Notes under the pieces: generated by a model
The model's database searches: none
Seen by the model: only the letters and a program-made list of their open reading frames with translations
What the model was told of the DNA's origin: nothing
Position numbers and translations under genes: made by a program
NCBI GenBank assembly: GCA_013391845.1
Contig: CP058414.1
Location: forward strand, 951,501 to 1,015,500
Length of the DNA stretch: 64,000 bases
Direction of reading: 5' to 3'
DNA from: Pseudoalteromonas shioyasakiensis
GTDB taxonomy: Bacteria > Pseudomonadota > Gammaproteobacteria > Enterobacterales > Alteromonadaceae
Shown: positions 1 to 64,000 of the stretch, one piece after another
Numbering within the stretch: the stretch's first letter is position 1
How the letters are laid out: each line of letters begins with the position of its first letter

Positions 1-998
<998 letters not shown>

Positions 999-1013
999 TC
1001 GCTAAATACTTAT

Positions 1014-1046
1014 AAAAAAGGCCTAACGAATGTTAGGCCTTTTTTA
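1014..1046 (+). terminator. Rho-independent terminator after murA
   Basis: A perfect 14-bp stem (1014-1027 with 1032-1045) closes on a GAAT loop, with an A-run on the left and a T-run on the right, so it could work on both strands. It sits 16 bases after the murA stop. Confidence 0.9.
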
Positions 1047-1067
1047 TATCTGTATGTCTCTGTAATT

Positions 1068-1229
1068 ATACCAATCCGCAATAATGCTTAATCATTTTGA
1101 GGGATTAAACCTGTCGCTACCTGCGTTAAAAATTTCTGATTTAGAACAACTAAATAACGAAACTTTTGCCTTGTTATCAACGAGGTTTTATTGCCTCAAA
1201 ATAGACCACTTTATTAAGCGAATTGGTAT
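1068..1229. repeat. 162-bp imperfect palindromic element (long form)
   Basis: The ends are ATACCAATCCGC on the left and the complement of ATACCAATTCGC on the right. Inside, TTTTGAGG with a nearby ACCT (left) faces AGGT...CCTCAAAA (right), AAATTTC faces GAAACTTT, and the centre is TTTAG-AACAA-CTAAA. The whole element can therefore fold into one long imperfect hairpin. Its last base is the first base of the degS stop codon on the minus strand. Its two ends joined together match the 40-bp repeats at 4372 and 27506. No transposase is encoded; it looks like a MITE-like or REP-like element. Confidence 0.8.
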
Positions 1230-2335
1230 TATTGCTCGTCTTCGAGCTCTGCTACGGTCACCATTACTTTTAAAATTTTACCATCGCGGTAAATTTCAAA
1301 TTCAAGCTCTTTACCTGGTTCTGTGTTGGCAAGTTTCTCAAGTACTTGTTGTGGATTTGCTACAGGAATACCACCAATTTTAATAACAATATCCGTTTCT
1401 CTAATGCCTGCTTTCCAAGCTGGGCCAAATGGATCAAGTTGAGAAATGCGCATCCCCGCAACGGGTGTAAAATTGTCGCTTACATCCTTACCTGTACTAT
1501 CGATACCTGTGCCACTAAATCCTAAATAGCCACGTACTACACGACCATGTTTGATCAGCTTATCCATAACATCTTTGGCAATAGAGTAAGGTACTGCAAA
1601 GAAAATACCTTGAATATCGAGGTTCTCGTGAGTTTTAAACTGCGCCGACGTGATACCTACTAAATCACCCCGTGAGTTGACTAACGCGCCACCTGAGTTG
1701 CCTACGTTAATCGCTGCATCCATCTGTAATAGACTACTGTAAGGGCTATCGATTAAGTTCTGTTTGCCTGTGGCACTTATAATACCTTGGGTAATCGTTT
1801 GGCCTAAATTAAGCGGGTTACCAATCGCTAATACTACATCACCAACACGCGGTTTAAATTTATCGTTCACCGGGATTTTCGGTAAGTGCTCGGCGCTGAT
1901 TTTTAACAGTGCTAAATCTGTTTGCGTATCAAAGCCAATCACTTGTACATCATAAAAACGACGGCCATCAGAGAGTGTGACTATAATTAGGTCGGCATTT
2001 TTTATTACATGGTAGTTAGTCAAAATATAGCCATCTTGGGTCATGATCACGCCAGAGCCTAGAGCTTGAACTGTATTTTGTCGTTTATAGCGAGGTTGAT
2101 TCGAAATACTTTCTGAAAAAATAGTGACCACAGATGGAGCTGCTTTTTGTACCGCATCAGCAAAGCTCATGTGTTCTGATGACATTGCTACTGGTAAATT
2201 CATGTCAGGTAACAACGTGCTACGAAGACTTGGGCTAAATAACACCACTAAAAAGGCAATGCCTAAACCAGTGAAAAGCGGGGGAAGGATAAATTTAAAA
2301 AGTTTTAGCACAGTATTCTTATTATCAGTGAGCAA
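1229..2335 (-). CDS. degS: Membrane-anchored serine endoprotease DegS
   Basis: DegS is the inner-membrane sensor protease that makes the first cut in anti-sigma factor RseA when misfolded outer-membrane proteins bind its PDZ domain, releasing sigma-E. The 368-residue protein has one N-terminal membrane segment (about residues 11-32), a trypsin-like domain with the catalytic triad in TNYHVI, TDLALLKI and VGNSGGALV, and a single C-terminal PDZ domain. One PDZ plus a membrane anchor separates it from DegQ next door. The longest frame opens with TTG at 2335, which has AAGGGA directly against it; a GTG at 2311 is another candidate. A terminator lies between degQ and this gene. The stop codon touches the palindromic element. 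Confidence 0.93.
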   Translation of the reverse strand: MLTDNKNTVLKLFKFILPPLFTGLGIAFLVVLFSPSLRSTLLPDMNLPVAMSSEHMSFADAVQKAAPSVVTIFSESISNQPRYKRQNTVQALGSGVIMTQDGYILTNYHVIKNADLIIVTLSDGRRFYDVQVIGFDTQTDLALLKISAEHLPKIPVNDKFKPRVGDVVLAIGNPLNLGQTITQGIISATGKQNLIDSPYSSLLQMDAAINVGNSGGALVNSRGDLVGITSAQFKTHENLDIQGIFFAVPYSIAKDVMDKLIKHGRVVRGYLGFSGTGIDSTGKDVSDNFTPVAGMRISQLDPFGPAWKAGIRETDIVIKIGGIPVANPQQVLEKLANTEPGKELEFEIYRDGKILKVMVTVAELEDEQ

Positions 2336-2353
2336 TCCCTTAATGATGGCACA

Positions 2354-2390
2354 AAAAAAATAACAGCGGCAAGCACCGCTGTTATTTTTT
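2354..2390 (-). terminator. Terminator between degQ and degS
   Basis: A stem of about 13 bp (2357-2369 with 2376-2388) around a CAAGCA loop has A and T runs on its two sides. On the minus strand it follows the degQ stop by about 20 bases and precedes the degS start, so it should limit read-through from degQ into degS. Confidence 0.85.
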
Positions 2391-2409
2391 CATGATTTAT
2401 CAACTAGGT

Positions 2410-3762
2410 TTACTGAATTAATACGAAAATAAGCTCTCTACCTCGTTTAACACCTAGTACGATGTTACCTTTGGTATTTTCGATGATTTTATTCATGTCA
2501 CGGATTGTTTCTACGCGTTGACGGTTAACTTGCATAATTACGTCACCTTCTTCAAGGCCGACACGTGCCGCAGGAGAGCGTGCTTGTACGCCTGTAACTT
2601 CAACACCTTTACCATCACTCTTCTGGGTATTTTCTAAAGTTGCCCCTTGGAATGCTGGATGTGTTTCTTCGCCAGCGGCTGTGATCGCTGATGCACCATC
2701 TAGGGTGACATTAACCGTTTTGACTTTGCCATCTCGGTAAATGCCAAGCTTAACTTTTTTGCCTTCACCAAGAGTGGCTATTTTACTGCGTAGTTCATGG
2801 AAACCGCTAATTTCAGTCCCATCAACGCTAATAATTACATCACCGGCTTTGATACCAGCTTTACTTGCTGCGGTATCATCCATTACTTGCATAACGTAGG
2901 CGCCTTGTTTGACGTCGAGTTGTTGTGCTTTAGCAAGGCCAGCATCAAGTGGGCGACCCGAAATACCTAATGAGCCACGACGCACTTCGCCGTGCTCGAT
3001 AATTTGGTCAACAAGGTTTTTCATCATGGTCGATGGAATCGCAAAACCAATCCCCACATTACCACCAGATGCGCCTAAGATAGCGGTGTTGATACCAATC
3101 AGCTCACCATTGAGGTTAACTAACGCGCCGCCAGAGTTACCTTGGTTGATAGCAGCATCGGTTTGAATAAAGTCTTCATAACCTTCTATATTTAAACCGC
3201 TACGGCCAAGGGCACTGACGATACCTGATGTTACTGTGTGACTTAAACCAAATGGGTTACCAATGGCAACTGCAAAATCACCTACACGTAACTTATCTGA
3301 ATCAGCAATCTTAAGTGCTGTTAAATCCTCTGCATCAATTTGCAATAAGGCAATATCTGATTCTTTGTCACTACCGATTTTAGTTGCTTCATATTCGCGG
3401 CCATCTTCTAAGGTCACCACCATTTTTTCGGCATCTTCGATAACATGGTTATTGGTTACCACGTAACCTTCTTTTGCATCAATGATCACACCTGAGCCTA
3501 GGCCACTAAACTCACGCTTTTGACTGCCGCCACGAGGTACACCAAAAAAATCATCAAATGGTGTCGCACGGCGGCGGACTTCTTTTGAACCTGACACTTG
3601 AATACTGACTACGCCAGGTGTGATTTGCTCAAGCATAGGTGCTAGGGTTGGCAATTGTTGTCCATCTACAGCAACAGGAAGCTTTGCCATTGAAATAGTA
3701 GGGCTTAATAATAAGCTAGAAGATAAAATAGCAGCACTGATAACAGATAATTTCATTTTCAT
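2410..3762 (-). CDS. degQ: Periplasmic Do-type serine protease DegQ (HtrA family)
   Basis: This is a periplasmic quality-control protease and chaperone of the HtrA family, degrading unfolded envelope proteins. The 450-residue product has a signal peptide (about residues 1-26, ending SMA), the catalytic His in TNNHVI, Asp in SDIALLQI and Ser in QGNSGGALV, then two PDZ domains (about residues 255-345 and 360-450). Length and the mature start LPTLAPMLEQITPGVVS match DegQ more closely than DegP, which has a longer Q-rich LA loop. The degQ-degS pairing is the same in E. coli. The promoter must lie in 3763-3800. DegP is the alternative name; the role would be much the same. Confidence 0.93.
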   Translation of the reverse strand: MKMKLSVISAAILSSSLLLSPTISMAKLPVAVDGQQLPTLAPMLEQITPGVVSIQVSGSKEVRRRATPFDDFFGVPRGGSQKREFSGLGSGVIIDAKEGYVVTNNHVIEDAEKMVVTLEDGREYEATKIGSDKESDIALLQIDAEDLTALKIADSDKLRVGDFAVAIGNPFGLSHTVTSGIVSALGRSGLNIEGYEDFIQTDAAINQGNSGGALVNLNGELIGINTAILGASGGNVGIGFAIPSTMMKNLVDQIIEHGEVRRGSLGISGRPLDAGLAKAQQLDVKQGAYVMQVMDDTAASKAGIKAGDVIISVDGTEISGFHELRSKIATLGEGKKVKLGIYRDGKVKTVNVTLDGASAITAAGEETHPAFQGATLENTQKSDGKGVEVTGVQARSPAARVGLEEGDVIMQVNRQRVETIRDMNKIIENTKGNIVLGVKRGRELIFVLIQ

Positions 3763-3801
3763 AGTCTGGGTTTACTCCACTTCAGAGATAAAGCAAAAAC
3801 T

Positions 3802-3830
3802 AAAAAGGGCTGCATAAGCAGCCCTTTTCT
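3802..3830 (-). terminator. Terminator downstream of zapG
   Basis: An 11-bp stem, AAAAGGGCTGC with its complement, closes on a four-base loop. On the minus strand it is followed by TTTTTAG and lies 56 bases after the zapG stop. Confidence 0.85.
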
Positions 3831-3885
3831 TGGTTTAGATATAAAGCTGTTATATCTAAAGACTATGGGGTCAAAAAAAAGTTCA

Positions 3886-4329
3886 TCAAGAGGCTTTAGA
3901 ATGTTCTGAAACTTTCTCTGAACCAGTGAACAAGCCTGTTTCACCAACAACATAGTCAGCTGGCTGAGCTTCAGCACTTGAGCGATCGCCTCTGCGGTCT
4001 TGTAATGAGTTTTGTAATTGCTCCGTGGTTTCTTTAGAAAAGAACGGCTCATTTGGATGCTGTTTTTTATCAGCCAGTAACAAGTTATTTGTTTCTTCTA
4101 CATGGTTTAGCAACTGGTCGTAGTTATCTTTCATTTTAGAAACTAGCTTACCAGTGCTAGCTAGGTGATCAGCCACATCTTGGCGGTATTGCTCAAGGGC
4201 ATTGTTAGCTTGCTCAACTTGTTGTTCTAGTTCGTCTTGCTTAAATTGTTTTTTAGTTACAAAAGCACCAATGAAAAATGCTGAAATTGCAACGATGATT
4301 AGAATACCAATCCAGGTAATTGTGCCCAT
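3886..4329 (-). CDS. zapG: ZapG/YhcB, DUF1043 cell-envelope coordination protein
   Basis: The 147-residue protein has one N-terminal membrane helix (ITWIGILIIVAISAFFIGAF, about residues 4-23) and a cytoplasmic coiled coil rich in Q, E and L (about residues 30-90), followed by a disordered tail. This is the DUF1043 (YhcB) architecture. In E. coli the protein interacts with divisome and elongasome components and is needed for normal envelope growth. The position next to degQ/degS and divergent from zapE matches the E. coli neighbourhood. It has its own terminator at 3802-3830. Confidence 0.88.
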   Translation of the reverse strand: MGTITWIGILIIVAISAFFIGAFVTKKQFKQDELEQQVEQANNALEQYRQDVADHLASTGKLVSKMKDNYDQLLNHVEETNNLLLADKKQHPNEPFFSKETTEQLQNSLQDRRGDRSSAEAQPADYVVGETGLFTGSEKVSEHSKAS

Positions 4330-4371
4330 AAATCTACCCCTTTGGGAAAAAATAACAAAAACAGATGCATC

Positions 4372-4411
4372 ATACCAATTTGCAATAATTCTTAATTAAG
4401 CGCGTTGGTAT
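4372..4411. repeat. 40-bp palindromic repeat, short form (copy 1)
   Basis: ATACCAA...TTGGTAT ends flank a perfect CTTAATTAAG core. It is 35/40 identical to the copy at 27506-27545, and its ends match the two ends of the 162-bp element at 1068-1229. It sits in the zapG-zapE divergent intergenic region. Confidence 0.85.
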
Positions 4412-4548
4412 TAAAAGCATTTATAGTCCAATCATTATTAAAATATGCTTAATTTGATTGTGAAATCATACTGCGGGCTAATATACCCTGAGATACGATG
4501 CGTGTTAATATACTACGCAAATTTAACAGTGTTTTATTGTAACGACCT

Positions 4549-5637
4549 ATGACTCCATGGCAGAAATACCAACAAGATTTACAACGTGAAGACTTTGTAC
4601 ATGATGCAGCACAAGAAAATGCAGTGCGTCACTTACAAAGACTCTATGATGACCTTACGGCAGACAAACCCGCCGCGAAGGGATGGTTTGCCAAACTATT
4701 CTCTAAAGATAGCACGCCGAGTATAAAAGGGCTTTATTTTTGGGGGGGAGTTGGTAGAGGTAAGACCTATTTAGTTGATACTTTCTATGAAGCTTTACCT
4801 ACTGATCGTAAAATGCGTGTGCACTTTCATCGTTTTATGCATCGAGTACATGATGAGCTTAAAAAATTAAAGAACACCAGCAACCCATTAAATGTTGTAG
4901 CTGATATTTTTAAATCAGAAACAGACATTATCTGTTTTGATGAATTTTTTGTTCAAGACATCACTGACGCAATGCTGCTTGGTGGCTTGATGGAAGCATT
5001 ATTTGAACGTGGCATTGTGCTCGTTGCTACATCTAATATAGTGCCAGATGAGCTGTATCGTAACGGTTTACAGCGCGCACGTTTCTTACCTGCAATTGAG
5101 CTGGTAAAAGCTAATACAGAAATCGTTAATGTTGATTCGGGTGTTGATTATCGATTGCGTACACTTGAACAGGCTGAGATTTTCCATAGCCCGCTTGATA
5201 AACAAGCTGACGATAATTTATTTGAATACTTCGATAAGTTGTCACCTGAGCCGGGGGTGCTCGACAAGGCAATTGAAATTGAAGGGCGCATGATCAAAAC
5301 CCGTAAAGTATCAGACTGTATTGCCATGTTTGATTTTAGCGAGCTGTGCGAAACAGCTCGTAGTCAAGTTGATTACATGGAAATCAGTCGACTCTATAAC
5401 ACCGTGATTTTGTCTAATGTAAAATCGCTAGGTCAAGCTAATGATGATGCGGCACGTCGTTTTATCGCATTAGTGGATGAATTCTACGAACGTCATGTCA
5501 CCTTGATTATCTCTGCAGAAAAGCCAATTACTGAGCTATATAGTGAAGGTAACTTAAACTTTGAATTTAAGCGTTGTATTAGTCGATTACAAGAAATGCA
5601 ATCGCTAGAGTATTTAGCAAAAGAACACTTAGCTTAG
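4549..5637 (+). CDS. zapE: Cell-division ATPase ZapE (AFG1 family)
   Basis: ZapE is an AFG1/LACE1-type AAA+ ATPase that associates with the Z-ring and modulates FtsZ assembly late in constriction. The 362-residue product carries Walker A in GGVGRGKTYLVD (about residues 66-77), Walker B in ICFDEFFVQD (about 127-136) and the family signature RFLPAIEL. Length is typical. The zapG-zapE-rplM-rpsI order is shared by many gammaproteobacteria. No strong Shine-Dalgarno precedes the ATG. The palindromic repeat at 4372 lies in the upstream region. Confidence 0.93.
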   Translation: MTPWQKYQQDLQREDFVHDAAQENAVRHLQRLYDDLTADKPAAKGWFAKLFSKDSTPSIKGLYFWGGVGRGKTYLVDTFYEALPTDRKMRVHFHRFMHRVHDELKKLKNTSNPLNVVADIFKSETDIICFDEFFVQDITDAMLLGGLMEALFERGIVLVATSNIVPDELYRNGLQRARFLPAIELVKANTEIVNVDSGVDYRLRTLEQAEIFHSPLDKQADDNLFEYFDKLSPEPGVLDKAIEIEGRMIKTRKVSDCIAMFDFSELCETARSQVDYMEISRLYNTVILSNVKSLGQANDDAARRFIALVDEFYERHVTLIISAEKPITELYSEGNLNFEFKRCISRLQEMQSLEYLAKEHLA

Positions 5638-5710
5638 AAGAGCCGTCAGTCTTTAGCCGAACGGTGTTGAATGTAAGGCGCGTCAAGCAAGCGTGACGCC
5701 TACGATTGAT

Positions 5711-5736
5711 GTAGGCGTGAAATTTATTTCGCGCGC
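5711..5736 (+). repeat. Dispersed hairpin repeat GTAGGCGTGAAA...TTTCGCGCG (copy 1)
   Basis: GCGTGAAA pairs with TTTCGCGC around a TTTA loop. The same stem with a different loop (CTTG) occurs at 16044-16070. Both copies are intergenic and follow another hairpin. Confidence 0.65.
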
Positions 5737-5797
5737 ACTTATTAGCTGATTTTCTCGAATAAAAAACAACCATCATCTAGCAATGTGGTTTGAGTGC

Positions 5798-5806
5798 TGG
5801 TATACT
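5798..5806 (+). promoter_or_regulatory. Extended -10 promoter for rplM-rpsI
   Basis: TGG followed by TATACT forms an extended -10 element about 160 bases upstream of rplM, and no good -35 hexamer is seen. The long leader would fit translational autoregulation, which is known for L13 in E. coli. Confidence 0.5.
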
Positions 5807-5964
5807 CCCGCGTCTGCCACGTTGCGTTCTATTACCAATTATTAGTTTAGCCTCTAATTTTTGGTTTAAAGTCTTCAACTCGAAGGGGTTAAAGCATTCA
5901 ACTTAGAGCGGTAATTAATAATAATTACCTGTGGTTTTAATTAAAAAACATTGGATTTTAATAA

Positions 5965-6393
5965 ATGAAAACGTTTGTTGCTAAGCCAGAAACAGTAAAA
6001 CGTGACTGGTACGTAGTTGACGCTGAAGGTAAAACTTTAGGTCGCATCGCTACTGAAATCGCTCATCGCCTACGCGGTAAGCATAAAGCTGAGTACACTC
6101 CTCACGTAGATACTGGTGATTACATCATCGTTATCAACGCAGAGAAAGTTACTGTTACTGGTAATAAAGCAAAAGACAAAATGTACTACGCTCATACTGG
6201 TTTCCCAGGTGGTCTTAAGTCTACTACTTTCGACAAGCTTCAAGCTGCAAAGCCTGAAATGATTATCGAAAAAGCTGTTAAAGGCATGTTGCCACGTGGT
6301 CCTTTAGGCCGCGCTATGTACCGTAAACTTAAAGTTTACGCGGGTACTGAGCACAACCATGCTGCACAACAGCCTCAGGTTCTAGACATTTAA
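5965..6393 (+). CDS. rplM: 50S ribosomal protein L13
   Basis: L13 is an early-assembling large-subunit protein that binds 23S rRNA. The 142-residue length is the same as in E. coli. Signature stretches such as [38 protein letters not shown] and [20 protein letters not shown] are visible. It is followed 11 bases later by rpsI with a GGAG site, the near-universal L13-S9 operon. Expression probably starts from the extended -10 element about 160 bases upstream. Confidence 0.98.
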
Positions 6394-6404
6394 GGAGCAC
6401 TATC

Positions 6405-6794
6405 ATGGCAAATCAATACTACGGTACAGGTCGTCGTAAAAGTTCAAGTGCTCGCGTATTCTTACGCCCAGGCACTGGTAACATCGTAATCAACAAGCGC
6501 TCTCTAGAAGAGTACTTCGGTCGTGAGACTGCTCGCATGGTTGTTCGTCAAGCATTAGAGCACGTAGAAATGACTGAAAAGTTTGACCTACACATCACTG
6601 TTTCAGGTGGTGGTACTACTGGTCAAGCTGGTGCTATCCGTCACGGTATCACTCGTGCACTTATGGAGTTTGACGAGTCTCTACGTCCTACACTTCGTAA
6701 AGCAGGTTTCGTTACACGTGATGCACGTAAAGTTGAGCGTAAGAAAGTGGGTCTTAAGAAAGCACGTAAGCGTCCACAATTCTCAAAACGTTAA
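6405..6794 (+). CDS. rpsI: 30S ribosomal protein S9
   Basis: S9 binds 16S rRNA in the small-subunit head; its C-terminal tail reaches the P-site tRNA. The 129-residue product begins [19 protein letters not shown] and ends in the basic tail [12 protein letters not shown], where the final Lys-Arg is the conserved tRNA-contacting end. It is preceded by AAGGAG and is co-transcribed with rplM. A terminator follows at 6817. Confidence 0.98.
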
Positions 6795-6816
6795 TATTTA
6801 CGTTTATCAGAATACC

Positions 6817-6843
6817 AAAAACCCAGCTTCGGCTGGGTTTTTT
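6817..6843 (+). terminator. Terminator of the rplM-rpsI operon
   Basis: The stem AAAAACCCAGC / GCTGGGTTTTT closes on a TTCG tetraloop and a T-run follows. It lies 22 bases after the rpsI stop. Confidence 0.92.
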
Positions 6844-6928
6844 GTATTTATAGCTCTCTCAGACGTCAGTATTGTTTAAATGAACAAACCCCTTACCACA
6901 CATAATAGCTTTATAAGAGTAGACTTTT

Positions 6929-7588
6929 TTATTGCATCTTATTCATTTCTTTCCAACTGGCTTTTAGGCTGTTAGCAAAGCTAATGAACTTTTCTTTCAT
7001 AGTGCGTTTAACTGAAATCTCGACTGAGCCTAGCCATACGTTACCTTCAATGGTGATGGTTGGACCTTGACCTTTGTTTAGAGCGACTGACTTGTTCTCA
7101 ACACTGCCTATTACACTAAACAGTTTGGATACCACATTGACATGTTCTGGTACGTAGATTTCGTCGTTACCTAAAATACAGTTTACATATATAGTGACAT
7201 GCTGATGCTGGAAGATCGCTTCGCTAAAGTCGAGTTCGATAGAGCCTAAACAGTTTGTCAGGTGAATTTCTTTTGGTACCACCCATTGGCCGCTGCGCTC
7301 ATTTGAACCAAGAATACTACGAAGGTGTAGGCTTTCGTTATCGCTGCTGTGACTATAATGAGGCTTAAATTGAGCATGCTTATGCGATTTGTAGTCAATG
7401 TCAGCTTTTAGTTCTAAGTCAGCAACAAGCTCTACCAGAACTTCGTTGCTGGTGGCCGCCATTGCTTGATCTAGTCGGCGTTCAAATGCTTCAGCTGAAA
7501 TAACAGCATGACTATAGTTATAAATGAGTTGATCGATTACTTCTTCTCTTACTTGATCAATTGGGCGGTCTTCAAGTTTAACGGCCAT
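6929..7588 (-). CDS. DUF1707 SHOCT-like / LiaF-like C-terminal domain protein, function unknown
   Basis: The 219-residue protein has no signal peptide or membrane segment. Residues 1-60 (DRPIDQVREEVIDQLIYNYSHA...ISAEAFERRLDQA) resemble the short DUF1707/SHOCT-like helical module that begins many small bacterial regulators. Residues about 110-200 form repeated beta strands (SIELDFSEA, VTIYVNCILGNDEIYVPE, NVWLGSVEISVK), the pattern of the LiaF-like 'cell wall-active antibiotics response' domain. In Gram-positive bacteria LiaF modulates an envelope-stress kinase; that role cannot be assumed here. It is a single gene, divergent from the OsmY-like gene. The domain assignment is by eye. Confidence 0.7.
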   Translation of the reverse strand: MAVKLEDRPIDQVREEVIDQLIYNYSHAVISAEAFERRLDQAMAATSNEVLVELVADLELKADIDYKSHKHAQFKPHYSHSSDNESLHLRSILGSNERSGQWVVPKEIHLTNCLGSIELDFSEAIFQHQHVTIYVNCILGNDEIYVPEHVNVVSKLFSVIGSVENKSVALNKGQGPTITIEGNVWLGSVEISVKRTMKEKFISFANSLKASWKEMNKMQ

Positions 7589-7906
7589 GGTAGTTCCCTG
7601 TTGTGATTTTATAGTTATTATTCATGAAGCAAGGCTTAGGCCAAATTTTATTTCCATATAAATCAAAAGGTTAGTTTTTATGGCTAATAATCAATTTCGT
7701 TAAATTAACCACAGATTAATAAAATTCGCAACTAAGTAGCTATTTTTGCAACATCGTGAACTTATTACCGATCAGCTTGTAAATCTTTACCGAAATAAAT
7801 ATAAACAGTCGCTGAATCAATGTTTAACTAATTGAAAATTAAGATATAAATAGTTGGCATCATAGTCGCATTACTTAATCTGTCTTTAATCAAAAGGAGA
7901 AAGATT
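7589..7906. other. 318-bp divergent intergenic region, A+T-rich
   Basis: This lies between the DUF1707-like gene (minus) and the BON-domain gene (plus) and must hold both promoters. Apart from the candidate hexamers at 7823-7850, nothing stands out: no hairpin, repeat or convincing small ORF. Confidence 0.5.
7823..7850 (+). promoter_or_regulatory. Candidate promoter of the BON-domain gene
   Basis: TTTAAC and TATAAA are separated by 16 bases, about 57 bases upstream of the start codon. The region is A+T-rich, so chance matches are easy; stationary-phase control is possible by analogy with osmY. Confidence 0.35.
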
Positions 7907-8473
7907 ATGAACACTTTTAACAAATCTATGATTGCCGCTTTAGTAATTGGTGCAACTAGCATGTCAGCTCAGGCAAGCAGCTGGGAAAATGAAAGTAAAG
8001 ATGCTTGGATTGATGGTAAGGCAGAAACTGTGCTTCTTATGAACACAAACCTTAACAACTTTGACATCAACACTGATGTAACGAATGGCAAGGTTGTACT
8101 TACAGGTAAGGTTGATAGCGAATTAGATAAAGAACTTGCTGAAGAGCTGGTTCTTAGCCTAGACGGTGTTAGCTCTGTTGATAACAAATTAACTGTTGTT
8201 AAAAACATGAAAGCTAAGCACATGAAATCAGACAAAGCTGATTCAGCAGAAAGCGACTTAACCGATGCAAAGATCACTACTGTAATCACGACACGTTATT
8301 TATTTAACTCAGAAGTAGGTGGTACAGACATTGATGTGGATACTGACAACGGTGTAGTAACACTTAATGGTACTGTTGAATCTGATGCAGAAAAGCAATT
8401 AGCGGTAAGCATTGCTGAAAACGCTGAAGACGTTCATAAAGTAATCGATAAATTGAAGATTATTGCTGAATAA
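7907..8473 (+). CDS. OsmY-like periplasmic protein with two BON domains
   Basis: The 188-residue product has a signal peptide (about residues 1-24, ending AQA) and two BON domains: about residues 33-105 (KAETVLLMNTNLNNFDINTDV...GKVVLTGKVDSELDKELAEEL) and about 123-188 (ITTVITTRYLFNSEVGGTDIDVDTDNGVVTLNG). The BON domain is thought to bind phospholipid surfaces. E. coli OsmY, an osmotically induced periplasmic chaperone-like protein, has the same length and domain plan. The start is well set by AAGGAG 9 bases upstream. It stands with a Pmp3-family peptide, which also suggests a stress role. Symbol withheld because several BON paralogues usually exist. Confidence 0.85.
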   Translation: MNTFNKSMIAALVIGATSMSAQASSWENESKDAWIDGKAETVLLMNTNLNNFDINTDVTNGKVVLTGKVDSELDKELAEELVLSLDGVSSVDNKLTVVKNMKAKHMKSDKADSAESDLTDAKITTVITTRYLFNSEVGGTDIDVDTDNGVVTLNGTVESDAEKQLAVSIAENAEDVHKVIDKLKIIAE

Positions 8474-8486
8474 TAGCAAGCCCTTT

Positions 8487-8506
8487 AGCCCAGCTTTAGC
8501 TGGGCT
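8487..8506 (+). terminator. Intergenic hairpin after the BON gene (weak terminator or attenuator)
   Basis: An 8-bp perfect stem AGCCCAGC / GCTGGGCT closes on a TTTA loop. No continuous T-run follows (GATTTAATT), so termination would be partial and the downstream peptide gene may be read through. Confidence 0.45.
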
Positions 8507-8528
8507 GATTTAATTCAAGGAGTGAGTT

Positions 8529-8687
8529 ATGGATTTAATACGTATTATTTTATCAGTTTTAATTCCACCCTTAGGCGTATTTTTACAGGTAGGTTTAGGT
8601 GCGCAATTCTGGATTAATATTCTTTTAACCTTATTAGGATACATTCCTGGTTTGATTCATGCCGTGTATATCATCGCTAAGCGATAA
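8529..8687 (+). CDS. Pmp3/YqaE family small membrane protein (UPF0057)
   Basis: This 52-codon gene encodes a peptide beginning MDLIRIILSVLIPPLGVFLQ and continuing VGLGAQFWINILLTLLGYIP before a short basic end. Two hydrophobic hairpin helices and the LPPLGV/GYIPG pattern are the hallmarks of the Pmp3 (YqaE) family, stress-induced proteolipids linked to membrane potential and salt tolerance in yeast, plants and bacteria. AAGGAG lies 6 bases before the ATG. The stop codon overlaps the candidate -10 element of the RNA downstream. Confidence 0.9.
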   Translation: MDLIRIILSVLIPPLGVFLQVGLGAQFWINILLTLLGYIPGLIHAVYIIAKR

Positions 8688-8688
8688 T
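8683..8688 (+). promoter_or_regulatory. Candidate -10 element for the CsrB-like RNA
   Basis: GATAAT (5/6 to TATAAT) would place a transcript start near 8695. The -35 region is poor, as expected for an activator-dependent promoter, but no clear GacA/UvrY site (TGTAAG-N6-CTTACA) is visible nearby. Confidence 0.35.
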
Positions 8689-8694
8689 TACTGC

Positions 8695-9114
8695 ATTGAT
8701 CTGCAAGGATGAGTAATGGAGCACAGCAAGGAAGGGCTGTAGGAGTAACGGATTATAAACCGCAAGGAGTTTACAGTATGGATAATGTAACTACGCTCAA
8801 AGGACAACAAGGAAGTAACAAGGCGTTATGGAGTAGCGCACAATGGCAACGCTTTATGGATAAAGTGAATGGAGATGACAGCAAGGAATAAGCTTAGGCA
8901 GGAGCCAAAAAGGATGAAGCTAGCGTAAGGAGGAGACTATATGGAAAAAGTACAAACGCAACCAACACAAGGATTGACCGACAAAGGAGTTGCTTTATGG
9001 AACAAGCAACAGTGGCACGAATTTATGGAACACGCGAAAGCGGTTGCGCCACGAATAACAGGGAAGGCTGACGATAAAAACCCGATGTCATCTTCAGGTG
9101 ACATCGGGTTTTTA
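8695..9114 (+). ncRNA. csrB: CsrB/RsmB-type CsrA-sequestering regulatory RNA (candidate)
   Basis: About 420 bases carry roughly 23 GGA triplets on this strand, mostly as CAAGGA, TATGGA or AAAGGA, and essentially no TCC. Several GGA motifs fall in hairpin loops: ACAGC-(AAGGAAGG)-GCTGT at 8723-8740, TTACA-(GTATGGATAA)-TGTAA at 8771-8790, CTTTA-(TGGA)-TAAAG at 8852-8865, GGC-(AGGA)-GCC at 8897-8906, and GTTGCTT-(TATGGAAC)-AAGCAAC at 8989-9010. A strong terminator ends the stretch. Repeated ANGGA loops plus a terminator are the defining plan of CsrB/CsrC/RsmB RNAs, which titrate the translational regulator CsrA. Two overlapping short ORFs look like by-products of the repeated motifs. The 5' end is inferred, and the symbol is provisional because several copies can exist. 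Confidence 0.82.
9076..9114. terminator. Strong bidirectional terminator (CsrB-like RNA / chemoreceptor)
   Basis: A 15-bp perfect stem (9076-9090 with 9099-9113) extends by a wobble and a C-G pair to a TTCA loop, with A-runs and T-runs on the two sides. It ends the plus-strand RNA and lies about 20 bases beyond the minus-strand chemoreceptor stop. Confidence 0.92.
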
Positions 9115-9134
9115 ACTACTTCAGCAATTTATCT

Positions 9135-11162
9135 TTATAACTTAAATTGATTCACCGTCTTATTTAAAGCGGCTGCTAATTCATTCAAATCACGTGCTTC
9201 ATCCGCCAATTCATGAGCATGATCCGCAGTGCTATTCACTAAGTGATTAATCGCTGCCAAGCTATTGTTGATATCTTCTGCAACCACAGTTTGTTGCTCT
9301 GTCGAAGTCGCAATTTGATGACTTTGATCTTGCACATTTGTCACAGATTGCGCGATATCTTGTAGAGCTTGCAATACAATTTGTGTTTGCTCAACTGAAC
9401 CCTCAGCACGCTCTTGACCTTGTTGCATCATGGTTGATGCTTGTTGAGCAATTTGCTGTAAACGGCTGATCATATTGCGAATATCATCTGTTGATTCTTG
9501 CGTTCGGCTTGCCAGTGAACGAACTTCGTCAGCAACAACCGCAAAGCCTCGACCTTGCTCGCCAGCACGGGCTGCTTCAATTGCCGCGTTCAGTGCTAGT
9601 AAGTTAGTTTGCTCTGCAATTGAGTTGATAACATCAACTACCGCGCCAATATTGCCACTTTCTTGCTCAAGACCCGCAACCACTTTAGATGCTTCACCAA
9701 TGTGGCTTGCAAGAGCGGTCATCACTGATTGTGCTTGAGTCGAGCGCTTAGTGCCATCTGCGGTAATAGTTTGCACTTCTTCTGCCGCATTATTGGTGTG
9801 CTGAGCGTTACGTGAAATCTCCATCACCGTAGTTGCCATTTCTGTTACTGCAGCACTCACACTGTCTACTTGTTGCTTCTCTTGCTGAATTTCATCGTTG
9901 GTTTTTTGCGAAACTGTTTTCAGCTGGCTAGCAGCTTGGCTTAGCTGCTCTGCTTGTGCAGCAGTATTAAGCATCATTGCACGTAGCTTATCGATGAAAG
10001 TATTCATGTGATGGGCAAGTTGACCCACTTCGTCATTACTTTTTATCTCGATTTTTTGTGTTAAATCGCCATCACCTGAGGCAATATCACGCATGATGTA
10101 AGTTAGTTTTGTTAGAGGCTTGGTGATCATTTGCGTCGCCCAAAAGATCATCGCAATGATAATCGCGAGAATGATGATCACAGATGTGGTCGTTGTCATC
10201 ACCGCATCGTTTACCGGCTCATCAATCATGCTGGTCGGTATTAAAATACCGACATACCAATCTAGGTAAGGAGTTTCTAACTCAAGTCGGTTGTATACAA
10301 CATAATATTGCTCACCTTTGAATGTAACAAAGCTGCTACCATCTTTTTGGCTTTTCATCGCGCGGTTTAATTCGCTAAAGCCTGAAGTGTCGCTAAATTG
10401 TTTTTCGAGGGCATCTAAACCTTCTTTACCATTCGGTCCTTCATCAGTTACAGACAGTTTATGACCAGTGCGTTTCGATAAGTGTACAACCTTTTGATTG
10501 CCATCTAGTAGGAAGCCAAAACCTTGGCCATTAAAACGAATGCCTTCAACCATGTCGTTGATATTATTAAGCTGTAAATCAACACCACCAAAGCCTACAA
10601 GTTTATTTTGTTTATTATAAACAGGCTGCTGTACAACTGCTGAAGCATTCCCGGTGGTCAGATCTACAGAAATAGGACCAACATAGAGTTTGTTGATTTT
10701 TAAAGCGTCTTGCCACCAACCTCGTTTGTACGCGTAATAAGGCTGGCCGTTATAATGAGAGGTGCGCTCATTTTCTTTAAAATACTCACCTGTTGTTGCA
10801 GATGCAAAAAAGGCAGATAAGATGTTGTCGTCGTTACCACTGATGCGGACAAAATCTTGGTTAACACTGTCATATCCAGGTTGGTTATCAAGGCTTTGAT
10901 CACGTTCAGTCCAGTTGTCGAACCAATTAACTAAGTGCGGATTTGTCACGAAAGTTTGTACAACTTTACCGTATTTGGCAAAGTAACCTTGCATTGAGAG
11001 TCGCTCACTCTGTAAATAGCTATCTGCTTCTCGTTGAATAGCTTGGCGTGATAGCTCAGCAATATGGTTAACAAAAAAACTAGAGGCGATGATCAGTAAT
11101 ACACTTATCGTCCCGCCGATGAGTAGTAATATTTTTTTTCGTAAAGAGAGGTTATTTAACAT
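9135..11162 (-). CDS. Methyl-accepting chemotaxis protein with dCache sensor
   Basis: The 675-residue receptor has a first membrane helix (about residues 11-33), a large periplasmic region (about 34-315) with the dCache pattern ([48 protein letters not shown]), a second helix (about 320-345), a HAMP domain (about 346-400) and a methyl-accepting signalling domain. The signalling hairpin tip is intact: [20 protein letters not shown] followed by [15 protein letters not shown]. dCache domains usually bind small ligands such as amino acids; the ligand here is unknown. No C-terminal CheR-tethering pentapeptide is present. It is a single gene. Confidence 0.93.
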
Positions 11163-11275
11163 AGGTGCACGTGTTTTTATTATCGGGTAGAGTTATCTAT
11201 CTAATCATATTTGCACCCAAATCGCTACACTGTTAAGTGAAGGTTAATAATAAATGCTAAGGACTTATTGTATAA

Positions 11276-12046
11276 ATGAGTATTGAAAAGAATAAATTGG
11301 TAGTTTTAGGTGCTGGTTGGCTAGGCCAAGCACTTTGTATTAATGCAAAAGAATTAGCATGGCATGTGCAGGGAACACACCGTAGTAGCGAACATGAATA
11401 TGACTTTCAGCGTCAGTTTGCACTTGAAGACACAGTGCTTAAACACGATGTTTCACTTGAAAATGCATGGTGGGTGTGTGCAATCCCACCACGTAGCCGC
11501 AGTTCAAAAAGTAATTATCTAGCCACTTTGCAAGCAGGGCTTGATCTGGCCAAGCAACTAAATTGTAAAGGCTTTATTTTATGCTCCTCGACAGGTGTCT
11601 ACCCAACTGACAATGGTCAATACGACGAAACTACAGAAATTAATTGTCAATCAGCGCGCCAACAACTGCTATTTGATGCCGAGCAGTTAGTGTTAAATGC
11701 CGGTGGTAAAGTATTGCGTTTGGCAGGACTAGTTGGCCCTGGGCGCGATCCGGGTAAGTTTGTTGCTGGTAAAGAGCTTTCTAGCTCAAGTCAGCAGGTA
11801 GTGAACATGGTACAACAGCAAGACGTGATAGCGGCGATTTTGGCTGTACTTGAAAATTGGTCTAACGCGAGCAGCATTTATAATGTTGTCAATCCGGCGC
11901 ACCCAACAAAAGTGGATTACTACCAGCAAAAATGCTCTGAGCAAGGCAATCAATCACCCACTTTCACAAGCCATGATAAAGGCGAACGAATCATTGATGG
12001 TTCAGCGATAGAGGCACTGAATTTTCTTTATCAAACGCCTATTTAG
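11276..12046 (+). CDS. NAD(P)-dependent SDR/epimerase-like protein (YeeZ-like)
   Basis: The 256-residue protein opens with a Rossmann nucleotide-binding motif VVLGAGWLGQAL (about residues 9-20). It also carries an extended-SDR style CSSTGVYP stretch (about 103-110) and LRLAGLVGPGR (about 146-156), the place of the substrate loop in epimerases. The classic YxxxK is not obvious, as in E. coli YeeZ, which it resembles in size and motif order. It is therefore likely a dinucleotide-binding oxidoreductase or epimerase of unknown substrate. Its stop abuts the convergent hutC stop. A link with histidine use is not implied. Confidence 0.72.
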   Translation: MSIEKNKLVVLGAGWLGQALCINAKELAWHVQGTHRSSEHEYDFQRQFALEDTVLKHDVSLENAWWVCAIPPRSRSSKSNYLATLQAGLDLAKQLNCKGFILCSSTGVYPTDNGQYDETTEINCQSARQQLLFDAEQLVLNAGGKVLRLAGLVGPGRDPGKFVAGKELSSSSQQVVNMVQQQDVIAAILAVLENWSNASSIYNVVNPAHPTKVDYYQQKCSEQGNQSPTFTSHDKGERIIDGSAIEALNFLYQTPI

Positions 12047-12754
12047 CTACTTTTTAAAAGTAAGGTGACCGCCTAGCCGGTATTTACTACCCGGTGAGAC
12101 TAAGCGTGCAAAGCTTACAATACCTTGTGATGACCAGGTTCGGCGGATCACTTGTAAGCATGGCTCTTCGTTATAAAGATTGAGCCATTCACACATTTCT
12201 GGATTTGGCATAATTGCTTCAACCGTGTGACGTGCTTCGGTTAGTGGAGCATTCTGCGATAAATATTCGTGGGGTGTTAGGCTGTGAAAGTCTTGCTGTA
12301 AGTAGTCTTTAGCAAGAGCTGGGTTCACAAAACGCTCCTCAACTTGCAAAGGTTGCTCGTTTTCATTGTGCACAATCACACTTCGATAAACATGGCTGTC
12401 GACCTCGACACCCAGAGCAATCGCAATTGGCGCTATAGCGCTAATTGATTCCATCACTAAAATAGTACAACTGTAGTTGCTGTTTCGTGCTTTAACTTCA
12501 TCGGCAATGTTTTTGATTTCAAGTAGTGATGATTGTGATTTGAAGTTGGCAACAAAAGTACCTTGGCCTTGGCTGCGCGTTAAAATACCGGCATCGGTTA
12601 ATTCACAGAGTGCGCGCCTAGCTGTCATGCGGCTAACTCGAAATTGACTAGTTAGTTCGTTTTCAGACGGGACACGATCGTTTTCTTGCCATTCTCCCGA
12701 TTGAATATTTTCCAGAATGAATTCTTTTATTTGCGCAAACTTAGGAACGTTCAT
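12047..12754 (-). CDS. hutC: Histidine utilization repressor HutC (GntR family)
   Basis: HutC represses histidine-degradation genes and is released by urocanate. The 235-residue protein has an N-terminal GntR winged helix (about residues 1-70, with VPSENELTSQFRVSRMTARRAL as the recognition region) and a C-terminal UTRA effector domain (about 90-230; VHNENEQPLQVEERFVNP, ARHTVEAIMP). It is divergent from hutI, and the palindrome CTTGTATATACAAG between them contains the TGTA-N2-TACA core reported for HutC sites. This supports the specific assignment over other GntR/UTRA regulators. Confidence 0.92.
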   Translation of the reverse strand: MNVPKFAQIKEFILENIQSGEWQENDRVPSENELTSQFRVSRMTARRALCELTDAGILTRSQGQGTFVANFKSQSSLLEIKNIADEVKARNSNYSCTILVMESISAIAPIAIALGVEVDSHVYRSVIVHNENEQPLQVEERFVNPALAKDYLQQDFHSLTPHEYLSQNAPLTEARHTVEAIMPNPEMCEWLNLYNEEPCLQVIRRTWSSQGIVSFARLVSPGSKYRLGGHLTFKK

Positions 12755-12806
12755 TATGAAAAGTTTATAGGTGGGTTAACAGTATGTTACAAGGTGACAT
12801 AATTTC

Positions 12807-12820
12807 CTTGTATATACAAG
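12807..12820. promoter_or_regulatory. HutC operator
   Basis: CTTGTATATACAAG is a perfect 14-bp palindrome, 52 bases upstream of hutC and 76 bases upstream of hutI. It contains TGTA-TA-TACA, matching the known HutC half-site layout, and is placed to control both divergent genes. Confidence 0.8.
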
Positions 12821-12896
12821 ATGAGTTGATAAACTTTAAACAAATTTAAATTTAGGCTCACACTGAGCCTTTAGCAAGCATCAAGATAGGTGAAAA

Positions 12897-14138
12897 ATGC
12901 ACATAACCAACAATGATCAAGCGCTCTGGGATTTAGTGATCACAGATACCAATATCGCCACAATGGATCCTGATGTTGATGCACCATACGGCGCCATTGA
13001 AAATGCAGCTATTGCTGTTAAAGATGGCAAAATTGCCTGGTTAGGTGCACAAACTGATTTACCTGAGTTTGACGCACTAGCCACGCCAACTGTGTCTGCA
13101 AAAGGGCAGTGGTTAACACCTGGATTGATTGATTGTCACACTCACTTAGTATTTGCTGGTAGCCGCGCAGAAGAATTTGAGCAGCGTTTACAAGGTGTAA
13201 GCTATGAACAAATCGCTGCAAAGGGGGGCGGTATTGCAAGTACGGTACGTGCAACCCGAGAAGCCGACCACGAAACCTTATTTGTTAGTGCAAAAGAGCG
13301 TTTAAATGCGTTATACGCAGAAGGCGTGACTACGGTAGAGATTAAATCGGGTTATGGCCTTGATTGCGAAAACGAAATTAAACTACTTGAAGTGGCTCGT
13401 TTACTCGGTGAAAATCACCCGGTTGATGTTAAAACCACCTTTTTAGGTGCTCACGCGTTACCGCCTGAATATAAAGGCCGTAGCGATGAGTATATTGACT
13501 TGGTGTGCGGTGAGATGCTTGACCGTGTTGTTGAGGCTGATTTAGCTGATGCGGTTGATGCATTTTGTGAAAACGTTGGCTTTAGTAACGAGCAAACTCG
13601 CCGTGTGTTTGAAGCGGCTAAAAAGCACAACTTACCGGTTAAGTTGCACGCTGAGCAGCTATCTAATCAACATGGTGCAGAGCTTGTTGCAGAATTTAAT
13701 GGCTTATCTGCTGATCATATTGAACACTTAGATGAAGCAGGCATTCAAGCAATGGCCAAAGCAGGCACTGCTGCGGTATTGTTGCCTGGTGCATTTTACT
13801 TTTTACGCGAAACAAAGTATCCGCCAATTGAACTACTCCAGCAGTATCAAGTTCCTATCGCTATTTCAACTGACTTTAACCCAGGGACTTCACCATTATG
13901 TTCATTGCACTTAATGATGAATATGGCATGTACTATTTTCCGCATGACGCCTGAACAAGCATTAGCAGGGGTAACGCGCAACGCCGCAGGTGCTTTAGGT
14001 CTTGATGACCGTGGAGTGTTAAAAGTAGGTGCTCGGGCTGATATTGCCCACTGGCAAATATCCCATCCAGCACAATTAAGTTACCAGTTTGGCGTAAATA
14101 AACTGTTAAATCTGTGGATTTTGGGTAGACTTAGTTAG
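12897..14138 (+). CDS. hutI: Imidazolonepropionase HutI
   Basis: HutI hydrolyses 4-imidazolone-5-propionate to N-formimidoyl-L-glutamate, the third step of histidine degradation. The 413-residue product shows the amidohydrolase metal site [15 protein letters not shown] (about residues 76-90), substrate-loop residues in EIKSGYGLD, the zinc ligand His in VKLHAEQLS, and [14 protein letters not shown] near residues 321-334. Length is typical. It sits downstream of the HutC operator. No hutH or hutU is in the window; hutG lies 2 kb away on the other strand. Confidence 0.96.
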
Positions 14139-14157
14139 ATAAGTTTTATTACGCAGT

Positions 14158-15933
14158 TTGGATTACATGTCATTGATTTTTAGTTTAGCGAGTAGTACTC
14201 AACTCGTAAATTTAACAAGTGATGTTGTGCCAGTGTTTTTAGCTGGTAGTGTCTTTATGGCAATGATTTGTGCCTTATGCGTAACCCATAATCCTATCTT
14301 GAGACTTAGCCTAGTCGTTAATGGCGTTCTAGGTTTAGCTATCCTAAGTTTAGGATTACCTTGGCTGGTTATATTGCTTGCTTTAAGTTTATGTTTTCAT
14401 TTATGGCAAGCATTTCGTACCACAAATTGGCTTGCCATTATTTTGAGTGTGGCTAGTGCTATTTTATTTGCTGTTTTATATTCAGCCCACCTATTACTCG
14501 ATATAGCTTTATATTGGCTTGTTTTCTCTGTTGTCATTTTATCTATCTCGGGCTTTTTTAATTACGAAGAGCCCGAAGATGAAGAGCTGGTTGAGGTTGA
14601 GCCCTTGTATCACGATGAGTTAGATGCGACCCCACTCACAGGCTTACCTGATCGTAATGCACTTAGAAATAGCTTTGTTGCATGGACTGAAGAGCACTCA
14701 GCGAACTGCGCACTAGTGATGATCCGCCTTGAAGGTTTTAACGATGTTAACCAGCATATTGGTCGTGACTTTGGTGATTTGTTATTAGCACAATCGGCTA
14801 CACGAATTAAACAACAACTCAATGCTAATGCTGTTCTTAGTGTGGCAAGTAATACAGGTAGTGCTGAAAAGTTGGCGCATTTAGGGGGGTTAAATTTTGC
14901 GTTTATTTGCTCACTTGAAGAACAAAAACATCTTCACGAGCAGTTGATCAGCCAAATTAGGCAAGTCACACTAAAACCATTTAACGTTGCTAATTGCACC
15001 ATTGAAGTGAAAGTGCGTGCTAGTTATGTGAACTGCGACGAGCCAGACTATAGCTTCGAAAATCTAATTTCATTTGCCAACCTTGCCCTTGACTCAAACC
15101 CTGAGCGAGCAATTGTGCCTTATCACCCGCAAATGATGATCGAGCAATTAGAACAACAAGCACGATTGCGCGAGTTAGCACATCTAGATTTTGCCAGCGA
15201 ACTTGAATTGTATTTTCAGCCGGTTATCCGCAATAGCGACGAGCAAATTGAATTTTTAGAATTGCTGTTGCGTTGGCAACACCCTAAACAAGGCATTCTT
15301 TCAGCGAATAAATTTATTGATGATATTCGTGTCGCTGGGCTTAGCTACCCCGTTGCTGCCTACGTTATTGAGCGCGCTGCCGAACTAGCTATGGCGCTGC
15401 GTATGGAAGGTATTGAATTACCTCTTAGTATCAATGTGTTTGGCCCTGAAATGCTGCATGAAGAGTTTATTGAGTTTGTTGATCGCATTATGGCTGAGCA
15501 CCGCTTAGAACCGGGTGATTTAATCATTGAATGCCCGCTCGATTTATTTATGAACTTAGATGAGCAGGGTAAAGCTATGGTTGCAAGGCTAAGTAGTATT
15601 GGCATCAAATTGTGTATTGATGGATTTGGTGACACACCTATTTGGCTTGCTAAATTACCTAACCTCAATGTTGAGTATATTAAAGTGGCTGCATCACTAA
15701 CCGCTGACTTTGCCCATCAAAGCCAAGTTCGCAGTCTGGTTTCTGGCATGGTGGATATGCACAGTCAAAACAATGCGAAAGTAATTTGTGAAGGGGTAGA
15801 AACCATAGAACAGCTTAAATTTGTTAAGTCGCTGAACACCTACGCCGCACAGGGCTATTACTTTAATTACCCGCTTAGCAGCGTAGGTATGATGTCATGG
15901 TTAAAACAGTGGCGGTTAGAGCATCAGGGTTGA
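14158..15933 (+). CDS. Membrane protein with degenerate GGDEF and EAL domains
   Basis: The 591-residue protein has a hydrophobic N-terminal part with about five membrane helices (residues 1-140), a cytoplasmic GGDEF-like domain (about 155-330) and an EAL domain (about 345-590). The GGDEF motif is replaced by GGLNF (243-247), so cyclase activity is unlikely. In the EAL domain the signature is ELL (368-370), the metal-binding DDFG is DGFG (488-491), and the catalytic Asp of the KID motif is Ala (511), while CEGVET and AAQGYYF persist. A c-di-GMP sensor or protein-interaction role is more likely than phosphodiesterase activity. It starts 20 bases after hutI, which is probably chance adjacency. 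Confidence 0.85.
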   Translation: MDYMSLIFSLASSTQLVNLTSDVVPVFLAGSVFMAMICALCVTHNPILRLSLVVNGVLGLAILSLGLPWLVILLALSLCFHLWQAFRTTNWLAIILSVASAILFAVLYSAHLLLDIALYWLVFSVVILSISGFFNYEEPEDEELVEVEPLYHDELDATPLTGLPDRNALRNSFVAWTEEHSANCALVMIRLEGFNDVNQHIGRDFGDLLLAQSATRIKQQLNANAVLSVASNTGSAEKLAHLGGLNFAFICSLEEQKHLHEQLISQIRQVTLKPFNVANCTIEVKVRASYVNCDEPDYSFENLISFANLALDSNPERAIVPYHPQMMIEQLEQQARLRELAHLDFASELELYFQPVIRNSDEQIEFLELLLRWQHPKQGILSANKFIDDIRVAGLSYPVAAYVIERAAELAMALRMEGIELPLSINVFGPEMLHEEFIEFVDRIMAEHRLEPGDLIIECPLDLFMNLDEQGKAMVARLSSIGIKLCIDGFGDTPIWLAKLPNLNVEYIKVAASLTADFAHQSQVRSLVSGMVDMHSQNNAKVICEGVETIEQLKFVKSLNTYAAQGYYFNYPLSSVGMMSWLKQWRLEHQG

Positions 15934-16043
15934 GTTAGCGAGTTTCAAGAGTAAAGTTAGCGAGCAGTTTGACTCGTTACATCGCGTTTTATCTCGAATC
16001 TTGCTTCCAATTTAAGTGACGCGGCATAAAGCCGCTGATACAG

Positions 16044-16070
16044 GTAGGCGTGAAACTTGTTTCGCGCGTC
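16044..16070 (+). repeat. Dispersed hairpin repeat GTAGGCGTGAAA...TTTCGCGCG (copy 2)
   Basis: It has the same stem as the copy at 5711-5736 with loop CTTG in place of TTTA. A GCGGC-ATAAA-GCCGC hairpin precedes it at 16021-16035. It lies in the 233-bp intergenic region between convergent genes, which otherwise shows only a repeated CTGACCGCT motif (16070-16100). Confidence 0.65.
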
Positions 16071-16166
16071 TGACCGCTGAAGGCTGAGAGCTGACCGCTT
16101 CTATGTGTTGAGTATCGCTTCGCTCGACCCGACCTCCCCAAAAATCAGCCGTTACATAGCTTCTTT

Positions 16167-17216
16167 CTAACTTGCCTCTCTCGCCTGCAAATACGCATTC
16201 ACCAAGGCTGTGATGATTTGGCCGGCATCGTTCATTCCAGCTTCTAAACCTACTGGGTGTTGCGATGGTGCGCCTTCACATAAATGTAAGTAGTGAGCGG
16301 TTGTTTGACTGGCAGCTAAATGCACAAAATGTTCTGCATCACTAACACTGAAACCACAGTTAGTATAAGCACTTACAGGCATTAATGAGATGCTGTCTAG
16401 GTCTAATTCTACTCCAAGCGGTGCATTATCAAACTGAGCTAAAGCATGTTTACATGCTGAAGATAAATCGACTTTGCGACGGACCTGAATGTCTTGATAG
16501 CTATCAAACGTGAAGTTTGCGTTAGTCAGGGCATCCATAATCGCTTGGTTATTTTTAAATTCGTGTAAACCCATGACATGATAATCAGCAAGGTGGTTTT
16601 CGCTGTACGCATATCTAAAGCCATTGCCGCTATGACGGCCTTCACACTCTCTGAAATCAGCATGAGGGTCTAAGTTAATAGCGTTCACTGGTTTGCCATG
16701 TTGCTTACTAAGGGCACGTAATATGCCCAGGCAGTTGTTATGGCCGCCGCCAATTACAATTGGTTCAAGGCCTGCTGCAAAAATCATTGCAAGTACTTGC
16801 TCAACGCGAGTGTCGATATCGCCGCACAGTTCACGAAGTTTGGCTAAGTCTGCTTCGTTTTTATTATCAAGGTTAATAGCCTGTTGGTTTAAATCGTCAA
16901 GGTCAACTTCGCCAAGTAGCAGCACACGTTCATGATTTAAAAACTGATTATGCGTTTGGTTTAAAAAGCGCTTTAAAAAAGCCTGCCATGCTTGCCCAGA
17001 GCCACCATTGCCTAAGTTAGCTCGAGGTCCAATATCTTCACATACGCCAACTAAAACATAGCGAATACCGAATTGTTTTGCATCGATGAGGGCTTGTGGG
17101 GCATTAACTTGAGTGTCGAGAAGGGCAAGGGCTTGCCAAGCTTTAAGTTCGTTAGCGCGGCGAGCACATAAGTGCCTCACCGCCGCTTCATCATAAATTT
17201 TAAGGTAATTTGTCAC
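16167..17216 (-). CDS. hutG: Formimidoylglutamase HutG (ureohydrolase family)
   Basis: HutG hydrolyses N-formimidoyl-L-glutamate to glutamate and formamide, ending the histidine pathway. The 349-residue protein has the arginase-fold manganese-site motifs GGGHNN (about residues 156-161), LDPHADFRECEGRHSGNGF (about 181-199) and ELDLDSI (about 268-274). The pathway assignment rests on these motifs and on proximity to hutC/hutI; agmatinase or arginase are alternatives. It lies 5 bases downstream of rraA on the same strand, so the two are probably co-transcribed. Confidence 0.85.
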   Translation of the reverse strand: MTNYLKIYDEAAVRHLCARRANELKAWQALALLDTQVNAPQALIDAKQFGIRYVLVGVCEDIGPRANLGNGGSGQAWQAFLKRFLNQTHNQFLNHERVLLLGEVDLDDLNQQAINLDNKNEADLAKLRELCGDIDTRVEQVLAMIFAAGLEPIVIGGGHNNCLGILRALSKQHGKPVNAINLDPHADFRECEGRHSGNGFRYAYSENHLADYHVMGLHEFKNNQAIMDALTNANFTFDSYQDIQVRRKVDLSSACKHALAQFDNAPLGVELDLDSISLMPVSAYTNCGFSVSDAEHFVHLAASQTTAHYLHLCEGAPSQHPVGLEAGMNDAGQIITALVNAYLQAREAS

Positions 17217-17221
17217 CGAGA

Positions 17222-17719
17222 TTAGTCTTCTATTATTTCTAACTCTAATTCTTCAGCAGATAATATAATACCGGTGCTATCAGCGTAAACAAAGTCGTCA
17301 TCAAAGAAAGATACGCCTGCGAAGTTAACGCCAATGCCATCTTCACCTGCACCTTCACTATCTGCAGCAACAGGAATAGACGCAATTGCTTGAATGCCTA
17401 AGTCTAGCTCTTCAAGTTCATCAACATGGCGAATTGCACCGTAAACGATAATGCCTTGCCAGTTGTTTTCTAATGCGATTTCAGCCAGCTCTATATCAAT
17501 AAGGGCGCGTCGGGTTGAGCCACCACCATCAATCAATAACACGCTGTCGGTACCATCGGTTGATAAAATCTCGCGGATCAGCTCGTTATTTTCAAAGCAT
17601 TTAACGGTTTTGACTCGACCACTAAAGCTTGGGCGTCCACCAAAATTGATAAACATTGGTTCGAGCACATCAACCACATCTGCAAAGTGGTCGCATAAAT
17701 CAGAAGTGCTGTAATCCAT
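17222..17719 (-). CDS. rraA: Regulator of ribonuclease activity A (RraA)
   Basis: RraA binds RNase E and inhibits its endonuclease activity, changing the mRNA decay pattern. From the chosen ATG at 17719 the protein is 165 residues, close to E. coli's 161, and begins [12 protein letters not shown]. The family stretches [41 protein letters not shown] and [20 protein letters not shown] are clear. A longer in-frame start exists at 17773, but AGAGGA before 17719 and the family N-terminus favour the shorter form. Confidence 0.93.
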
Positions 17720-17931
17720 TTTTTCATCCTCTAAAGAGACTGTCTGTTTAGTACTCAGTATACCCTGATACAACTCAATAACAACGACTTAATAGCGGTT
17801 TATTAGTTTAAATCAAAGGAATCTCGTTATCGCAACATTAGTGTCTCAAAAGCGTCACCTAATTGTTATTTTTAGCGCCTAAGCTGAGATGAGTATAAAA
17901 ATTAGACGCAAAGTATGATAAGGAGCTCACC

Positions 17932-18468
17932 ATGGCAAACAACATACTTACTAAATTGGCAAAAGTGGATGAACAGCTGTTTTTAAGTGTGTTTAATGAT
18001 GCTTCGCCAATTTGGCTCAGAAGATCAGCGCTCGGGTTTTCGAAAAGTGGCGATGGCGGACTTTACGTAATGTTGTTTTTTGGTTTTTGGTGGTTTACCG
18101 AGCAGCTGCATTTTCAGCAACTTGCGATGAGTATATTGGTGGGCTTTGCAATTGAGCGGCCTATTTACTTTTTAGCTAAAAAGCGGATTGCGCGGGTAAG
18201 GCCTTGCGATTGCTTAGTGCAAGGCGCTTATTTAGTACCAAGTGATCAGTTTAGCTTACCGTCAGGACATAGTGCAGGGGCATTTGTGGTGGCGACTATT
18301 TTGACTATGTATTTTCCTGAATTTGCTGTGCTGTGGTTGATGTGGGCATCAGGGGTGGCGGCATCAAGGGTGATTATTGGTGTGCATTACCCCGCTGATG
18401 TAGTGATTGGTGCAGTGATGGGATCAAGTTGTGCAGTATTAGCAGTGATGGTGGTGGAATCTATATGA
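17932..18468 (+). CDS. PAP2-family phosphatase (lipid phosphatase)
   Basis: The 178-residue membrane protein carries the three PAP2 signature motifs in order: K-x6-RP in KKRIARVRP (about residues 83-91), PSGH in LPSGHSAGAF (about 109-118), and SR-x5-H-x3-D in ASRVIIGVHYPADV (about 143-156). Such enzymes dephosphorylate undecaprenyl pyrophosphate, phosphatidylglycerophosphate or related lipids at the membrane; the substrate is not evident. ATAAGGAG precedes the ATG. The stop overlaps the next gene's start in an ATGA junction, suggesting translational coupling with the glycosyltransferase. Confidence 0.88.
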   Translation: MANNILTKLAKVDEQLFLSVFNDASPIWLRRSALGFSKSGDGGLYVMLFFGFWWFTEQLHFQQLAMSILVGFAIERPIYFLAKKRIARVRPCDCLVQGAYLVPSDQFSLPSGHSAGAFVVATILTMYFPEFAVLWLMWASGVAASRVIIGVHYPADVVIGAVMGSSCAVLAVMVVESI

Positions 18469-19514
18469 GAATTTTGTACGGTATTCAAGGTACGGGTAAT
18501 GGACATATTACTCGAGCTCGAGTGATGGCAACAACTTTTAAAGCGTTGGGAGTCGATGTTGACTATGTGTTCTCGGGCCGTAAAGAACAAGACTACTTTG
18601 ATATGGACGAGTTTGCTGATTATCGAGCTTTTCGCGGCTTGTCGTTTACCAGCAAATCGGGGCAAGTTGATAGCTTTAAAACATTAAAAAATGCGCGCCC
18701 ACTTCAGCTTATAAGAGATATAAAAAACCTTGATTTGCGTCACTATGATTTAGTTTTTAATGACTTTGAACCAATCACCGCGTGGGCTGCTAAACAGCAA
18801 GGTATCCCTGTTATTGGTATGAGCCACCAAGCTGCATTTTTATCTGATAAAGTACCGATGTTTGGCCGTGCCTTCTTTCGCCGTGCGCTGATCCGTAACT
18901 ATGCGCCAGCCAGTGTTTATTTAGGTGTCCATTGGCAACCCTATGCAGAGAACATAATTCCGCCATTTATTGCCAATCATCATCATGATAACCCGGTTAT
19001 GGTCGAAAATAAGGTATTGGTTTACCTGCCTTTTGAGAATCTAGACAGTGTAGTTGAGTACTTAAAAGACTTTCCTGAACGTGAGTTTTATTGTTATCAC
19101 CCTGATGCGCAAGATTGTTCAATCGGGAATATTCATTTGCGGGCTCCCTCACGCGTTGGGTTTTTAAATGACCTAGCCAATGCTGGTGGTGTAATTGGTA
19201 ACGCCGGGTTTGAACTTGCAAGTGAAGCATTGCAGCTTGGTAAAAAGTTATTGTTAAAACCGCTTGGTAAGCAATTTGAGCAGGGGATTAATGCGCAGAC
19301 TTTATTGTCGATGGGAGCTGCTCATGTAATGAGCTATTTAAACCCTAATGCGATGGATGATTGGTTGCAATCTCCACAGAACAAAAAACTCAATTTTCCC
19401 AGCGATCCAGCGCCCTTGGTTGATTGGTTGCAAAAAAAACAATGGGGAAAACTGGAACAATTACATAAAAACCTATGGCAAAAGGTTGATTTAGAAGAAA
19501 AGCTGATTGTTTAA
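18465..19514 (+). CDS. MJ1255/VC2487-family glycosyltransferase-like protein
   Basis: From the ATG at 18465 the 349-residue product begins MRILYGIQGTGNGHITRARV, the glycine-rich N-terminal loop of GT-B fold enzymes related to MurG and GT28. A donor-binding region appears near ANAGGVIGNAGFELASEALQ. The overall pattern matches the conserved MJ1255/VC2487 family (TIGR00661), whose substrate is unknown. The start is chosen for the ATGA overlap with the upstream PAP2 gene; an in-frame start at 18429 would bury 12 codons in that gene. Pairing with a lipid phosphatase hints at glycolipid or lipid-carrier metabolism, as inference only. Confidence 0.8.
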   Translation: MRILYGIQGTGNGHITRARVMATTFKALGVDVDYVFSGRKEQDYFDMDEFADYRAFRGLSFTSKSGQVDSFKTLKNARPLQLIRDIKNLDLRHYDLVFNDFEPITAWAAKQQGIPVIGMSHQAAFLSDKVPMFGRAFFRRALIRNYAPASVYLGVHWQPYAENIIPPFIANHHHDNPVMVENKVLVYLPFENLDSVVEYLKDFPEREFYCYHPDAQDCSIGNIHLRAPSRVGFLNDLANAGGVIGNAGFELASEALQLGKKLLLKPLGKQFEQGINAQTLLSMGAAHVMSYLNPNAMDDWLQSPQNKKLNFPSDPAPLVDWLQKKQWGKLEQLHKNLWQKVDLEEKLIV

Positions 19515-19619
19515 AGGTACCTTATACTGGAAAATGCACGGCAAATTTAACCACTTTTTATTAGCTGCTTTAAATAGTTTAGCTATACTTTAAATGCATG
19601 TTTCTATAAGGCACTTTGA

Positions 19620-21500
19620 ATGAATGTATTACAAAACTTAACTATTAAGCGTCGTTTACAGTTAAACGCGCTCGTTGTTGGTCTTGCAATGATTGTGATG
19701 CTGTGTGTAATCATCTTTGAGTCGCGCATGATGCTTAAGCTCAACGAAACAATTCAAAATGCGGAGGAGCTCGACATTCATGAACTTGCGATGCGTAAGC
19801 ATGAAAAAAACTTTTTGTTTTACAAAGATGTCGATAGCCTTGAGCTTTTTGAGAAAGAGTATTCGCAGCTAAAAATTAAAATGGCGAGACTAGACGAGTT
19901 AGTGAAAGATTTGTCGATGGACTCATCTAATCTAAATGAATTTAGACGTCTTGCGAAAACTTATTACGATGACTTCAATGAAGTTGTGGAACTACAAAAG
20001 AAAATTGGCTTACACCCTAAAGATGCACTTTATGGTGATTTACGTGGTGCGGTGCATCAAGTAGAAACATTATTAAGTGAGCGCGAAAACTATAAATTAC
20101 TAGCTTTAATGCTACAGCTTCGCCGCGCAGAAAAAGACTTTATGTTGCGCTTTGACTTAAAATATCTGAGTAAATTTAACGATTTAGTCACAAACTTCCA
20201 ATCAGAAATTAAAAATGCTGGATTCGATGCAAATTACGAAAATCAATTAATTAATTTGCTTGCGACTTATCAAAGTAAATTTAAGGCTTTAGTTGATGCA
20301 CAAGTTGCCTTAGGTCTGGATTTAGATTCAGGTGCACTCGGTGAGATGAAACACAGTGTTGGACTCAGTGATGCAATTGTTACAGAGCTGACAGATCAAA
20401 CAAAGGCCTTCGTCGAATCAAGTGCAGCCACTGCGCAGCTAATTGCACTCATTGTATTTATTATTGCGAGCATTTTAGTGATGGTATTAGTTTACTTTAC
20501 TAGCCGCTCAATTATTCAGCCTATTGAACGTGTGTACCACACGATTAACGAGATTCGTCGTAATAACGACTTAAGCATGTCGATTACTCAATCAGGTAAA
20601 GATGAAATCACCACTATGACGATCGACTTTAATAGTTTGATTAGTGATTTCAAAAAGCTTATTTATGAGGTAAATACAGCGCTAAGTACCCTTAATGTGG
20701 CTACAGAGCATTTATCTGAAACGACAGCAGCAACCAGTTCAGGTATGCAAGAACAACTTCATGAAGCCGATATGGTTGCCACAGCGGCGACTGAAATGCA
20801 GGCGACGATTCAAGATATCTCGCACAACACTGAAGCTGCAGCGAAAAAAGCTGAGTCAACTAACTTAAGTGCGCAGCAAGGCCGTTCAGAAGTTGAATCA
20901 ACAGTGGTGCAAATTAATCACTTATCCGATTCACTTGGTAATGCCTCAAGTGTGGTTTCACAGTTAGAAAAAGACGCCGAAACAATAGGCTCTGTACTTG
21001 ATGTTATTCGTGGCATTGCTGAGCAAACAAATTTACTGGCACTCAATGCGGCAATTGAAGCAGCACGTGCTGGCGAGCAAGGTCGAGGCTTTGCGGTGGT
21101 TGCTGATGAAGTACGTTCACTTGCGCAGCGTACTCAAGACTCAACTCAAGAGATCGAGAGTATCATTTCAACCTTACAAGGGCGCACTCAAGAAGTGGTG
21201 AGCATTATGCAGCAATGTCGTACACAAGGTGGCGAAAGTGCAGCACAGGCAACTAAAGCCGGTGAGTTACTGCGCTCAATCACCGAAGATGTTCAAACCA
21301 TTATGGATATGAGTACTCATATCGCTACAGCAATTGATGAGCAAAGCCAAGTGGCTTCTGAGGTGAACAAAAACGTGGTACGTATTCGTGATATCGCTCA
21401 AGAGGCATCAGGCCATGCGGCAACTAACGCACAAACTAGCGAAGAAGTGTCTGAGCAAGCGCGTGTACTTTATCAGGCAATAGATAAGTTTAAAGTTTAA
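19620..21500 (+). CDS. Methyl-accepting chemotaxis protein with HBM sensor
   Basis: The 626-residue receptor has an N-terminal membrane helix (about residues 14-34) and an all-helical periplasmic region (about 40-270) with the repeated pattern [12 protein letters not shown] and [17 protein letters not shown], typical of the helical bimodular (HBM) domain known from organic-acid receptors. A second helix (about 280-300), HAMP and the signalling domain follow. The tip [20 protein letters not shown] is intact. No C-terminal pentapeptide is seen. It is a single gene. The stop codon is followed 5 bases later by the second 162-bp hairpin element. Confidence 0.92.
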
Positions 21501-21505
21501 TGAGT

Positions 21506-21667
21506 ATACCCAAGCCACCCCAAGATGCAGAATTCAGCGTTTCACAGGTGATTAATATCAAGGCGTTACTTTGCAAGAGTCAGTCCCTTTTAAGAAGTAA
21601 CAAGGATGAGAGTAAGTTCCTGTGAAGCGCCCAACTGAAACTCGCATCTTGAGGTGGTTTGGGTATA
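21506..21667. repeat. 162-bp long-hairpin element, second family
   Basis: The ends TATACCCAAGCCACCCCAAG and its near-complement on the right match in 22 of 24 positions. Inside, GCGTTTCACAGG faces CCTGTGAAGCGC (11/12) and GTTACTT faces AAGTAAC. It is unrelated in sequence to the element at 1068-1229. It begins 5 bases after a chemoreceptor stop and encodes nothing evident. Confidence 0.78.
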
Positions 21668-21668
21668 T

Positions 21669-21710
21669 AAAAAAAGCGCGGTGACGGTGTCGTCATCGCG
21701 CTTTTTTTTA
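21669..21710. terminator. Bidirectional terminator between chemoreceptor and DUF971 gene
   Basis: The stem GCGCGGTGACG / CGTCATCGCGC has one mismatch, with A7 on the left and T8 on the right. It serves convergent genes. Confidence 0.9.
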
Positions 21711-21741
21711 GGTGTGCTTTATCGAGGCATTTTGATAGGTA

Positions 21742-22116
21742 TTAAGGCACGAACTTGATAGGCACACTGTCCTTATTTGCTTCGTGCTCGGTGACTCTAG
21801 CTTGGTATTGCTGCCAAAGCTCGTCATGGTTAGCATGTAGCTCGCTAAGATAGTGCCAGCTAAATAAACCGCTATTATGATTGTCGCTAAATACCAGTCG
21901 AATTGCATAATGACCAACAGGCTCAATCTTGCTAATTCCTACTTGCTGCTTATCAAGCACTAGTTTCATCGGCTCATTACCATGTCCTTGTACTTCAGCT
22001 GAAGGTGAGTGAACACGCAAAAATTCAGCACTAAATTGAGCAATAGTCTGATCATCAAAATGAACATCTAATACTTTGCTAACGCTGTGATAATGCACTT
22101 TAGTGACTTCTTTCAT
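21742..22116 (-). CDS. DUF971 protein (gamma-butyrobetaine hydroxylase N-terminal-like)
   Basis: The 124-residue protein matches the DUF971 fold: an N-terminal strand pair (VTKVHYHSVSKVLDVHFDD), the AEFLRVHSPSAE stretch, and GHYAIRLVFSDNHNSGLFSW near residues 68-87, a conserved GxYAI.P.FsDGH.tGiysW-type motif. Such stand-alone proteins often lie beside hslVU in gammaproteobacteria and have been suggested to act in iron-sulfur or oxygenase chemistry; the function is not established. The gene follows hslU but is separated from it by a terminator. Confidence 0.85.
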   Translation of the reverse strand: MKEVTKVHYHSVSKVLDVHFDDQTIAQFSAEFLRVHSPSAEVQGHGNEPMKLVLDKQQVGISKIEPVGHYAIRLVFSDNHNSGLFSWHYLSELHANHDELWQQYQARVTEHEANKDSVPIKFVP

Positions 22117-22145
22117 GTGAGCCTCGTATGTACGATTTATAAACT

Positions 22146-22170
22146 AAAAAGCCTCCAACTGGAGGCTTTT
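22146..22170 (-). terminator. Terminator of the hslVU operon
   Basis: GCCTCC-AACT-GGAGGC is flanked by A5 and T4 on the plus strand. On the minus strand it ends in TTTTT, 23 bases after the hslU stop. Confidence 0.85.
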
Positions 22171-22192
22171 GATTATAACGCTAAATTGTTGA

Positions 22193-23521
22193 TTAAAGAA
22201 TGAAGCGACTCAAATCTTCATCTTCAACAAGTGCACCTAAATGCTGCTCAACGTAGTTGGCATCAATTGTCAGTGTTGAACCTGCTTTTTCTGAGGCATC
22301 AAATGAAATTTCTTCCATTAGTTTTTCCATCACTGTGTGTAAGCGACGTGCACCGATGTTTTCGGTTTTTTCATTTACTTGCCAAGCCGCTTTCGCAATG
22401 CGTTCAATGGCATCATCTGTAAACTCAACCTCAACTTGTTCTGTTTTTAACAGCTCACGTTGTTGCTCTGTCAATGAAGCGTGAGGCTCAGTTAAGATAC
22501 GTTTAAAGTCATCAGCACTAAGCGCTTCAAGCTCAACACGAATTGGTAAACGACCTTGCAGCTCTGGGATCATGTCTGATGGTTTAGCCATTTGGAATGC
22601 GCCTGATGCGATAAACAACATGTGGTCTGTTTTAACCATGCCGTGTTTAGTGCTTACCGTTGAGCCTTCGATTAATGGTAGTAAATCGCGTTGTACACCT
22701 TCACGGCTAACATCTGGGCCAGAAGCTTCACCACGTTTACAGATTTTATCGATTTCATCGATAAAAACGATACCGTTTTGCTCTACCGCGAAGATAGCTT
22801 GCTCTTTTAACTCTTCAGGATTAACAAGTTTTGCGGCTTCTTCTTCAACTAATAGTTTGAATGCTTCTTTGATCTTCAGCTTACGCTTGCTGCGCTTATC
22901 ACCACCCATATTTTGGAACATGCTTTGTAGCTGGTTGGTCATTTCTTCCATACCAGGAGGAGCCATGATCTCAACATTTGGTTGTGCTTGTGCAACATCG
23001 ATATCAATTTCTTTGTCGTCTAATTGGCCTTCACGTAATTTCTTACGGAAAGATTGACGAGTAGAAGAGTTCTCTTCTGTTTTTGACTCACCAAATGTAT
23101 CGCGTGCTGGTGGTAAAAGAGCATCTAAAATGCGTTCTTCTGCCGCTTCTTCAGCGCGGTGTTTAAATTTTTTAGTTTGTTGTTCACGTGTCATTTTAAT
23201 TGAAATATCAACTAAATCACGGATGATCGTTTCAACTTCCTTACCAACATAGCCCACTTCAGTGAACTTGGTTGCTTCAACTTTAATGAAAGGGGCATTA
23301 GCAAGTTTGGCTAAGCGGCGAGCAATCTCAGTTTTACCCACACCAGTAGGACCAATCATTAAAATATTTTTTGGTGTTACTTCAGCGCGTAAATCGTCGT
23401 TCAGTTGCATACGGCGCCAGCGATTACGTAGCGCGATTGAAACTGCTTTTTTAGCTTTAGCTTGGCCAATAATATGTTGATCAAGCTCGTGAACGATTTC
23501 TCTTGGCGTCATCTCAGACAT
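22193..23521 (-). CDS. hslU: ATP-dependent protease ATPase subunit HslU (ClpY)
   Basis: HslU is the AAA+ unfoldase that feeds substrates into HslV. The 442-residue protein begins with the family motif [17 protein letters not shown], has Walker [16 protein letters not shown] (about residues 54-68), the pore motif [18 protein letters not shown] with the GYVG loop, Walker [13 protein letters not shown] (about 250-261), sensor-2 region [15 protein letters not shown], and the C-terminal DLSRFIL tail that docks into HslV. Length matches the family. It starts 11 bases after hslV ends, and both are likely under heat-shock control. Confidence 0.97.
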
Positions 23522-23532
23522 GGCAGTTCCTA

Positions 23533-24051
23533 TTACAATTCTTCAATAGTTTGGAAATTATTCGTGAATACACAGATATTGCCTGCAATTGTTAGGCTTT
23601 TCTCTACAATGTCACGTGCACTTAGGTCGGTATTTTCTAGTAGCGCTGTGGCTGCTGATTGTGCGAAGTTACCACCACTGCCAATCGCAATTAGGTCATT
23701 TTCTGGCTGCACAACATCACCGTTACCTGTGATAATTAATGAAGCAGTTTCGTCTGCGACTGCTAATAGTGCTTCGAGCTTTCTAAGTGCGCGATCACTA
23801 CGCCAATCTTTGGCCATTTCTACGGCAGCCTTAGTCAGGTTACCTTGGTGCATTTCTAGTTTGCTTTCAAATCGTTCGAAAAGGGTGAAGGCATCAGCAG
23901 TACCGCCAGCGAAACCAGCGATTACTTTGCCATTATAAAGACGTCGAACTTTGCGGGCGTTGCCCTTCATTACGGTATTACCAAGTGAAACTTGGCCGTC
24001 GCCACCAATAACGACCTTGTCGTCGCGGCGTACACTTACAATAGTGGTCAT
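23533..24051 (-). CDS. hslV: ATP-dependent protease peptidase subunit HslV (ClpQ)
   Basis: HslV is the proteasome-beta-like threonine peptidase of the HslUV complex. The 172-residue protein starts [20 protein letters not shown], so removal of Met exposes the nucleophilic Thr; GGDGQVSLG and [21 protein letters not shown] are family signatures. GAGGAA precedes the start. The leader holds an 8-bp hairpin and, upstream, a sigma-32-like promoter. Gene order priA-ftsN-hslV-hslU follows E. coli and Vibrio, with cytR missing between priA and ftsN. Confidence 0.97.
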
Positions 24052-24067
24052 GATTATTCCTCATCAT

Positions 24068-24086
24068 CGAGCGGCGAAGCCGCTCG
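24068..24086 (-). promoter_or_regulatory. Stable 5'-leader hairpin of hslVU mRNA
   Basis: A perfect 8-bp CGAGCGGC / GCCGCTCG stem with a three-base loop (or 7 bp with CTTCG) lies just upstream of the hslV ribosome-binding site. E. coli hslVU mRNA also carries a stabilising 5' stem-loop, so a similar role is inferred. Confidence 0.6.
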
Positions 24087-24110
24087 TAAAAAGCGATTGA
24101 TGAGGTGTTT

Positions 24111-24136
24111 ATATGGGTGAATGAACTAAAATCAAG
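24111..24136 (-). promoter_or_regulatory. Sigma-32-like heat-shock promoter for hslVU
   Basis: On the minus strand, CTTGATT and ACCCATAT (7/8 to CCCCATAT) are separated by 11 bases, slightly less than the usual 12-14. The position, about 60 bases upstream of hslV, fits. Confidence 0.5.
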
Positions 24137-24659
24137 TCCAAAGCCAAATTCCGCAGCCCATTATTTTGATGCGTTTAAGTTTATTCTTGTCACTTTCGGC
24201 TAAACGTTTGGTTTCGTAAGGGCCTAAGCGCACTTTATACCAAATACCATTACTGCCTTGTGTTTTCTTTACCTCGGCAACTAAGCCTGCAAAAGCGATT
24301 TTTGCTTTTAATGTTTGTGCTTGTGCCATGGTTCTAAAAGAGCCGCATTGCATTACATAAGGGCCTTTTTGTTCAATCTCTTTGACCTCGACTTGAACTT
24401 CATGCTCTTTAATCTCCTTAATGAACTCAGGCGTTTTAGGAGGCGGAATGATAGCTTCTTCTTTTTTAACTGGGTTTGCTTGCTGCTCTACTAACTCAGG
24501 ATCGGCATTATGTTTGATATACCACAAGCCGTAACCAAACCCGCCTACTAAGATAAGCGCAATTAAAACAAGAAAAATTGGGAAGGGCTTTTTTGCCGGG
24601 GCTTGTTTTTTATTATTTCGATTTGCTGGTTTTTTATTTATGTAATCGTGTTGTGCCAT
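24132..24659 (-). CDS. ftsN: SPOR-domain cell division protein, short FtsN-like
   Basis: FtsN triggers septal peptidoglycan synthesis and binds denuded glycan through its SPOR domain. This 175-residue version has a basic cytoplasmic N-terminus (residues 1-24), one membrane helix (PIFLVLIALILVGGFGYGLW, about 27-46), a short charged linker and a C-terminal SPOR domain (about 98-175; YVMQCGSFRTMAQAQTLKAK, GIWYKVRLGPY). It is much shorter than E. coli FtsN (319). Assignment rests on topology and on gene order priA-ftsN-hslV. Start MAQHDYINKK resembles the RDYV/D-type FtsN N-terminus that contacts FtsA. Confidence 0.8.
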   Translation of the reverse strand: MAQHDYINKKPANRNNKKQAPAKKPFPIFLVLIALILVGGFGYGLWYIKHNADPELVEQQANPVKKEEAIIPPPKTPEFIKEIKEHEVQVEVKEIEQKGPYVMQCGSFRTMAQAQTLKAKIAFAGLVAEVKKTQGSNGIWYKVRLGPYETKRLAESDKNKLKRIKIMGCGIWLWT

Positions 24660-24674
24660 GATTCTTAATTGGCC

Positions 24675-26855
24675 TTAAATCATATCTATAGGATCAACAT
24701 CTAGGCTCCAACGCACCTTTTGCGCTAATTTACTGGTACTTATATAGTCAACCATCTGCGCTAAATATTGGTGTAAGTGAGAGCGTTCCTGCGCCTGAAT
24801 ATGTAATTGAAAGCGATATTTACCTGCTACACGTTCCAGTGGCGCAGGTATCGGACCAAGCAATTGTATACCAGATACGTTCTGGACAGGAACCAAATCA
24901 GTTAAAAAATCGACCACTTGATTAATGTTATGCCCTTCTGCACGAACCATGGCCATATTAGTGACAGGTGGAAGCTGCGCATCTTCTCGCTCTGTGAGTG
25001 CATAGCGGGCAAAATCTTTGTAACCATTATTTACTAAGTCTTGTAGTAGTGGATGCTCAGGAAAGTGAGTTTGCAGTAATACTTGCCCTGGCTCACCACT
25101 TCGCCCAGCACGGCCTGCCACTTGTGTAACTAGCTGTGCTAAATGCTCTGTCGCGCGAAAGTCACAGGAATATAAACCACTATCGACATCTAAGATTAAA
25201 ACGAGACTCACATCGGCAAAGTGGTGGCCTTTTGCCAACATTTGCGTACCGACTAAGATACGAGCACCACCTTGATTAATATCATCAAGTGCTTTCTCTA
25301 AGCTGCCTTTACGACGGGTTGAGTCGCGGTCAATACGACTAATCGGAATATCAGCGAAGGTTTGTGTTAAAAACTCTTCAATTTGCTCAGTGCCTTTACC
25401 ATTTGGAAAAATCTGCGTGCTGCCACAATCTGGACACTGATGGGGCACCTGATGTTGCTCACCACAGTGGTGACAAATCATTTGGCCAATGGCTTTATGA
25501 AAGGTTGCGCTAGTGCTACAACGTGAGCACTCACTTAGCCAACCACACTCATGACATATGAGGGTAGGTGAAAAACCTCGGCGGTTTAAAAACACCATCA
25601 CTTGCTTGCCTCGCTCTAAATGTTGACGCATATAGGCAAGGCTGGCATGGGCAATACCAGCTTGTTCTGGTTGGCCTTTCATATCGATTAATTGGAACTG
25701 ATTATCAGTGCTGGTTTGGGCACGTTCAGTAAGACTCAATAACTGATACTTGTTATTAATTGCTTTGTGTAAGGTTTCAAGTGCCGGTGTGGCGCTACCT
25801 AAAACCAGTGGAATATTATGCTGGTATGCTCTATAAGCGGCTAAATCTCTGGCATGGTAACGTAACGTGTCTTGCTGCTTAAACGAGCTGTCGTGCTCTT
25901 CATCAACAATGATCATCCCAAGCGATAAAAAGGGTAAGAAAATACTCGAACGTGTACCGATCACTATGGCACAACTGCCTTTTTCACAGAAACGCCAGGT
26001 TTGTAAGCGTTCATTGTCTGTTAGTGCTGAATGCCATAGCATAATTGGTGTATCAGGAAATCGGCGACGAAAACGGTTAACGGTTTGAGGTGTTAAGCCA
26101 ATTTCGGGCACTAATACTAAGGCTTGTTGACCTTTTTTAAGTACTTCTTCTAGGCATTGCAAATACACTTCAGTTTTACCACTTCCGGTAACCCCTTCAA
26201 GTAAAAAGCTAGTAAAGCCGCAAGCTTGATTAATGCTGGTACAGGCAACGGCTTGCTCTTTATTAAGAATTGGTTTGTTTCCAACGGTCGGCACGCGTTG
26301 CTGCCATTGGTTATCATGTTCGATAAATTGAGTGATCAATTCTTTATCAAGTAGGCCGTCGATGGTTTTTTTTGTAAATCCGAGTGCTTTTAATTCAGTA
26401 ACAGATGATTTGCCCGATTCGGCTAGCTGCTTTAATAAACTCAACTGGGTTTTTGCTTTTAGTGATGGAAGCTTTGCGCCTTTATCGGTCAGCTCAACCA
26501 TATTAATACTGGTTTTATCTGGACATTCGCCTTGTCTTAAAGCAGCCGGAAGTGCCGTATGAATGGTTTCACCCAATGGGTAACAGTAGTAGCGGGCAGT
26601 AAATTTTAGCAAGGCTAGATGCTGCTCTGATAAAACTGGTGTGTCGTCTATTACATCAATAATAGCTTTAATTTTGTCTGCAGGAACTTCTGTTGATGTT
26701 TTTAGAGCGAGTACCACAGCGACCTTTTTTTGACTGCCAAATGGCACACGAACTCGCATACCTGGCTTTAAGTCAGGGCTATGCAGCAGCTGTTCAACTT
26801 TATAATCGAAGGTACGCTGTAAAGGGACTTTTATGGCAACTTCTACAAAGTGCAT
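24675..26855 (-). CDS. priA: Primosomal protein N' (replication restart helicase PriA)
   Basis: PriA recognises stalled forks and reloads DnaB. The 726-residue protein has an N-terminal 3'-end DNA-binding domain, Walker A GVTGSGKTEVY (about residues 220-230), a DEEH box in IIVDEEHDSSFKQQDTLRYH, the zinc-binding cysteine clusters CHECGWLSECSRC, ICHHCGEQH and CPDCGS (about 436-480), and helicase motifs V-VI in LVGTQMLAKGHHF and QVAGRAGRSGEPGQV. Length is typical. It is divergent from rpmE, as in E. coli. Confidence 0.97.
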   Translation of the reverse strand: MHFVEVAIKVPLQRTFDYKVEQLLHSPDLKPGMRVRVPFGSQKKVAVVLALKTSTEVPADKIKAIIDVIDDTPVLSEQHLALLKFTARYYCYPLGETIHTALPAALRQGECPDKTSINMVELTDKGAKLPSLKAKTQLSLLKQLAESGKSSVTELKALGFTKKTIDGLLDKELITQFIEHDNQWQQRVPTVGNKPILNKEQAVACTSINQACGFTSFLLEGVTGSGKTEVYLQCLEEVLKKGQQALVLVPEIGLTPQTVNRFRRRFPDTPIMLWHSALTDNERLQTWRFCEKGSCAIVIGTRSSIFLPFLSLGMIIVDEEHDSSFKQQDTLRYHARDLAAYRAYQHNIPLVLGSATPALETLHKAINNKYQLLSLTERAQTSTDNQFQLIDMKGQPEQAGIAHASLAYMRQHLERGKQVMVFLNRRGFSPTLICHECGWLSECSRCSTSATFHKAIGQMICHHCGEQHQVPHQCPDCGSTQIFPNGKGTEQIEEFLTQTFADIPISRIDRDSTRRKGSLEKALDDINQGGARILVGTQMLAKGHHFADVSLVLILDVDSGLYSCDFRATEHLAQLVTQVAGRAGRSGEPGQVLLQTHFPEHPLLQDLVNNGYKDFARYALTEREDAQLPPVTNMAMVRAEGHNINQVVDFLTDLVPVQNVSGIQLLGPIPAPLERVAGKYRFQLHIQAQERSHLHQYLAQMVDYISTSKLAQKVRWSLDVDPIDMI

Positions 26856-26976
26856 AACAACTCAACTGAAACAAAGATAGAAGGATAATGTACTAAAATT
26901 ACTGTTAAAAACCTACCAACAAATACTGAACAACAGGCCACTTGATTATTTTTTTAGCGAAAGATGCATTTAAAGC

Positions 26977-27005
26977 TTGTCGCAAGGTCACTTGAGCTAT
27001 AAAAT
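26977..27005 (+). promoter_or_regulatory. Candidate promoter of rpmE
   Basis: TTGTCG, a 17-base spacer and TAAAAT lie 84 bases upstream of the rpmE start. Confidence 0.5.
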
Positions 27006-27088
27006 ACGCGGCCTATTAATTGTATTAACTGCGTATGGTGCCAGACTTCGGGTTTGGAGAGCGATACGGCCTTAACTAGAGGTTCCCT

Positions 27089-27304
27089 ATGAAAGAAGGT
27101 ATTCACCCTAAGTACGAAGCTATCACTGCAACTTGTTCATGTGGTAACAAATTCGAAACTAGCTCAACTCTTTGTAAAGACATCCACTTAGACGTATGTT
27201 CTGAGTGTCACCCGTTTTACACTGGTAAGCAAAAGATTCTAGACACTGGCGGCCGTGTTGATCGTTTCAACAAGCGCTTCGGTGCACTTAGCAGCAAGAA
27301 GTAA
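27089..27304 (+). CDS. rpmE: 50S ribosomal protein L31 (zinc-binding type)
   Basis: The 71-residue protein begins [20 protein letters not shown] and contains CSCG and [12 protein letters not shown], giving the zinc-binding cysteine set of the C+ form of L31. [13 protein letters not shown] near the C-terminus is universal in the family. L31 bridges the subunits. AGAGG precedes the ATG. The C+ form is commonly replaced by a zinc-free paralogue under zinc starvation. Confidence 0.97.
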
Positions 27305-27325
27305 TTTCTGCTGTTTAGTTAAAAG

Positions 27326-27348
27326 AAGCACCTTAGGGTGCTTTTTTT
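27326..27348 (+). terminator. Terminator of rpmE
   Basis: The stem AAGCACC / GGTGCTT closes on a TTAG loop and is followed by a T-run. It lies 21 bases after the stop. Confidence 0.88.
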
Positions 27349-27505
27349 ATACCTAAAATTCATTAAGTATACTTTGAACTCATCACTAACTTACCATCTT
27401 CACTTATTTCTTTTGCATAACTATTTCTGAGTGTTATGCCCACTATGTCGCTAATTGTGCAGACAAAGTGTAAACCCTTGGCTATATTCTTTTTTGTATA
27501 AATGC

Positions 27506-27545
27506 ATACCAATCCGCAATAATACTTAATTAAGCGTATTGGTAT
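27506..27545. repeat. 40-bp palindromic repeat, short form (copy 2)
   Basis: Its first 25 bases match the left end of the 162-bp element at 1068 in 24 positions, and its last 16 bases match the right end in 15, joined at TTAA. It is 35/40 identical to the copy at 4372. Confidence 0.85.
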
Positions 27546-27876
27546 CTAAAAGTTATTAAAAATAATAATTTTAAATAATTTCGTAATTAAATGCTGTGAA
27601 CTTCGTTGAAATGGCGGTTTTAGGCTAATTTCGGCTATTTGCAGTGTTCGTGCATACAAAATACAAAAACACGTGCTTAAAAGGCCATAAATAGGTGAAT
27701 TTTTATGTCTAATTAATCGCAACTATGCACAGAAATTGTGGGGAAATCCTTTAAAATTAAGCGATATAGCTTATAACAGGATAGACCTGATAATACTTGG
27801 AATTTTTATACATTACAGGTATCGTACTGATGCAAGCTCTCTCACTTTTTAACTTTTTGCAGGATACTATCGCGTT

Positions 27877-29118
27877 ATGTCAGATTTTCGTGAACAAGCA
27901 TTACATTACCACGCTCACCCCGTTCCAGGTAAAATTAGTGTTGAACTAACCAAGCCAGCCGAAACGGTTAACGATCTCGCTTTAGCTTATAGCCCAGGTG
28001 TGGCTGAACCGGTCCGCGAAATTGCTGCTGATCCAGCAAATGCCTATAAGTACACAGGTAAAGGTAACATGGTTGCGGTTATTTCAAACGGTACCGCAAT
28101 TTTAGGTTTAGGTAACTTAGGTCCGCTTGCATCAAAACCTGTAATGGAAGGTAAAGCCTTATTATTCAAACGTTTTGCTGGCCTTGATTCAATTGATATT
28201 GAAGTAAAACACCGCACAACAGAAGATTTCATCAATACGGTTGCTAATATTGCTGATACCTTTGGTGGTATCAACTTAGAAGATATTAAAGCACCAGAAT
28301 GTTTTGAAATCGAAAAAGCGCTTATTGAACGCTGTGATATTCCCGTTTTCCATGATGACCAGCATGGTACAGCTATTGTTACTGCTGCCGGTATGCTTAA
28401 TGCCCTTGAAGTACAAGGTAAAGATATCGAAGATGCCATTATTGTATGTTTAGGTGCCGGTGCTGCCGCAGTTGCTTGTATGGAGCTTTTAATTAAATGT
28501 GGCGCACTACGTGAGCACATCTATATGCTTGACCGTAAAGGTGTGATCCATACTCGTCGTGATGACTTAAACGAGTATAAGCAACTATTCGCTAATAATA
28601 CTGATAAGCGTACATTACAAGATGTTATTGCTGATGCTGATGTATTCGTTGGTGTATCAGGTCCTAACCTATTAACTGCAGATGATCTTAAGCTAATGGC
28701 TGATAAACCAGTCGTGTTTGCGTGTTCAAACCCAGATCCTGAGATTGCACCAGAAGTTGCGCACAGTGCACGTAACGATTTAATTATGGCTACGGGTCGT
28801 TCAGACTTCCCTAATCAAGTAAATAACGTGCTTTGCTTCCCGTTTATTTTCCGCGGTGCGCTTGATGTGCGTGCAACGGCAATTAATGATGAAATGAAAA
28901 TTGCGGCAGTACACGCTATTCGTGGTATCGCTAAAGAGTCTGTACCAAATGAAGTACTGAAAGCGGCTGGTGTTGAGTCACTAGAGTTTGGTGCTGAGTA
29001 CATCATTCCTAAGCCAATGGACCCGCGTTTATTACCTCGTATTGCACGTGCTGTTGCTGAAGCTGCAGTGGAGTCAGGTGTAGCGCAAATCGAGATGCCA
29101 GAAGATTACATGCGTTAA
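27877..29118 (+). CDS. NAD(P)-dependent malic enzyme, short form
   Basis: It catalyses oxidative decarboxylation of malate to pyruvate, yielding NAD(P)H. The 413-residue protein has the malic N-terminal domain (LAYSPGVAEPVREI, NGTAILGLGNLGPLASKPVMEGK), the metal-binding region EDIKAPECFEIE and HDDQHGTAIV (about residues 130-170), and a Rossmann loop VCLGAGAAAVACMELL (about 189-204). It lacks the C-terminal phosphotransacetylase-like domain of E. coli MaeB. Cofactor preference cannot be read with confidence. The location between rpmE and metJ matches V. cholerae. Confidence 0.93.
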   Translation: MSDFREQALHYHAHPVPGKISVELTKPAETVNDLALAYSPGVAEPVREIAADPANAYKYTGKGNMVAVISNGTAILGLGNLGPLASKPVMEGKALLFKRFAGLDSIDIEVKHRTTEDFINTVANIADTFGGINLEDIKAPECFEIEKALIERCDIPVFHDDQHGTAIVTAAGMLNALEVQGKDIEDAIIVCLGAGAAAVACMELLIKCGALREHIYMLDRKGVIHTRRDDLNEYKQLFANNTDKRTLQDVIADADVFVGVSGPNLLTADDLKLMADKPVVFACSNPDPEIAPEVAHSARNDLIMATGRSDFPNQVNNVLCFPFIFRGALDVRATAINDEMKIAAVHAIRGIAKESVPNEVLKAAGVESLEFGAEYIIPKPMDPRLLPRIARAVAEAAVESGVAQIEMPEDYMR

Positions 29119-29147
29119 ACTTAATTACTCAAATTGTATAACGCTAA

Positions 29148-29178
29148 TAAAAAACTCAGCCTTGGCTGAGTTTTTTTA
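29148..29178. terminator. Bidirectional terminator, malic enzyme / metJ
   Basis: CTCAGC-CTTG-GCTGAG is flanked by an A-run and seven T. It serves the convergent malic enzyme and metJ genes. Confidence 0.9.
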
Positions 29179-29217
29179 TATCTGCGATTATCGGCGGTGA
29201 TCCGATGGCCGAAATAC

Positions 29218-29538
29218 TTATTCTGAATCAAGCACTGGGATATCTAACCCCATTTCTTGCATAATTCTTTTAACTTCTTCAGGTACCTTTTCAGGGTTGT
29301 CTTTACGAAGGTCGTCATCATTTGGTAATGGTTGACCTGTAAAAGCATGTAAGAAAGCTTCACACAATAACTCGCTGTTCGTCGCATGACGCAGGTTATT
29401 GATCTGGCGGCGTGTACGCTCGTCAGTTAATACTTTTAATACGTTAAGTGGGATTGATACGGTAATCTTTTTTACTTGTTCTGATTTTTTACCGTGTTCT
29501 GCATATGGGTGAATGTATTCACCGTTCCATTTAGCCAT
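29218..29538 (-). CDS. metJ: Methionine repressor MetJ
   Basis: MetJ is a ribbon-helix-helix repressor that binds tandem met boxes with S-adenosylmethionine as corepressor. The 106-residue protein is nearly collinear with E. coli Met[21 protein letters not shown] (DNA-contacting beta strand), [20 protein letters not shown] and [17 protein letters not shown]. It is divergent from metB with met boxes between, so it should regulate itself as well as metBL. Confidence 0.97.
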
Positions 29539-29633
29539 AAGTTGTTTCGTTGCCTCGGTTGTCAGTGATTTACGCCTTATTCACAGCGCAAGATGCGGAA
29601 ATTCTATCTCTTTAAAAAAGATAGTCAAATACT

Positions 29634-29665
29634 AGTTATTTAGCCATCTAGTGGTGTAAATGTAT
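29634..29665. promoter_or_regulatory. Tandem met boxes, metJ-proximal
   Basis: Four contiguous 8-base units fit the consensus AGACGTCT weakly to moderately; the best is AGCCATCT at 29642-29649 (6/8). MetJ binds such tandem 8-mers cooperatively. Confidence 0.6.
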
Positions 29666-29709
29666 AAACTTCTATGTGTGAGCGATAAATGCTTTGACTT
29701 CTCATATTT

Positions 29710-29741
29710 GATCATCTAACCTTTTAGACGTCTAAACATCC
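29710..29741. promoter_or_regulatory. Tandem met boxes, metB-proximal
   Basis: A perfect AGACGTCT at 29726-29733 is flanked in 8-base register by GATCATCT, a poor unit, and AAACATCC (5/8). It lies 21-53 bases upstream of metB. Confidence 0.82.
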
Positions 29742-29762
29742 AATTCAGGAGTAGGTGATGAA

Positions 29763-31022
29763 ATGAGCGATAAAAATAAAGCGACGATTACTGTTCGTCA
29801 CGGCATCGAAGCCGATAAACACCATGGCGCGGTTGTACCGCCAATTTACTTATCAACCACCTATTCATTTGCTGATTTTGATACTAAGCGCCAGTATGAC
29901 TATGGCCGCAGCGGTAACCCGAATCGCGATATCTTAGCTGAAACCTTAGCTGAACTTGAAGGTGGTGCTAGAGGTATTATTACTGCAACAGGTATGTCAG
30001 CAGTGCATTTAGCGACTCAGCTATTAAACAGTGACGACACCTTAGTGATCCCACATGACTGCTATGGTGGTAGTTATCGTTTATTCACTTCGCTTGAAAA
30101 GCGTGGCCTGTTAAAACTAAAAGTTTTGGATTTAACGAAATCTGAAAATCTCCAAGAAATTTTATCGATTAAACCTAAGTTGATTTGGATAGAAACGCCA
30201 AGTAATCCAATCTTGCGTTTAACAGATATTAAAGCAATCACTAGTATTGCTAAGCAGTGTGATGCTTTAGTTGCGGCTGATAACACCTTCTTATCACCTG
30301 CGCTGCAAAACCCAATTGAGTTTGGTGTTGATATTGTTGTTCACTCAACTACTAAATATATTAATGGTCACTCTGATGTGGTTGGCGGTGCGGTGATTGC
30401 TGCTACGCAAGAGCTAGGTGATGAGCTTGCTTGGTGGGCAAATAATATCGGTATTACTGGTGCACCATTTGACAGTTACTTAACGCTTCGTGGTTTACGT
30501 ACTTTAAATGTGCGTTTAAAGCAGCATCAAGAAAATGCTTTTGCGATTGCGGAGTATTTAGAAAACTCTCCTTTTGTAAGCCAAGTTTATTATCCAGGCC
30601 TTGCTTCTCACCCACAACATGAGCTTGCTAAAGCACAGCAACGTGGTTTTGGTGGCATGGTGAGCTTTGATATTAAAGGCGACATTAACGATGCTGCAGC
30701 GTTTTTAACCAGTCTTAAAGACTTTAGCCTTGCAGAGTCGTTAGGTGGGGTAGAAAGCTTGATTTGTCACCCTGCAACAATGACCCACGCAGGCATGGAG
30801 CCTAAAGCGCGCCTTGAAGCCGGTGTGGGCGATACTTTGATCCGTATTTCTGTAGGCATTGAAGATGTAAAAGATCTTATCGCAGATTTAGACCGTGTTT
30901 TCAATTTAGTAAAACCAGGTCAAGGCCAGCAAGTTGCTAAAGCTGAAGTAAAACAAACACAGCAAGATACACAACAAAACGCGTCATTTAAGTTAACGCC
31001 TGCGCATACGGCATTGTGGTAG
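29763..31022 (+). CDS. metB: Cystathionine gamma-synthase MetB
   Basis: MetB joins an activated homoserine ester with cysteine to give cystathionine in methionine synthesis. The 419-residue PLP enzyme has PIYLSTTYSF, YGRSGNPNRD, the PLP-lysine motif VVHSTTKYINGHSDVVGGA (Lys near residue 198) and SLGGVESLICHPATMTHAGM. A Gln-rich C-terminal extension of about 35 residues is absent from E. coli MetB (386). It is controlled by the met boxes upstream, and its end overlaps the start of metL. Confidence 0.94.
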   Translation: MSDKNKATITVRHGIEADKHHGAVVPPIYLSTTYSFADFDTKRQYDYGRSGNPNRDILAETLAELEGGARGIITATGMSAVHLATQLLNSDDTLVIPHDCYGGSYRLFTSLEKRGLLKLKVLDLTKSENLQEILSIKPKLIWIETPSNPILRLTDIKAITSIAKQCDALVAADNTFLSPALQNPIEFGVDIVVHSTTKYINGHSDVVGGAVIAATQELGDELAWWANNIGITGAPFDSYLTLRGLRTLNVRLKQHQENAFAIAEYLENSPFVSQVYYPGLASHPQHELAKAQQRGFGGMVSFDIKGDINDAAAFLTSLKDFSLAESLGGVESLICHPATMTHAGMEPKARLEAGVGDTLIRISVGIEDVKDLIADLDRVFNLVKPGQGQQVAKAEVKQTQQDTQQNASFKLTPAHTALW

Positions 31023-33373
31023 AAGAGATGGTAAATATTGTTCATAAATTTGGTGGCTCAAGCTTAAGCTCTGCAGATCGTTATCATGCGGTAGCTAACA
31101 TCGTTCTAGCGAATACAGAGCAGGGTGACTGTGTGGTTGTGTCGGCATCAGGTAAAACAACCGATACTCTAGTAAAACTTTGGCAAAGTTACCAGCAGCA
31201 AGATAGGCAAGCTGTTAGCGATATTTTATTGCTTATTGATAACAATCAACGAGCCTTAATTGAGCAATTACTTACAGGCCAGAATAAACAGCAGGCGTTG
31301 GCGCAGCTAAATGATGAGCTTGCGGTTTTAAATGAATTAATTAGTCAACAGCAGTTACTTGAGGCGCCTTTACTTGCCCATGGTGAAGTATGGTCGGCGC
31401 GCTTGTTGGCCGCTTACCTAAATCAGCTCGGTGTCGCTGCGCAAGATGTTGATGCAAGGCAGTTATTTACTTTAAATGACGGGCAACTATTACATCAAAA
31501 AAATCAGCAGCAATGCACAAGTATAATTAGTAAGTCACACATAAACGTAGTAACGGGCTTTATAGCTGTGGATTGCCAAGGCAATACGGTTACATTAGGG
31601 CGCAACGGCAGTGATTACAGTGCGACGTTACTGGCCAGTTATACTTTTGCGAAACAAGTGTCTATATGGACCGATACACAAGGCGTGTTTAGTACAGATC
31701 CTCGTAAAGTTAAAAATGCGCTTAAATATGCCAAGGTTTGTCGCGAGCAAGCTAACTTATTAGCGCGTTTAGGTAATCCTGTACTGCATGCTAAGACGTT
31801 ATCGCCGTTAAAAGGCACCGAGATCAAGCTAGTTGTTAGAAGTAGCTTTGATTGCGATGCAACGCCAACCGAAGTAGTAAAAGAAGGCTATAGCAAAGCA
31901 AAACGTTTTATTACTACCTTAGATAACATCGATTTATTACGGGTTGATAAACTTAGTAGTGGTGAAGTAGGTGAACTAAGCCAGTTAATCCAGCACAGCC
32001 TGCACCACTTTACTAAAGATGGCGATACTTACTTATTAGTGCCAGGCCAAAGCACTCATCAGGTTGTAGGCCACTTAGCGGGTCGCGCCAATATTGTTGA
32101 GTCTAATTTAAGTGGTTGTGCAGTGGTTGCACCAACAACTGATGTAATTACGCTTACAGATCAAGCGACAGCGCTTTTAAAAGAGCAAAGCATTCATCCT
32201 CGTTTTGTACAACAAGATGATAACTATGTGTTGATCTTAAATGACCAGGCAATTGATAGTGATGTTTTAACTCTTCTACATGACAAGTTAGTCAACAAAG
32301 GCCAAGAGCTGGCCATTATCGTTGCTGGTCTTGGTAATGTGGGTGAGGTGTTCTTATCGCAACTACAAGCTCAGTTTGCTCGTTTATCTGCTCAGTATAA
32401 AGTAAAAGTTGTTGCTCTTTTACGCTCAAAGCAAATGCTTTTTAGTGCCAGTGGTTTAAATACTGAAACATGGCAAGAGCAATGGCACAACGAAGCGCAA
32501 AGCTACAACAAAGCTGAGTTATTAGCACGTATCAATGAGCTTGATTATGAACACAAAGTAGTGATTGATATTACAGCCAGTGAGGCCTTTAGTCAGTTTT
32601 ATCCTGATTTTATAGAACTTAACTGCCATTTGATCAGTGCAAACAAATATGCTGGCACCGCCGCCAGTAGTTGGTATCAAACATTACGTAATAATTTAGC
32701 CGAGCGAAATTTATTGTGGCGCTATAACACCAGTGTGGGGGCAGGTTTACCAATTAATTTTGCTTTAGCTGATTTACAAAATAGTGGTGACAGAATTAAC
32801 CGTATTGAAGGGGTATTTTCAGGTACCTTGTCATGGTTATGCAGCAGCTATGATGGCAGTGTGCCGTTTTCAGATTTAGTGCTTCAAGCTCAGCAAATGG
32901 GCTATACAGAGCCAGATCCTCGTGAAGATTTATCTGGCCGCGATATGCAGCGTAAACTGCTAATTTTAGCGCGAGATCTTGGTCTTGATTTAGAGCTTGA
33001 TGACATTGCTTTAACTCCACTCATGCCTGAAGCGTTAGCAATAGGTAGCTGGCAAGATTTTCTTGCAAATAAGCAGCTACTCGATGATTTTATGACTGAA
33101 AAAGCAAACTTGGCTGCAGCTGAAGATAAAGTTGTGCGCTATACCGGTGCTATTACATTAGTAGATGGTAAGGTCAAAGCACAAGTTGGCTTAGTCAATG
33201 TTGGCAAAGATGATGTACTAGCAGGTCTTAAACCGGGCGATAATATCTTTGTAATTAATTCACAGTGGTATTTAGATAATGCATTGGTGATCCAAGGCCC
33301 TGGAGCGGGCAAAGAGGTCACCGCAGCGGGGATTCACTCAGATCTTTATTGGTTAGTGAATAACCTAAAATAA
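31016..33373 (+). CDS. metL: Bifunctional aspartokinase II / homoserine dehydrogenase II
   Basis: This is a two-domain enzyme that phosphorylates aspartate and reduces aspartate semialdehyde to homoserine. Residues about 1-290 are the kinase (HKFGGSSLSS, VTGFIAVD, TLGRNGSDYSATLLA, WTDTQGVFSTDPRKV). A regulatory linker follows, then the dehydrogenase (about 440-785) with IVAGLGNVGEVFL, LISANKYAG, GAGLPINFALADLQNSGD and EGVFSGTLSWL. The longest frame uses GTG at 31016; ATG at 31028 is equally possible. It overlaps the end of metB by 7 bases from the GTG start, so metBL is one operon, as in E. coli and Vibrio. Confidence 0.95.
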   Translation: MVEEMVNIVHKFGGSSLSSADRYHAVANIVLANTEQGDCVVVSASGKTTDTLVKLWQSYQQQDRQAVSDILLLIDNNQRALIEQLLTGQNKQQALAQLNDELAVLNELISQQQLLEAPLLAHGEVWSARLLAAYLNQLGVAAQDVDARQLFTLNDGQLLHQKNQQQCTSIISKSHINVVTGFIAVDCQGNTVTLGRNGSDYSATLLASYTFAKQVSIWTDTQGVFSTDPRKVKNALKYAKVCREQANLLARLGNPVLHAKTLSPLKGTEIKLVVRSSFDCDATPTEVVKEGYSKAKRFITTLDNIDLLRVDKLSSGEVGELSQLIQHSLHHFTKDGDTYLLVPGQSTHQVVGHLAGRANIVESNLSGCAVVAPTTDVITLTDQATALLKEQSIHPRFVQQDDNYVLILNDQAIDSDVLTLLHDKLVNKGQELAIIVAGLGNVGEVFLSQLQAQFARLSAQYKVKVVALLRSKQMLFSASGLNTETWQEQWHNEAQSYNKAELLARINELDYEHKVVIDITASEAFSQFYPDFIELNCHLISANKYAGTAASSWYQTLRNNLAERNLLWRYNTSVGAGLPINFALADLQNSGDRINRIEGVFSGTLSWLCSSYDGSVPFSDLVLQAQQMGYTEPDPREDLSGRDMQRKLLILARDLGLDLELDDIALTPLMPEALAIGSWQDFLANKQLLDDFMTEKANLAAAEDKVVRYTGAITLVDGKVKAQVGLVNVGKDDVLAGLKPGDNIFVINSQWYLDNALVIQGPGAGKEVTAAGIHSDLYWLVNNLK

Positions 33374-33403
33374 TTTTGCTGATCTTAGTTTAAATGGCTA
33401 AGC

Positions 33404-33430
33404 AAAAAGCGCCCTTTAGGCGCTTTTTTA
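33404..33430. terminator. Bidirectional terminator, metL / mrcA
   Basis: AAAAAGCGCC-(CTTTA)-GGCGCTTTTTT lies 30 bases after metL. On the minus strand it follows the displaced original stop of mrcA (33457) rather than the present one. Confidence 0.9.
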
Positions 33431-33456
33431 TTATCACAACTACTTATACAAATTGC

Positions 33457-33612
33457 TTAAAACAGCTCTTCTTCTGTGCTGAGCTTTTCTTCAAACACAT
33501 CAGTAGGTTGATCAAGTACATACTTGGTTGGCGCAGTGCCTTTAATAAAGTACTCAAAGCGACTAGTGTAATCGTTTTTATGGCTTAAAAGGCCCGTCGC
33601 TAAGTCGATACG
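33457..33612 (-). pseudogene. mrcA: Out-of-frame C-terminal tail of PBP1A (mrcA)
   Basis: Read on the minus strand from 33612, this frame gives 51 residues including RIDLATGLL, FEYFIKGTAPT and a final ELF. These align with the normal C-terminus of E. coli PBP1A (IDRSTGQL, EEYFIEGTQPT, ELF). The coding strand reads GGTTTCGTATCGAC at 33617-33604; removing one T of the TTT (plus-strand AAA at 33613-33615) restores the frame. The region is thus the detached end of mrcA, not a separate gene. Confidence 0.85.
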
Positions 33613-35968
33613 AAACCGATACTAGCCCCTCAGGAAGTTCAATAGGTGCTTCTGGCATACCATCAAGGGCTGCACGCATAAAGTCGACCCATGCCGGTTG
33701 CGCTGTTTTAGCGCCTGATTCTGCACCAGATATTTGCGATTTATCGAGGTTATTATTATAGGTCGAACGGCCAAGGGCCTTACCTGGGTTATCAAAACCA
33801 ACCCATACCGAAGTCATCACATTGCGGTTAAAGCCGCTGAACCAAGTATCAACAGAGTCATTGGTGGTACCTGTTTTACCGGCTAGGTCACGACGACCAA
33901 GGGCTTGTGCACGCCAGCCTGTACCACTCCAACCCGTTTTATGAGTCCAGCTACCGCCACCCCAAATAGCACTGTGCATAGCTTGTGAAATTAAGAAAGC
34001 ATTTTGCTTTGAAATGATTCGTGGTGCACAACGTGGGGCGCTAGTAACCTGAGTATTTGGAATATTTATCTGAGTATCATCCAGAGATGCAAATTCAGGG
34101 GTAATGGCTTGTTGTGGTTCATCACAGGCAAGTTCAGGCTCTGTTTTAAATAACACATTTCCGGCAGAGTCTTGAATTTCTGAAATAAAGTACGGAGTAA
34201 TTAAGTGCCCACCATTAGCAAAAGTACTCATCCCCCTCGCAAGTTCAAGAGGAGTGATAGAGGCGCTGCCAAGTGCCAGCGATTCACTACGGTTAATATC
34301 ACTGTTTAAAAAACCAAACTTAAGCAAATGGTCGGCTGTGCGCTCAAGACCAACACCACGTAATAAGCGCACCGAAATTACGTTTTTCGACTGGGCAAGT
34401 GCTCTACGAATACGGATAGGTCCATTATAAACCGCAGGACTGTTTTTCGGGCGCCATGCGACACCTTGACTTTTATCCCACTGATTAATTGGTGCATCAT
34501 TCAGAATAGAAGCGAGTGTATATCCATTTTCAAGTGCCGCTGAATAAATAAACGGCTTAATGTTTGAACCTACTTGACGTTTTGCTTGGACTGCACGATT
34601 GTATTGGCTTTGCTCAAAACTATAACCACCAACAATCGCTTTAATACGACCATCTTGTGGATCTAGTGAAACCAATGCGCTCGAAGCTTCGGGCACTTGG
34701 CTTAATATATAGCTGTCATCTGCATTTTTACGCAGCCAAATTTGCGCTCCAGCCGTTAGGATTTCACCAGCGGTTTTTGGTGCGAAGCTTTGACGGTATC
34801 GCGTAATATATTTACGTGCCCATTTTAAGCCATCCCACTCAATAGTAACTTGTTCGCCGCTTTTTAAAAGCACATCGATTGACTGTTCTGCGACATTTGT
34901 TACAACACCAGCCAGTAACGGGCCAAATTCTTTAACATCTTTTAGTTTATTTAAGATTTCTTCTTGGCTAAGTGGGCTCTCGTTTTCACTGTCCCATAAC
35001 TGTGCCGTAGCACCACGGTAGCCATGACGCATGTCGTAAGCATGTAGGTTATCAACAATGGCATCTTGTGCTGCTTGCTGAATATTTGAGTCAACGCTAG
35101 CGTAGACCTTAAAACCAGAATTATAAGCGCGCTCATGGCCATAACGTTCAACCATATCAGCACGCACCATCTCAGAGATATATGGTGCATACACTTCAAT
35201 TTCTGCGCCGTGGAATTTTGCAGTAATAGGCGCCTTAGTGGCTTCTGCGTATTCACTCTGCGTAATGTACTTTTCGGTTAACATACGTCCTAAAACAACA
35301 TTACGACGGCTTTTAGCACGGGTAGGGTTACGTATAGGATTTAGTGCTGAAGGTGCTTTAGGTAAACCTGCAATCATTGCCATTTGCGCCAAGGTAAGTT
35401 CATTTAATTCCTTACCGTAATAAACTTGTGCTGCAGCACCAATACCAAAAGCACGGTTACCAAGTTCAATTTTATTTAAATATAATTCGAGGATTTCGTC
35501 TTTAGTTAATATACTTTCGATATGTAAAGCGATGAAGATCTCTTTGACTTTACGGATGTATGCTTTTTCTCGGGTTAAGAAGAAGTTACGGGCAAGCTGC
35601 ATAGTTATCGTACTTGCGCCTTGTTTCTTTTCACCTGTAGATATGAGTACAATGGCAGAACGAACAATACCAATTGGATCGATACCGATATGCTCGTAAA
35701 AACGGTTATCTTCTGTTGCTAAAATAGCATCGATTAATGGTTGAGGGATTTGATCTATCGTAACGGGAATGCGTCGTTTTTCACCGAATTGGTTAATCAA
35801 TAAACCATCGCGTGAGAATACTTGCATAGGTGTTTGTAATTGAACGTCTTTTAGTACCTGAACGCTAGGAATGTCAGGTTTAACGTAATAGTATAGACCA
35901 ACTAAAGTGATTAGCCCTAAGAATGAGCAAATGATAATAAATTGTAAAGTTCGCTTTAATAAAATCAC
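33578..35968 (-). CDS. mrcA: Penicillin-binding protein 1A, C-terminally frameshifted
   Basis: PBP1A is a bifunctional class A PBP that polymerises and cross-links peptidoglycan, mainly with the elongasome. It shows an N-terminal membrane helix (about residues 7-28), a GT51 transglycosylase domain (EDNRFYEHIGID, GASTITMQLARNFFL) and, after an OB-like insert, a transpeptidase domain with the nucleophile motif in QVGSNIKPF, SKN and KTGTTNDSVDTWFSGF. The 796-residue frame ends in an aberrant SYRLSDGPFKP; the conserved tail is encoded one frame away at 33457-33612. Both catalytic domains are complete, so activity may be kept. A sequencing error is possible. It is divergent from pilM as in many gammaproteobacteria. 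Confidence 0.94.
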   Translation of the reverse strand: MILLKRTLQFIIICSFLGLITLVGLYYYVKPDIPSVQVLKDVQLQTPMQVFSRDGLLINQFGEKRRIPVTIDQIPQPLIDAILATEDNRFYEHIGIDPIGIVRSAIVLISTGEKKQGASTITMQLARNFFLTREKAYIRKVKEIFIALHIESILTKDEILELYLNKIELGNRAFGIGAAAQVYYGKELNELTLAQMAMIAGLPKAPSALNPIRNPTRAKSRRNVVLGRMLTEKYITQSEYAEATKAPITAKFHGAEIEVYAPYISEMVRADMVERYGHERAYNSGFKVYASVDSNIQQAAQDAIVDNLHAYDMRHGYRGATAQLWDSENESPLSQEEILNKLKDVKEFGPLLAGVVTNVAEQSIDVLLKSGEQVTIEWDGLKWARKYITRYRQSFAPKTAGEILTAGAQIWLRKNADDSYILSQVPEASSALVSLDPQDGRIKAIVGGYSFEQSQYNRAVQAKRQVGSNIKPFIYSAALENGYTLASILNDAPINQWDKSQGVAWRPKNSPAVYNGPIRIRRALAQSKNVISVRLLRGVGLERTADHLLKFGFLNSDINRSESLALGSASITPLELARGMSTFANGGHLITPYFISEIQDSAGNVLFKTEPELACDEPQQAITPEFASLDDTQINIPNTQVTSAPRCAPRIISKQNAFLISQAMHSAIWGGGSWTHKTGWSGTGWRAQALGRRDLAGKTGTTNDSVDTWFSGFNRNVMTSVWVGFDNPGKALGRSTYNNNLDKSQISGAESGAKTAQPAWVDFMRAALDGMPEAPIELPEGLVSVSYRLSDGPFKP

Positions 35969-36100
35969 TTATATTTTCCCTAAATGGACTCCCAATTAGA
36001 ATCGGAGACTGCTAGTATATATTGATTAAAAAATGAATAATATTTTTTCAGATAAAAATTATAACTTGTTTATTATTAAAACAAAGGCAAAGTTGCAAAC

Positions 36101-37180
36101 ATGCTAAGTCAGCTATTTAAAAAGCCTTCATCTATGATGGTAGGAATTGACATCGGATCGCACTGTATAAAAGCAGTGTTGCTGCAAGAAACAGACGCAG
36201 GTATGCGGCTTGAAGCGTTAGCTATTGAACCTATGCCAAAAGGCGCTATGTCTGAGCGTTCTATTCAAGACATAGAAGCGATAGGCAATGTTATCGCTAA
36301 ATTAAAAAGAAAAATTCCTAAATCAGTTCAAGCTGCAGCAGTCGCTGTTTCTGGTCAAACTGTAATAACGAAAGTGATTTTTATGGATGTATCATTAACA
36401 GATGCTGAATTAGAGTCACAAATTGCCATTGAAGCTGATAGCTTAATTCCATATCCACTTGATGAAGTAAATATCGATTTCGAAAAGCTGGCAATCAACG
36501 AAGCAGATCCAAGTAAAGTAAATGTTCTTCTTTCTGCAGCTCGTACTGAAAGTGTGCAAGCGCGAGTCGGTGCACTTGAAGCTGCAAACTTAAAGGCTGC
36601 GGTTGTTGATGTTGAAAGTTATGCACTAAGTAGAACAATGGATATTTACTACCAACAACTACCTAGTGATGCTTTCAACAAGTGTGTTGCCGTGGTTGAT
36701 ATTGGTGCTGTATTGATGCTTGTCAGCGTAGTACAGGAAGGTGAAACAATTTACACTCGTGACCAAGTTTTCGGTGGCGACCAATATACCAATAGTATTG
36801 TTGCTTATTACAACAAGAGCTTTGATGAAGCTGAAATAGGTAAAACAACAGGTGACTTACCACCAAATTACACGTTTGAAGTTCTTGCGCCATTCCAGAC
36901 ATCGTTATTGCAACAAGTAAGGCGTGCAGTACAAATGTTCTTAACTACCAGTGGTAAAGATCAAGTCGATTACATTGTGCTGACTGGCGGAACCGCCATG
37001 ATTGAAGGCTTAGATAGGTTGCTAATTGAAGAGTTAGGAATCCACACCATTGTTGCTGAACCATTTGCAAATCTTGAAATTTCGCCGAAGGTTGACCGTA
37101 ATATGTTACAGCGTCATCGCACTCAGTTTGCGATAGCTACAGGATTGGCTTTAAGGAGCTTTTCATCATGCCACATATAA
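36101..37180 (+). CDS. pilM: Type IV pilus assembly ATPase-like protein PilM
   Basis: PilM is an actin-like cytoplasmic protein that binds the N-terminus of PilN and links the pilus motor to the alignment complex. The 359-residue protein has phosphate-1 loop MVGIDIGSHCIKAVLL (about residues 13-28), CVAVVDIGAVLMLVSV, and VLTGGTAMIEGLDRLL near the C-terminus, in the FtsA/actin-fold order. It is the first gene of pilMNOPQ and overlaps pilN by 13 bases. Divergent mrcA shares the upstream region. Confidence 0.95.
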   Translation: MLSQLFKKPSSMMVGIDIGSHCIKAVLLQETDAGMRLEALAIEPMPKGAMSERSIQDIEAIGNVIAKLKRKIPKSVQAAAVAVSGQTVITKVIFMDVSLTDAELESQIAIEADSLIPYPLDEVNIDFEKLAINEADPSKVNVLLSAARTESVQARVGALEAANLKAAVVDVESYALSRTMDIYYQQLPSDAFNKCVAVVDIGAVLMLVSVVQEGETIYTRDQVFGGDQYTNSIVAYYNKSFDEAEIGKTTGDLPPNYTFEVLAPFQTSLLQQVRRAVQMFLTTSGKDQVDYIVLTGGTAMIEGLDRLLIEELGIHTIVAEPFANLEISPKVDRNMLQRHRTQFAIATGLALRSFSSCHI

Positions 37181-37740
37181 ATCTATTGCCATGGCGCGAA
37201 CAACAAAGAAAAGATTCCCAGAACAAGTTCATTACAATTTTGTTCGGCGTTGTTGTTGTTAGCTTCTTGAGTATGTATTTATTAAGCTCTTTTTACAGCG
37301 GCTTACGTGAAGGGCAGAATGTAAAGAACAACTTCTTAAATACTGAAATAGCATTATTAAACCAACGTATTCGTGAAATTAATGAGCTAGATAAGAAAAA
37401 AGAGAACTTACAACAACGTATGCGCTTAATTGAAGAGTTACAAAGTAACCGTAATTTGGGAACACAAATTATGGATGAAGTGGCCAATATAGTCCCTGCC
37501 GGTGTTTATTTAACTAAACTAGAGCGACATGATAATCGCATTCATGTTATCGGTCGCAGTGAATCCAATAATCGCTTATCGACTATGTTGCGCCAAGTGC
37601 AAGGTTCTTACTTATTAGAACGACCGATTATGCAAGGCATTGTAGCTGGTGAGCAAACGTCGCGATTGTTGAGTGACTTTAATATGGATTTTTATGTTAA
37701 GCCTTTTGATCAGATAGGTGAGGCACGTAATGAACCTTGA
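37168..37740 (+). CDS. pilN: Type IV pilus inner-membrane protein PilN
   Basis: The 190-residue product starts MPHINLLPWREQQRKDSQNK, the conserved INLLPWR PilM-binding motif, followed by a membrane helix (about residues 22-44), a coiled coil (about 55-95) and a ferredoxin-like periplasmic domain. It forms the alignment complex with PilM, PilO and PilP. It starts inside the end of pilM, indicating coupled translation. Confidence 0.95.
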   Translation: MPHINLLPWREQQRKDSQNKFITILFGVVVVSFLSMYLLSSFYSGLREGQNVKNNFLNTEIALLNQRIREINELDKKKENLQQRMRLIEELQSNRNLGTQIMDEVANIVPAGVYLTKLERHDNRIHVIGRSESNNRLSTMLRQVQGSYLLERPIMQGIVAGEQTSRLLSDFNMDFYVKPFDQIGEARNEP

Positions 37741-38335
37741 TATCAAAGCGTTAACAGAAATAGATTGGAATGAAATAGAACTTGAAAATATGGGCGATTG
37801 GCCCATAGCAGTGAAAGCGCTATGTTGTGCGTTTGTGGCTGCAATTGTTTTGTATTTTAGCTATAGCTTATTAGTTTCAGATGAAATTGCTAGCTACCAC
37901 AGTGCAGTAGCTAAAGAAACTGAACTGCGCCAAACATACAAAGCAAAATATGCGATTGCGAGTAACTTGGAAATATATCGTCAACAAATGGTTGAAATGG
38001 AAGATAAGTTTTCGCAGCTCTTAAAACGCTTACCAACCTCCAATGAGACTCCTGGTTTACTAGATGATTTATCTTATGTTGGTACAACTAGTGGCTTAAC
38101 TTTTTTGAAAATTGGCTGGTTACCAGAAATTGAAAAAGAGTTTTATACAGAACTACCAATTAAAATAGAAGTGGTAGGAACGTATCATGAATTTGGTGAG
38201 TTTGTTGGTAAAGTTGCTCAGTTACCGCGTATTGTTAGTTTACATGACTTTACGATTCAAACACTCGGTAATGGCGAACTAACTTTTAGTGTTGTTGCAA
38301 AGACTTATCGTTATGAAGGGGGGACTAAAAAATGA
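37730..38335 (+). CDS. pilO: Type IV pilus inner-membrane protein PilO
   Basis: PilO pairs with PilN in the periplasmic alignment complex. From ATG 37730 the 201-residue protein has a cytoplasmic N-terminus (NLDIKALTEIDWNEIE), a membrane helix (about residues 25-47), a coiled coil (about 55-95) and a C-terminal domain with TYHEFGEFVGKVAQLPRIV, typical of PilO. A GTG at 37718 is in frame, but the ATG with AGGTGAGG upstream is preferred. It overlaps pilN at its start and pilP at its end. Confidence 0.94.
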   Translation: MNLDIKALTEIDWNEIELENMGDWPIAVKALCCAFVAAIVLYFSYSLLVSDEIASYHSAVAKETELRQTYKAKYAIASNLEIYRQQMVEMEDKFSQLLKRLPTSNETPGLLDDLSYVGTTSGLTFLKIGWLPEIEKEFYTELPIKIEVVGTYHEFGEFVGKVAQLPRIVSLHDFTIQTLGNGELTFSVVAKTYRYEGGTKK

Positions 38336-38868
38336 AGAAGCTTCCCTTAGTTATTGCAATGGCTATTGTGCTTACTGCTTGTAATGATGATACTTCTGAA
38401 CAAAAAGAGTTTATTGATCAAGTAAAAGCGAGTACGACGCCTAAAGTTGAACCGATACCTGAAATCACAAAATTTGAGCATTTTGAATATAGTGCTGGTA
38501 AGTTACGCAGCCCGTTTGTGGCACCTAAGCCAGAAATAATCCAAAACAATTTAGTACAAGTTAAAAATTGCTTACATCCAGACCCTAATAGGGTTCGTCA
38601 ACCACTTGAGAAATACCCATTGGATAATTTAGTTATGCAAGGGACTATCGGTCGTGCTGACAATACTTGGGCACTGATCAAAGCGACTGATGACACGCTT
38701 TATCGAGTGACAGTGGGTAATTATATTGGCTTGTATCACGGTGAAATAAAACAAGTGCACGACAATTATATTGAATTATTAGAATTAATCCCAGATGGGG
38801 CTGGTTGCTGGAAAGAGCGCCTGACCAAGCTAGAAATGTCAGAGGCAAGTACAAATGGTGCAGGTTAA
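38332..38868 (+). CDS. pilP: Type IV pilus lipoprotein PilP
   Basis: PilP is an inner-membrane lipoprotein that links PilNO to the secretin PilQ. The 178-residue protein has a signal peptide ending in the lipobox LTAC (Cys17), a disordered stretch, FVAPKPE and a C-terminal beta domain (LDNLVMQGTIGRADNTWALIKATD, YRVTVGNYIGLYHGEI). It overlaps pilO by 4 bases. Confidence 0.94.
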   Translation: MKKLPLVIAMAIVLTACNDDTSEQKEFIDQVKASTTPKVEPIPEITKFEHFEYSAGKLRSPFVAPKPEIIQNNLVQVKNCLHPDPNRVRQPLEKYPLDNLVMQGTIGRADNTWALIKATDDTLYRVTVGNYIGLYHGEIKQVHDNYIELLELIPDGAGCWKERLTKLEMSEASTNGAG

Positions 38869-38890
38869 TCATATGAAAGGTGAAAAGAAA

Positions 38891-40948
38891 ATGCATAAAG
38901 GAATGGCTTGGTTAAAGCACATAAATAAATGCGTGTTAGCTGCGTTAGCCTTAATTGTGGCTCAGACGGCAATCGCTGCCCCTTTATTGTACGACGTTCG
39001 TTATAACCCATTAATGCAAGGCGAAACACAATTACAACTTGTGTTTGATGAAGCTCTTACGTTTGAACCTAAAATCCAGGTATATAACTCGCCAGCTCGT
39101 ATCGAAATGCTTTTTAGTAATGTAGGTGTAGATAATGAAGTACGTGATGTACCAGTTAATCAAGCAGGTATTCAGCATGTAACCAGCACTATGACCGAAG
39201 ATGGTTTAAAAGTAATTGTTAGCTTAGATAAATTAAAAATTTATAAAACAACAGCGAAAGACAACATTGTTACTTTGCATGTTTCAGACAATCCGATTAC
39301 AACAGATGACTCAAAGGATGGATTAACCGCTTCTAATAACTATATTAACACAGTACAGTCGATTGATTTTCGTCGTGGTGAAAAAGGTGAAGCGCGTCTA
39401 TTAGTCTTTTTACAAAATACGCAAGCGGCAATTAATGTGTATGAAAGCGGTGGCAAAATCATTGCTGAGTTTCACCACACAGATATTTTAGACGATTTAT
39501 TATATCAATTAGATGTGATTGATTTTGGAACGGTCGTAAGCAACATTGAAACCTTCAAAGAAGGCAACATAACACGCATTGAGGTTGAACCAAATGCGGC
39601 ATTTAAGTTTACGCACCAACAAATTGAAAACATCTTTACCCTCACAGTTGAAAAAGACGATACTCAGCGCGCATACCTTGATGGTGGAATTGAATATCAA
39701 GGCCGCCCTATGAGTCTTAATTTTCAAGATATTCCTATTCGTTCTGTATTACAGATTATTGCTGGTTATAACGAATTTAACCTTGTCACAAGTGACTCTG
39801 TAACAGGCAATATTACATTACGTTTAAGCGGTGTTCCTTGGGATCAGGCACTTGATGTGGTGCTGAAGATTAAAGGCTTAGATAAGCGTATGGATGGCAC
39901 TATCTTGATGGTGGCTCCTGCAGAGGAGTTAGCCGCTCGTGAAGCAAAGGAGCTTCAAGCTAAGCAGCAAGTTGAAGACTTGGAGCCGCTTTACAGTGAA
40001 TATATTCGCCTTAACTATGCAAAAGCTGAAGAATTTGCTGATCTTTTAAAAACAGACACCAATAGCATAATCTCTTCACGAGGCAGTGTTTCTGTTGATA
40101 AACGTACCAATACTTTACTCATCAAAGATACAGCCAAAAGCATTGAAAGCGTGCGCCGTATGGTGGAAACCTTAGATATTCCTGTTAAACAAGTGGTAAT
40201 TGAATCACGTATGGTGACAGTGAATGATAATGTCCAAGAAGACTTAGGTGTTCGTTGGGGGATCAGCGATGTAGGTAGTGATGGCGCTATTTCTGGCACA
40301 TTAGATGGTGCCGGTGGTATGTTTGGTGCTGGCTCTTACGATAATATTCCAAGTATTTCTGACCGCTTAAATGTTAACTTACCTGTTTCAAGTCCTGCTG
40401 GTAGCATTGGTGTACAAATAGCTAAGTTAGCCAACGGTACAATATTAGATTTAGAGCTAAGTGCTCTTGAAGAAGAAAACCGTGGTGAGATTATCGCAAG
40501 TCCACGTATTACTACGGCGAACCAACAAAAAGCTCGCATTGAGCAAGGTACAGAGATCCCGTACGTTGAAGCAGCATCAAGTGGTGCAACTACGGTAACT
40601 TTCAAAAAAGCGGTGTTGAGCTTAGAAGTAACGCCACATATCACGCCTGACAATAAGGTCATTTTGGACCTAGTTATTACACAAGATACCCGCGGTGATA
40701 CAGTGCAAACTCCAACAGGTTCTGCTGTGGCAATTAATACCCAAGAGATCCAAACGCAGGTATTAGTAGAAAATGGTCAAACTGTGGTGCTTGGTGGTAT
40801 CTTCCAACAGCAAATCGTTAACTCAACTAAGAAAGTACCTCTGTTAGGTGATATTCCATACCTTGGTGCGTTGTTTAAAAGTACGAGTGAATTTAACGAG
40901 AAAAAAGAGCTGTTAATCTTTGTAACACCAAAAATCCAAATTGAATAA
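38891..40948 (+). CDS. pilQ: Type IV pilus secretin PilQ
   Basis: PilQ forms the outer-membrane pore through which the pilus emerges. The product has a signal peptide (through AIAA), AMIN domains (about residues 30-250), an STN/N0 domain (MSLNFQDIPIRSVLQIIAGY), an N1 domain (YSEYIRLNYAKAEEFADLL) and the secretin core (IIASPRITTANQQKARIEQG, TQVLVENGQTVVLGGIF, VPLLGDIPYLGALF). Three in-frame ATGs exist (38855, 38873, 38891); the last has AAAGGTGA at good distance and begins a clean signal peptide. An inverted repeat follows the stop. Confidence 0.95.
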   Translation: MHKGMAWLKHINKCVLAALALIVAQTAIAAPLLYDVRYNPLMQGETQLQLVFDEALTFEPKIQVYNSPARIEMLFSNVGVDNEVRDVPVNQAGIQHVTSTMTEDGLKVIVSLDKLKIYKTTAKDNIVTLHVSDNPITTDDSKDGLTASNNYINTVQSIDFRRGEKGEARLLVFLQNTQAAINVYESGGKIIAEFHHTDILDDLLYQLDVIDFGTVVSNIETFKEGNITRIEVEPNAAFKFTHQQIENIFTLTVEKDDTQRAYLDGGIEYQGRPMSLNFQDIPIRSVLQIIAGYNEFNLVTSDSVTGNITLRLSGVPWDQALDVVLKIKGLDKRMDGTILMVAPAEELAAREAKELQAKQQVEDLEPLYSEYIRLNYAKAEEFADLLKTDTNSIISSRGSVSVDKRTNTLLIKDTAKSIESVRRMVETLDIPVKQVVIESRMVTVNDNVQEDLGVRWGISDVGSDGAISGTLDGAGGMFGAGSYDNIPSISDRLNVNLPVSSPAGSIGVQIAKLANGTILDLELSALEEENRGEIIASPRITTANQQKARIEQGTEIPYVEAASSGATTVTFKKAVLSLEVTPHITPDNKVILDLVITQDTRGDTVQTPTGSAVAINTQEIQTQVLVENGQTVVLGGIFQQQIVNSTKKVPLLGDIPYLGALFKSTSEFNEKKELLIFVTPKIQIE

Positions 40949-40965
40949 GTGATTTTTTCTTAAGC

Positions 40966-40996
40966 AACGAGCAATTAGCATGTTTAATTGCTCGTT
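40966..40996 (+). terminator. Hairpin downstream of pilQ
   Basis: A perfect 12-bp stem AACGAGCAATTA / TAATTGCTCGTT has a 7-base loop. The T-run (TTTTT) comes only 7 bases later, so termination strength is uncertain. Confidence 0.6.
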
Positions 40997-41127
40997 ATCT
41001 GGCTTTTTATGCTAATTGACTTGAAATACCCAAGCAATTACTGAGATAATCCCCTCCTTAATTTTGGGGCCAGGTCGTTAGGCGGGGTTTTATTTCAAAT
41101 TTTAGAGTTCGTTTGTACTAAAAAGAT

Positions 41128-41646
41128 ATGGCTGAGAAACGTAATATATTTCTAGTGGGCCCTATGGGGGCTGGCAAAAGCACAATTGGTCGTCACATTG
41201 CTGATCAATTACACCTTGAATTTTTCGATTCAGATCAAGAGATCGAGCGTCGCACTGGAGCAGATATTGCTTGGGTGTTCGATCTTGAGGGTGAAGAGGG
41301 CTTTCGACTTCGTGAAGAAACTGTAATTTCAGACCTAACAGAGATGCAAGGTATTGTGCTTGCTACTGGTGGTGGTTCTGTGATCAGTAAAGAAGTGCGT
41401 AACAAGCTATCTGCTCGCGGTATCGTTGTATACCTAGAGACACCAATCGAAAAGCAAGTTGCACGCACGCAGCGCGACAAGCGTCGCCCATTATTGCAAA
41501 CAGAAGAAGCACCGCGTGATGTATTAGAACGCTTAGCTGAAGAACGCGAACCGTTATACAAAGAAGTTGCTGATTTTGTTGTCCGCACTGATGAGCAAAG
41601 CGCGAAAGTTGTTGCTAATCAAATCATCGAGAAATTAGATTTTTAA
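41128..41646 (+). CDS. aroK: Shikimate kinase I
   Basis: AroK phosphorylates shikimate in aromatic amino acid synthesis. The 172-residue protein has Walker [16 protein letters not shown] (about residues 11-25), the shikimate-binding [27 protein letters not shown] (about 79-85) and the lid RDKRRPLLQ. It starts the aroK-aroB-damX-dam cluster downstream of pilMNOPQ, the same order as in E. coli and Vibrio. Confidence 0.97.
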
Positions 41647-41673
41647 AAACCAATAATAAAAAGGGAACTAGCT

Positions 41674-42744
41674 ATGCTTGAATTAACAGTTAATTTGGAC
41701 GAGCGAAGTTATCCTATTTATATTGGTCAATCTGCTCTTAAAGAGACTGGTCGGCTACGCGAGCACATCGGCGATTGTCGACCTATCATTATCACCAACG
41801 ACACCATTGCACCTTTATATCTTGATGATGTAATGACGTCGTTGGCTGATCTTAACCCGTTATCTTTTACCATCCCTGATGGCGAACAATACAAATCACT
41901 TGAGTGGTTTGAAAAGATTTCGGCGTTCTTACTTGAACATAACTGTGGTCGCGATACTTGTCTTATTGCCTTAGGTGGTGGTGTTGTTGGCGACTTAACC
42001 GGCTTTGTTGCTGCATGTTATCAACGTGGTGTGCCTTTTATTCAGGTGCCAACTACTTTGCTTTCGCAAGTTGATTCGTCTGTAGGTGGTAAAACGGCAG
42101 TAAATCATCCTCTTGGTAAAAACATGATTGGCGCGTTTTACCAACCACAAGCTGTATTCATCGATACTCAATCGCTGCATACTTTGCCCGAGCGTGAATT
42201 TGCTGCAGGTATGGCTGAGGTTATTAAGTACGGCCTCATTTACGACACTGAATTATTTGCTTACCTAGAGCAAAATATTAACAACCTTAAATCACTTGAC
42301 GAGCAAACTTTGCAGCATGTGATTTACCGTTGTTGTGAAATTAAAGCTTTGATTGTTGCACAAGATGAAAAAGAAGCTGGCTTACGTGCACTGCTAAACT
42401 TAGGACACACCTTTGGGCACGCGATTGAAGCACAAATGGGTTATGGCAATTGGTTACACGGCGAAGCCGTTGCGGCAGGTATGGTGCTCGCAGCTCGTTT
42501 AGCGCAAACCCGTGGTGATTTAACTGCTATTGAAGTTGAACGCATTGTTAAATTGATTGCTGAGTATGATTTACCTGTTGATATTCCAAGAGATATGACT
42601 GGTGAGCAATTTTTAACACATATGCGTAAAGATAAGAAAAATAAGAAAGGTACTATTCGCTTTATTCTTCCAACCCAATTTGGTCAATGTGCGCTGGTAA
42701 GTGATGTTACTGATCAGCAGGTTTGTGATTTAATAGCGCGCTAA
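41674..42744 (+). CDS. aroB: 3-dehydroquinate synthase
   Basis: AroB converts DAHP to 3-dehydroquinate. The 356-residue protein shows the NAD-binding GGGVVGDLTGFVAACYQRG (about residues 104-122), PTTLLSQVDSSVGGKTAVNH, and zinc ligands in AEVIKYGLIYD, LNLGHTFGHAIE and LHGEAVAAGM. AAAGGGA precedes the ATG. Its stop shares one base with the damX start. Confidence 0.97.
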   Translation: MLELTVNLDERSYPIYIGQSALKETGRLREHIGDCRPIIITNDTIAPLYLDDVMTSLADLNPLSFTIPDGEQYKSLEWFEKISAFLLEHNCGRDTCLIALGGGVVGDLTGFVAACYQRGVPFIQVPTTLLSQVDSSVGGKTAVNHPLGKNMIGAFYQPQAVFIDTQSLHTLPEREFAAGMAEVIKYGLIYDTELFAYLEQNINNLKSLDEQTLQHVIYRCCEIKALIVAQDEKEAGLRALLNLGHTFGHAIEAQMGYGNWLHGEAVAAGMVLAARLAQTRGDLTAIEVERIVKLIAEYDLPVDIPRDMTGEQFLTHMRKDKKNKKGTIRFILPTQFGQCALVSDVTDQQVCDLIAR

Positions 42745-44162
42745 TGCAATCACAAATATTGCCTAGCCGTGCTGCGCTAGTTGATCGAATCGCTCTGCAG
42801 TTTGAATATGGGCAAAACCTAATTTGCTTACTTGGTCCATCGGGGCTAGGCAAAAGTTATTTACTAGAAACCTTTATTACAGATAAATACCTCGACTTTA
42901 ACAAGGCGTTTGTTCAATTGTCGGGAAAAATGACCGACCAGCAGTTTATGACCGAACTGCTTGAACAAAGCTTTAGTAACCCACTGATAGACCACTCTTT
43001 GAGTTTGTCTGAAAACTTCTATCAACTTTATAAACAACAGCCTTGTGGTGATTGCTTATGGGTGATTGATGGAGGGCGTCATTTATCTGAAGAGTTAATC
43101 CAGCAACTAGAAATTTTAGCAAAGCAAAGCCCGAGCACACTATACATTTTAATAGCATCCCAGTCGGTAGGGCAATTTAGTCAAGCTGTTGAAATTCATC
43201 TAGAAGCGCTGAATTTGAGCGAAAGCAAACAGCTTATGCGTTGGTTTTTCGATAACCTGCCGGTTGAAGAAGATCCTGTTTTTCGCACCTTTTTACAAGA
43301 GGCTCATGGTAATCCAGCTTTATTACTTGCATGGCAGCCCGAGCAACAAAGCGCAGACATTCGAGTACCAGAAAAAAGCTACAAATTGCTTTATATAATT
43401 TTGTTGTTACTCACAACAATGTTGTTAATTATTGGCTTTTTGTATAAAGCGGATATGACCGAGTGGTGGAAAGCGCATTATCAGCAAGATACAGTGAGCG
43501 CTGTGGCAACAGCGCTGCCCGCAGAGACGATAGTCAATAGGCAAGTAGAAAGTGACGAGCGAGTATCAGAACAAGCGTTAGATAAGCTAACAAAACCAGA
43601 GCAAGCCATTACTGAACATGCTGTAAATACCACCCCAGTTGCTCAACCGCCAGTAGAAACTTCAGAAAAAGAAAGTCATGAGAACGAAATCCATGACAAT
43701 AATGTTGCTGCGATTGTCGATAGCCTTTTTCCTGCTGAGCAACAACATGCAGCACAAGATAGCGAGCAGCAAAGCACAGAGGAAATAGCGACAGCGATAA
43801 ATACTAATACTAAGCCGGTAGTAGCTGCGCTCGAGCAAACTACTGAATCTGAGCTAACGCTTGAAGGTAATGCTTGGTATTTAACTCAGCCAGACGATCA
43901 TTATGTCATCCAATTACTTGCGGTTACTAAACCAGAAATTAGCGATAAATTTATTAGTGAAAATGATTTGCTAGGGCAGGTTAATACATACCGAAGTCTA
44001 CGCAGTGGTAAGCCTTGGTGGATTGTAACTTATGGCAGTTATGCCACACTGAATGAAGCTAAGAAAGGTGTAACAACACTTTCTGATAATGTGCGTAAAA
44101 ATCAGCCATTTTATAAAAAAATAAGTAAAATTAAACAAGAAATCGCTTCACTTAATCAGTAA
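42744..44162 (+). CDS. damX: DamX-like SPOR-domain protein with N-terminal ATPase domain
   Basis: DamX is a septal-ring protein that binds denuded glycan. The 472-residue protein has an AAA-type domain (about residues 1-190; Walker A GPSGLGKSYLLETF at 31-44), a membrane helix (LLYIILLLLTTMLLIIGFLY, about 214-233), a long disordered Gln/Glu/Thr-rich region and a C-terminal SPOR domain (about 385-470; YVIQLLAV, PWWIVTYGSY). The N-terminal ATPase part resembles the longer Vibrio/Shewanella form rather than E. coli DamX. Gene context aroB-damX-dam confirms it. Confidence 0.88.
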   Translation: MQSQILPSRAALVDRIALQFEYGQNLICLLGPSGLGKSYLLETFITDKYLDFNKAFVQLSGKMTDQQFMTELLEQSFSNPLIDHSLSLSENFYQLYKQQPCGDCLWVIDGGRHLSEELIQQLEILAKQSPSTLYILIASQSVGQFSQAVEIHLEALNLSESKQLMRWFFDNLPVEEDPVFRTFLQEAHGNPALLLAWQPEQQSADIRVPEKSYKLLYIILLLLTTMLLIIGFLYKADMTEWWKAHYQQDTVSAVATALPAETIVNRQVESDERVSEQALDKLTKPEQAITEHAVNTTPVAQPPVETSEKESHENEIHDNNVAAIVDSLFPAEQQHAAQDSEQQSTEEIATAINTNTKPVVAALEQTTESELTLEGNAWYLTQPDDHYVIQLLAVTKPEISDKFISENDLLGQVNTYRSLRSGKPWWIVTYGSYATLNEAKKGVTTLSDNVRKNQPFYKKISKIKQEIASLNQ

Positions 44163-44215
44163 ATTAAAACTGATTAGTGTAAAATCGCGCAACACAGAAT
44201 TGAAGTTAAGAGCAG

Positions 44216-45058
44216 ATGCAGCAAAAGACCAGAGCCTTCCTTAAATGGGCAGGTGGAAAATACAGCCTAGTTGAAGATATTCGTACCCGCTTGAAGCAAG
44301 CGAGTATGGATGCTGACACCTTAGTTGAACCTTTCGTTGGTGCTGGCTCTGTATTCCTTAATACGGACTTTAAGCATTATATTTTAAACGATATCAATGC
44401 GGATCTGATCAACCTTTACACTGAGCTAAAGCGAACACCTGATGAATTTATTAGCGATGCAAAGAAGTTGTTTGTAGAGCTTAATAACCACCCTGAAGCC
44501 TATTATGAGTATCGTGTTCAGTTTAATCAAAGCAGTGATGTGTATGAGCGTGCAATTTTATTTTTATACATGAATCGCCATGGCTATAACGGTTTGTGTC
44601 GCTACAACCTTAAAGGTATTTTTAATGTCCCTTTTGGTAAATATAAGCGCCCTTATTTTCCTGAAAAAGAAATGCACTTTTTTGCTGAAAAAGCGCAGCA
44701 AGCAACCTTTACTTGTTTAGGTTATGACGAGGTATTTAAGCTTATTCCTAATAATGCAGTTGTGTATTGCGATCCACCATATGTGCCTTTGAGTAAAACT
44801 GCATCATTTACTTCTTACGCTAAAGGTGGCTTCAATTTAGATGATCAGGCTAACTTGGCTAATTTGGCTGAGCAAACTGCATTCGAAAATAACACACCAG
44901 TGCTCATATCTAATCACGATACAGTATGGACTCGTAAAATCTATAGCCAAGCTTCACTTGATGAAATTCAGGTGAAGCGAACTATTAGTCCGAAGGGCGG
45001 TTCACGTAATAAAGTGAATGAGTTAATGGCTATGTATTTAGCACCAAAGAAACGGTGA
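44216..45058 (+). CDS. dam: DNA adenine methyltransferase Dam
   Basis: Dam methylates the adenine of GATC, guiding mismatch repair and replication timing. The 280-residue protein has FLKWAGGKYSLVEDI (SAM-binding motif I, about residues 8-22), EPFVGAGSVFLN, a GLCRYN region for DNA recognition and the catalytic DPPYVPLS (about 185-192). It ends 29 bases inside a convergent small gene. It is in synteny with damX and rpe-gph-trpS. Confidence 0.97.
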   Translation: MQQKTRAFLKWAGGKYSLVEDIRTRLKQASMDADTLVEPFVGAGSVFLNTDFKHYILNDINADLINLYTELKRTPDEFISDAKKLFVELNNHPEAYYEYRVQFNQSSDVYERAILFLYMNRHGYNGLCRYNLKGIFNVPFGKYKRPYFPEKEMHFFAEKAQQATFTCLGYDEVFKLIPNNAVVYCDPPYVPLSKTASFTSYAKGGFNLDDQANLANLAEQTAFENNTPVLISNHDTVWTRKIYSQASLDEIQVKRTISPKGGSRNKVNELMAMYLAPKKR

Positions 45059-45215
45059 AATAAATCGCTGCTACAAACACGCTAAATAAGATGAGCGCGA
45101 TGATGATGATAGTACTGAGTGAATGCTCTTTGAAGTCAGCTTGACGTTTGTCTTCTGATTGCACACCAAAAAATGCCGCGAAGACACTTTGCAATGCACT
45201 AATGAATTTGTTCAT
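45030..45215 (-). CDS. DUF2970 small membrane protein
   Basis: The 61-residue protein has a short amphipathic N-terminus with the motif FFGVQSEDKRQADF (about residues 15-28) and one membrane helix (about 34-57). FGVQ...R..DF followed by a single helix is the DUF2970 pattern; the function is unknown. It overlaps the end of dam on the other strand by 29 bases and lies 5 bases downstream of the exported-protein gene, so the two are likely co-transcribed. Confidence 0.8.
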   Translation of the reverse strand: MNKFISALQSVFAAFFGVQSEDKRQADFKEHSLSTIIIIALILFSVFVAAIYFTVSLVLNT

Positions 45216-45220
45216 GCGAT

Positions 45221-45517
45221 TTAGAACTTAGAACCTAAACTGCTAACTTTCTTTGACTCTTCACTACTTGTTAATAACTCAAGTAAATCAAGATAATGGA
45301 ATTGAGCGCTGCGGCTATCACCAGTTAACCAAGAAAACCATCCTGTTTCTTGTTCTGCTTTCATACATTGAGCAGATGATGACGATGCGCTTAGTGTATT
45401 GCATGAGCAACTAGACGCCGCTGCTAAAAAGTCGTCTTCATCGGCAGATGAAAAAGATACAAACGTAGCAACCGTAAGTGCGGACGCGATTAAGATCCCT
45501 ATTTTAAAAGCACGCAT
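45221..45517 (-). CDS. Small exported protein, unknown
   Basis: The 98-residue product has a clear signal peptide (about residues 1-25: basic start MRAFK, hydrophobic core, end SSADE) and a short mature part with three Cys in SSCSCNTLSASSSSAQC and a Trp-rich WFSWLTGD. No family is recognised. It is upstream of the DUF2970 gene in what looks like a two-gene operon. The Cys residues could form disulfides or bind metal; this is speculation. Confidence 0.65.
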   Translation of the reverse strand: MRAFKIGILIASALTVATFVSFSSADEDDFLAAASSCSCNTLSASSSSAQCMKAEQETGWFSWLTGDSRSAQFHYLDLLELLTSSEESKKVSSLGSKF

Positions 45518-45850
45518 GAGAATAACCCTTGTTTGTGTTATTTAGACAAGCATACATAATAATTGCTCAAATAACAAACTTAATTAAGGCTGAATTAAAT
45601 AAAAATATAATAAAATTAGTTCTTTAAAGTAAATTTTATGTTTATTTTTTGTTTTATTTGGGGTTGTCAATGCAAGTAGCTGAATAGAGTTATTGTTCAA
45701 TTTTTGATTAAATTCACTTTAATTCAATAAGCTAAAAGGACTAGCCTTAAGTAATAGCCTCTTAACAGTCAGCTGTGGTGTTTTAATCAGCTGTCGATTG
45801 GGTTACATTATGCGCTCTTCTTGCAGTCGCAAATTATGATGGAATCTTTT
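45518..45850. other. Divergent intergenic region upstream of rpe, A+T-rich
   Basis: It separates the small exported-protein gene (minus) from rpe (plus). The sequence is strongly A+T-rich up to about 45720. Candidate promoters are too many to choose between, and no repeat or hairpin of note was seen. Confidence 0.45.
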
Positions 45851-46537
45851 ATGTTGGAAACATTACAAAAGTATTTAATTGCCCCTTCTATTTTATCAGC
45901 TGACTTCGCCCGTTTAGGTGAAGATGTTGATCGTGTAATTGCAAGCGGGGCTGACGTTGTACATTTCGATGTAATGGATAACCACTATGTGCCAAACTTA
46001 ACCTTTGGCCCAATGATTTGTAAAGCACTGCGCGATTACGGCATCACAGCTCCTATTGATGTGCACCTTATGGTGAAGCCTGTCGATCGCTTAATTCCCG
46101 ACTTTGCTGATGCAGGCGCATCTATTATTAGCTTCCACCCAGAGGCGAGTGAGCATATTGACCGTACTTTACAACTAATAAAGGATAGTGGCTGCCAAGC
46201 AGGACTCGTGTTTAATCCAGCTACGAGTCTTAGTTATCTTGAACATGTGCTTGATAAAGTAGATGTGGTGTTATTAATGTCGGTTAACCCAGGTTTTGGC
46301 GGGCAAAGTTTTATTCCACATACTCTCGAAAAGCTTCGCCAAGCGCGTAAAATTATTGATGATTCAGGTCGCAATATTCGTTTAGAAGTTGATGGTGGTG
46401 TGGGTGTTGATAACATTGCTAAAATAGCAGAAGCAGGAGCTGATATGTTTGTATCTGGTTCTGCGATTTTCAATCAACCAGATTACAAAGTGGTCATTGA
46501 TGCAATGCGTAGTGAACTTGCAAAGGTTGAGTCATGA
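45851..46537 (+). CDS. rpe: Ribulose-phosphate 3-epimerase
   Basis: Rpe interconverts ribulose 5-phosphate and xylulose 5-phosphate in the pentose phosphate pathway. The TIM-barrel protein shows [33 protein letters not shown] (metal-site His and Asp), [24 protein letters not shown] and LEVDGGVG. The frame is open further upstream (TTG at 45821, ATG at 45836), but homologues begin about 5 residues before YLIAPSIL, so 45851 is preferred. gph starts inside its stop codon. Confidence 0.96.
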
Positions 46538-47199
46538 AATACGATGCGGCTTTTTTCGATTTAGATGGCACCTTAGTTGATAGTGTTTATGATTTATACA
46601 TTGCGATGAACCTGACTCTAACTGACCTAGCATTTCCGGTTGTTACACAGAAGCTAGTTGAAAGCTGGGTAGGTAATGGTATAGAAACGCTCGTTAAACG
46701 CGGTTTGAGTGGCGATATGCAAGTCAGTGAGCATTTAGATGAAGCTCTTACTGAGCGAGCTATTAATTTGTTTTATCAGCACTATGACCAAGTTGTGGGT
46801 GACTATAGTGCGCTTTATCAACATGTAGAAACAGGGCTTGCTGCACTTGCTGGTATTCCTAAAGTGGTGATCACCAATAAAGCACGTCGTTTTACCGAGA
46901 AGCTACTTGATAAACTCTCACTGACCAGTCATTTTCAATTGATTGTGTGTGGTGATGATATGGCAAAGAAACCATCACCTGAGGCTTTACAATTTGCTTG
47001 TCAGCAACTCGATGTCAGCCCTGCCAAAGCGGTTATGATAGGCGACTCAAAAAGTGATATTTTGGCAGCAAAAGCTGCTAATGTTGACGTTGTCGCGCTC
47101 GGTTATGGCTATAACCAAGGTGAAAACCTTGCTGATTTCAATCCAGAGTACCTCTGCGAGAATTTCTTAGATATAATACCCGTTCTTACTCAAAGGTAA
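46534..47199 (+). CDS. gph: Phosphoglycolate phosphatase (HAD family)
   Basis: Gph removes phosphate from 2-phosphoglycolate, a by-product of repair of oxidised DNA ends. The 221-residue HAD hydrolase has motif [13 protein letters not shown] (nucleophile Asp), motif II VITNKAR, the motif III Lys near KKPSPEAL, and motif [19 protein letters not shown]. An ATGA overlap with rpe shows coupling, as in E. coli rpe-gph-trpS. Confidence 0.95.
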
Positions 47200-47249
47200 G
47201 AGCATTTTAAATTCGTCTTTTTAGTTTAGTAAAAATATAAAGGAACATC

Positions 47250-48254
47250 ATGAGTAAACCAGTAGTGTTAAGTGGCATTCAGCCAACCGGTGGTATGACA
47301 ATAGGCAACTATGTTGGCGCTATTAACCAGTGGCTTAAGCTACAGGAAGACCACGAAAGTTTCTTTATGTTAGTAGATTTGCACGCCATTACGGTTCGCC
47401 AAGATCCAGAGCAACTACGCTCGCGCGTACTTGACGGTATTGCGCTATATGCTGCATGCGGTATCGACCCAGAGAAAGCTGCGTTATTCGTACAGTCTCA
47501 AGTGCCAGAACATGCACAGCTAAGCTGGGTATTAAACTGTTATGCTCAAATGGGTGAGCTTAATCGTATGACGCAGTTTAAAGATAAATCATCTAAGCAT
47601 GCTAATAACGTAAACGTGGGATTATTCTCTTACCCTGTACTGCAAGCTGCTGATATTTTGTTATACCAAGCAGATCAAGTACCAGTAGGTGAAGATCAAA
47701 AGCAACACCTTGAGTTAACTCGTGATATCGCAACACGTTTTAACAACCTATACGGTGATGTGTTCAAACTGCCTGAGCCGTACATTCCTGAGTTTGGCGC
47801 ACGTGTAATGAGCTTACAAGATCCTCTTAAGAAAATGTCTAAGTCTGATGAAAATCCAAACGGTTACATTATGTTATTAGATGAGCCGAAGAAGATTGAA
47901 AAGAAACTGAAAAAAGCAGTAACCGATTCAGACGAACAAGCACGTATCTACTTTGATCGTGAAGAAAAGCCAGGTGTATCTAACTTACTAACTTTATTAT
48001 CTGTGGCTACTAAGCGCTCAATTGAAGACTTAGTACCTGAGTACGAAGATAAAATGTATGGTCACCTGAAAAAAGACACAGCAGCAGCTGTTGTTAGTAT
48101 GATTGAGCCGATCCAGACACGTTTTAAAGAAATTCGCGAAGATCAGTCACTGCTTGATAGTATTATGAAATCAGGTGCTGAAAAGGCGAGTATTCGCGCT
48201 GAAAAAACATTAAAAGCAGTATATGACGCTGTTGGTTTTATCCCGCGTCCGTAA
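47250..48254 (+). CDS. trpS: Tryptophanyl-tRNA synthetase
   Basis: TrpS charges tRNA(Trp). The 334-residue class I synthetase has the HIGH-equivalent [16 protein letters not shown] (about residues 9-24), the [20 protein letters not shown] stretch and the KMSKS loop [10 protein letters not shown] (about 194-203). AAAGGA precedes the ATG. It ends the rpe-gph-trpS group and is followed by a terminator. Confidence 0.97.
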
Positions 48255-48275
48255 GCTATTACTTAAGTCACATAT

Positions 48276-48304
48276 AAAAATACCGCTTTTAAGCGGTATT
48301 TTTT
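48276..48304 (+). terminator. Terminator of trpS
   Basis: AAAAATACCGCTT / AAGCGGTATTTTT forms a nearly perfect stem with a tight TT centre, 22 bases after trpS. Confidence 0.9.
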
Positions 48305-48305
48305 A

Positions 48306-48377
48306 TTAAAAGCTAAGCACAATTAAAACAGTAAACAAACAGATAAGTGCTGCGGCGGTTTTGTCGGTTTTTTCCAT
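48306..48377 (-). CDS. Possible 23-residue membrane peptide
   Basis: The frame encodes MEKTDKTAAALICLFTVLIV plus LSF, a single hydrophobic helix with a charged N-terminus. GAGGAATAAGAAA precedes the ATG, a good ribosome-binding site lying over the end of the TraB-like gene, 4 bases upstream. It resembles known leader-less small membrane peptides in shape only; no family is recognised. It may be chance. Confidence 0.4.
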   Translation of the reverse strand: MEKTDKTAAALICLFTVLIVLSF

Positions 48378-48381
48378 TTTC

Positions 48382-49275
48382 TTATTCCTCATCTGTATTC
48401 AACTGCTTAATTTCATAACCTTTATTTTTTAACAAGGCTAATAGGCTATCTTCTCCGGCCAAGTGAGCTACGCCAACGACTACCAGCTCTTTTTGCTGAT
48501 CAGTTAAATAATGCTCAATATGATTAAGCCAATTCAAATTGCGTTGCTTTATGAGTATTTGATAAGTGTGGGGATCATGTTCTTTCAATGGCATGATGAT
48601 AAGCTCATTCATTGCCCGCATATTGCCGTTTCGCCATGCAGCGAGCATGGCAATATAATCATGCTGATAGCGAGAAATTTGCGTTAACTGTGATTCAATA
48701 AAGGCATTTTCGTTTTGGCTGCCTAATTCCTTAAATAGATGTAATTGATAAGCTAAGCTTTCAAGGTAGGCTAATTTTTTGCTATCTTTTTTAGCTAATT
48801 TAGTAAGGTAGCTATCGACACCTTCACCCAAAAGCGATTGCTTTTTCAGCTCCAACGACATCATCAACAAACCCACCATAAACGGGCGAAAGCTATCGAA
48901 TTCGCTGAGTTGCATGTCATATCGGTTTAGTTGCTCTTCTAATCGTTGCTTCACGTGTGCTGTCAGCTTGCCACTTAAGGTTTCACCCGCTGGGTAGCTG
49001 AGAGCTTTGAGCATTGTCAGTTGTGCCGAGCTATTGCTTGGTGCTGGCATATTAGCTTCAAGTACTAAGGTATCTGCCAGATGATAAGCCTGATTAAACT
49101 CTGCAGGTAATGGTATCTCTTTCGGAGGCAAAACATGAATTGAGCCAGCAATGTAAATATATTTATCACCTTTACTTACCAGCCAAACAGCACTTTTAGC
49201 AATACTAAATTCACATATTAATAAGCCTGATACTGCAATCGATGAGATGAGTAAGTGTCGAGTCAGTGTTTTCAT
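48382..49275 (-). CDS. TraB/GumN family protein, exported
   Basis: The 297-residue protein has a signal peptide (about residues 1-26) and the TraB/GumN (EreA-like) pattern: IYIAGSIHVLPP (about 40-51) with the His of the GxxH motif, ADTLVLEAN (Glu), and VVVGVAHLAGEDSLLALLKNKGY (second GxxH, about 265-287). This family is proposed to be metal-dependent proteases of the Tiki type; activity in bacteria is not well defined. It was probably transcribed alone or with the 23-residue peptide. Confidence 0.88.
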   Translation of the reverse strand: MKTLTRHLLISSIAVSGLLICEFSIAKSAVWLVSKGDKYIYIAGSIHVLPPKEIPLPAEFNQAYHLADTLVLEANMPAPSNSSAQLTMLKALSYPAGETLSGKLTAHVKQRLEEQLNRYDMQLSEFDSFRPFMVGLLMMSLELKKQSLLGEGVDSYLTKLAKKDSKKLAYLESLAYQLHLFKELGSQNENAFIESQLTQISRYQHDYIAMLAAWRNGNMRAMNELIIMPLKEHDPHTYQILIKQRNLNWLNHIEHYLTDQQKELVVVGVAHLAGEDSLLALLKNKGYEIKQLNTDEE

Positions 49276-49330
49276 TACTTAAGCCTGTTAATTAGATGAA
49301 GCTTGCCCAGTATATTGGACAAGCTAGATA

Positions 49331-49522
49331 TTACTTATTGAGCTGTTGCTCAATTTGGTGATCAATTTTATTGTTCATTTGTTCAATAGAAGCCTCGATA
49401 GAGGTCTCTAATTGCTGATTTAGCTTTTGGGCATTTTGACTATTTAATAAGGTGTTTGGTGATGTAAAAACAATTACCGTTACTGTTAGAAGTGACATCA
49501 TTTTTAAAACTGAGCTGGTCAT
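49331..49522 (-). CDS. Small protein with signal/membrane segment and coiled coil, unknown
   Basis: The 63-residue product has a hydrophobic N-terminal segment (about residues 4-24) followed by a Gln/Asn-rich heptad pattern (QNAQKLNQQLETSIEASIEQ...NNKIDHQIEQQLNK) that should form a coiled coil. AGGAATTAA precedes the start. No family is recognised. It lies 55 bases upstream of the TraB-like gene on the same strand. Confidence 0.55.
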   Translation of the reverse strand: MTSSVLKMMSLLTVTVIVFTSPNTLLNSQNAQKLNQQLETSIEASIEQMNNKIDHQIEQQLNK

Positions 49523-49800
49523 AATTTAATTCCTTTAATTGGTTGGTTAGTTTTATCAGCGAAGCAAAATTGGTTGGTAGCCCGTTGATGGAAACTACAA
49601 TAGCGAGGAAAATAGTGAGTGTCGCTTATCTACATCTAAGCGATTTATTTATAAGGTTCTAAAAAGTTAATCTTTTTAATTTCAATGTTTTATGTCTAAT
49701 CCTTACGGGGTTAAATAAGGTTTTATTGTCTATTATTTTTGAGTCTGTGCATTTTGATGCTAGTGTAGGTGTATTAAAATAGGAACTAGTAGGTTTTGGT

Positions 49801-50079
49801 ATGGGCTTTAAAGTAAAACATTATGCGGCTAAAACTGTGGCTGCGAATAGCTCATTAGAATGGGAGCTAATTTTAACTGAACTTATTATTGGTAGCCTTT
49901 GCGCAGCCTTCGCAAAGGTCGGCTATGACGCAAGCATGCTGCTTATTTTTATACCCAATTTAGTAATCGCCTTAGTTTGCTTTGGCTTTATTGGGCTTTC
50001 GGTATTTCATTTCATCAGAGAAAACGCAGTAAGCCAAGCGAGTAGTATTGATTGCTGCGTTACTTTGCTACTGGAGTGA
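49801..50079 (+). CDS. Small membrane protein, hypothetical
   Basis: The 92-residue frame starts MGFKVKHYAAKTVAANSSLE and contains two hydrophobic stretches (about residues 25-40 and 47-70). GTAGG lies 8 bases upstream of the ATG. The last 20 bases overlap the convergent membrane protein gene. No family is recognised, and it is alone on this strand; it is probably but not certainly real. Confidence 0.5.
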   Translation: MGFKVKHYAAKTVAANSSLEWELILTELIIGSLCAAFAKVGYDASMLLIFIPNLVIALVCFGFIGLSVFHFIRENAVSQASSIDCCVTLLLE

Positions 50080-51118
50080 CACCAGGTGAGTCACACGCAA
50101 TGACTTCAAATCGATAGCCGTATTCGGCATTGTGATCCGGGGTTACTTGCACAATTTCATAATCATTCAGCTCAACAGTTTTACTGTTCTGTGATTTTAA
50201 ACAGCGAGAATAGCTATCAGCCTCAAAGCTATAAGCAAACATAGCAATTAAGCGTTTACTCCTTTCAAAGTAACCCTTAGTGTCTAAAAACTGACGTAGA
50301 TTTTGCGCAGTTTCGCTATCACCTTCAATATCTACATCTCGCCTTAGAATCGGCACAGAATTGCTGCTGTCTGGTAATTGCTGCTCTATTTTTTCACTGA
50401 GTTCTTCAACTGCTTTTTGCTGATCAGTAGGTGTCTCCTCTGCAATAGCTTTGCTATCTGCAAAACTGCTGACAACATCGTCTACCACTTCTTCAACTGG
50501 CTTGTCGTCAATAAACGAAATTAGATTAATAAATACGACTGACGCTAATATAAAACGCAATATAGCGGTTAACAGCGGTGAGTAACTTTGGCTAATAAAC
50601 TTAATTCGCTCAGAACCAAACGGTTTTATCAACAAAAGAATAAAAATATAAAAAGGTAAAAAAAGTTGAAATAACAACAATGTAACTAAGCTAATGCCCA
50701 TAGCCCAAGGGGGTAAATATAAGAGGGTGGCAAAGTTATGTGTGTAGTTAAAATGACTGGCAGAAACATGTGTTACATCATTTACAATACCGCTCGCACT
50801 GGCTAACACAAAATTAGCGACACTGGCGTAGAATATTAAAATCAGTGCTTTACCAGCAAGCGAATGCCAAAGCTGATTAAACTTGGGCCAAAATTCAATA
50901 ACTAACGCAACAATTGTGATAGAGGCACTTAGCCAGCCCGATTGCACAACAATCAGGCTGCTTAATGCTAAAAGATAAAGCTTTTGTGCGGTACTTAAGT
51001 TAAACCAAATAGCTTGTAATCGTTCAACCAGCCTTGTTCTATGTGGCTGCCAGCTACGTTGCTGTTGTTGAAACTGTTTATTAGCGCGCCATTTTGCAAT
51101 TTTTAAATACCTACGCAC
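50060..51118 (-). CDS. Multi-spanning membrane protein, unknown
   Basis: The 352-residue protein has a basic Gln-rich N-terminus (about residues 1-40), four to five membrane helices (about 44-62, 64-80, 90-112, 138-165, 184-204), an acidic linker (PVEEVVDDVVSSFADSK...) and a C-terminal soluble domain with two Cys and a repeated Glu/Tyr pattern (YSRCLKSQ, YGYRFEVIACDSPG). No family is recognised. It starts 12 bases after uvrA ends on the same strand, so it is likely read through from uvrA. Confidence 0.7.
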   Translation of the reverse strand: MRRYLKIAKWRANKQFQQQQRSWQPHRTRLVERLQAIWFNLSTAQKLYLLALSSLIVVQSGWLSASITIVALVIEFWPKFNQLWHSLAGKALILIFYASVANFVLASASGIVNDVTHVSASHFNYTHNFATLLYLPPWAMGISLVTLLLFQLFLPFYIFILLLIKPFGSERIKFISQSYSPLLTAILRFILASVVFINLISFIDDKPVEEVVDDVVSSFADSKAIAEETPTDQQKAVEELSEKIEQQLPDSSNSVPILRRDVDIEGDSETAQNLRQFLDTKGYFERSKRLIAMFAYSFEADSYSRCLKSQNSKTVELNDYEIVQVTPDHNAEYGYRFEVIACDSPGVTPVAK

Positions 51119-51130
51119 GCAATTTCCTTT

Positions 51131-53950
51131 TTAAAGTAGTGGTTTTAAATATCTTCCGGTGTGTGAGCGCTCACAATCGGCGACATCTTCAGGTGTACCT
51201 GAAATTAAAATTTCACCACCGCCTGAGCCACCTTCTGGGCCTAAATCGACAATCCAGTCTGCGGTTTTGATCACGTCAAGGTTATGCTCAATAACAACAA
51301 TGGTATTACCATGATCGCGTAAGCGGTGAAGTACTACTAATAATTGCTGAATATCGGCAAAGTGTAAACCAGTAGTTGGTTCATCAAGGATATATAAGGT
51401 TTTGCCGGTATCGCGTTTTGAAAGCTCACGAGCCAGTTTCACACGCTGCGCTTCACCACCAGAGAGGGTTGTTGCAGCTTGACCTAAGCGAATATACGAC
51501 AAGCCCACATCCATTAAGGTTTGCAGTTTACGTGCAATAGCTGGAATTTTATCAAAATATTCACGGGCATCTTCAACAGTCATTTCGAGTACTTGGTGAA
51601 TGTTTTTACCTTTGTATTGTACTTCGAGCGTTTCGCGGTTGTAGCGCTGACCTTTACACACATCACAAGGAACATACACATCAGGTAAAAAGTGCATTTC
51701 TACCTTGATCACGCCATCGCCTTGGCAAGCCTCACAGCGACCACCTTTAACGTTAAAGCTAAAACGACCGACTTTATAGCCTCGCGAGCGGGCTTCTTGA
51801 GTACCTGCAAATAGCTCACGAATACCGGTAAATATACCGGTGTAAGTTGCAGGGTTTGAGCGCGGAGTACGGCCAATTGGGCTTTGGTCAATATCAATGA
51901 CTTTATCAAAATGATCTAGACCCTTGATTGACTTATACGGTGCCGCCTCTGCGGTAGTTGCGCCATTTAACTCTGTATGAGCCAGCTTAAATAAAGTGTC
52001 GTTGATAAGCGTCGATTTACCTGAGCCTGATACACCTGTGATACAGGTCATTAAGCCAAATGGAATACGTAAATCAACGTTCTTTAAGTTGTTACCTGTG
52101 GCACCAAATAGCTCAAGCCATTTGTCGTTGGTTTGATGGCGAGCCGCTGGCACTTCAATTTTCTTCTCTCCAGAGAGATACTGACCTGTGATTGAATCTT
52201 TGCTCGCTAAAATATCGTCATGGGTACCTTGTGCAATCACATGGCCGCCATGAACACCCGCACCTGGGCCAATATCGATAATATGATCCGCAGCGCGAAT
52301 GGCATCTTCGTCATGCTCAACCACGATCACCGTATTGCCTAAATCACGTAAGTGAATAAGGGTTTTTAGCAGGCGATCGTTATCGCGCTGGTGCAAACCA
52401 ATTGATGGTTCATCTAATACGTACATAACACCAACAAGGCCAGCACCAATTTGGCTTGCTAAACGTATACGCTGCGCTTCACCACCTGACAGAGTGTCGG
52501 CACTTCGTTCAAGCGATAAATAATTAAGGCCCACATTAATTAAGAAAGATAAACGATCGCGAATTTCTTTGAGAATTTTATCGGCAATTTGTGCGCGTTG
52601 ACCAGTTAAATTCAAACCATCAAAAAATGCCATGCTTTCACCAATGCTCATAGTGGTGATGGCTGGTAGGTTTGTTTGGCCAATAAATACGTGGCGAGCT
52701 TCTTCACGTAATCGAGAGCCATGACAGCTCGGGCACGCTTGGCTTGTTTGGTATTTAGCGAGCTCTTCGCGAACCGAGTTTGATTCGGTTTCACGGTAGC
52801 GGCGATTCATATTATTCAAAACGCCTTCAAACTCATGGTTACGAGTAATTAAATCACCACGGTCGTTACGGTAGTTAAAGGCAATTTTGGTTTTGCCAGA
52901 GCCTTCAAGAATAACTTTTTGCGCATCTTTACTAAGTTCTTGGAAAGGCACTTCTAGGTCAAACTTATAATGCTCTGCGACTGCTTGCAGCATTTGAAAG
53001 TAATAAAAGCTGCGTTTGTCCCAGCCTTTAATTGCACCGCCAGATAAGCTTAGCTCTGGATTTTGCACAACACGGTTTGGATCAAAGTACTGGCGTACAC
53101 CTAAACCATCGCAACTTTGACACGCACCTGCTGGGTTATTAAACGAGAATAAGCGAGGCTCAAGCTCACTCATGGCATAGCCACAAGTAGGGCAGGCAAA
53201 GTTAGCTGAAAACAGCATGTCTTCGCTAAGTGAGTCGTCCATTGCCGCTACATGGGCAATACCACTCGACAGCTCAAGGGCGGTTTCGAATGATTCAGCT
53301 AAACGCTGTTGTTGGCCATCTTTTACTTTAAAGCGGTCAACGACCACTTCGATGGTGTGCTTTTTATGAAGCTCAAGGGTAGGTGGATCAGATAAGTCAC
53401 ATACTTCGCCATCGATACGAGCGCGAATAAAGCCTTGGCTTGCTAGTTGTTCAAGCAACTTAACATGCTCACCTTTGCGATCTTTGACGACCGGCGCTAA
53501 CAGCATTAGCTTACTGCCTTCAGGTAGGGCTAAAACAGTATCAACCATTTGGCTGATGGTTTGTGCTGCAAGAGGTAAGTCGTGAGTAGGGCAGCGTGGC
53601 TCACCTACACGGGCAAATAATAAACGTAGGTAATCGTAAATCTCGGTGATAGTACCAACCGTTGAACGCGGGTTATGCGACGTTGATTTCTGCTCAATAG
53701 AGATAGCAGGCGATAAACCTTCAATGTGATCCACATCGGGTTTTTCCATTAGCGATAAAAACTGTCTTGCATACGCTGACAGTGATTCAACATAACGACG
53801 TTGCCCTTCTGCATACAAAGTATCAAACGCTAAAGACGATTTCCCTGAACCAGATAGGCCAGTGATAACTATCAGCTTATCACGGGGAATGGTTAGGCTG
53901 ATGTCTTTTAAATTGTGCGTACGGGCGCCTCGGACTTCAATGTTTTCCAT
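51131..53950 (-). CDS. uvrA: Excinuclease ABC subunit A
   Basis: UvrA recognises DNA damage with UvrB in nucleotide excision repair. The 939-residue protein has two ABC ATPase modules (Walker [15 protein letters not shown] near residue 31 and [14 protein letters not shown] near 640; signatures [12 protein letters not shown] and [12 protein letters not shown]) and zinc fingers with [24 protein letters not shown] and [16 protein letters not shown]. Length is typical. No LexA box (CTGT-N8-ACAG) was seen in the divergent region upstream. Confidence 0.98.
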
Positions 53951-54113
53951 GCTATCTCGTTTTATTACCTAATTATTTTTTCAGTATCTCATAATACGCG
54001 ATAAGATTAATCCTTGATCAAAGAAAAAATCATCACTTACAGGTGATTATTTAGTTTTCGCTTGTGGTAGAATCCACGCTCAAATTTTAAATAGACAGCA
54101 AGATCAGTAATTC

Positions 54114-55481
54114 ATGACAGCATCTTCACTCAACTCTCGAGAAAAACGCGCAGCCGTTTCGTTGGCGAGCGTATTTGCATTCCGTATGCTTGGCCTATTT
54201 ATGCTGATGCCAGTGTTGGCGATTTATGGTCAGCAGTTGGAAGGGTTTTCACCGCTTTGGATTGGCTTTGCTATTGGTGCTTATGGTTTAACACAAGCTG
54301 TTTTGCAAATCCCAATGGGTTGGTTGTCAGATAAAATTGGCCGTAAAAAAGTCATTATAGGTGGCCTTTGTGTGTTTGCTCTTGGCTCTGTGATAGCGGC
54401 AACGGCTGAGTCTGTGCAAATGGTTACGCTAGGGCGCGCACTACAGGGGATGGGGGCAATTGCCAGTGCGTTATTAGCGCTTGCTTCTGATTTAAGCCGT
54501 GATGAACAACGCCCGAAAGTGATGGCTGTAATCGGTATGTGTATCGGTATGAGCTTTGCAGTCGCCATGTTACTTGGGCCAATTGTCGCTGCATCTTGGG
54601 GAGTCGCTGGGGTATTTTGGCTTACTGCTGGACTTGCCATTTTAGGTATTTTAATCGTGTTATTTTTAGTGCCAAATGCCGTTAGTAAGGCACCAAGAGG
54701 TGATACGCTAGCGACAGTTGATGACATTAAACAACTCATTAAACACCCACAATTAGCGCGCCTTGATTTCGGTGTAATGCTACTTCACCTTACATTAACT
54801 ACCGTATTTGTAGCCTTACCAGGGCAGCTTATAAAAGATGGTTTAATTGCAGATCACCATTGGTACTTATATATCCCTGTGCTGTTTTTAGCGTTTTTCC
54901 TGATGGCACCGATGATGATTGTGGCGATTCGTAAAGAAAAAGAAAAACAAGCCTTTATTGGCTCAATCGCGCTACTTGTTTTAAGTATGTTAGCGATGTC
55001 GTTATGGGTTGATTCGGTGATTGGCATTGGCATTTGTATGCTGGTTTATTTTATTGCTTTTAACTTTTTAGAGGCAACCATGCCTGCACTTGTGTCGCGT
55101 ATTGCCCCTGCAAACCAGAAAGGTTCTGCGATGGGGGTATTTTCATCTACGCAGTTTTTTGGTGCCTTTTTAGGTGGTTTATTAGGAGGTTACGTTGCTC
55201 AAGCATTAAGTGCGCAAGCAGTGTTTGCGGCGGCGGCACTTGTTGGGGTAATATGGCTTATCCTTGCTTGGAATATGCAAGTCCCACCAAGAAGTAAAAT
55301 AATTAGCTTAATGACTGAATTAAGTTCAGAGCAGCAGGCACAAGCGCTTGCTTCTCGTCTTGTTGCTTTACCGGGCGTAATTGAAGCAACGGTCGTCTGT
55401 GATGAAAATCGCAGCTATTTAAAGATTAATGATAAAGAATTTGACCTAGACCAAGCACGCAAAGTGGCTGGTTTAATCTAA
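54114..55481 (+). CDS. MFS transporter, YajR-like
   Basis: The 455-residue protein has twelve predicted membrane helices with MFS motif [17 protein letters not shown] (about residues 75-90) and a C-terminal soluble ferredoxin-like domain (about 395-455; [20 protein letters not shown]), the YAM domain that marks E. coli YajR. The substrate is unknown. It is divergent from uvrA and 20 bases upstream of ssb, an arrangement seen in related genomes. Co-transcription with ssb is possible. Confidence 0.88.
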
Positions 55482-55501
55482 CGTTTTATAGGAGAAGTTC
55501 C

Positions 55502-56191
55502 ATGGCACGCGGTGTGAACAAAGTTATCTTGGTTGGTAATTTAGGCCAAGATCCAGAAGTACGTTATATGCCTAATGGCAATGGCGTAGCGAATATCAGC
55601 ATTGCTACGACAGATAGCTGGAAAGATAAAAACACAGGGCAAATGCAAGAGCGTACTGAATGGCACCGTGTCGTGTTATTTGGCAAACTAGCAGAAGTTG
55701 CTGGTGAGTATCTTCGCAAAGGTTCACAAGTGTACATTGAAGGTCGTTTACAAACCCGTAAATGGACTGATCAATCAGGCCAAGAAAAATACACCACAGA
55801 AATCGTGGTAGACATGGGCGGTCAAATGCAAATGTTAGGCGGCCGTGGTGAGCAACAAGGTGGTGGCTATCAAGGTGGTCAATCACAAGGTGGTTACCAA
55901 GGTGGTCAGCAACAAGGTGGCGGATACGGCGGTGGTGCTCAGCAATCACAAAGCAATAATAGTTATGCTCCACAGCAACAGTCTGCGCCAGCACAGCAGC
56001 AACAGCGTCCGCAACAGCAATCTGCACCACAACAACAAAGCAATAACCAATATGGTGGCGGTTATGGTCAGCAGCAAAGCAGCGCACCTCAACAAGGTGG
56101 TTTTGCTCCTAAGCCTCAAAATGCACCACAAGGTGGCGCATCAAATCCAATGGAACCACCAATCGACTTTGATGACGATATCCCGTTCTAA
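55502..56191 (+). CDS. ssb: Single-stranded DNA-binding protein
   Basis: SSB coats single-stranded DNA and recruits repair and replication proteins. The 229-residue protein has an OB fold (about residues 1-110; [40 protein letters not shown]), a long Gly/Gln-rich linker (about 118-205) with GGYQGGQ-type repeats, and the conserved acidic tip [11 protein letters not shown] that docks partner proteins. The linker is longer than in E. coli SSB (178). AGGAG precedes the ATG, and a terminator follows. Confidence 0.98.
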
Positions 56192-56225
56192 ATGACCAGA
56201 CACCGTTAAGTGTTTGCAATATTTT

Positions 56226-56252
56226 AAACCCAGCCTAGTAGCTGGGTTTTTT
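56226..56252 (+). terminator. Terminator of ssb
   Basis: AAACCCAGC-(CTAGTA)-GCTGGGTTTTTT lies 34 bases after the stop. Confidence 0.9.
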
Positions 56253-56444
56253 ATTTGCATAACACTCCGTATCACTACTCTTTAATTGAGTCGTGTTGGT
56301 TACAAAATAATTCTCATTAACTATTATTGCTAGGTGTTTAAAATTACAAAACTTTTGACAGCGCTGGTTATAGGATTTTTCTGATCTTGCTTTAAATCGC
56401 CCTGCAGCCTTGTATTTATAGGGTTCTTGGACAACACTTTGTAT

Positions 56445-58172
56445 ATGTTTAAGCAACTAACCTGTGAAATGAAACGAGATTTAACTTCACAATTCAAGCA
56501 ACCGGTGGTCATCTATATGATGGCTGCGTTTTTGCTATTGGTTGTTTTTAATATTTTCTTAAGTGATGTGCTGCATGACAAAGTGCATCGCACAGGAACT
56601 GAGCTTGCCAAACAGGTTTATGAGTTAAATCTCGACCCAGTTGCCTCGCAAGATATTATTGCTTCATTAGCTAAGAGCCAAGGCTTTGCTGTGAGTGTCA
56701 GTGACGTACCCTCTAACTTTGCAAATTTTATTAACCTTGAACAAGAGGTGTTTAGCTATAAAACGGTTAATCTACGTCTTTTTCATTGGCCTTCTTGGCT
56801 GGTCGAAAGCCACTTATTTATTTTCTTAAATTTAATCTTGCTTGGAGCAGGGTATTGGGGGTTTCGCTGGTGGAAAAAAATGTTCAAGCAATTGGCTGTC
56901 GTAGATAAACCAATAATTAATCCAACTAAGAAGCCGAGTATTCAGTCGGCGACAAAAAAAATAGCATCGCCAAAACCTTTAGGCCATCAAGATTTGAATA
57001 TTTTGTATGGTGTACCCACAAATTATAATCACTTGTTTGCGTTGTTTTTTTGGAAGAACCCATTTCCTGCCAACCTCGACGTTGATAATTACTTTAAATT
57101 AGTAATAGCTAAAGGGTTTGGTGAGCTTGTAAATCGTTCTGTTAAATTGTTGCCATCTGGTGGTATTGCCGTGACCTTAAATAGTGTACCTGCTACTGAA
57201 GTCGACAAATACACTAAGCGATTACATCAAGTTATATATCAAGCTTGCTTAAACTACCGAAGTGACTTGTCTCGCTCTGATATTAAAATTGGCGTATGTA
57301 ATTACCGTACAGGCGCCGATCAGGCCGTTGTATATCAGCTTACGAAATCGGCATTAGCATTGGCGAAACAAAGTGCTTGGCAGCATATTCACCGCTTGCC
57401 TTTTGGTCATACACAGTCAAGTATTTTGGCTGATAGCAAAGAGCACCTTTTTGAATATATAAAGAAAAAGCATTTTATGTTGTTTTTTCAGCCGTTGTTT
57501 GACTTACAAACAGGTGACATTTTGCAGCACGAGGCATTGATCCGCATACGCCATAAAAACTTAGGTTTGTTGGCTGCGCGGCACTTTATTCCGCACATGA
57601 GCAGTAAAAAAGATGTCTTGCTGTTGGATAAAACAGTGGTTTCGCAAGTGAAGAAAATGCTGGTGAACGAAACTGGCACATTAATAGTAAGCATCAATTT
57701 GCATGCAATGAATTGGTTTAATGATGAGTTTTGGGTTTGGTTTAAACAGCAAATGGATGATTTTAATTGTACAGAAAAATTGCAATTTGAACTCAGTGAA
57801 GATGATTATTTAAAACAACATAAAAAGCTTAGTGCACAATTTGAATGTTTAGAAACACTGTCGGCAGGTATTGTTATCGATAATGTTCGCAGTGCAGAGC
57901 ATCTAGCAACTTATAAAAAAAATATCAAAAGTGTACGCAGTATTAAGCTGGCGTTTGAGCTTATTCACAATATTGATACTAATACTCAGCAACAAAAAAC
58001 CGTTAAACAAATAATTACTAAAGGCACAGAATTAAACTTTCCAGTGTATGCGGTTGGGGTAGAAACTCAAAACGAACTCGCTACCTTGAAAAACCTAGGT
58101 GTAGTAGCTGCACAAGGTTTTTACTTTGCAGAGCCATTGCAAAGGCTGGCTGATATTACGCCTCATAGTTAG
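56445..58172 (+). CDS. csrD: CsrD/MshH-like protein with degenerate GGDEF and EAL domains
   Basis: CsrD promotes RNase E-dependent decay of CsrB/CsrC RNAs in E. coli and does not act as a cyclase or phosphodiesterase. The 575-residue protein (from ATG 56445) has two membrane helices (about residues 20-40 and 118-138) around a periplasmic loop, a degenerate GGDEF domain (GGIAV at 239-243) and an EAL-like domain. There E363-A364-L365 is kept, but DDFG is DNVR (479-482), the catalytic Asp of KID is Ala (503) and the usual AEGVET reads AVGVET. It is next to ssb, as mshH is in Vibrio, and near mreB, as csrD is in E. coli. TTG 56427 is another start. The name rests on degeneracy and synteny. Confidence 0.75.
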   Translation: MFKQLTCEMKRDLTSQFKQPVVIYMMAAFLLLVVFNIFLSDVLHDKVHRTGTELAKQVYELNLDPVASQDIIASLAKSQGFAVSVSDVPSNFANFINLEQEVFSYKTVNLRLFHWPSWLVESHLFIFLNLILLGAGYWGFRWWKKMFKQLAVVDKPIINPTKKPSIQSATKKIASPKPLGHQDLNILYGVPTNYNHLFALFFWKNPFPANLDVDNYFKLVIAKGFGELVNRSVKLLPSGGIAVTLNSVPATEVDKYTKRLHQVIYQACLNYRSDLSRSDIKIGVCNYRTGADQAVVYQLTKSALALAKQSAWQHIHRLPFGHTQSSILADSKEHLFEYIKKKHFMLFFQPLFDLQTGDILQHEALIRIRHKNLGLLAARHFIPHMSSKKDVLLLDKTVVSQVKKMLVNETGTLIVSINLHAMNWFNDEFWVWFKQQMDDFNCTEKLQFELSEDDYLKQHKKLSAQFECLETLSAGIVIDNVRSAEHLATYKKNIKSVRSIKLAFELIHNIDTNTQQQKTVKQIITKGTELNFPVYAVGVETQNELATLKNLGVVAAQGFYFAEPLQRLADITPHS

Positions 58173-59068
58173 TCTATTAGCCTTCGATATTTAAGGCCAT
58201 CTAAACCTTGCAGCCCACCAGTATGGACAGCAATAATGCGCGTTCCTTCACTAAAATAACCTTGTTCAATTAGTTGCCAAACGGCATAAAGCATTTTACC
58301 GCTATAAATAGGTTCAAGTGGGATTGCGTGTTGCTTAGTAAACGTTTGACAAAACTGCCACAAAGTATCGCTAAACTTTCCGTAGCCACCATCATGGAAA
58401 TCGCAAAGCAGCTGCCAGTTTTGCTGTAGCATTGCTTTATTGCTGAGCTGCTTTATTTCCTCAATTAAATAGTGAGCTTGCTTTAACACTGCCACACCTA
58501 ATAACTGAGTATGCTCTGGCATACCTTCAATTAAGCCCGCTAATGTGCCACCACTACCTGTTGGACAAACAAGCACATCACAACTTGGTAAGCTCTGTGC
58601 TAATTCTTTGCAGCCTAAAAGCGCTGCTGCGTTGGTGCCACCCTCGGGTAATATGTACGCATTAGGAAACTGCTTTTGTAATTTTGCCAAATAAGTTTGA
58701 TCGTGCCTTGAACGGTAAGTAATACGATTAACAGGGTGCAAGCTCATACCACATTGTTTAGCGTAATTTAGTGTTGGGTTTGCTTCATCTAATTCGGGGC
58801 CGCGGATAATACCATGGGTTTTAAAACCAAATAGTTTGCCTGCAGTGGCCGTAGCATGGATATGATTTGAAAACGCACCACCAAAAGTGAGTAACTCAGA
58901 TTTCCTCTGTTGTTTCATAGCATCTAAGTTAAATTTTAACTTACGCCATTTATTGCCACTAATTTGTGGGTGAATAAGATCATCACGCTTGATACTAAGG
59001 TGAATTTTACGTGCAGTTAGTAATGGGTGATTAACAGTTTGTATTGGTGATTCAAAGAAAGTGTACAC
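58169..59068 (-). CDS. PLP-dependent ACC deaminase / D-cysteine desulfhydrase family protein
   Basis: The 299-residue fold-type II PLP enzyme has the cofactor lysine in SGNKWRKLKFNL (about residues 37-48), the substrate loop TFGGAFSNHIHATA (about 62-75), PEGGTNAAALLGC and the phosphate-binding PTGSGGTLAGL (about 169-179). The family covers ACC deaminase and D-cysteine desulfhydrase; short bacterial forms like this are usually D-cysteine desulfhydrase-like, but the substrate is not decided. It overlaps the convergent csrD-like gene by 4 bases. Confidence 0.82.
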   Translation of the reverse strand: MYTFFESPIQTVNHPLLTARKIHLSIKRDDLIHPQISGNKWRKLKFNLDAMKQQRKSELLTFGGAFSNHIHATATAGKLFGFKTHGIIRGPELDEANPTLNYAKQCGMSLHPVNRITYRSRHDQTYLAKLQKQFPNAYILPEGGTNAAALLGCKELAQSLPSCDVLVCPTGSGGTLAGLIEGMPEHTQLLGVAVLKQAHYLIEEIKQLSNKAMLQQNWQLLCDFHDGGYGKFSDTLWQFCQTFTKQHAIPLEPIYSGKMLYAVWQLIEQGYFSEGTRIIAVHTGGLQGLDGLKYRRLID

Positions 59069-59304
59069 GGTATCATTCAGTAAAAAAACACATCCAATTG
59101 TAGCAAAGTTGTCTTACAGATAGAAATTAGTCAATTAAACCAAAATGATTTTGTTATTTACTGGCATCAACTAAGGTAATAGATGTAAACTCAGATAATA
59201 ATTGAACAAAGCTTGTGTTTTGCTTTGCAAGTACATAGCATAAGAGTTTAATTATAAAAAAATAATAATGACCAAATAATTGCCGCTTTTTGGGAATGGA
59301 ATAT

Positions 59305-61332
59305 ATGCGAATTGCTCCTTTATCTCTGTTAATTTCAGTTAGTTTGCTAGCAACTAGTGCATTTGCACAAGATACTGCTACGGTAACTGGCATTGAATCA
59401 GAGATCAGTAAAAAACAAGCCGAATACGATAACTCGACCCTAATCCTCGAAAAACACCTAAAAGAAGAAAGTCAGTTACAAAAACAACTCGAATTATTGC
59501 GCGCCCGCTCAACTGAGCTAGACAAAGAAAAGAATCAAGCGCTAGATGCAATGAACGAGATGTACCGCCGACTAATTGATGACCCAACCCTTGATATCAG
59601 CAATGCGCAGTCGCGCTATCAAAAAGCGGTTGTTGATCACAAACAAAACAAAGATGATATTTCGATGCAATTGGCGGCAATTGCTTCACATAGAAAAGAC
59701 ATTGAGCAAATTCGTGTATCAAAACATACACAGTTAAACACCTTAGAAAGTTTAAAAGAGCAGTTAGCAACGGCACGTGTTGAGCGTTTACGTAACGAAT
59801 TCACTCGTGAAGGCACATTAGAGGTTAATCACACAATTAACTGTAAGCGCACTGAAACACTTGCTGCATGTGAACAGCGCGGCCAGCAAATGGGCTTACA
59901 AAAAGCCACTAAACGTTTTGTAGACCAAATTTTTGCTAACTTAACTGAAGAGCGTTTAGTTGAACCAAAACGCAACCTTGCTGGTGCACAAGTTAAGATT
60001 TTAAGTAGCCATGTAGTGAATAGCGCTTTTAGTGGGCAAGGTAACTACAACGTTAACTTAAGCGTGACGATGCGCGGTGATGTAAATAGTAGCCGTTTAT
60101 GTAGCTTACTTAATTTAGACAACCGTTTTTGTGCAGACTATGGCACACCTTTAGCTGGAAACTTTCAGCCAAGCTACGGGACCACATATTCAGATAGTCA
60201 GTTAACATTCAGTGATCCTCAGGATAATGGGCAGGTGGTATCGGTTTCACGTATGAGTGAACAACCTGTAAGCGATTACTCTGTAAAAAAGCCAATAAAG
60301 GTTGAACCATTACCTGATCTAAAAAAATCTAAAATGGTTGAATTAACACTGCGTTCAAATGTTTATGATGACGAAGTGTTTATTGATGGTGTGAGCTATG
60401 GCGCAACTAGGTTAACGACATCATTACCAAAAGGTTTCCATGAAATTGAAATTCGCAAACGAGGCTACAAAAGCTATAAAGCGCGAATTGATCTGCGTAA
60501 AGCGCAAACAATTAATGCAAATCTAGTGAAAGTACCAGAACCAGTTGTTGCTGAGGTTACTACGGCACCAACTCAACCAGTAATAGCACCCGTTGCAAGT
60601 ATTGTTAATAAAACCAGCTCTGCCAGCATTGTGGTTATACCCGCTGGTAAATTTAAGATGGGTGATATTAACGGCAACGGTTTAGCGAATGAACGTCCAG
60701 TGGTAGAAAAAACCATTGCTAATTCATTTGCAATGCAAAGCAAAGAAGTAAGCGTTGGCGAGTATGAGCAATTCGTTGCGAATACGGGCTACAAAACAGA
60801 AGCAGAAAAAGATCGCGGCTGTGCGTATTACTTAAATGGTGAACCAGTGTGGGAAGCAACCCTAAACTGGCGTAACCCAGGCTTTGATCAAGAAAGTGAT
60901 TTTCCGGCGGTTTGTTTAACTTACAATGATGCCAAAGCGTATGCAGATTGGTTATCGGGTCAAACAGGCCAGTTATTTCGTTTACCCAATGAGGTTGAGT
61001 GGGAGTACGCTGCACGCGCAGGTAAAGAAACTGAATACCCTTGGGGTAACGAAATTGGAAAGAATCTAGCGAACTGTGGCTGGTGTGGTAGCGAATGGTC
61101 AAATAAGAGCGCTGCACCAACAGGATCGTTTTCTCCTAACGCATTTGGCCTATACGATACAGTAGGTAATGTGTGGGAATGGACAAACAAAAAGTCAGGA
61201 CAGTCTGATGTGGCTGTTCGAGGCGGTGCATGGAATTTTGCCCCTAGCCTAGCACGTGTATCAACGCGCTTAATCTTAGCGCCTGATTTCCGTGCAAACT
61301 ATATCGGTTTCCGTTTAGTACGCGAACGATAG
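59305..61332 (+). CDS. Exported coiled-coil / PEGA / SUMF1-domain protein
   Basis: From ATG 59305 the 675-residue protein has a signal peptide (MRIAPLSLLISVSLLATSAF), a long coiled coil (about residues 25-165), a beta region with paired Cys (CKRTETLAAC, SRLCSLLNLDNRFC), a PEGA-type module (about 350-410; VYDDEVFIDGVSYGATRLTT) and a C-terminal SUMF1/FGE-like domain (about 445-675; VVIPAGKFKMGD, FRLPNEVEWEYAARAG, GLYDTVGNVWEWT, VRGGAWNFAP). The Cys pair of true formylglycine-generating enzymes is missing from the RGGAWNFAPSLARVSTRL stretch, so a binding or structural role is likelier. An in-frame TTG at 59290 is less convincing. Confidence 0.82.
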   Translation: MRIAPLSLLISVSLLATSAFAQDTATVTGIESEISKKQAEYDNSTLILEKHLKEESQLQKQLELLRARSTELDKEKNQALDAMNEMYRRLIDDPTLDISNAQSRYQKAVVDHKQNKDDISMQLAAIASHRKDIEQIRVSKHTQLNTLESLKEQLATARVERLRNEFTREGTLEVNHTINCKRTETLAACEQRGQQMGLQKATKRFVDQIFANLTEERLVEPKRNLAGAQVKILSSHVVNSAFSGQGNYNVNLSVTMRGDVNSSRLCSLLNLDNRFCADYGTPLAGNFQPSYGTTYSDSQLTFSDPQDNGQVVSVSRMSEQPVSDYSVKKPIKVEPLPDLKKSKMVELTLRSNVYDDEVFIDGVSYGATRLTTSLPKGFHEIEIRKRGYKSYKARIDLRKAQTINANLVKVPEPVVAEVTTAPTQPVIAPVASIVNKTSSASIVVIPAGKFKMGDINGNGLANERPVVEKTIANSFAMQSKEVSVGEYEQFVANTGYKTEAEKDRGCAYYLNGEPVWEATLNWRNPGFDQESDFPAVCLTYNDAKAYADWLSGQTGQLFRLPNEVEWEYAARAGKETEYPWGNEIGKNLANCGWCGSEWSNKSAAPTGSFSPNAFGLYDTVGNVWEWTNKKSGQSDVAVRGGAWNFAPSLARVSTRLILAPDFRANYIGFRLVRER

Positions 61333-61339
61333 GAATTTG

Positions 61340-61368
61340 AAAAGGAAGCAATGGATGCTTCCTTTTTT
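61340..61368 (+). terminator. Terminator upstream of mreB
   Basis: AAAAGGAAGCA-(ATGGA)-TGCTTCCTTTTTT lies 8 bases after the SUMF1-domain gene and separates it from mreBCD. Confidence 0.9.
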
Positions 61369-61441
61369 AGCAATTTAAATAAAGCAGTTGCGCTTTCTCA
61401 TGATTAGCATGATAGAGTGAGAGCAGCTAGTATAAGAATGA

Positions 61442-62508
<1,067 letters not shown>

Positions 62509-62509
<1 letters not shown>

Positions 62510-63351
62510 TGAAGTTACTGTTTGGTCGTACCATCTCTTTGCAACTGCGACTTTTTGTCGCAGTGCTTTTGAGTGTCGTGTTGATCGTGGGCGATCGCTA
62601 CACTCAAGGTGGTACAACAATCCGCACTAGTTTAAATACCCTAGTTAGCCCACTTATTTATCTTGCCAATTTACCCTATGAGTTATTTAGTATTGGCGCG
62701 AAGAATCTGCACACCCGCGAACAGCTATTAACTGAAAACGAAGCGTTAAAAAAGAAGCAGTTACTACAAAGCGAACAACTACAACAATTGCAATTTTTAT
62801 CTCGTGAAAACGATAAGTTACGAGCGTTACTGGGTTCATCAGCTAAACAATCAAATCGTAAAATCATTGCACAAGTACTCTCTGTTCACTCTAATCCGTA
62901 TAGCCATCAGGTGGTTATTAACCGTGGCACAACTGATGGTCTAAGTGAAGGTCAAGCCGTCATTGACGAAATGGGGGTTGTGGGGCAAATCACTCAAGTG
63001 GGCTCGACTACTTCTCGAGTACTACTGATGACAGATACAACCCATGCCACACCAGTGCGTATTCTACGTAACGATGTGCGAACCGTAGTTGAAGGGATTG
63101 GCAAAATTAACGTAGTAAAGCTTTCGCACGTTCCGCATAGCCTTGATGTTCGCATTGGCGATATTCTGGTTACCTCAGGTCTGGGGGGCACGTTCCCAGA
63201 GGGGTATCCGGTTGCAGTGGTGACCGAAATTAACCGCGATGAAGGGCGTCCGTTTGCACAAGTTTATGCTGAACCCATTGCACAACTCGATCGTATTCGC
63301 TTATTGGTTGTGCTGTGGCGTAATCAGCAGGAGAGCATGAGCAATGAATAG
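62509..63351 (+). CDS. mreC: Rod shape-determining protein MreC
   Basis: MreC is a bitopic inner-membrane protein that activates PBP2-RodA. The 280-residue protein has a membrane helix (about residues 12-30), a periplasmic coiled coil (about 75-115; EQLLTENEALKKKQLLQSEQ) and a two-lobed beta domain (VINRGTTDGLSEGQAVIDEM, GLGGTFPEGYPVAVVTEI). It starts on the last base of mreB and overlaps mreD by 8 bases. Confidence 0.96.
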
Positions 63352-63823
63352 TCGTCACTCTTTGCTGATTGCTATCAGTATTTTCTTTGCATTGGTTATG
63401 GCGTTAATGCCGTTACCGATTTCGTTTGAGCCCTATCGTCCAGATTGGGTGTTAATGGTATTAATGTATTGGTCATTAGCGGTGCCACACCGTTTAAATA
63501 TTGGCACAGCTTGGGTGGTTGGTTTATTGATGGACCTTGCATCAGGATCGCCATTAGGTGTGAACTCACTGACTTATTCGGTGTGTATATTTATCACTGC
63601 TAGTAACTTCCAAAAAATTAGAAACTTTTCTTTATGGCAGCAAAGTATATTAATTGCTTTGTTTTTAACGCTTTATCACCTCATGCAGTTTTGGCTTAAC
63701 CACTTTTTAATGGGCGTTTACTTTAGCCCCCATTATATGTGGCCAGTGCTAACCGGCATGCTTTGTTGGTGGTGGATTTTCTTAATTTTGCGTAAATATC
63801 GCCGTCATTTCAGGATTAGATAA
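63344..63823 (+). CDS. mreD: Rod shape-determining protein MreD
   Basis: MreD is a small polytopic membrane protein of the elongasome. The 159-residue product has about five membrane helices and the family stretch RPDWVLMVLMYWSLAVPHRL followed by GLLMDLASGSPLGVNSLTY. It overlaps mreC at its start and maf by one base at its end. Confidence 0.95.
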   Translation: MNSRHSLLIAISIFFALVMALMPLPISFEPYRPDWVLMVLMYWSLAVPHRLNIGTAWVVGLLMDLASGSPLGVNSLTYSVCIFITASNFQKIRNFSLWQQSILIALFLTLYHLMQFWLNHFLMGVYFSPHYMWPVLTGMLCWWWIFLILRKYRRHFRIR

Positions 63824-64000
63824 TGCAAACCGCAATTTATTTGGCGTCTGCATCACCGCGCCGAAAAGAGTTGCTCAGCCAACTTGGCGTTGAGTTTTCT
63901 CAATTTAGCGTTGATGCAGATGAAAGCCAGTTCCCAAACGAAGCCCCTCGTGACTATGTAGAGCGTCTTGCCAGACTCAAGGCACAATCAGGCGTAGCTA
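63823..64000 (+). CDS. maf: Maf-like nucleotide pyrophosphatase YhdE (3' truncated)
   Basis: Maf proteins hydrolyse non-canonical or excess nucleoside triphosphates (dTTP/UTP for YhdE) and affect septation when overproduced. Fifty-nine codons are visible, beginning MQTAIYLASASPRRKELLSQ, which contains the family signature SASPRRKELL, and continuing YVERLARLKAQSG; the window ends there. The start shares a base with the mreD stop. The order mreD-maf is universal in related genomes. Confidence 0.93.
   Translation, partial: MQTAIYLASASPRRKELLSQLGVEFSQFSVDADESQFPNEAPRDYVERLARLKAQSGVA

Follow-up and report, generated by a model that had tools for sequence, protein, structure and literature searches.

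Does the GGA-rich stretch that follows the pmp3 gene in this genome act as a trap for CsrA, does it encode a small protein, or does it do both? CsrB-type CsrA-trapping RNAs are taught as dedicated noncoding RNAs, and the first-pass annotation had read the locus in this manner, as a CsrB/RsmB-type RNA lying under two short frames that gene finders would call in error. The analysis was conducted on the window (the whole 64,000-nucleotide stretch, positions 951501–1015500 of a Pseudoalteromonas genome of one 3.63 Mb contig) and on related loci, and it suggests that the segment is probably a CsrA decoy and a microprotein mRNA in one. The evidence for this consists of GGA density and retention, the array architecture of relatives, selection on ORF1 and the strict co-occurrence of the small ORF with the GGA-rich stretch, all taken from sequence.

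Genomic Setting

The genes of this region occur in the order BON-domain gene, terminator-like hairpin, pmp3, GGA-rich stretch and a chemotaxis receptor gene in convergent orientation, whose end is at 9135 (Table 1). The pmp3 of the window is 98–100% identical to those of P. lipolytica, P. shioyasakiensis and three other Pseudoalteromonas strains, and the genome possesses one csrA gene. No plus-strand promoter match was found across 8475–9300; the scan as such gave four matches on both strands as against 5.5 in shuffles. No GacA box was identified near the locus when up to three mismatches were allowed, the nearest sites being at 8087–8104 (within the BON gene, with two mismatches) and at 10265–10282. 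Since no promoter of its own was detected, the RNA probably belongs to a pmp3 transcript as its tail; this transcript would either take in the whole of pmp3 or begin within the gene, with the segment at its 3′ end, and processing may release the segment from it.

Two side observations were made on the upstream genes. Synonymous diversity in codons 27–39 of pmp3 is 0.30 at loci with the GGA stretch vs. 0.49 at loci without it, while in codons 40–52 it is nearly equal (0.47 vs. 0.49). The lower value makes a promoter inside pmp3 possible, with the caveat that the two sets of loci differ in relatedness. The BON gene is poor in GGA, with 3 vs. 8.06 expected by synonymous codon choice, a shortage that looks like avoidance of CsrA sites.

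Table 1. Features of the pmp3-linked locus, in positions of the window.
Feature	Position	Strand	Basis
BON-domain protein, 188 aa, upstream of pmp3	7907..8473	+	PF04972, E 7.2e-37, two stretches
Terminator-like hairpin between BON gene and pmp3	8485..8508	+	Consensus terminator scan
pmp3, YqaE/Pmp3 family, 52 aa, directly upstream of GGA stretch	8529..8687	+	PF01679, E 2.1e-23
GGA-rich RNA segment, putative CsrA decoy, from just after pmp3 stop codon to terminator end	8688..9114	+	GGA count
In-frame N-terminal extension of ORF1 (start 8709), probably unused	8709..8777	+	Absent in more diverged relatives
Hairpin ACAGC-AAGGAAGG-GCTGT, loop with GGA	8723..8740	+	Predicted folds
Hairpin at ORF1 start codon, loop with ATGGA	8771..8790	+	Predicted folds
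ORF1, 37-aa microprotein MDNV..ALW..QW..FMD; AAGGAG, then ATGGA at start	8778..8891	+	dN/dS, column permutation
Hairpin GCGTT-ATGGAGT-AGCGC within ORF1	8823..8839	+	Predicted folds
Hairpin CGCTTT-ATGGAT-AAAGTG within ORF1	8850..8867	+	Predicted folds
Inter-ORF spacer, 4 GGA in 49 bases, including Shine-Dalgarno-like AAGGAGG of ORF2	8892..8940	+	GGA count
Hairpin GGC-AGGA-GCC, loop with GGA	8897..8906	+	Single-sequence fold only
ORF2, 69-aa frame, core ALWNKQQWHEFME; paralogous to ORF1 in core	8941..9150	+	Sequence comparison
Hairpin GTTGCTT..TATGGAAC..AAGCAAC within ORF2; double change at one pair in 2/10 rows	8989..9010	+	Predicted folds
Rho-independent terminator stem and T-tract, may serve both strands	9076..9114 (approx.)	+	Predicted folds

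GGA Content and Predicted Folding

The plus strand had been described as rich in GGA and nearly devoid of TCC, and this holds: the 420 bases of positions 8695–9114 contain 23 GGA and not a single TCC, compared to a mean of 2.05 GGA (sd 1.83) per 420-base window over both strands and a maximum of 10 outside the locus. Upstream of the terminator, each of 10 aligned rows (the window included) has 20–23 GGA and no TCC. The closing terminator was likewise recovered as a predicted stem. The consensus terminator scan lists it on the minus strand only (9099–9080), because in the plus-strand orientation the T-tract becomes part of the paired stem.

The further claim, that GGA falls in hairpin loops, agrees with the predicted folds. 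Seven of the 23 GGA are predicted to lie in loops, but the excess over chance is not clear, as GGA-keeping shuffles gave 3.93 on average (P = 0.08). The locus taken as the published RNA Pf1 scores the same (7/23, P = 0.093), which makes the loop count a weak test. A second GGA-rich RNA encoded elsewhere in the genome, designated L130, gave 11 of 27 (P = 0.007), and no GGA-in-loop excess was seen when the RNAs of nine relatives were folded at full length together with their arrays (P = 0.31–0.92). Covariation is slight, with double changes in 4 of 77 pairs and a covariation term of −1.25.

Coding Potential of ORF1 and ORF2

Both frames to which the first-pass annotation had denied the status of genes (8709/8778–8891 and 8941–9150) do exist, but for ORF1 the denial fails. 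The NG86 dN/dS of ORF1 is 0.25, while its two alternative frames have ratios of 18.5 and 2.9 (9 distinct sequences), and in a second clade, clade D, the single ORF has a dN/dS of 0.23, with 1.2 and 2.1 in the other frames (6 sequences). Column permutation (500 times) gave P = 0.008 for ORF1 and P = 0.004 for the clade-D ORF. When every column belonging to a GGA in any sequence was held fixed, P was 0.002 for each, so the amino acid conservation is not explained by GGA retention at the RNA level. The coding claim rests on these two ORFs (ORF1, 10 loci, 9 distinct; clade-D ORF, 6 loci), which were picked by DNA start patterns; a core set of 13 codons in 19 sequences was picked by amino acid motif, and its low ratio is therefore biased. 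By the evolutionary evidence of these comparisons ORF1 is a real gene, under purifying selection at the protein level.

Position 8778 is the likely start of ORF1, because the 60-aa version is missing in four more diverged genomes: of the 13 genomes found by DNA, 9 have a frame that extends back to the upstream ATG (L009–L017), and in the other four (L018–L021) it starts near the MEN start. What is conserved in the microprotein is a stretch rich in W and Q, without a Pfam match. Structure prediction from nine sequences was weak (mean pLDDT 68.6, pTM 0.33), and the modeled microprotein has one helix at residues 20–36, with a pLDDT of 88 for the block 21–30 and low overall confidence.

ORF1 and ORF2 have the motif ALW..(A/Q)QW..FM(D/E) in common and, on sequence comparison, are paralogs. 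The selection signal of ORF2 is not significant, with a dN/dS of 0.57 and P = 0.20, or 0.11 with GGA fixed (range 0.11–0.33), so the earlier reading of this frame as a non-gene may be right. It had been argued against ORF2 that it runs through the terminator stem and ends 36 bases past 9114; the observation was borne out, but the argument is not decisive, as arfA and brfA behave likewise. These two genes are regulated by a terminator that precedes the stop codon (PMC8012679). ORF2 lacks an in-frame stop before the T-tract in all 13 genomes (window, L010–L021), its stop beginning 34 bases past the T-tract in 12 of them and 46 bases past it in one, and transcription ending at the terminator would thus leave its mRNA nonstop. 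While ORF2 resembles arfA and brfA in traversing a terminator with no stop before it, it differs from them in that no ArfA homology was found and in that it was seen in one clade only. No ArfA (PF03889) was detected across the whole genome, the Escherichia coli control being positive, and ORF2 gave no Pfam match at E 1. With its weak selection signal, the analogy of ORF2 with arfA and brfA as a nonstop ORF is a lead only.

Distribution in Pseudoalteromonas and Tandem Arrays

Relatives of the locus were identified in 13 of 108 genomes of the genus by DNA and in 28 of 108 by a profile of the small protein, 23 of the latter being counted as real. The matches that were dropped (G050, G064, G022, G080, and G015) lay in long frames of 167–793 residues, or in a 17-residue frame with a stop, and G097 (E 0.0066) was retained because it lies behind pmp3. 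A wider search gave 25 homologous proteins, and all of those with a stated organism are from Pseudoalteromonas. On viral contigs 26 stretches fitted the microprotein pattern and none was confirmed, and the search of plasmids gave one match, covering pmp3 only.

The small ORF and the GGA-rich stretch occur strictly together. In a survey of pmp3 loci of the genus, 19 of 60 had 10–21 GGA per 300 bases behind pmp3 and all of these 19 had the small ORF, while the other 41 had at most seven GGA per 300 bases and no W..QW frame, this motif being the mark by which the ORF was recognized. The survey covered 60 of 114 pmp3 matches, that is, 60 of the 66 of the 1–48 type, with the 48 others outside it; the window itself, G084, G096, and G108 were omitted and examined separately, and G076 and G105 were also omitted. 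Outside the genus, too, pmp3 can be followed by a stretch with ten GGA, and the two of these that were inspected, L124 and L089, look like chance.

That this ORF is a spurious frame is not borne out by its presence at 19 of the 19 GGA-rich loci and none of the 41 others. The alternative that the RNA is noncoding, of the CsrB/RsmB type, with ORFs that arose by chance, is decidedly unlikely. It would account for the GGA density, the terminator, the relatives with arrays and the lack of significant selection on ORF2, but not for low dN/dS in two separate clades with wrong-frame ratios of at least 1.2, for the permutation results with and without the GGA columns fixed, or for the near-constant spacing between Shine-Dalgarno sequence and start codon and the co-occurrence of ORF and GGA stretch.

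Three distant relatives (L211, L212, and L215) bear 32-base tandem arrays behind the ORF, of 9.4, 6.2, and 9.8 copies respectively. When units were folded alone, the second GGA was in the loop in 9/9, 3/5, and 9/9 of them (21/23 in total), where shuffles gave means of 1.4–1.7 and maxima of 5–6; L212 alone is not significant, since 3/5 is within the shuffle range. The first GGA of each unit is an AAGGA linker. An alternation of GGA-loop hairpins and GGA linkers is the usual description of CsrB. Standard pairs are found at the four stem positions in 20, 22, 22, and 22 of the 22 distinct units, and as the stem is nearly invariant, covariation adds little. When the RNA is folded whole at a span of 60 bases, pairing between units is predicted as well and there is no loop excess, a result that counts against a simple view. 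It was noted by eye that L211, L212, L215, L225, L229, and L240 end in an inverted repeat of the type AAGTGCATG..GCATGCACTT (degenerate in L227), which is preceded by CTAGGATG and which replaces the terminator of the window's clade outside that clade.

A decoy could also be directed at something other than CsrA, namely at ribosomes, by way of repeated AAGGAG, or at another GGA-binding protein, and several GGA do have an AAGGAG or AAGGAT context. However, the common element is GGA and not AGGAGG, eight of the 23 sites (8688–9075) read ATGGAT, ATGGAA, or ATGGAG, and the loops of the arrays are GATGGAT or TAAGGACTA, near to the loop type preferred by CsrA. Such another target is highly improbable.

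Selection on GGA

Retention of GGA was 0.926 over 10 loci (window included), the highest of the 14 commonest triplets, with 0.753 for all triplets. Relative to a synonymous expectation, for which codons were drawn by the usage of the window's 37 long ORFs, ORF1 has 7 GGA vs. 3.06 (P = 0.0002) and ORF2 has 6 vs. 3.63 (P = 0.016). The ORFs of relatives gave 8 vs. 3.65 (0 of 5000 draws), 8 vs. 4.35 (P = 0.0006), and 6 vs. 3.21 (P = 0.0004), the one exception among the four being that of L225, without a GGA excess (5 vs. 3.76, P = 0.16). Of the two control genes, pmp3 has 3 GGA vs. 2.34 expected (P = 0.30), and the BON gene falls short of its expectation, as given above. Judged by retention and codon choice, the GGA layer is under selection as well, beside the amino acids of ORF1. 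The first-pass annotation had named amino acid selection together with a loss of GGA in relatives as the pattern that would speak against its reading; the amino acid selection is present, but the GGA has been kept too.

The positions of GGA at the starts of the ORFs bear on a further alternative. At 18 ORF starts, located by patterns that were set individually for each ORF, GGA is found in the Shine-Dalgarno sequence in all 18 cases and directly after the ATG in 17, and the spacing from Shine-Dalgarno sequence to start is near-constant. This, along with the protein-level selection on ORF1, is what would be expected of a conventional short mRNA that encodes one small protein or two, is translationally repressed by CsrA at the GGA of its start codons and performs no useful titration. 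Such an mRNA leaves aside that most of the 23 GGA are distant from the start codons, that the arrays of three relatives lie behind the ORF, that codon choice favors GGA, and that the noncoding pieces of the segment have 6 GGA in 90 bases and 4 in 49. It is rather unlikely on balance, and a decoy that is also an mRNA is the preferred reading.

Proposed Mechanism and Comparison with Known Systems

CsrA is known to block translation of its targets at the Shine-Dalgarno sequence or just behind the start codon. In the mechanism proposed here, the many GGA sites of the segment would bind several CsrA dimers and pull CsrA off other mRNAs, as its GGA architecture suggests. The same RNA would be translated into the ORF1 microprotein and, in this clade, also into the duplicated copy, ORF2. 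Since ORF1 and ORF2 each have putative CsrA sites in the Shine-Dalgarno sequence and just past the ATG, synthesis of the microprotein would be expected chiefly once CsrA is saturated, and thus scarce relative to this RNA.

A fuller version is offered tentatively, as somewhat short of an even chance: the locus would be a dual-function RNA, CsrA decoy and small mRNA, with GGA hairpins in the codons of the microprotein, and it would make up the 3′ portion of a BON-pmp3 envelope-stress transcript. Transcription under stress would free the targets of CsrA, the microprotein would be switched on once CsrA was saturated, and the second copy in one clade would be a nonstop ORF with a product dependent on ribosome rescue.

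Parts of this scheme are already known from other systems, since both CsrA-titrating coding mRNAs and dual-function RNAs with a small ORF have been described. The fimAICDHF mRNA of Salmonella titrates CsrA and is coding. The flaA mRNA of Campylobacter jejuni is likewise reported as coding and as titrating CsrA (PMC4894983). Like these, the RNA of the locus is putatively a coding mRNA that binds and would titrate CsrA; they differ from it in encoding full-size proteins, whereas here a GGA density or array like that of CsrB lies around or behind an ORF of 37 codons. Spot 42 and SR1 (SR1P) are similar in being regulatory RNAs that also encode a small protein, but they act by base pairing. A 2023 review places the combination of decoy and small mRNA among the dual-function types perhaps yet to be discovered (PMC10339803). 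No GGA-dense dedicated decoy with an embedded conserved microprotein was found in the open-licence PMC literature. The locus is a natural candidate for this combination, with an evolutionary signature of two layers, and Csr assays already exist for the genus: a glycogen (iodine) assay in laboratory E. coli has been used for Pf1–Pf3, and a CsrA RIP-seq has been published for P. fuliginea (PMC11882849).

Relation to Published Csr RNAs and Rfam Families

Three verified Csr RNAs, with 25 (Pf1), 21 (Pf2), and 9 (Pf3) GGA, are described for P. fuliginea (PMC11882849; also PMC9927453). The published GacA site of Pf1 is CGTGAGACATCTCTTACA, and Pf1-like sequences have been reported for only 252 of 672 Pseudoalteromonas genomes. 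In P. fuliginea KMM 216 this site marks the locus L156, which was taken as Pf1 by the published GacA site alone, in a strain differing from that of the papers. GacA-type sites also mark L171 of KMM 216 and, as a perfect site, L130 in the genome of the window, and at all three loci the site adjoins 20–23 GGA per 300 bases. The window locus had no match, in DNA or protein, in the genome taken as that of KMM 216 (G054), and the pmp3 locus of that genome (L219) is without a GGA stretch. As far as this comparison reaches, identity with Pf1–Pf3 was rejected, Pf2 and Pf3 being covered through the genome and not by their own sequences. The window locus is similar to these CsrB/RsmB-type RNAs in its richness in GGA, its intrinsic terminator and its genus, and differs in that no GacA box or promoter of its own was found, in its place behind pmp3 and in encoding a conserved microprotein. 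The locus also shows that a putative Csr-type RNA can follow directly on pmp3 while lacking its own GacA box.

Given its GacA-type site and the adjoining GGA, L130 probably represents the genome's canonical Csr RNA. It lies outside the window on the minus strand (G000:C1:1136343-1136793) and adjoins a gene that, by eye, resembles an iron-type substrate-binding-protein gene. L130-like DNA occurs in 65 of 108 genomes of the genus, partly as short pieces only, and every one of the 23 genomes counted as having the pmp3-linked locus also has it, at E 1e-66 or better. Because an L130-type RNA is present in all 23, an extra decoy would not be needed for a working Csr system, which counts against the decoy reading.

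A search of Rfam, which the first-pass annotation had proposed as a check, was uninformative for this locus. At the gathering cut-off and at E up to 10 the locus had only a match to CsrC, below threshold (16.5 bits, E 0.014, gathering 61), and the same model set also misses the locus that carries the Pf1 GacA site. L156, L171, and L130 gave no Rfam match at E 0.01, so that Csr-type loci can escape Rfam at this value (three loci of the genus tried, three missed). When RF00018 was searched over 41 relatives, the window's own genome had no match, five of 25 genomes of the genus (G003, G012, G015, G016, and G019) had matches below the cut-off, the best being 59.2 bits in G015, and five genomes of other families had matches above it. 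One match in G019 overlaps the L130-type RNA of that genome, which means that Rfam is not wholly blind here. The pmp3 motif was absent from all eight RF00018 loci (L001–L008, about 3.3 kb each).

Several elements of the plan of a CsrA decoy, as first proposed, were recovered: GGA density and retention, the terminator, GGA-loop arrays in relatives and one csrA gene. The element that did not hold is the noncoding character. As this character and a GacA box were tested for and neither was found, the locus is not filed as a member of the CsrB family, although it probably works like one. Elsewhere in the window, positions 27032–27083 match the L31-Gammaproteobacteria ribosomal protein leader (RF03157, 63.9 bits).
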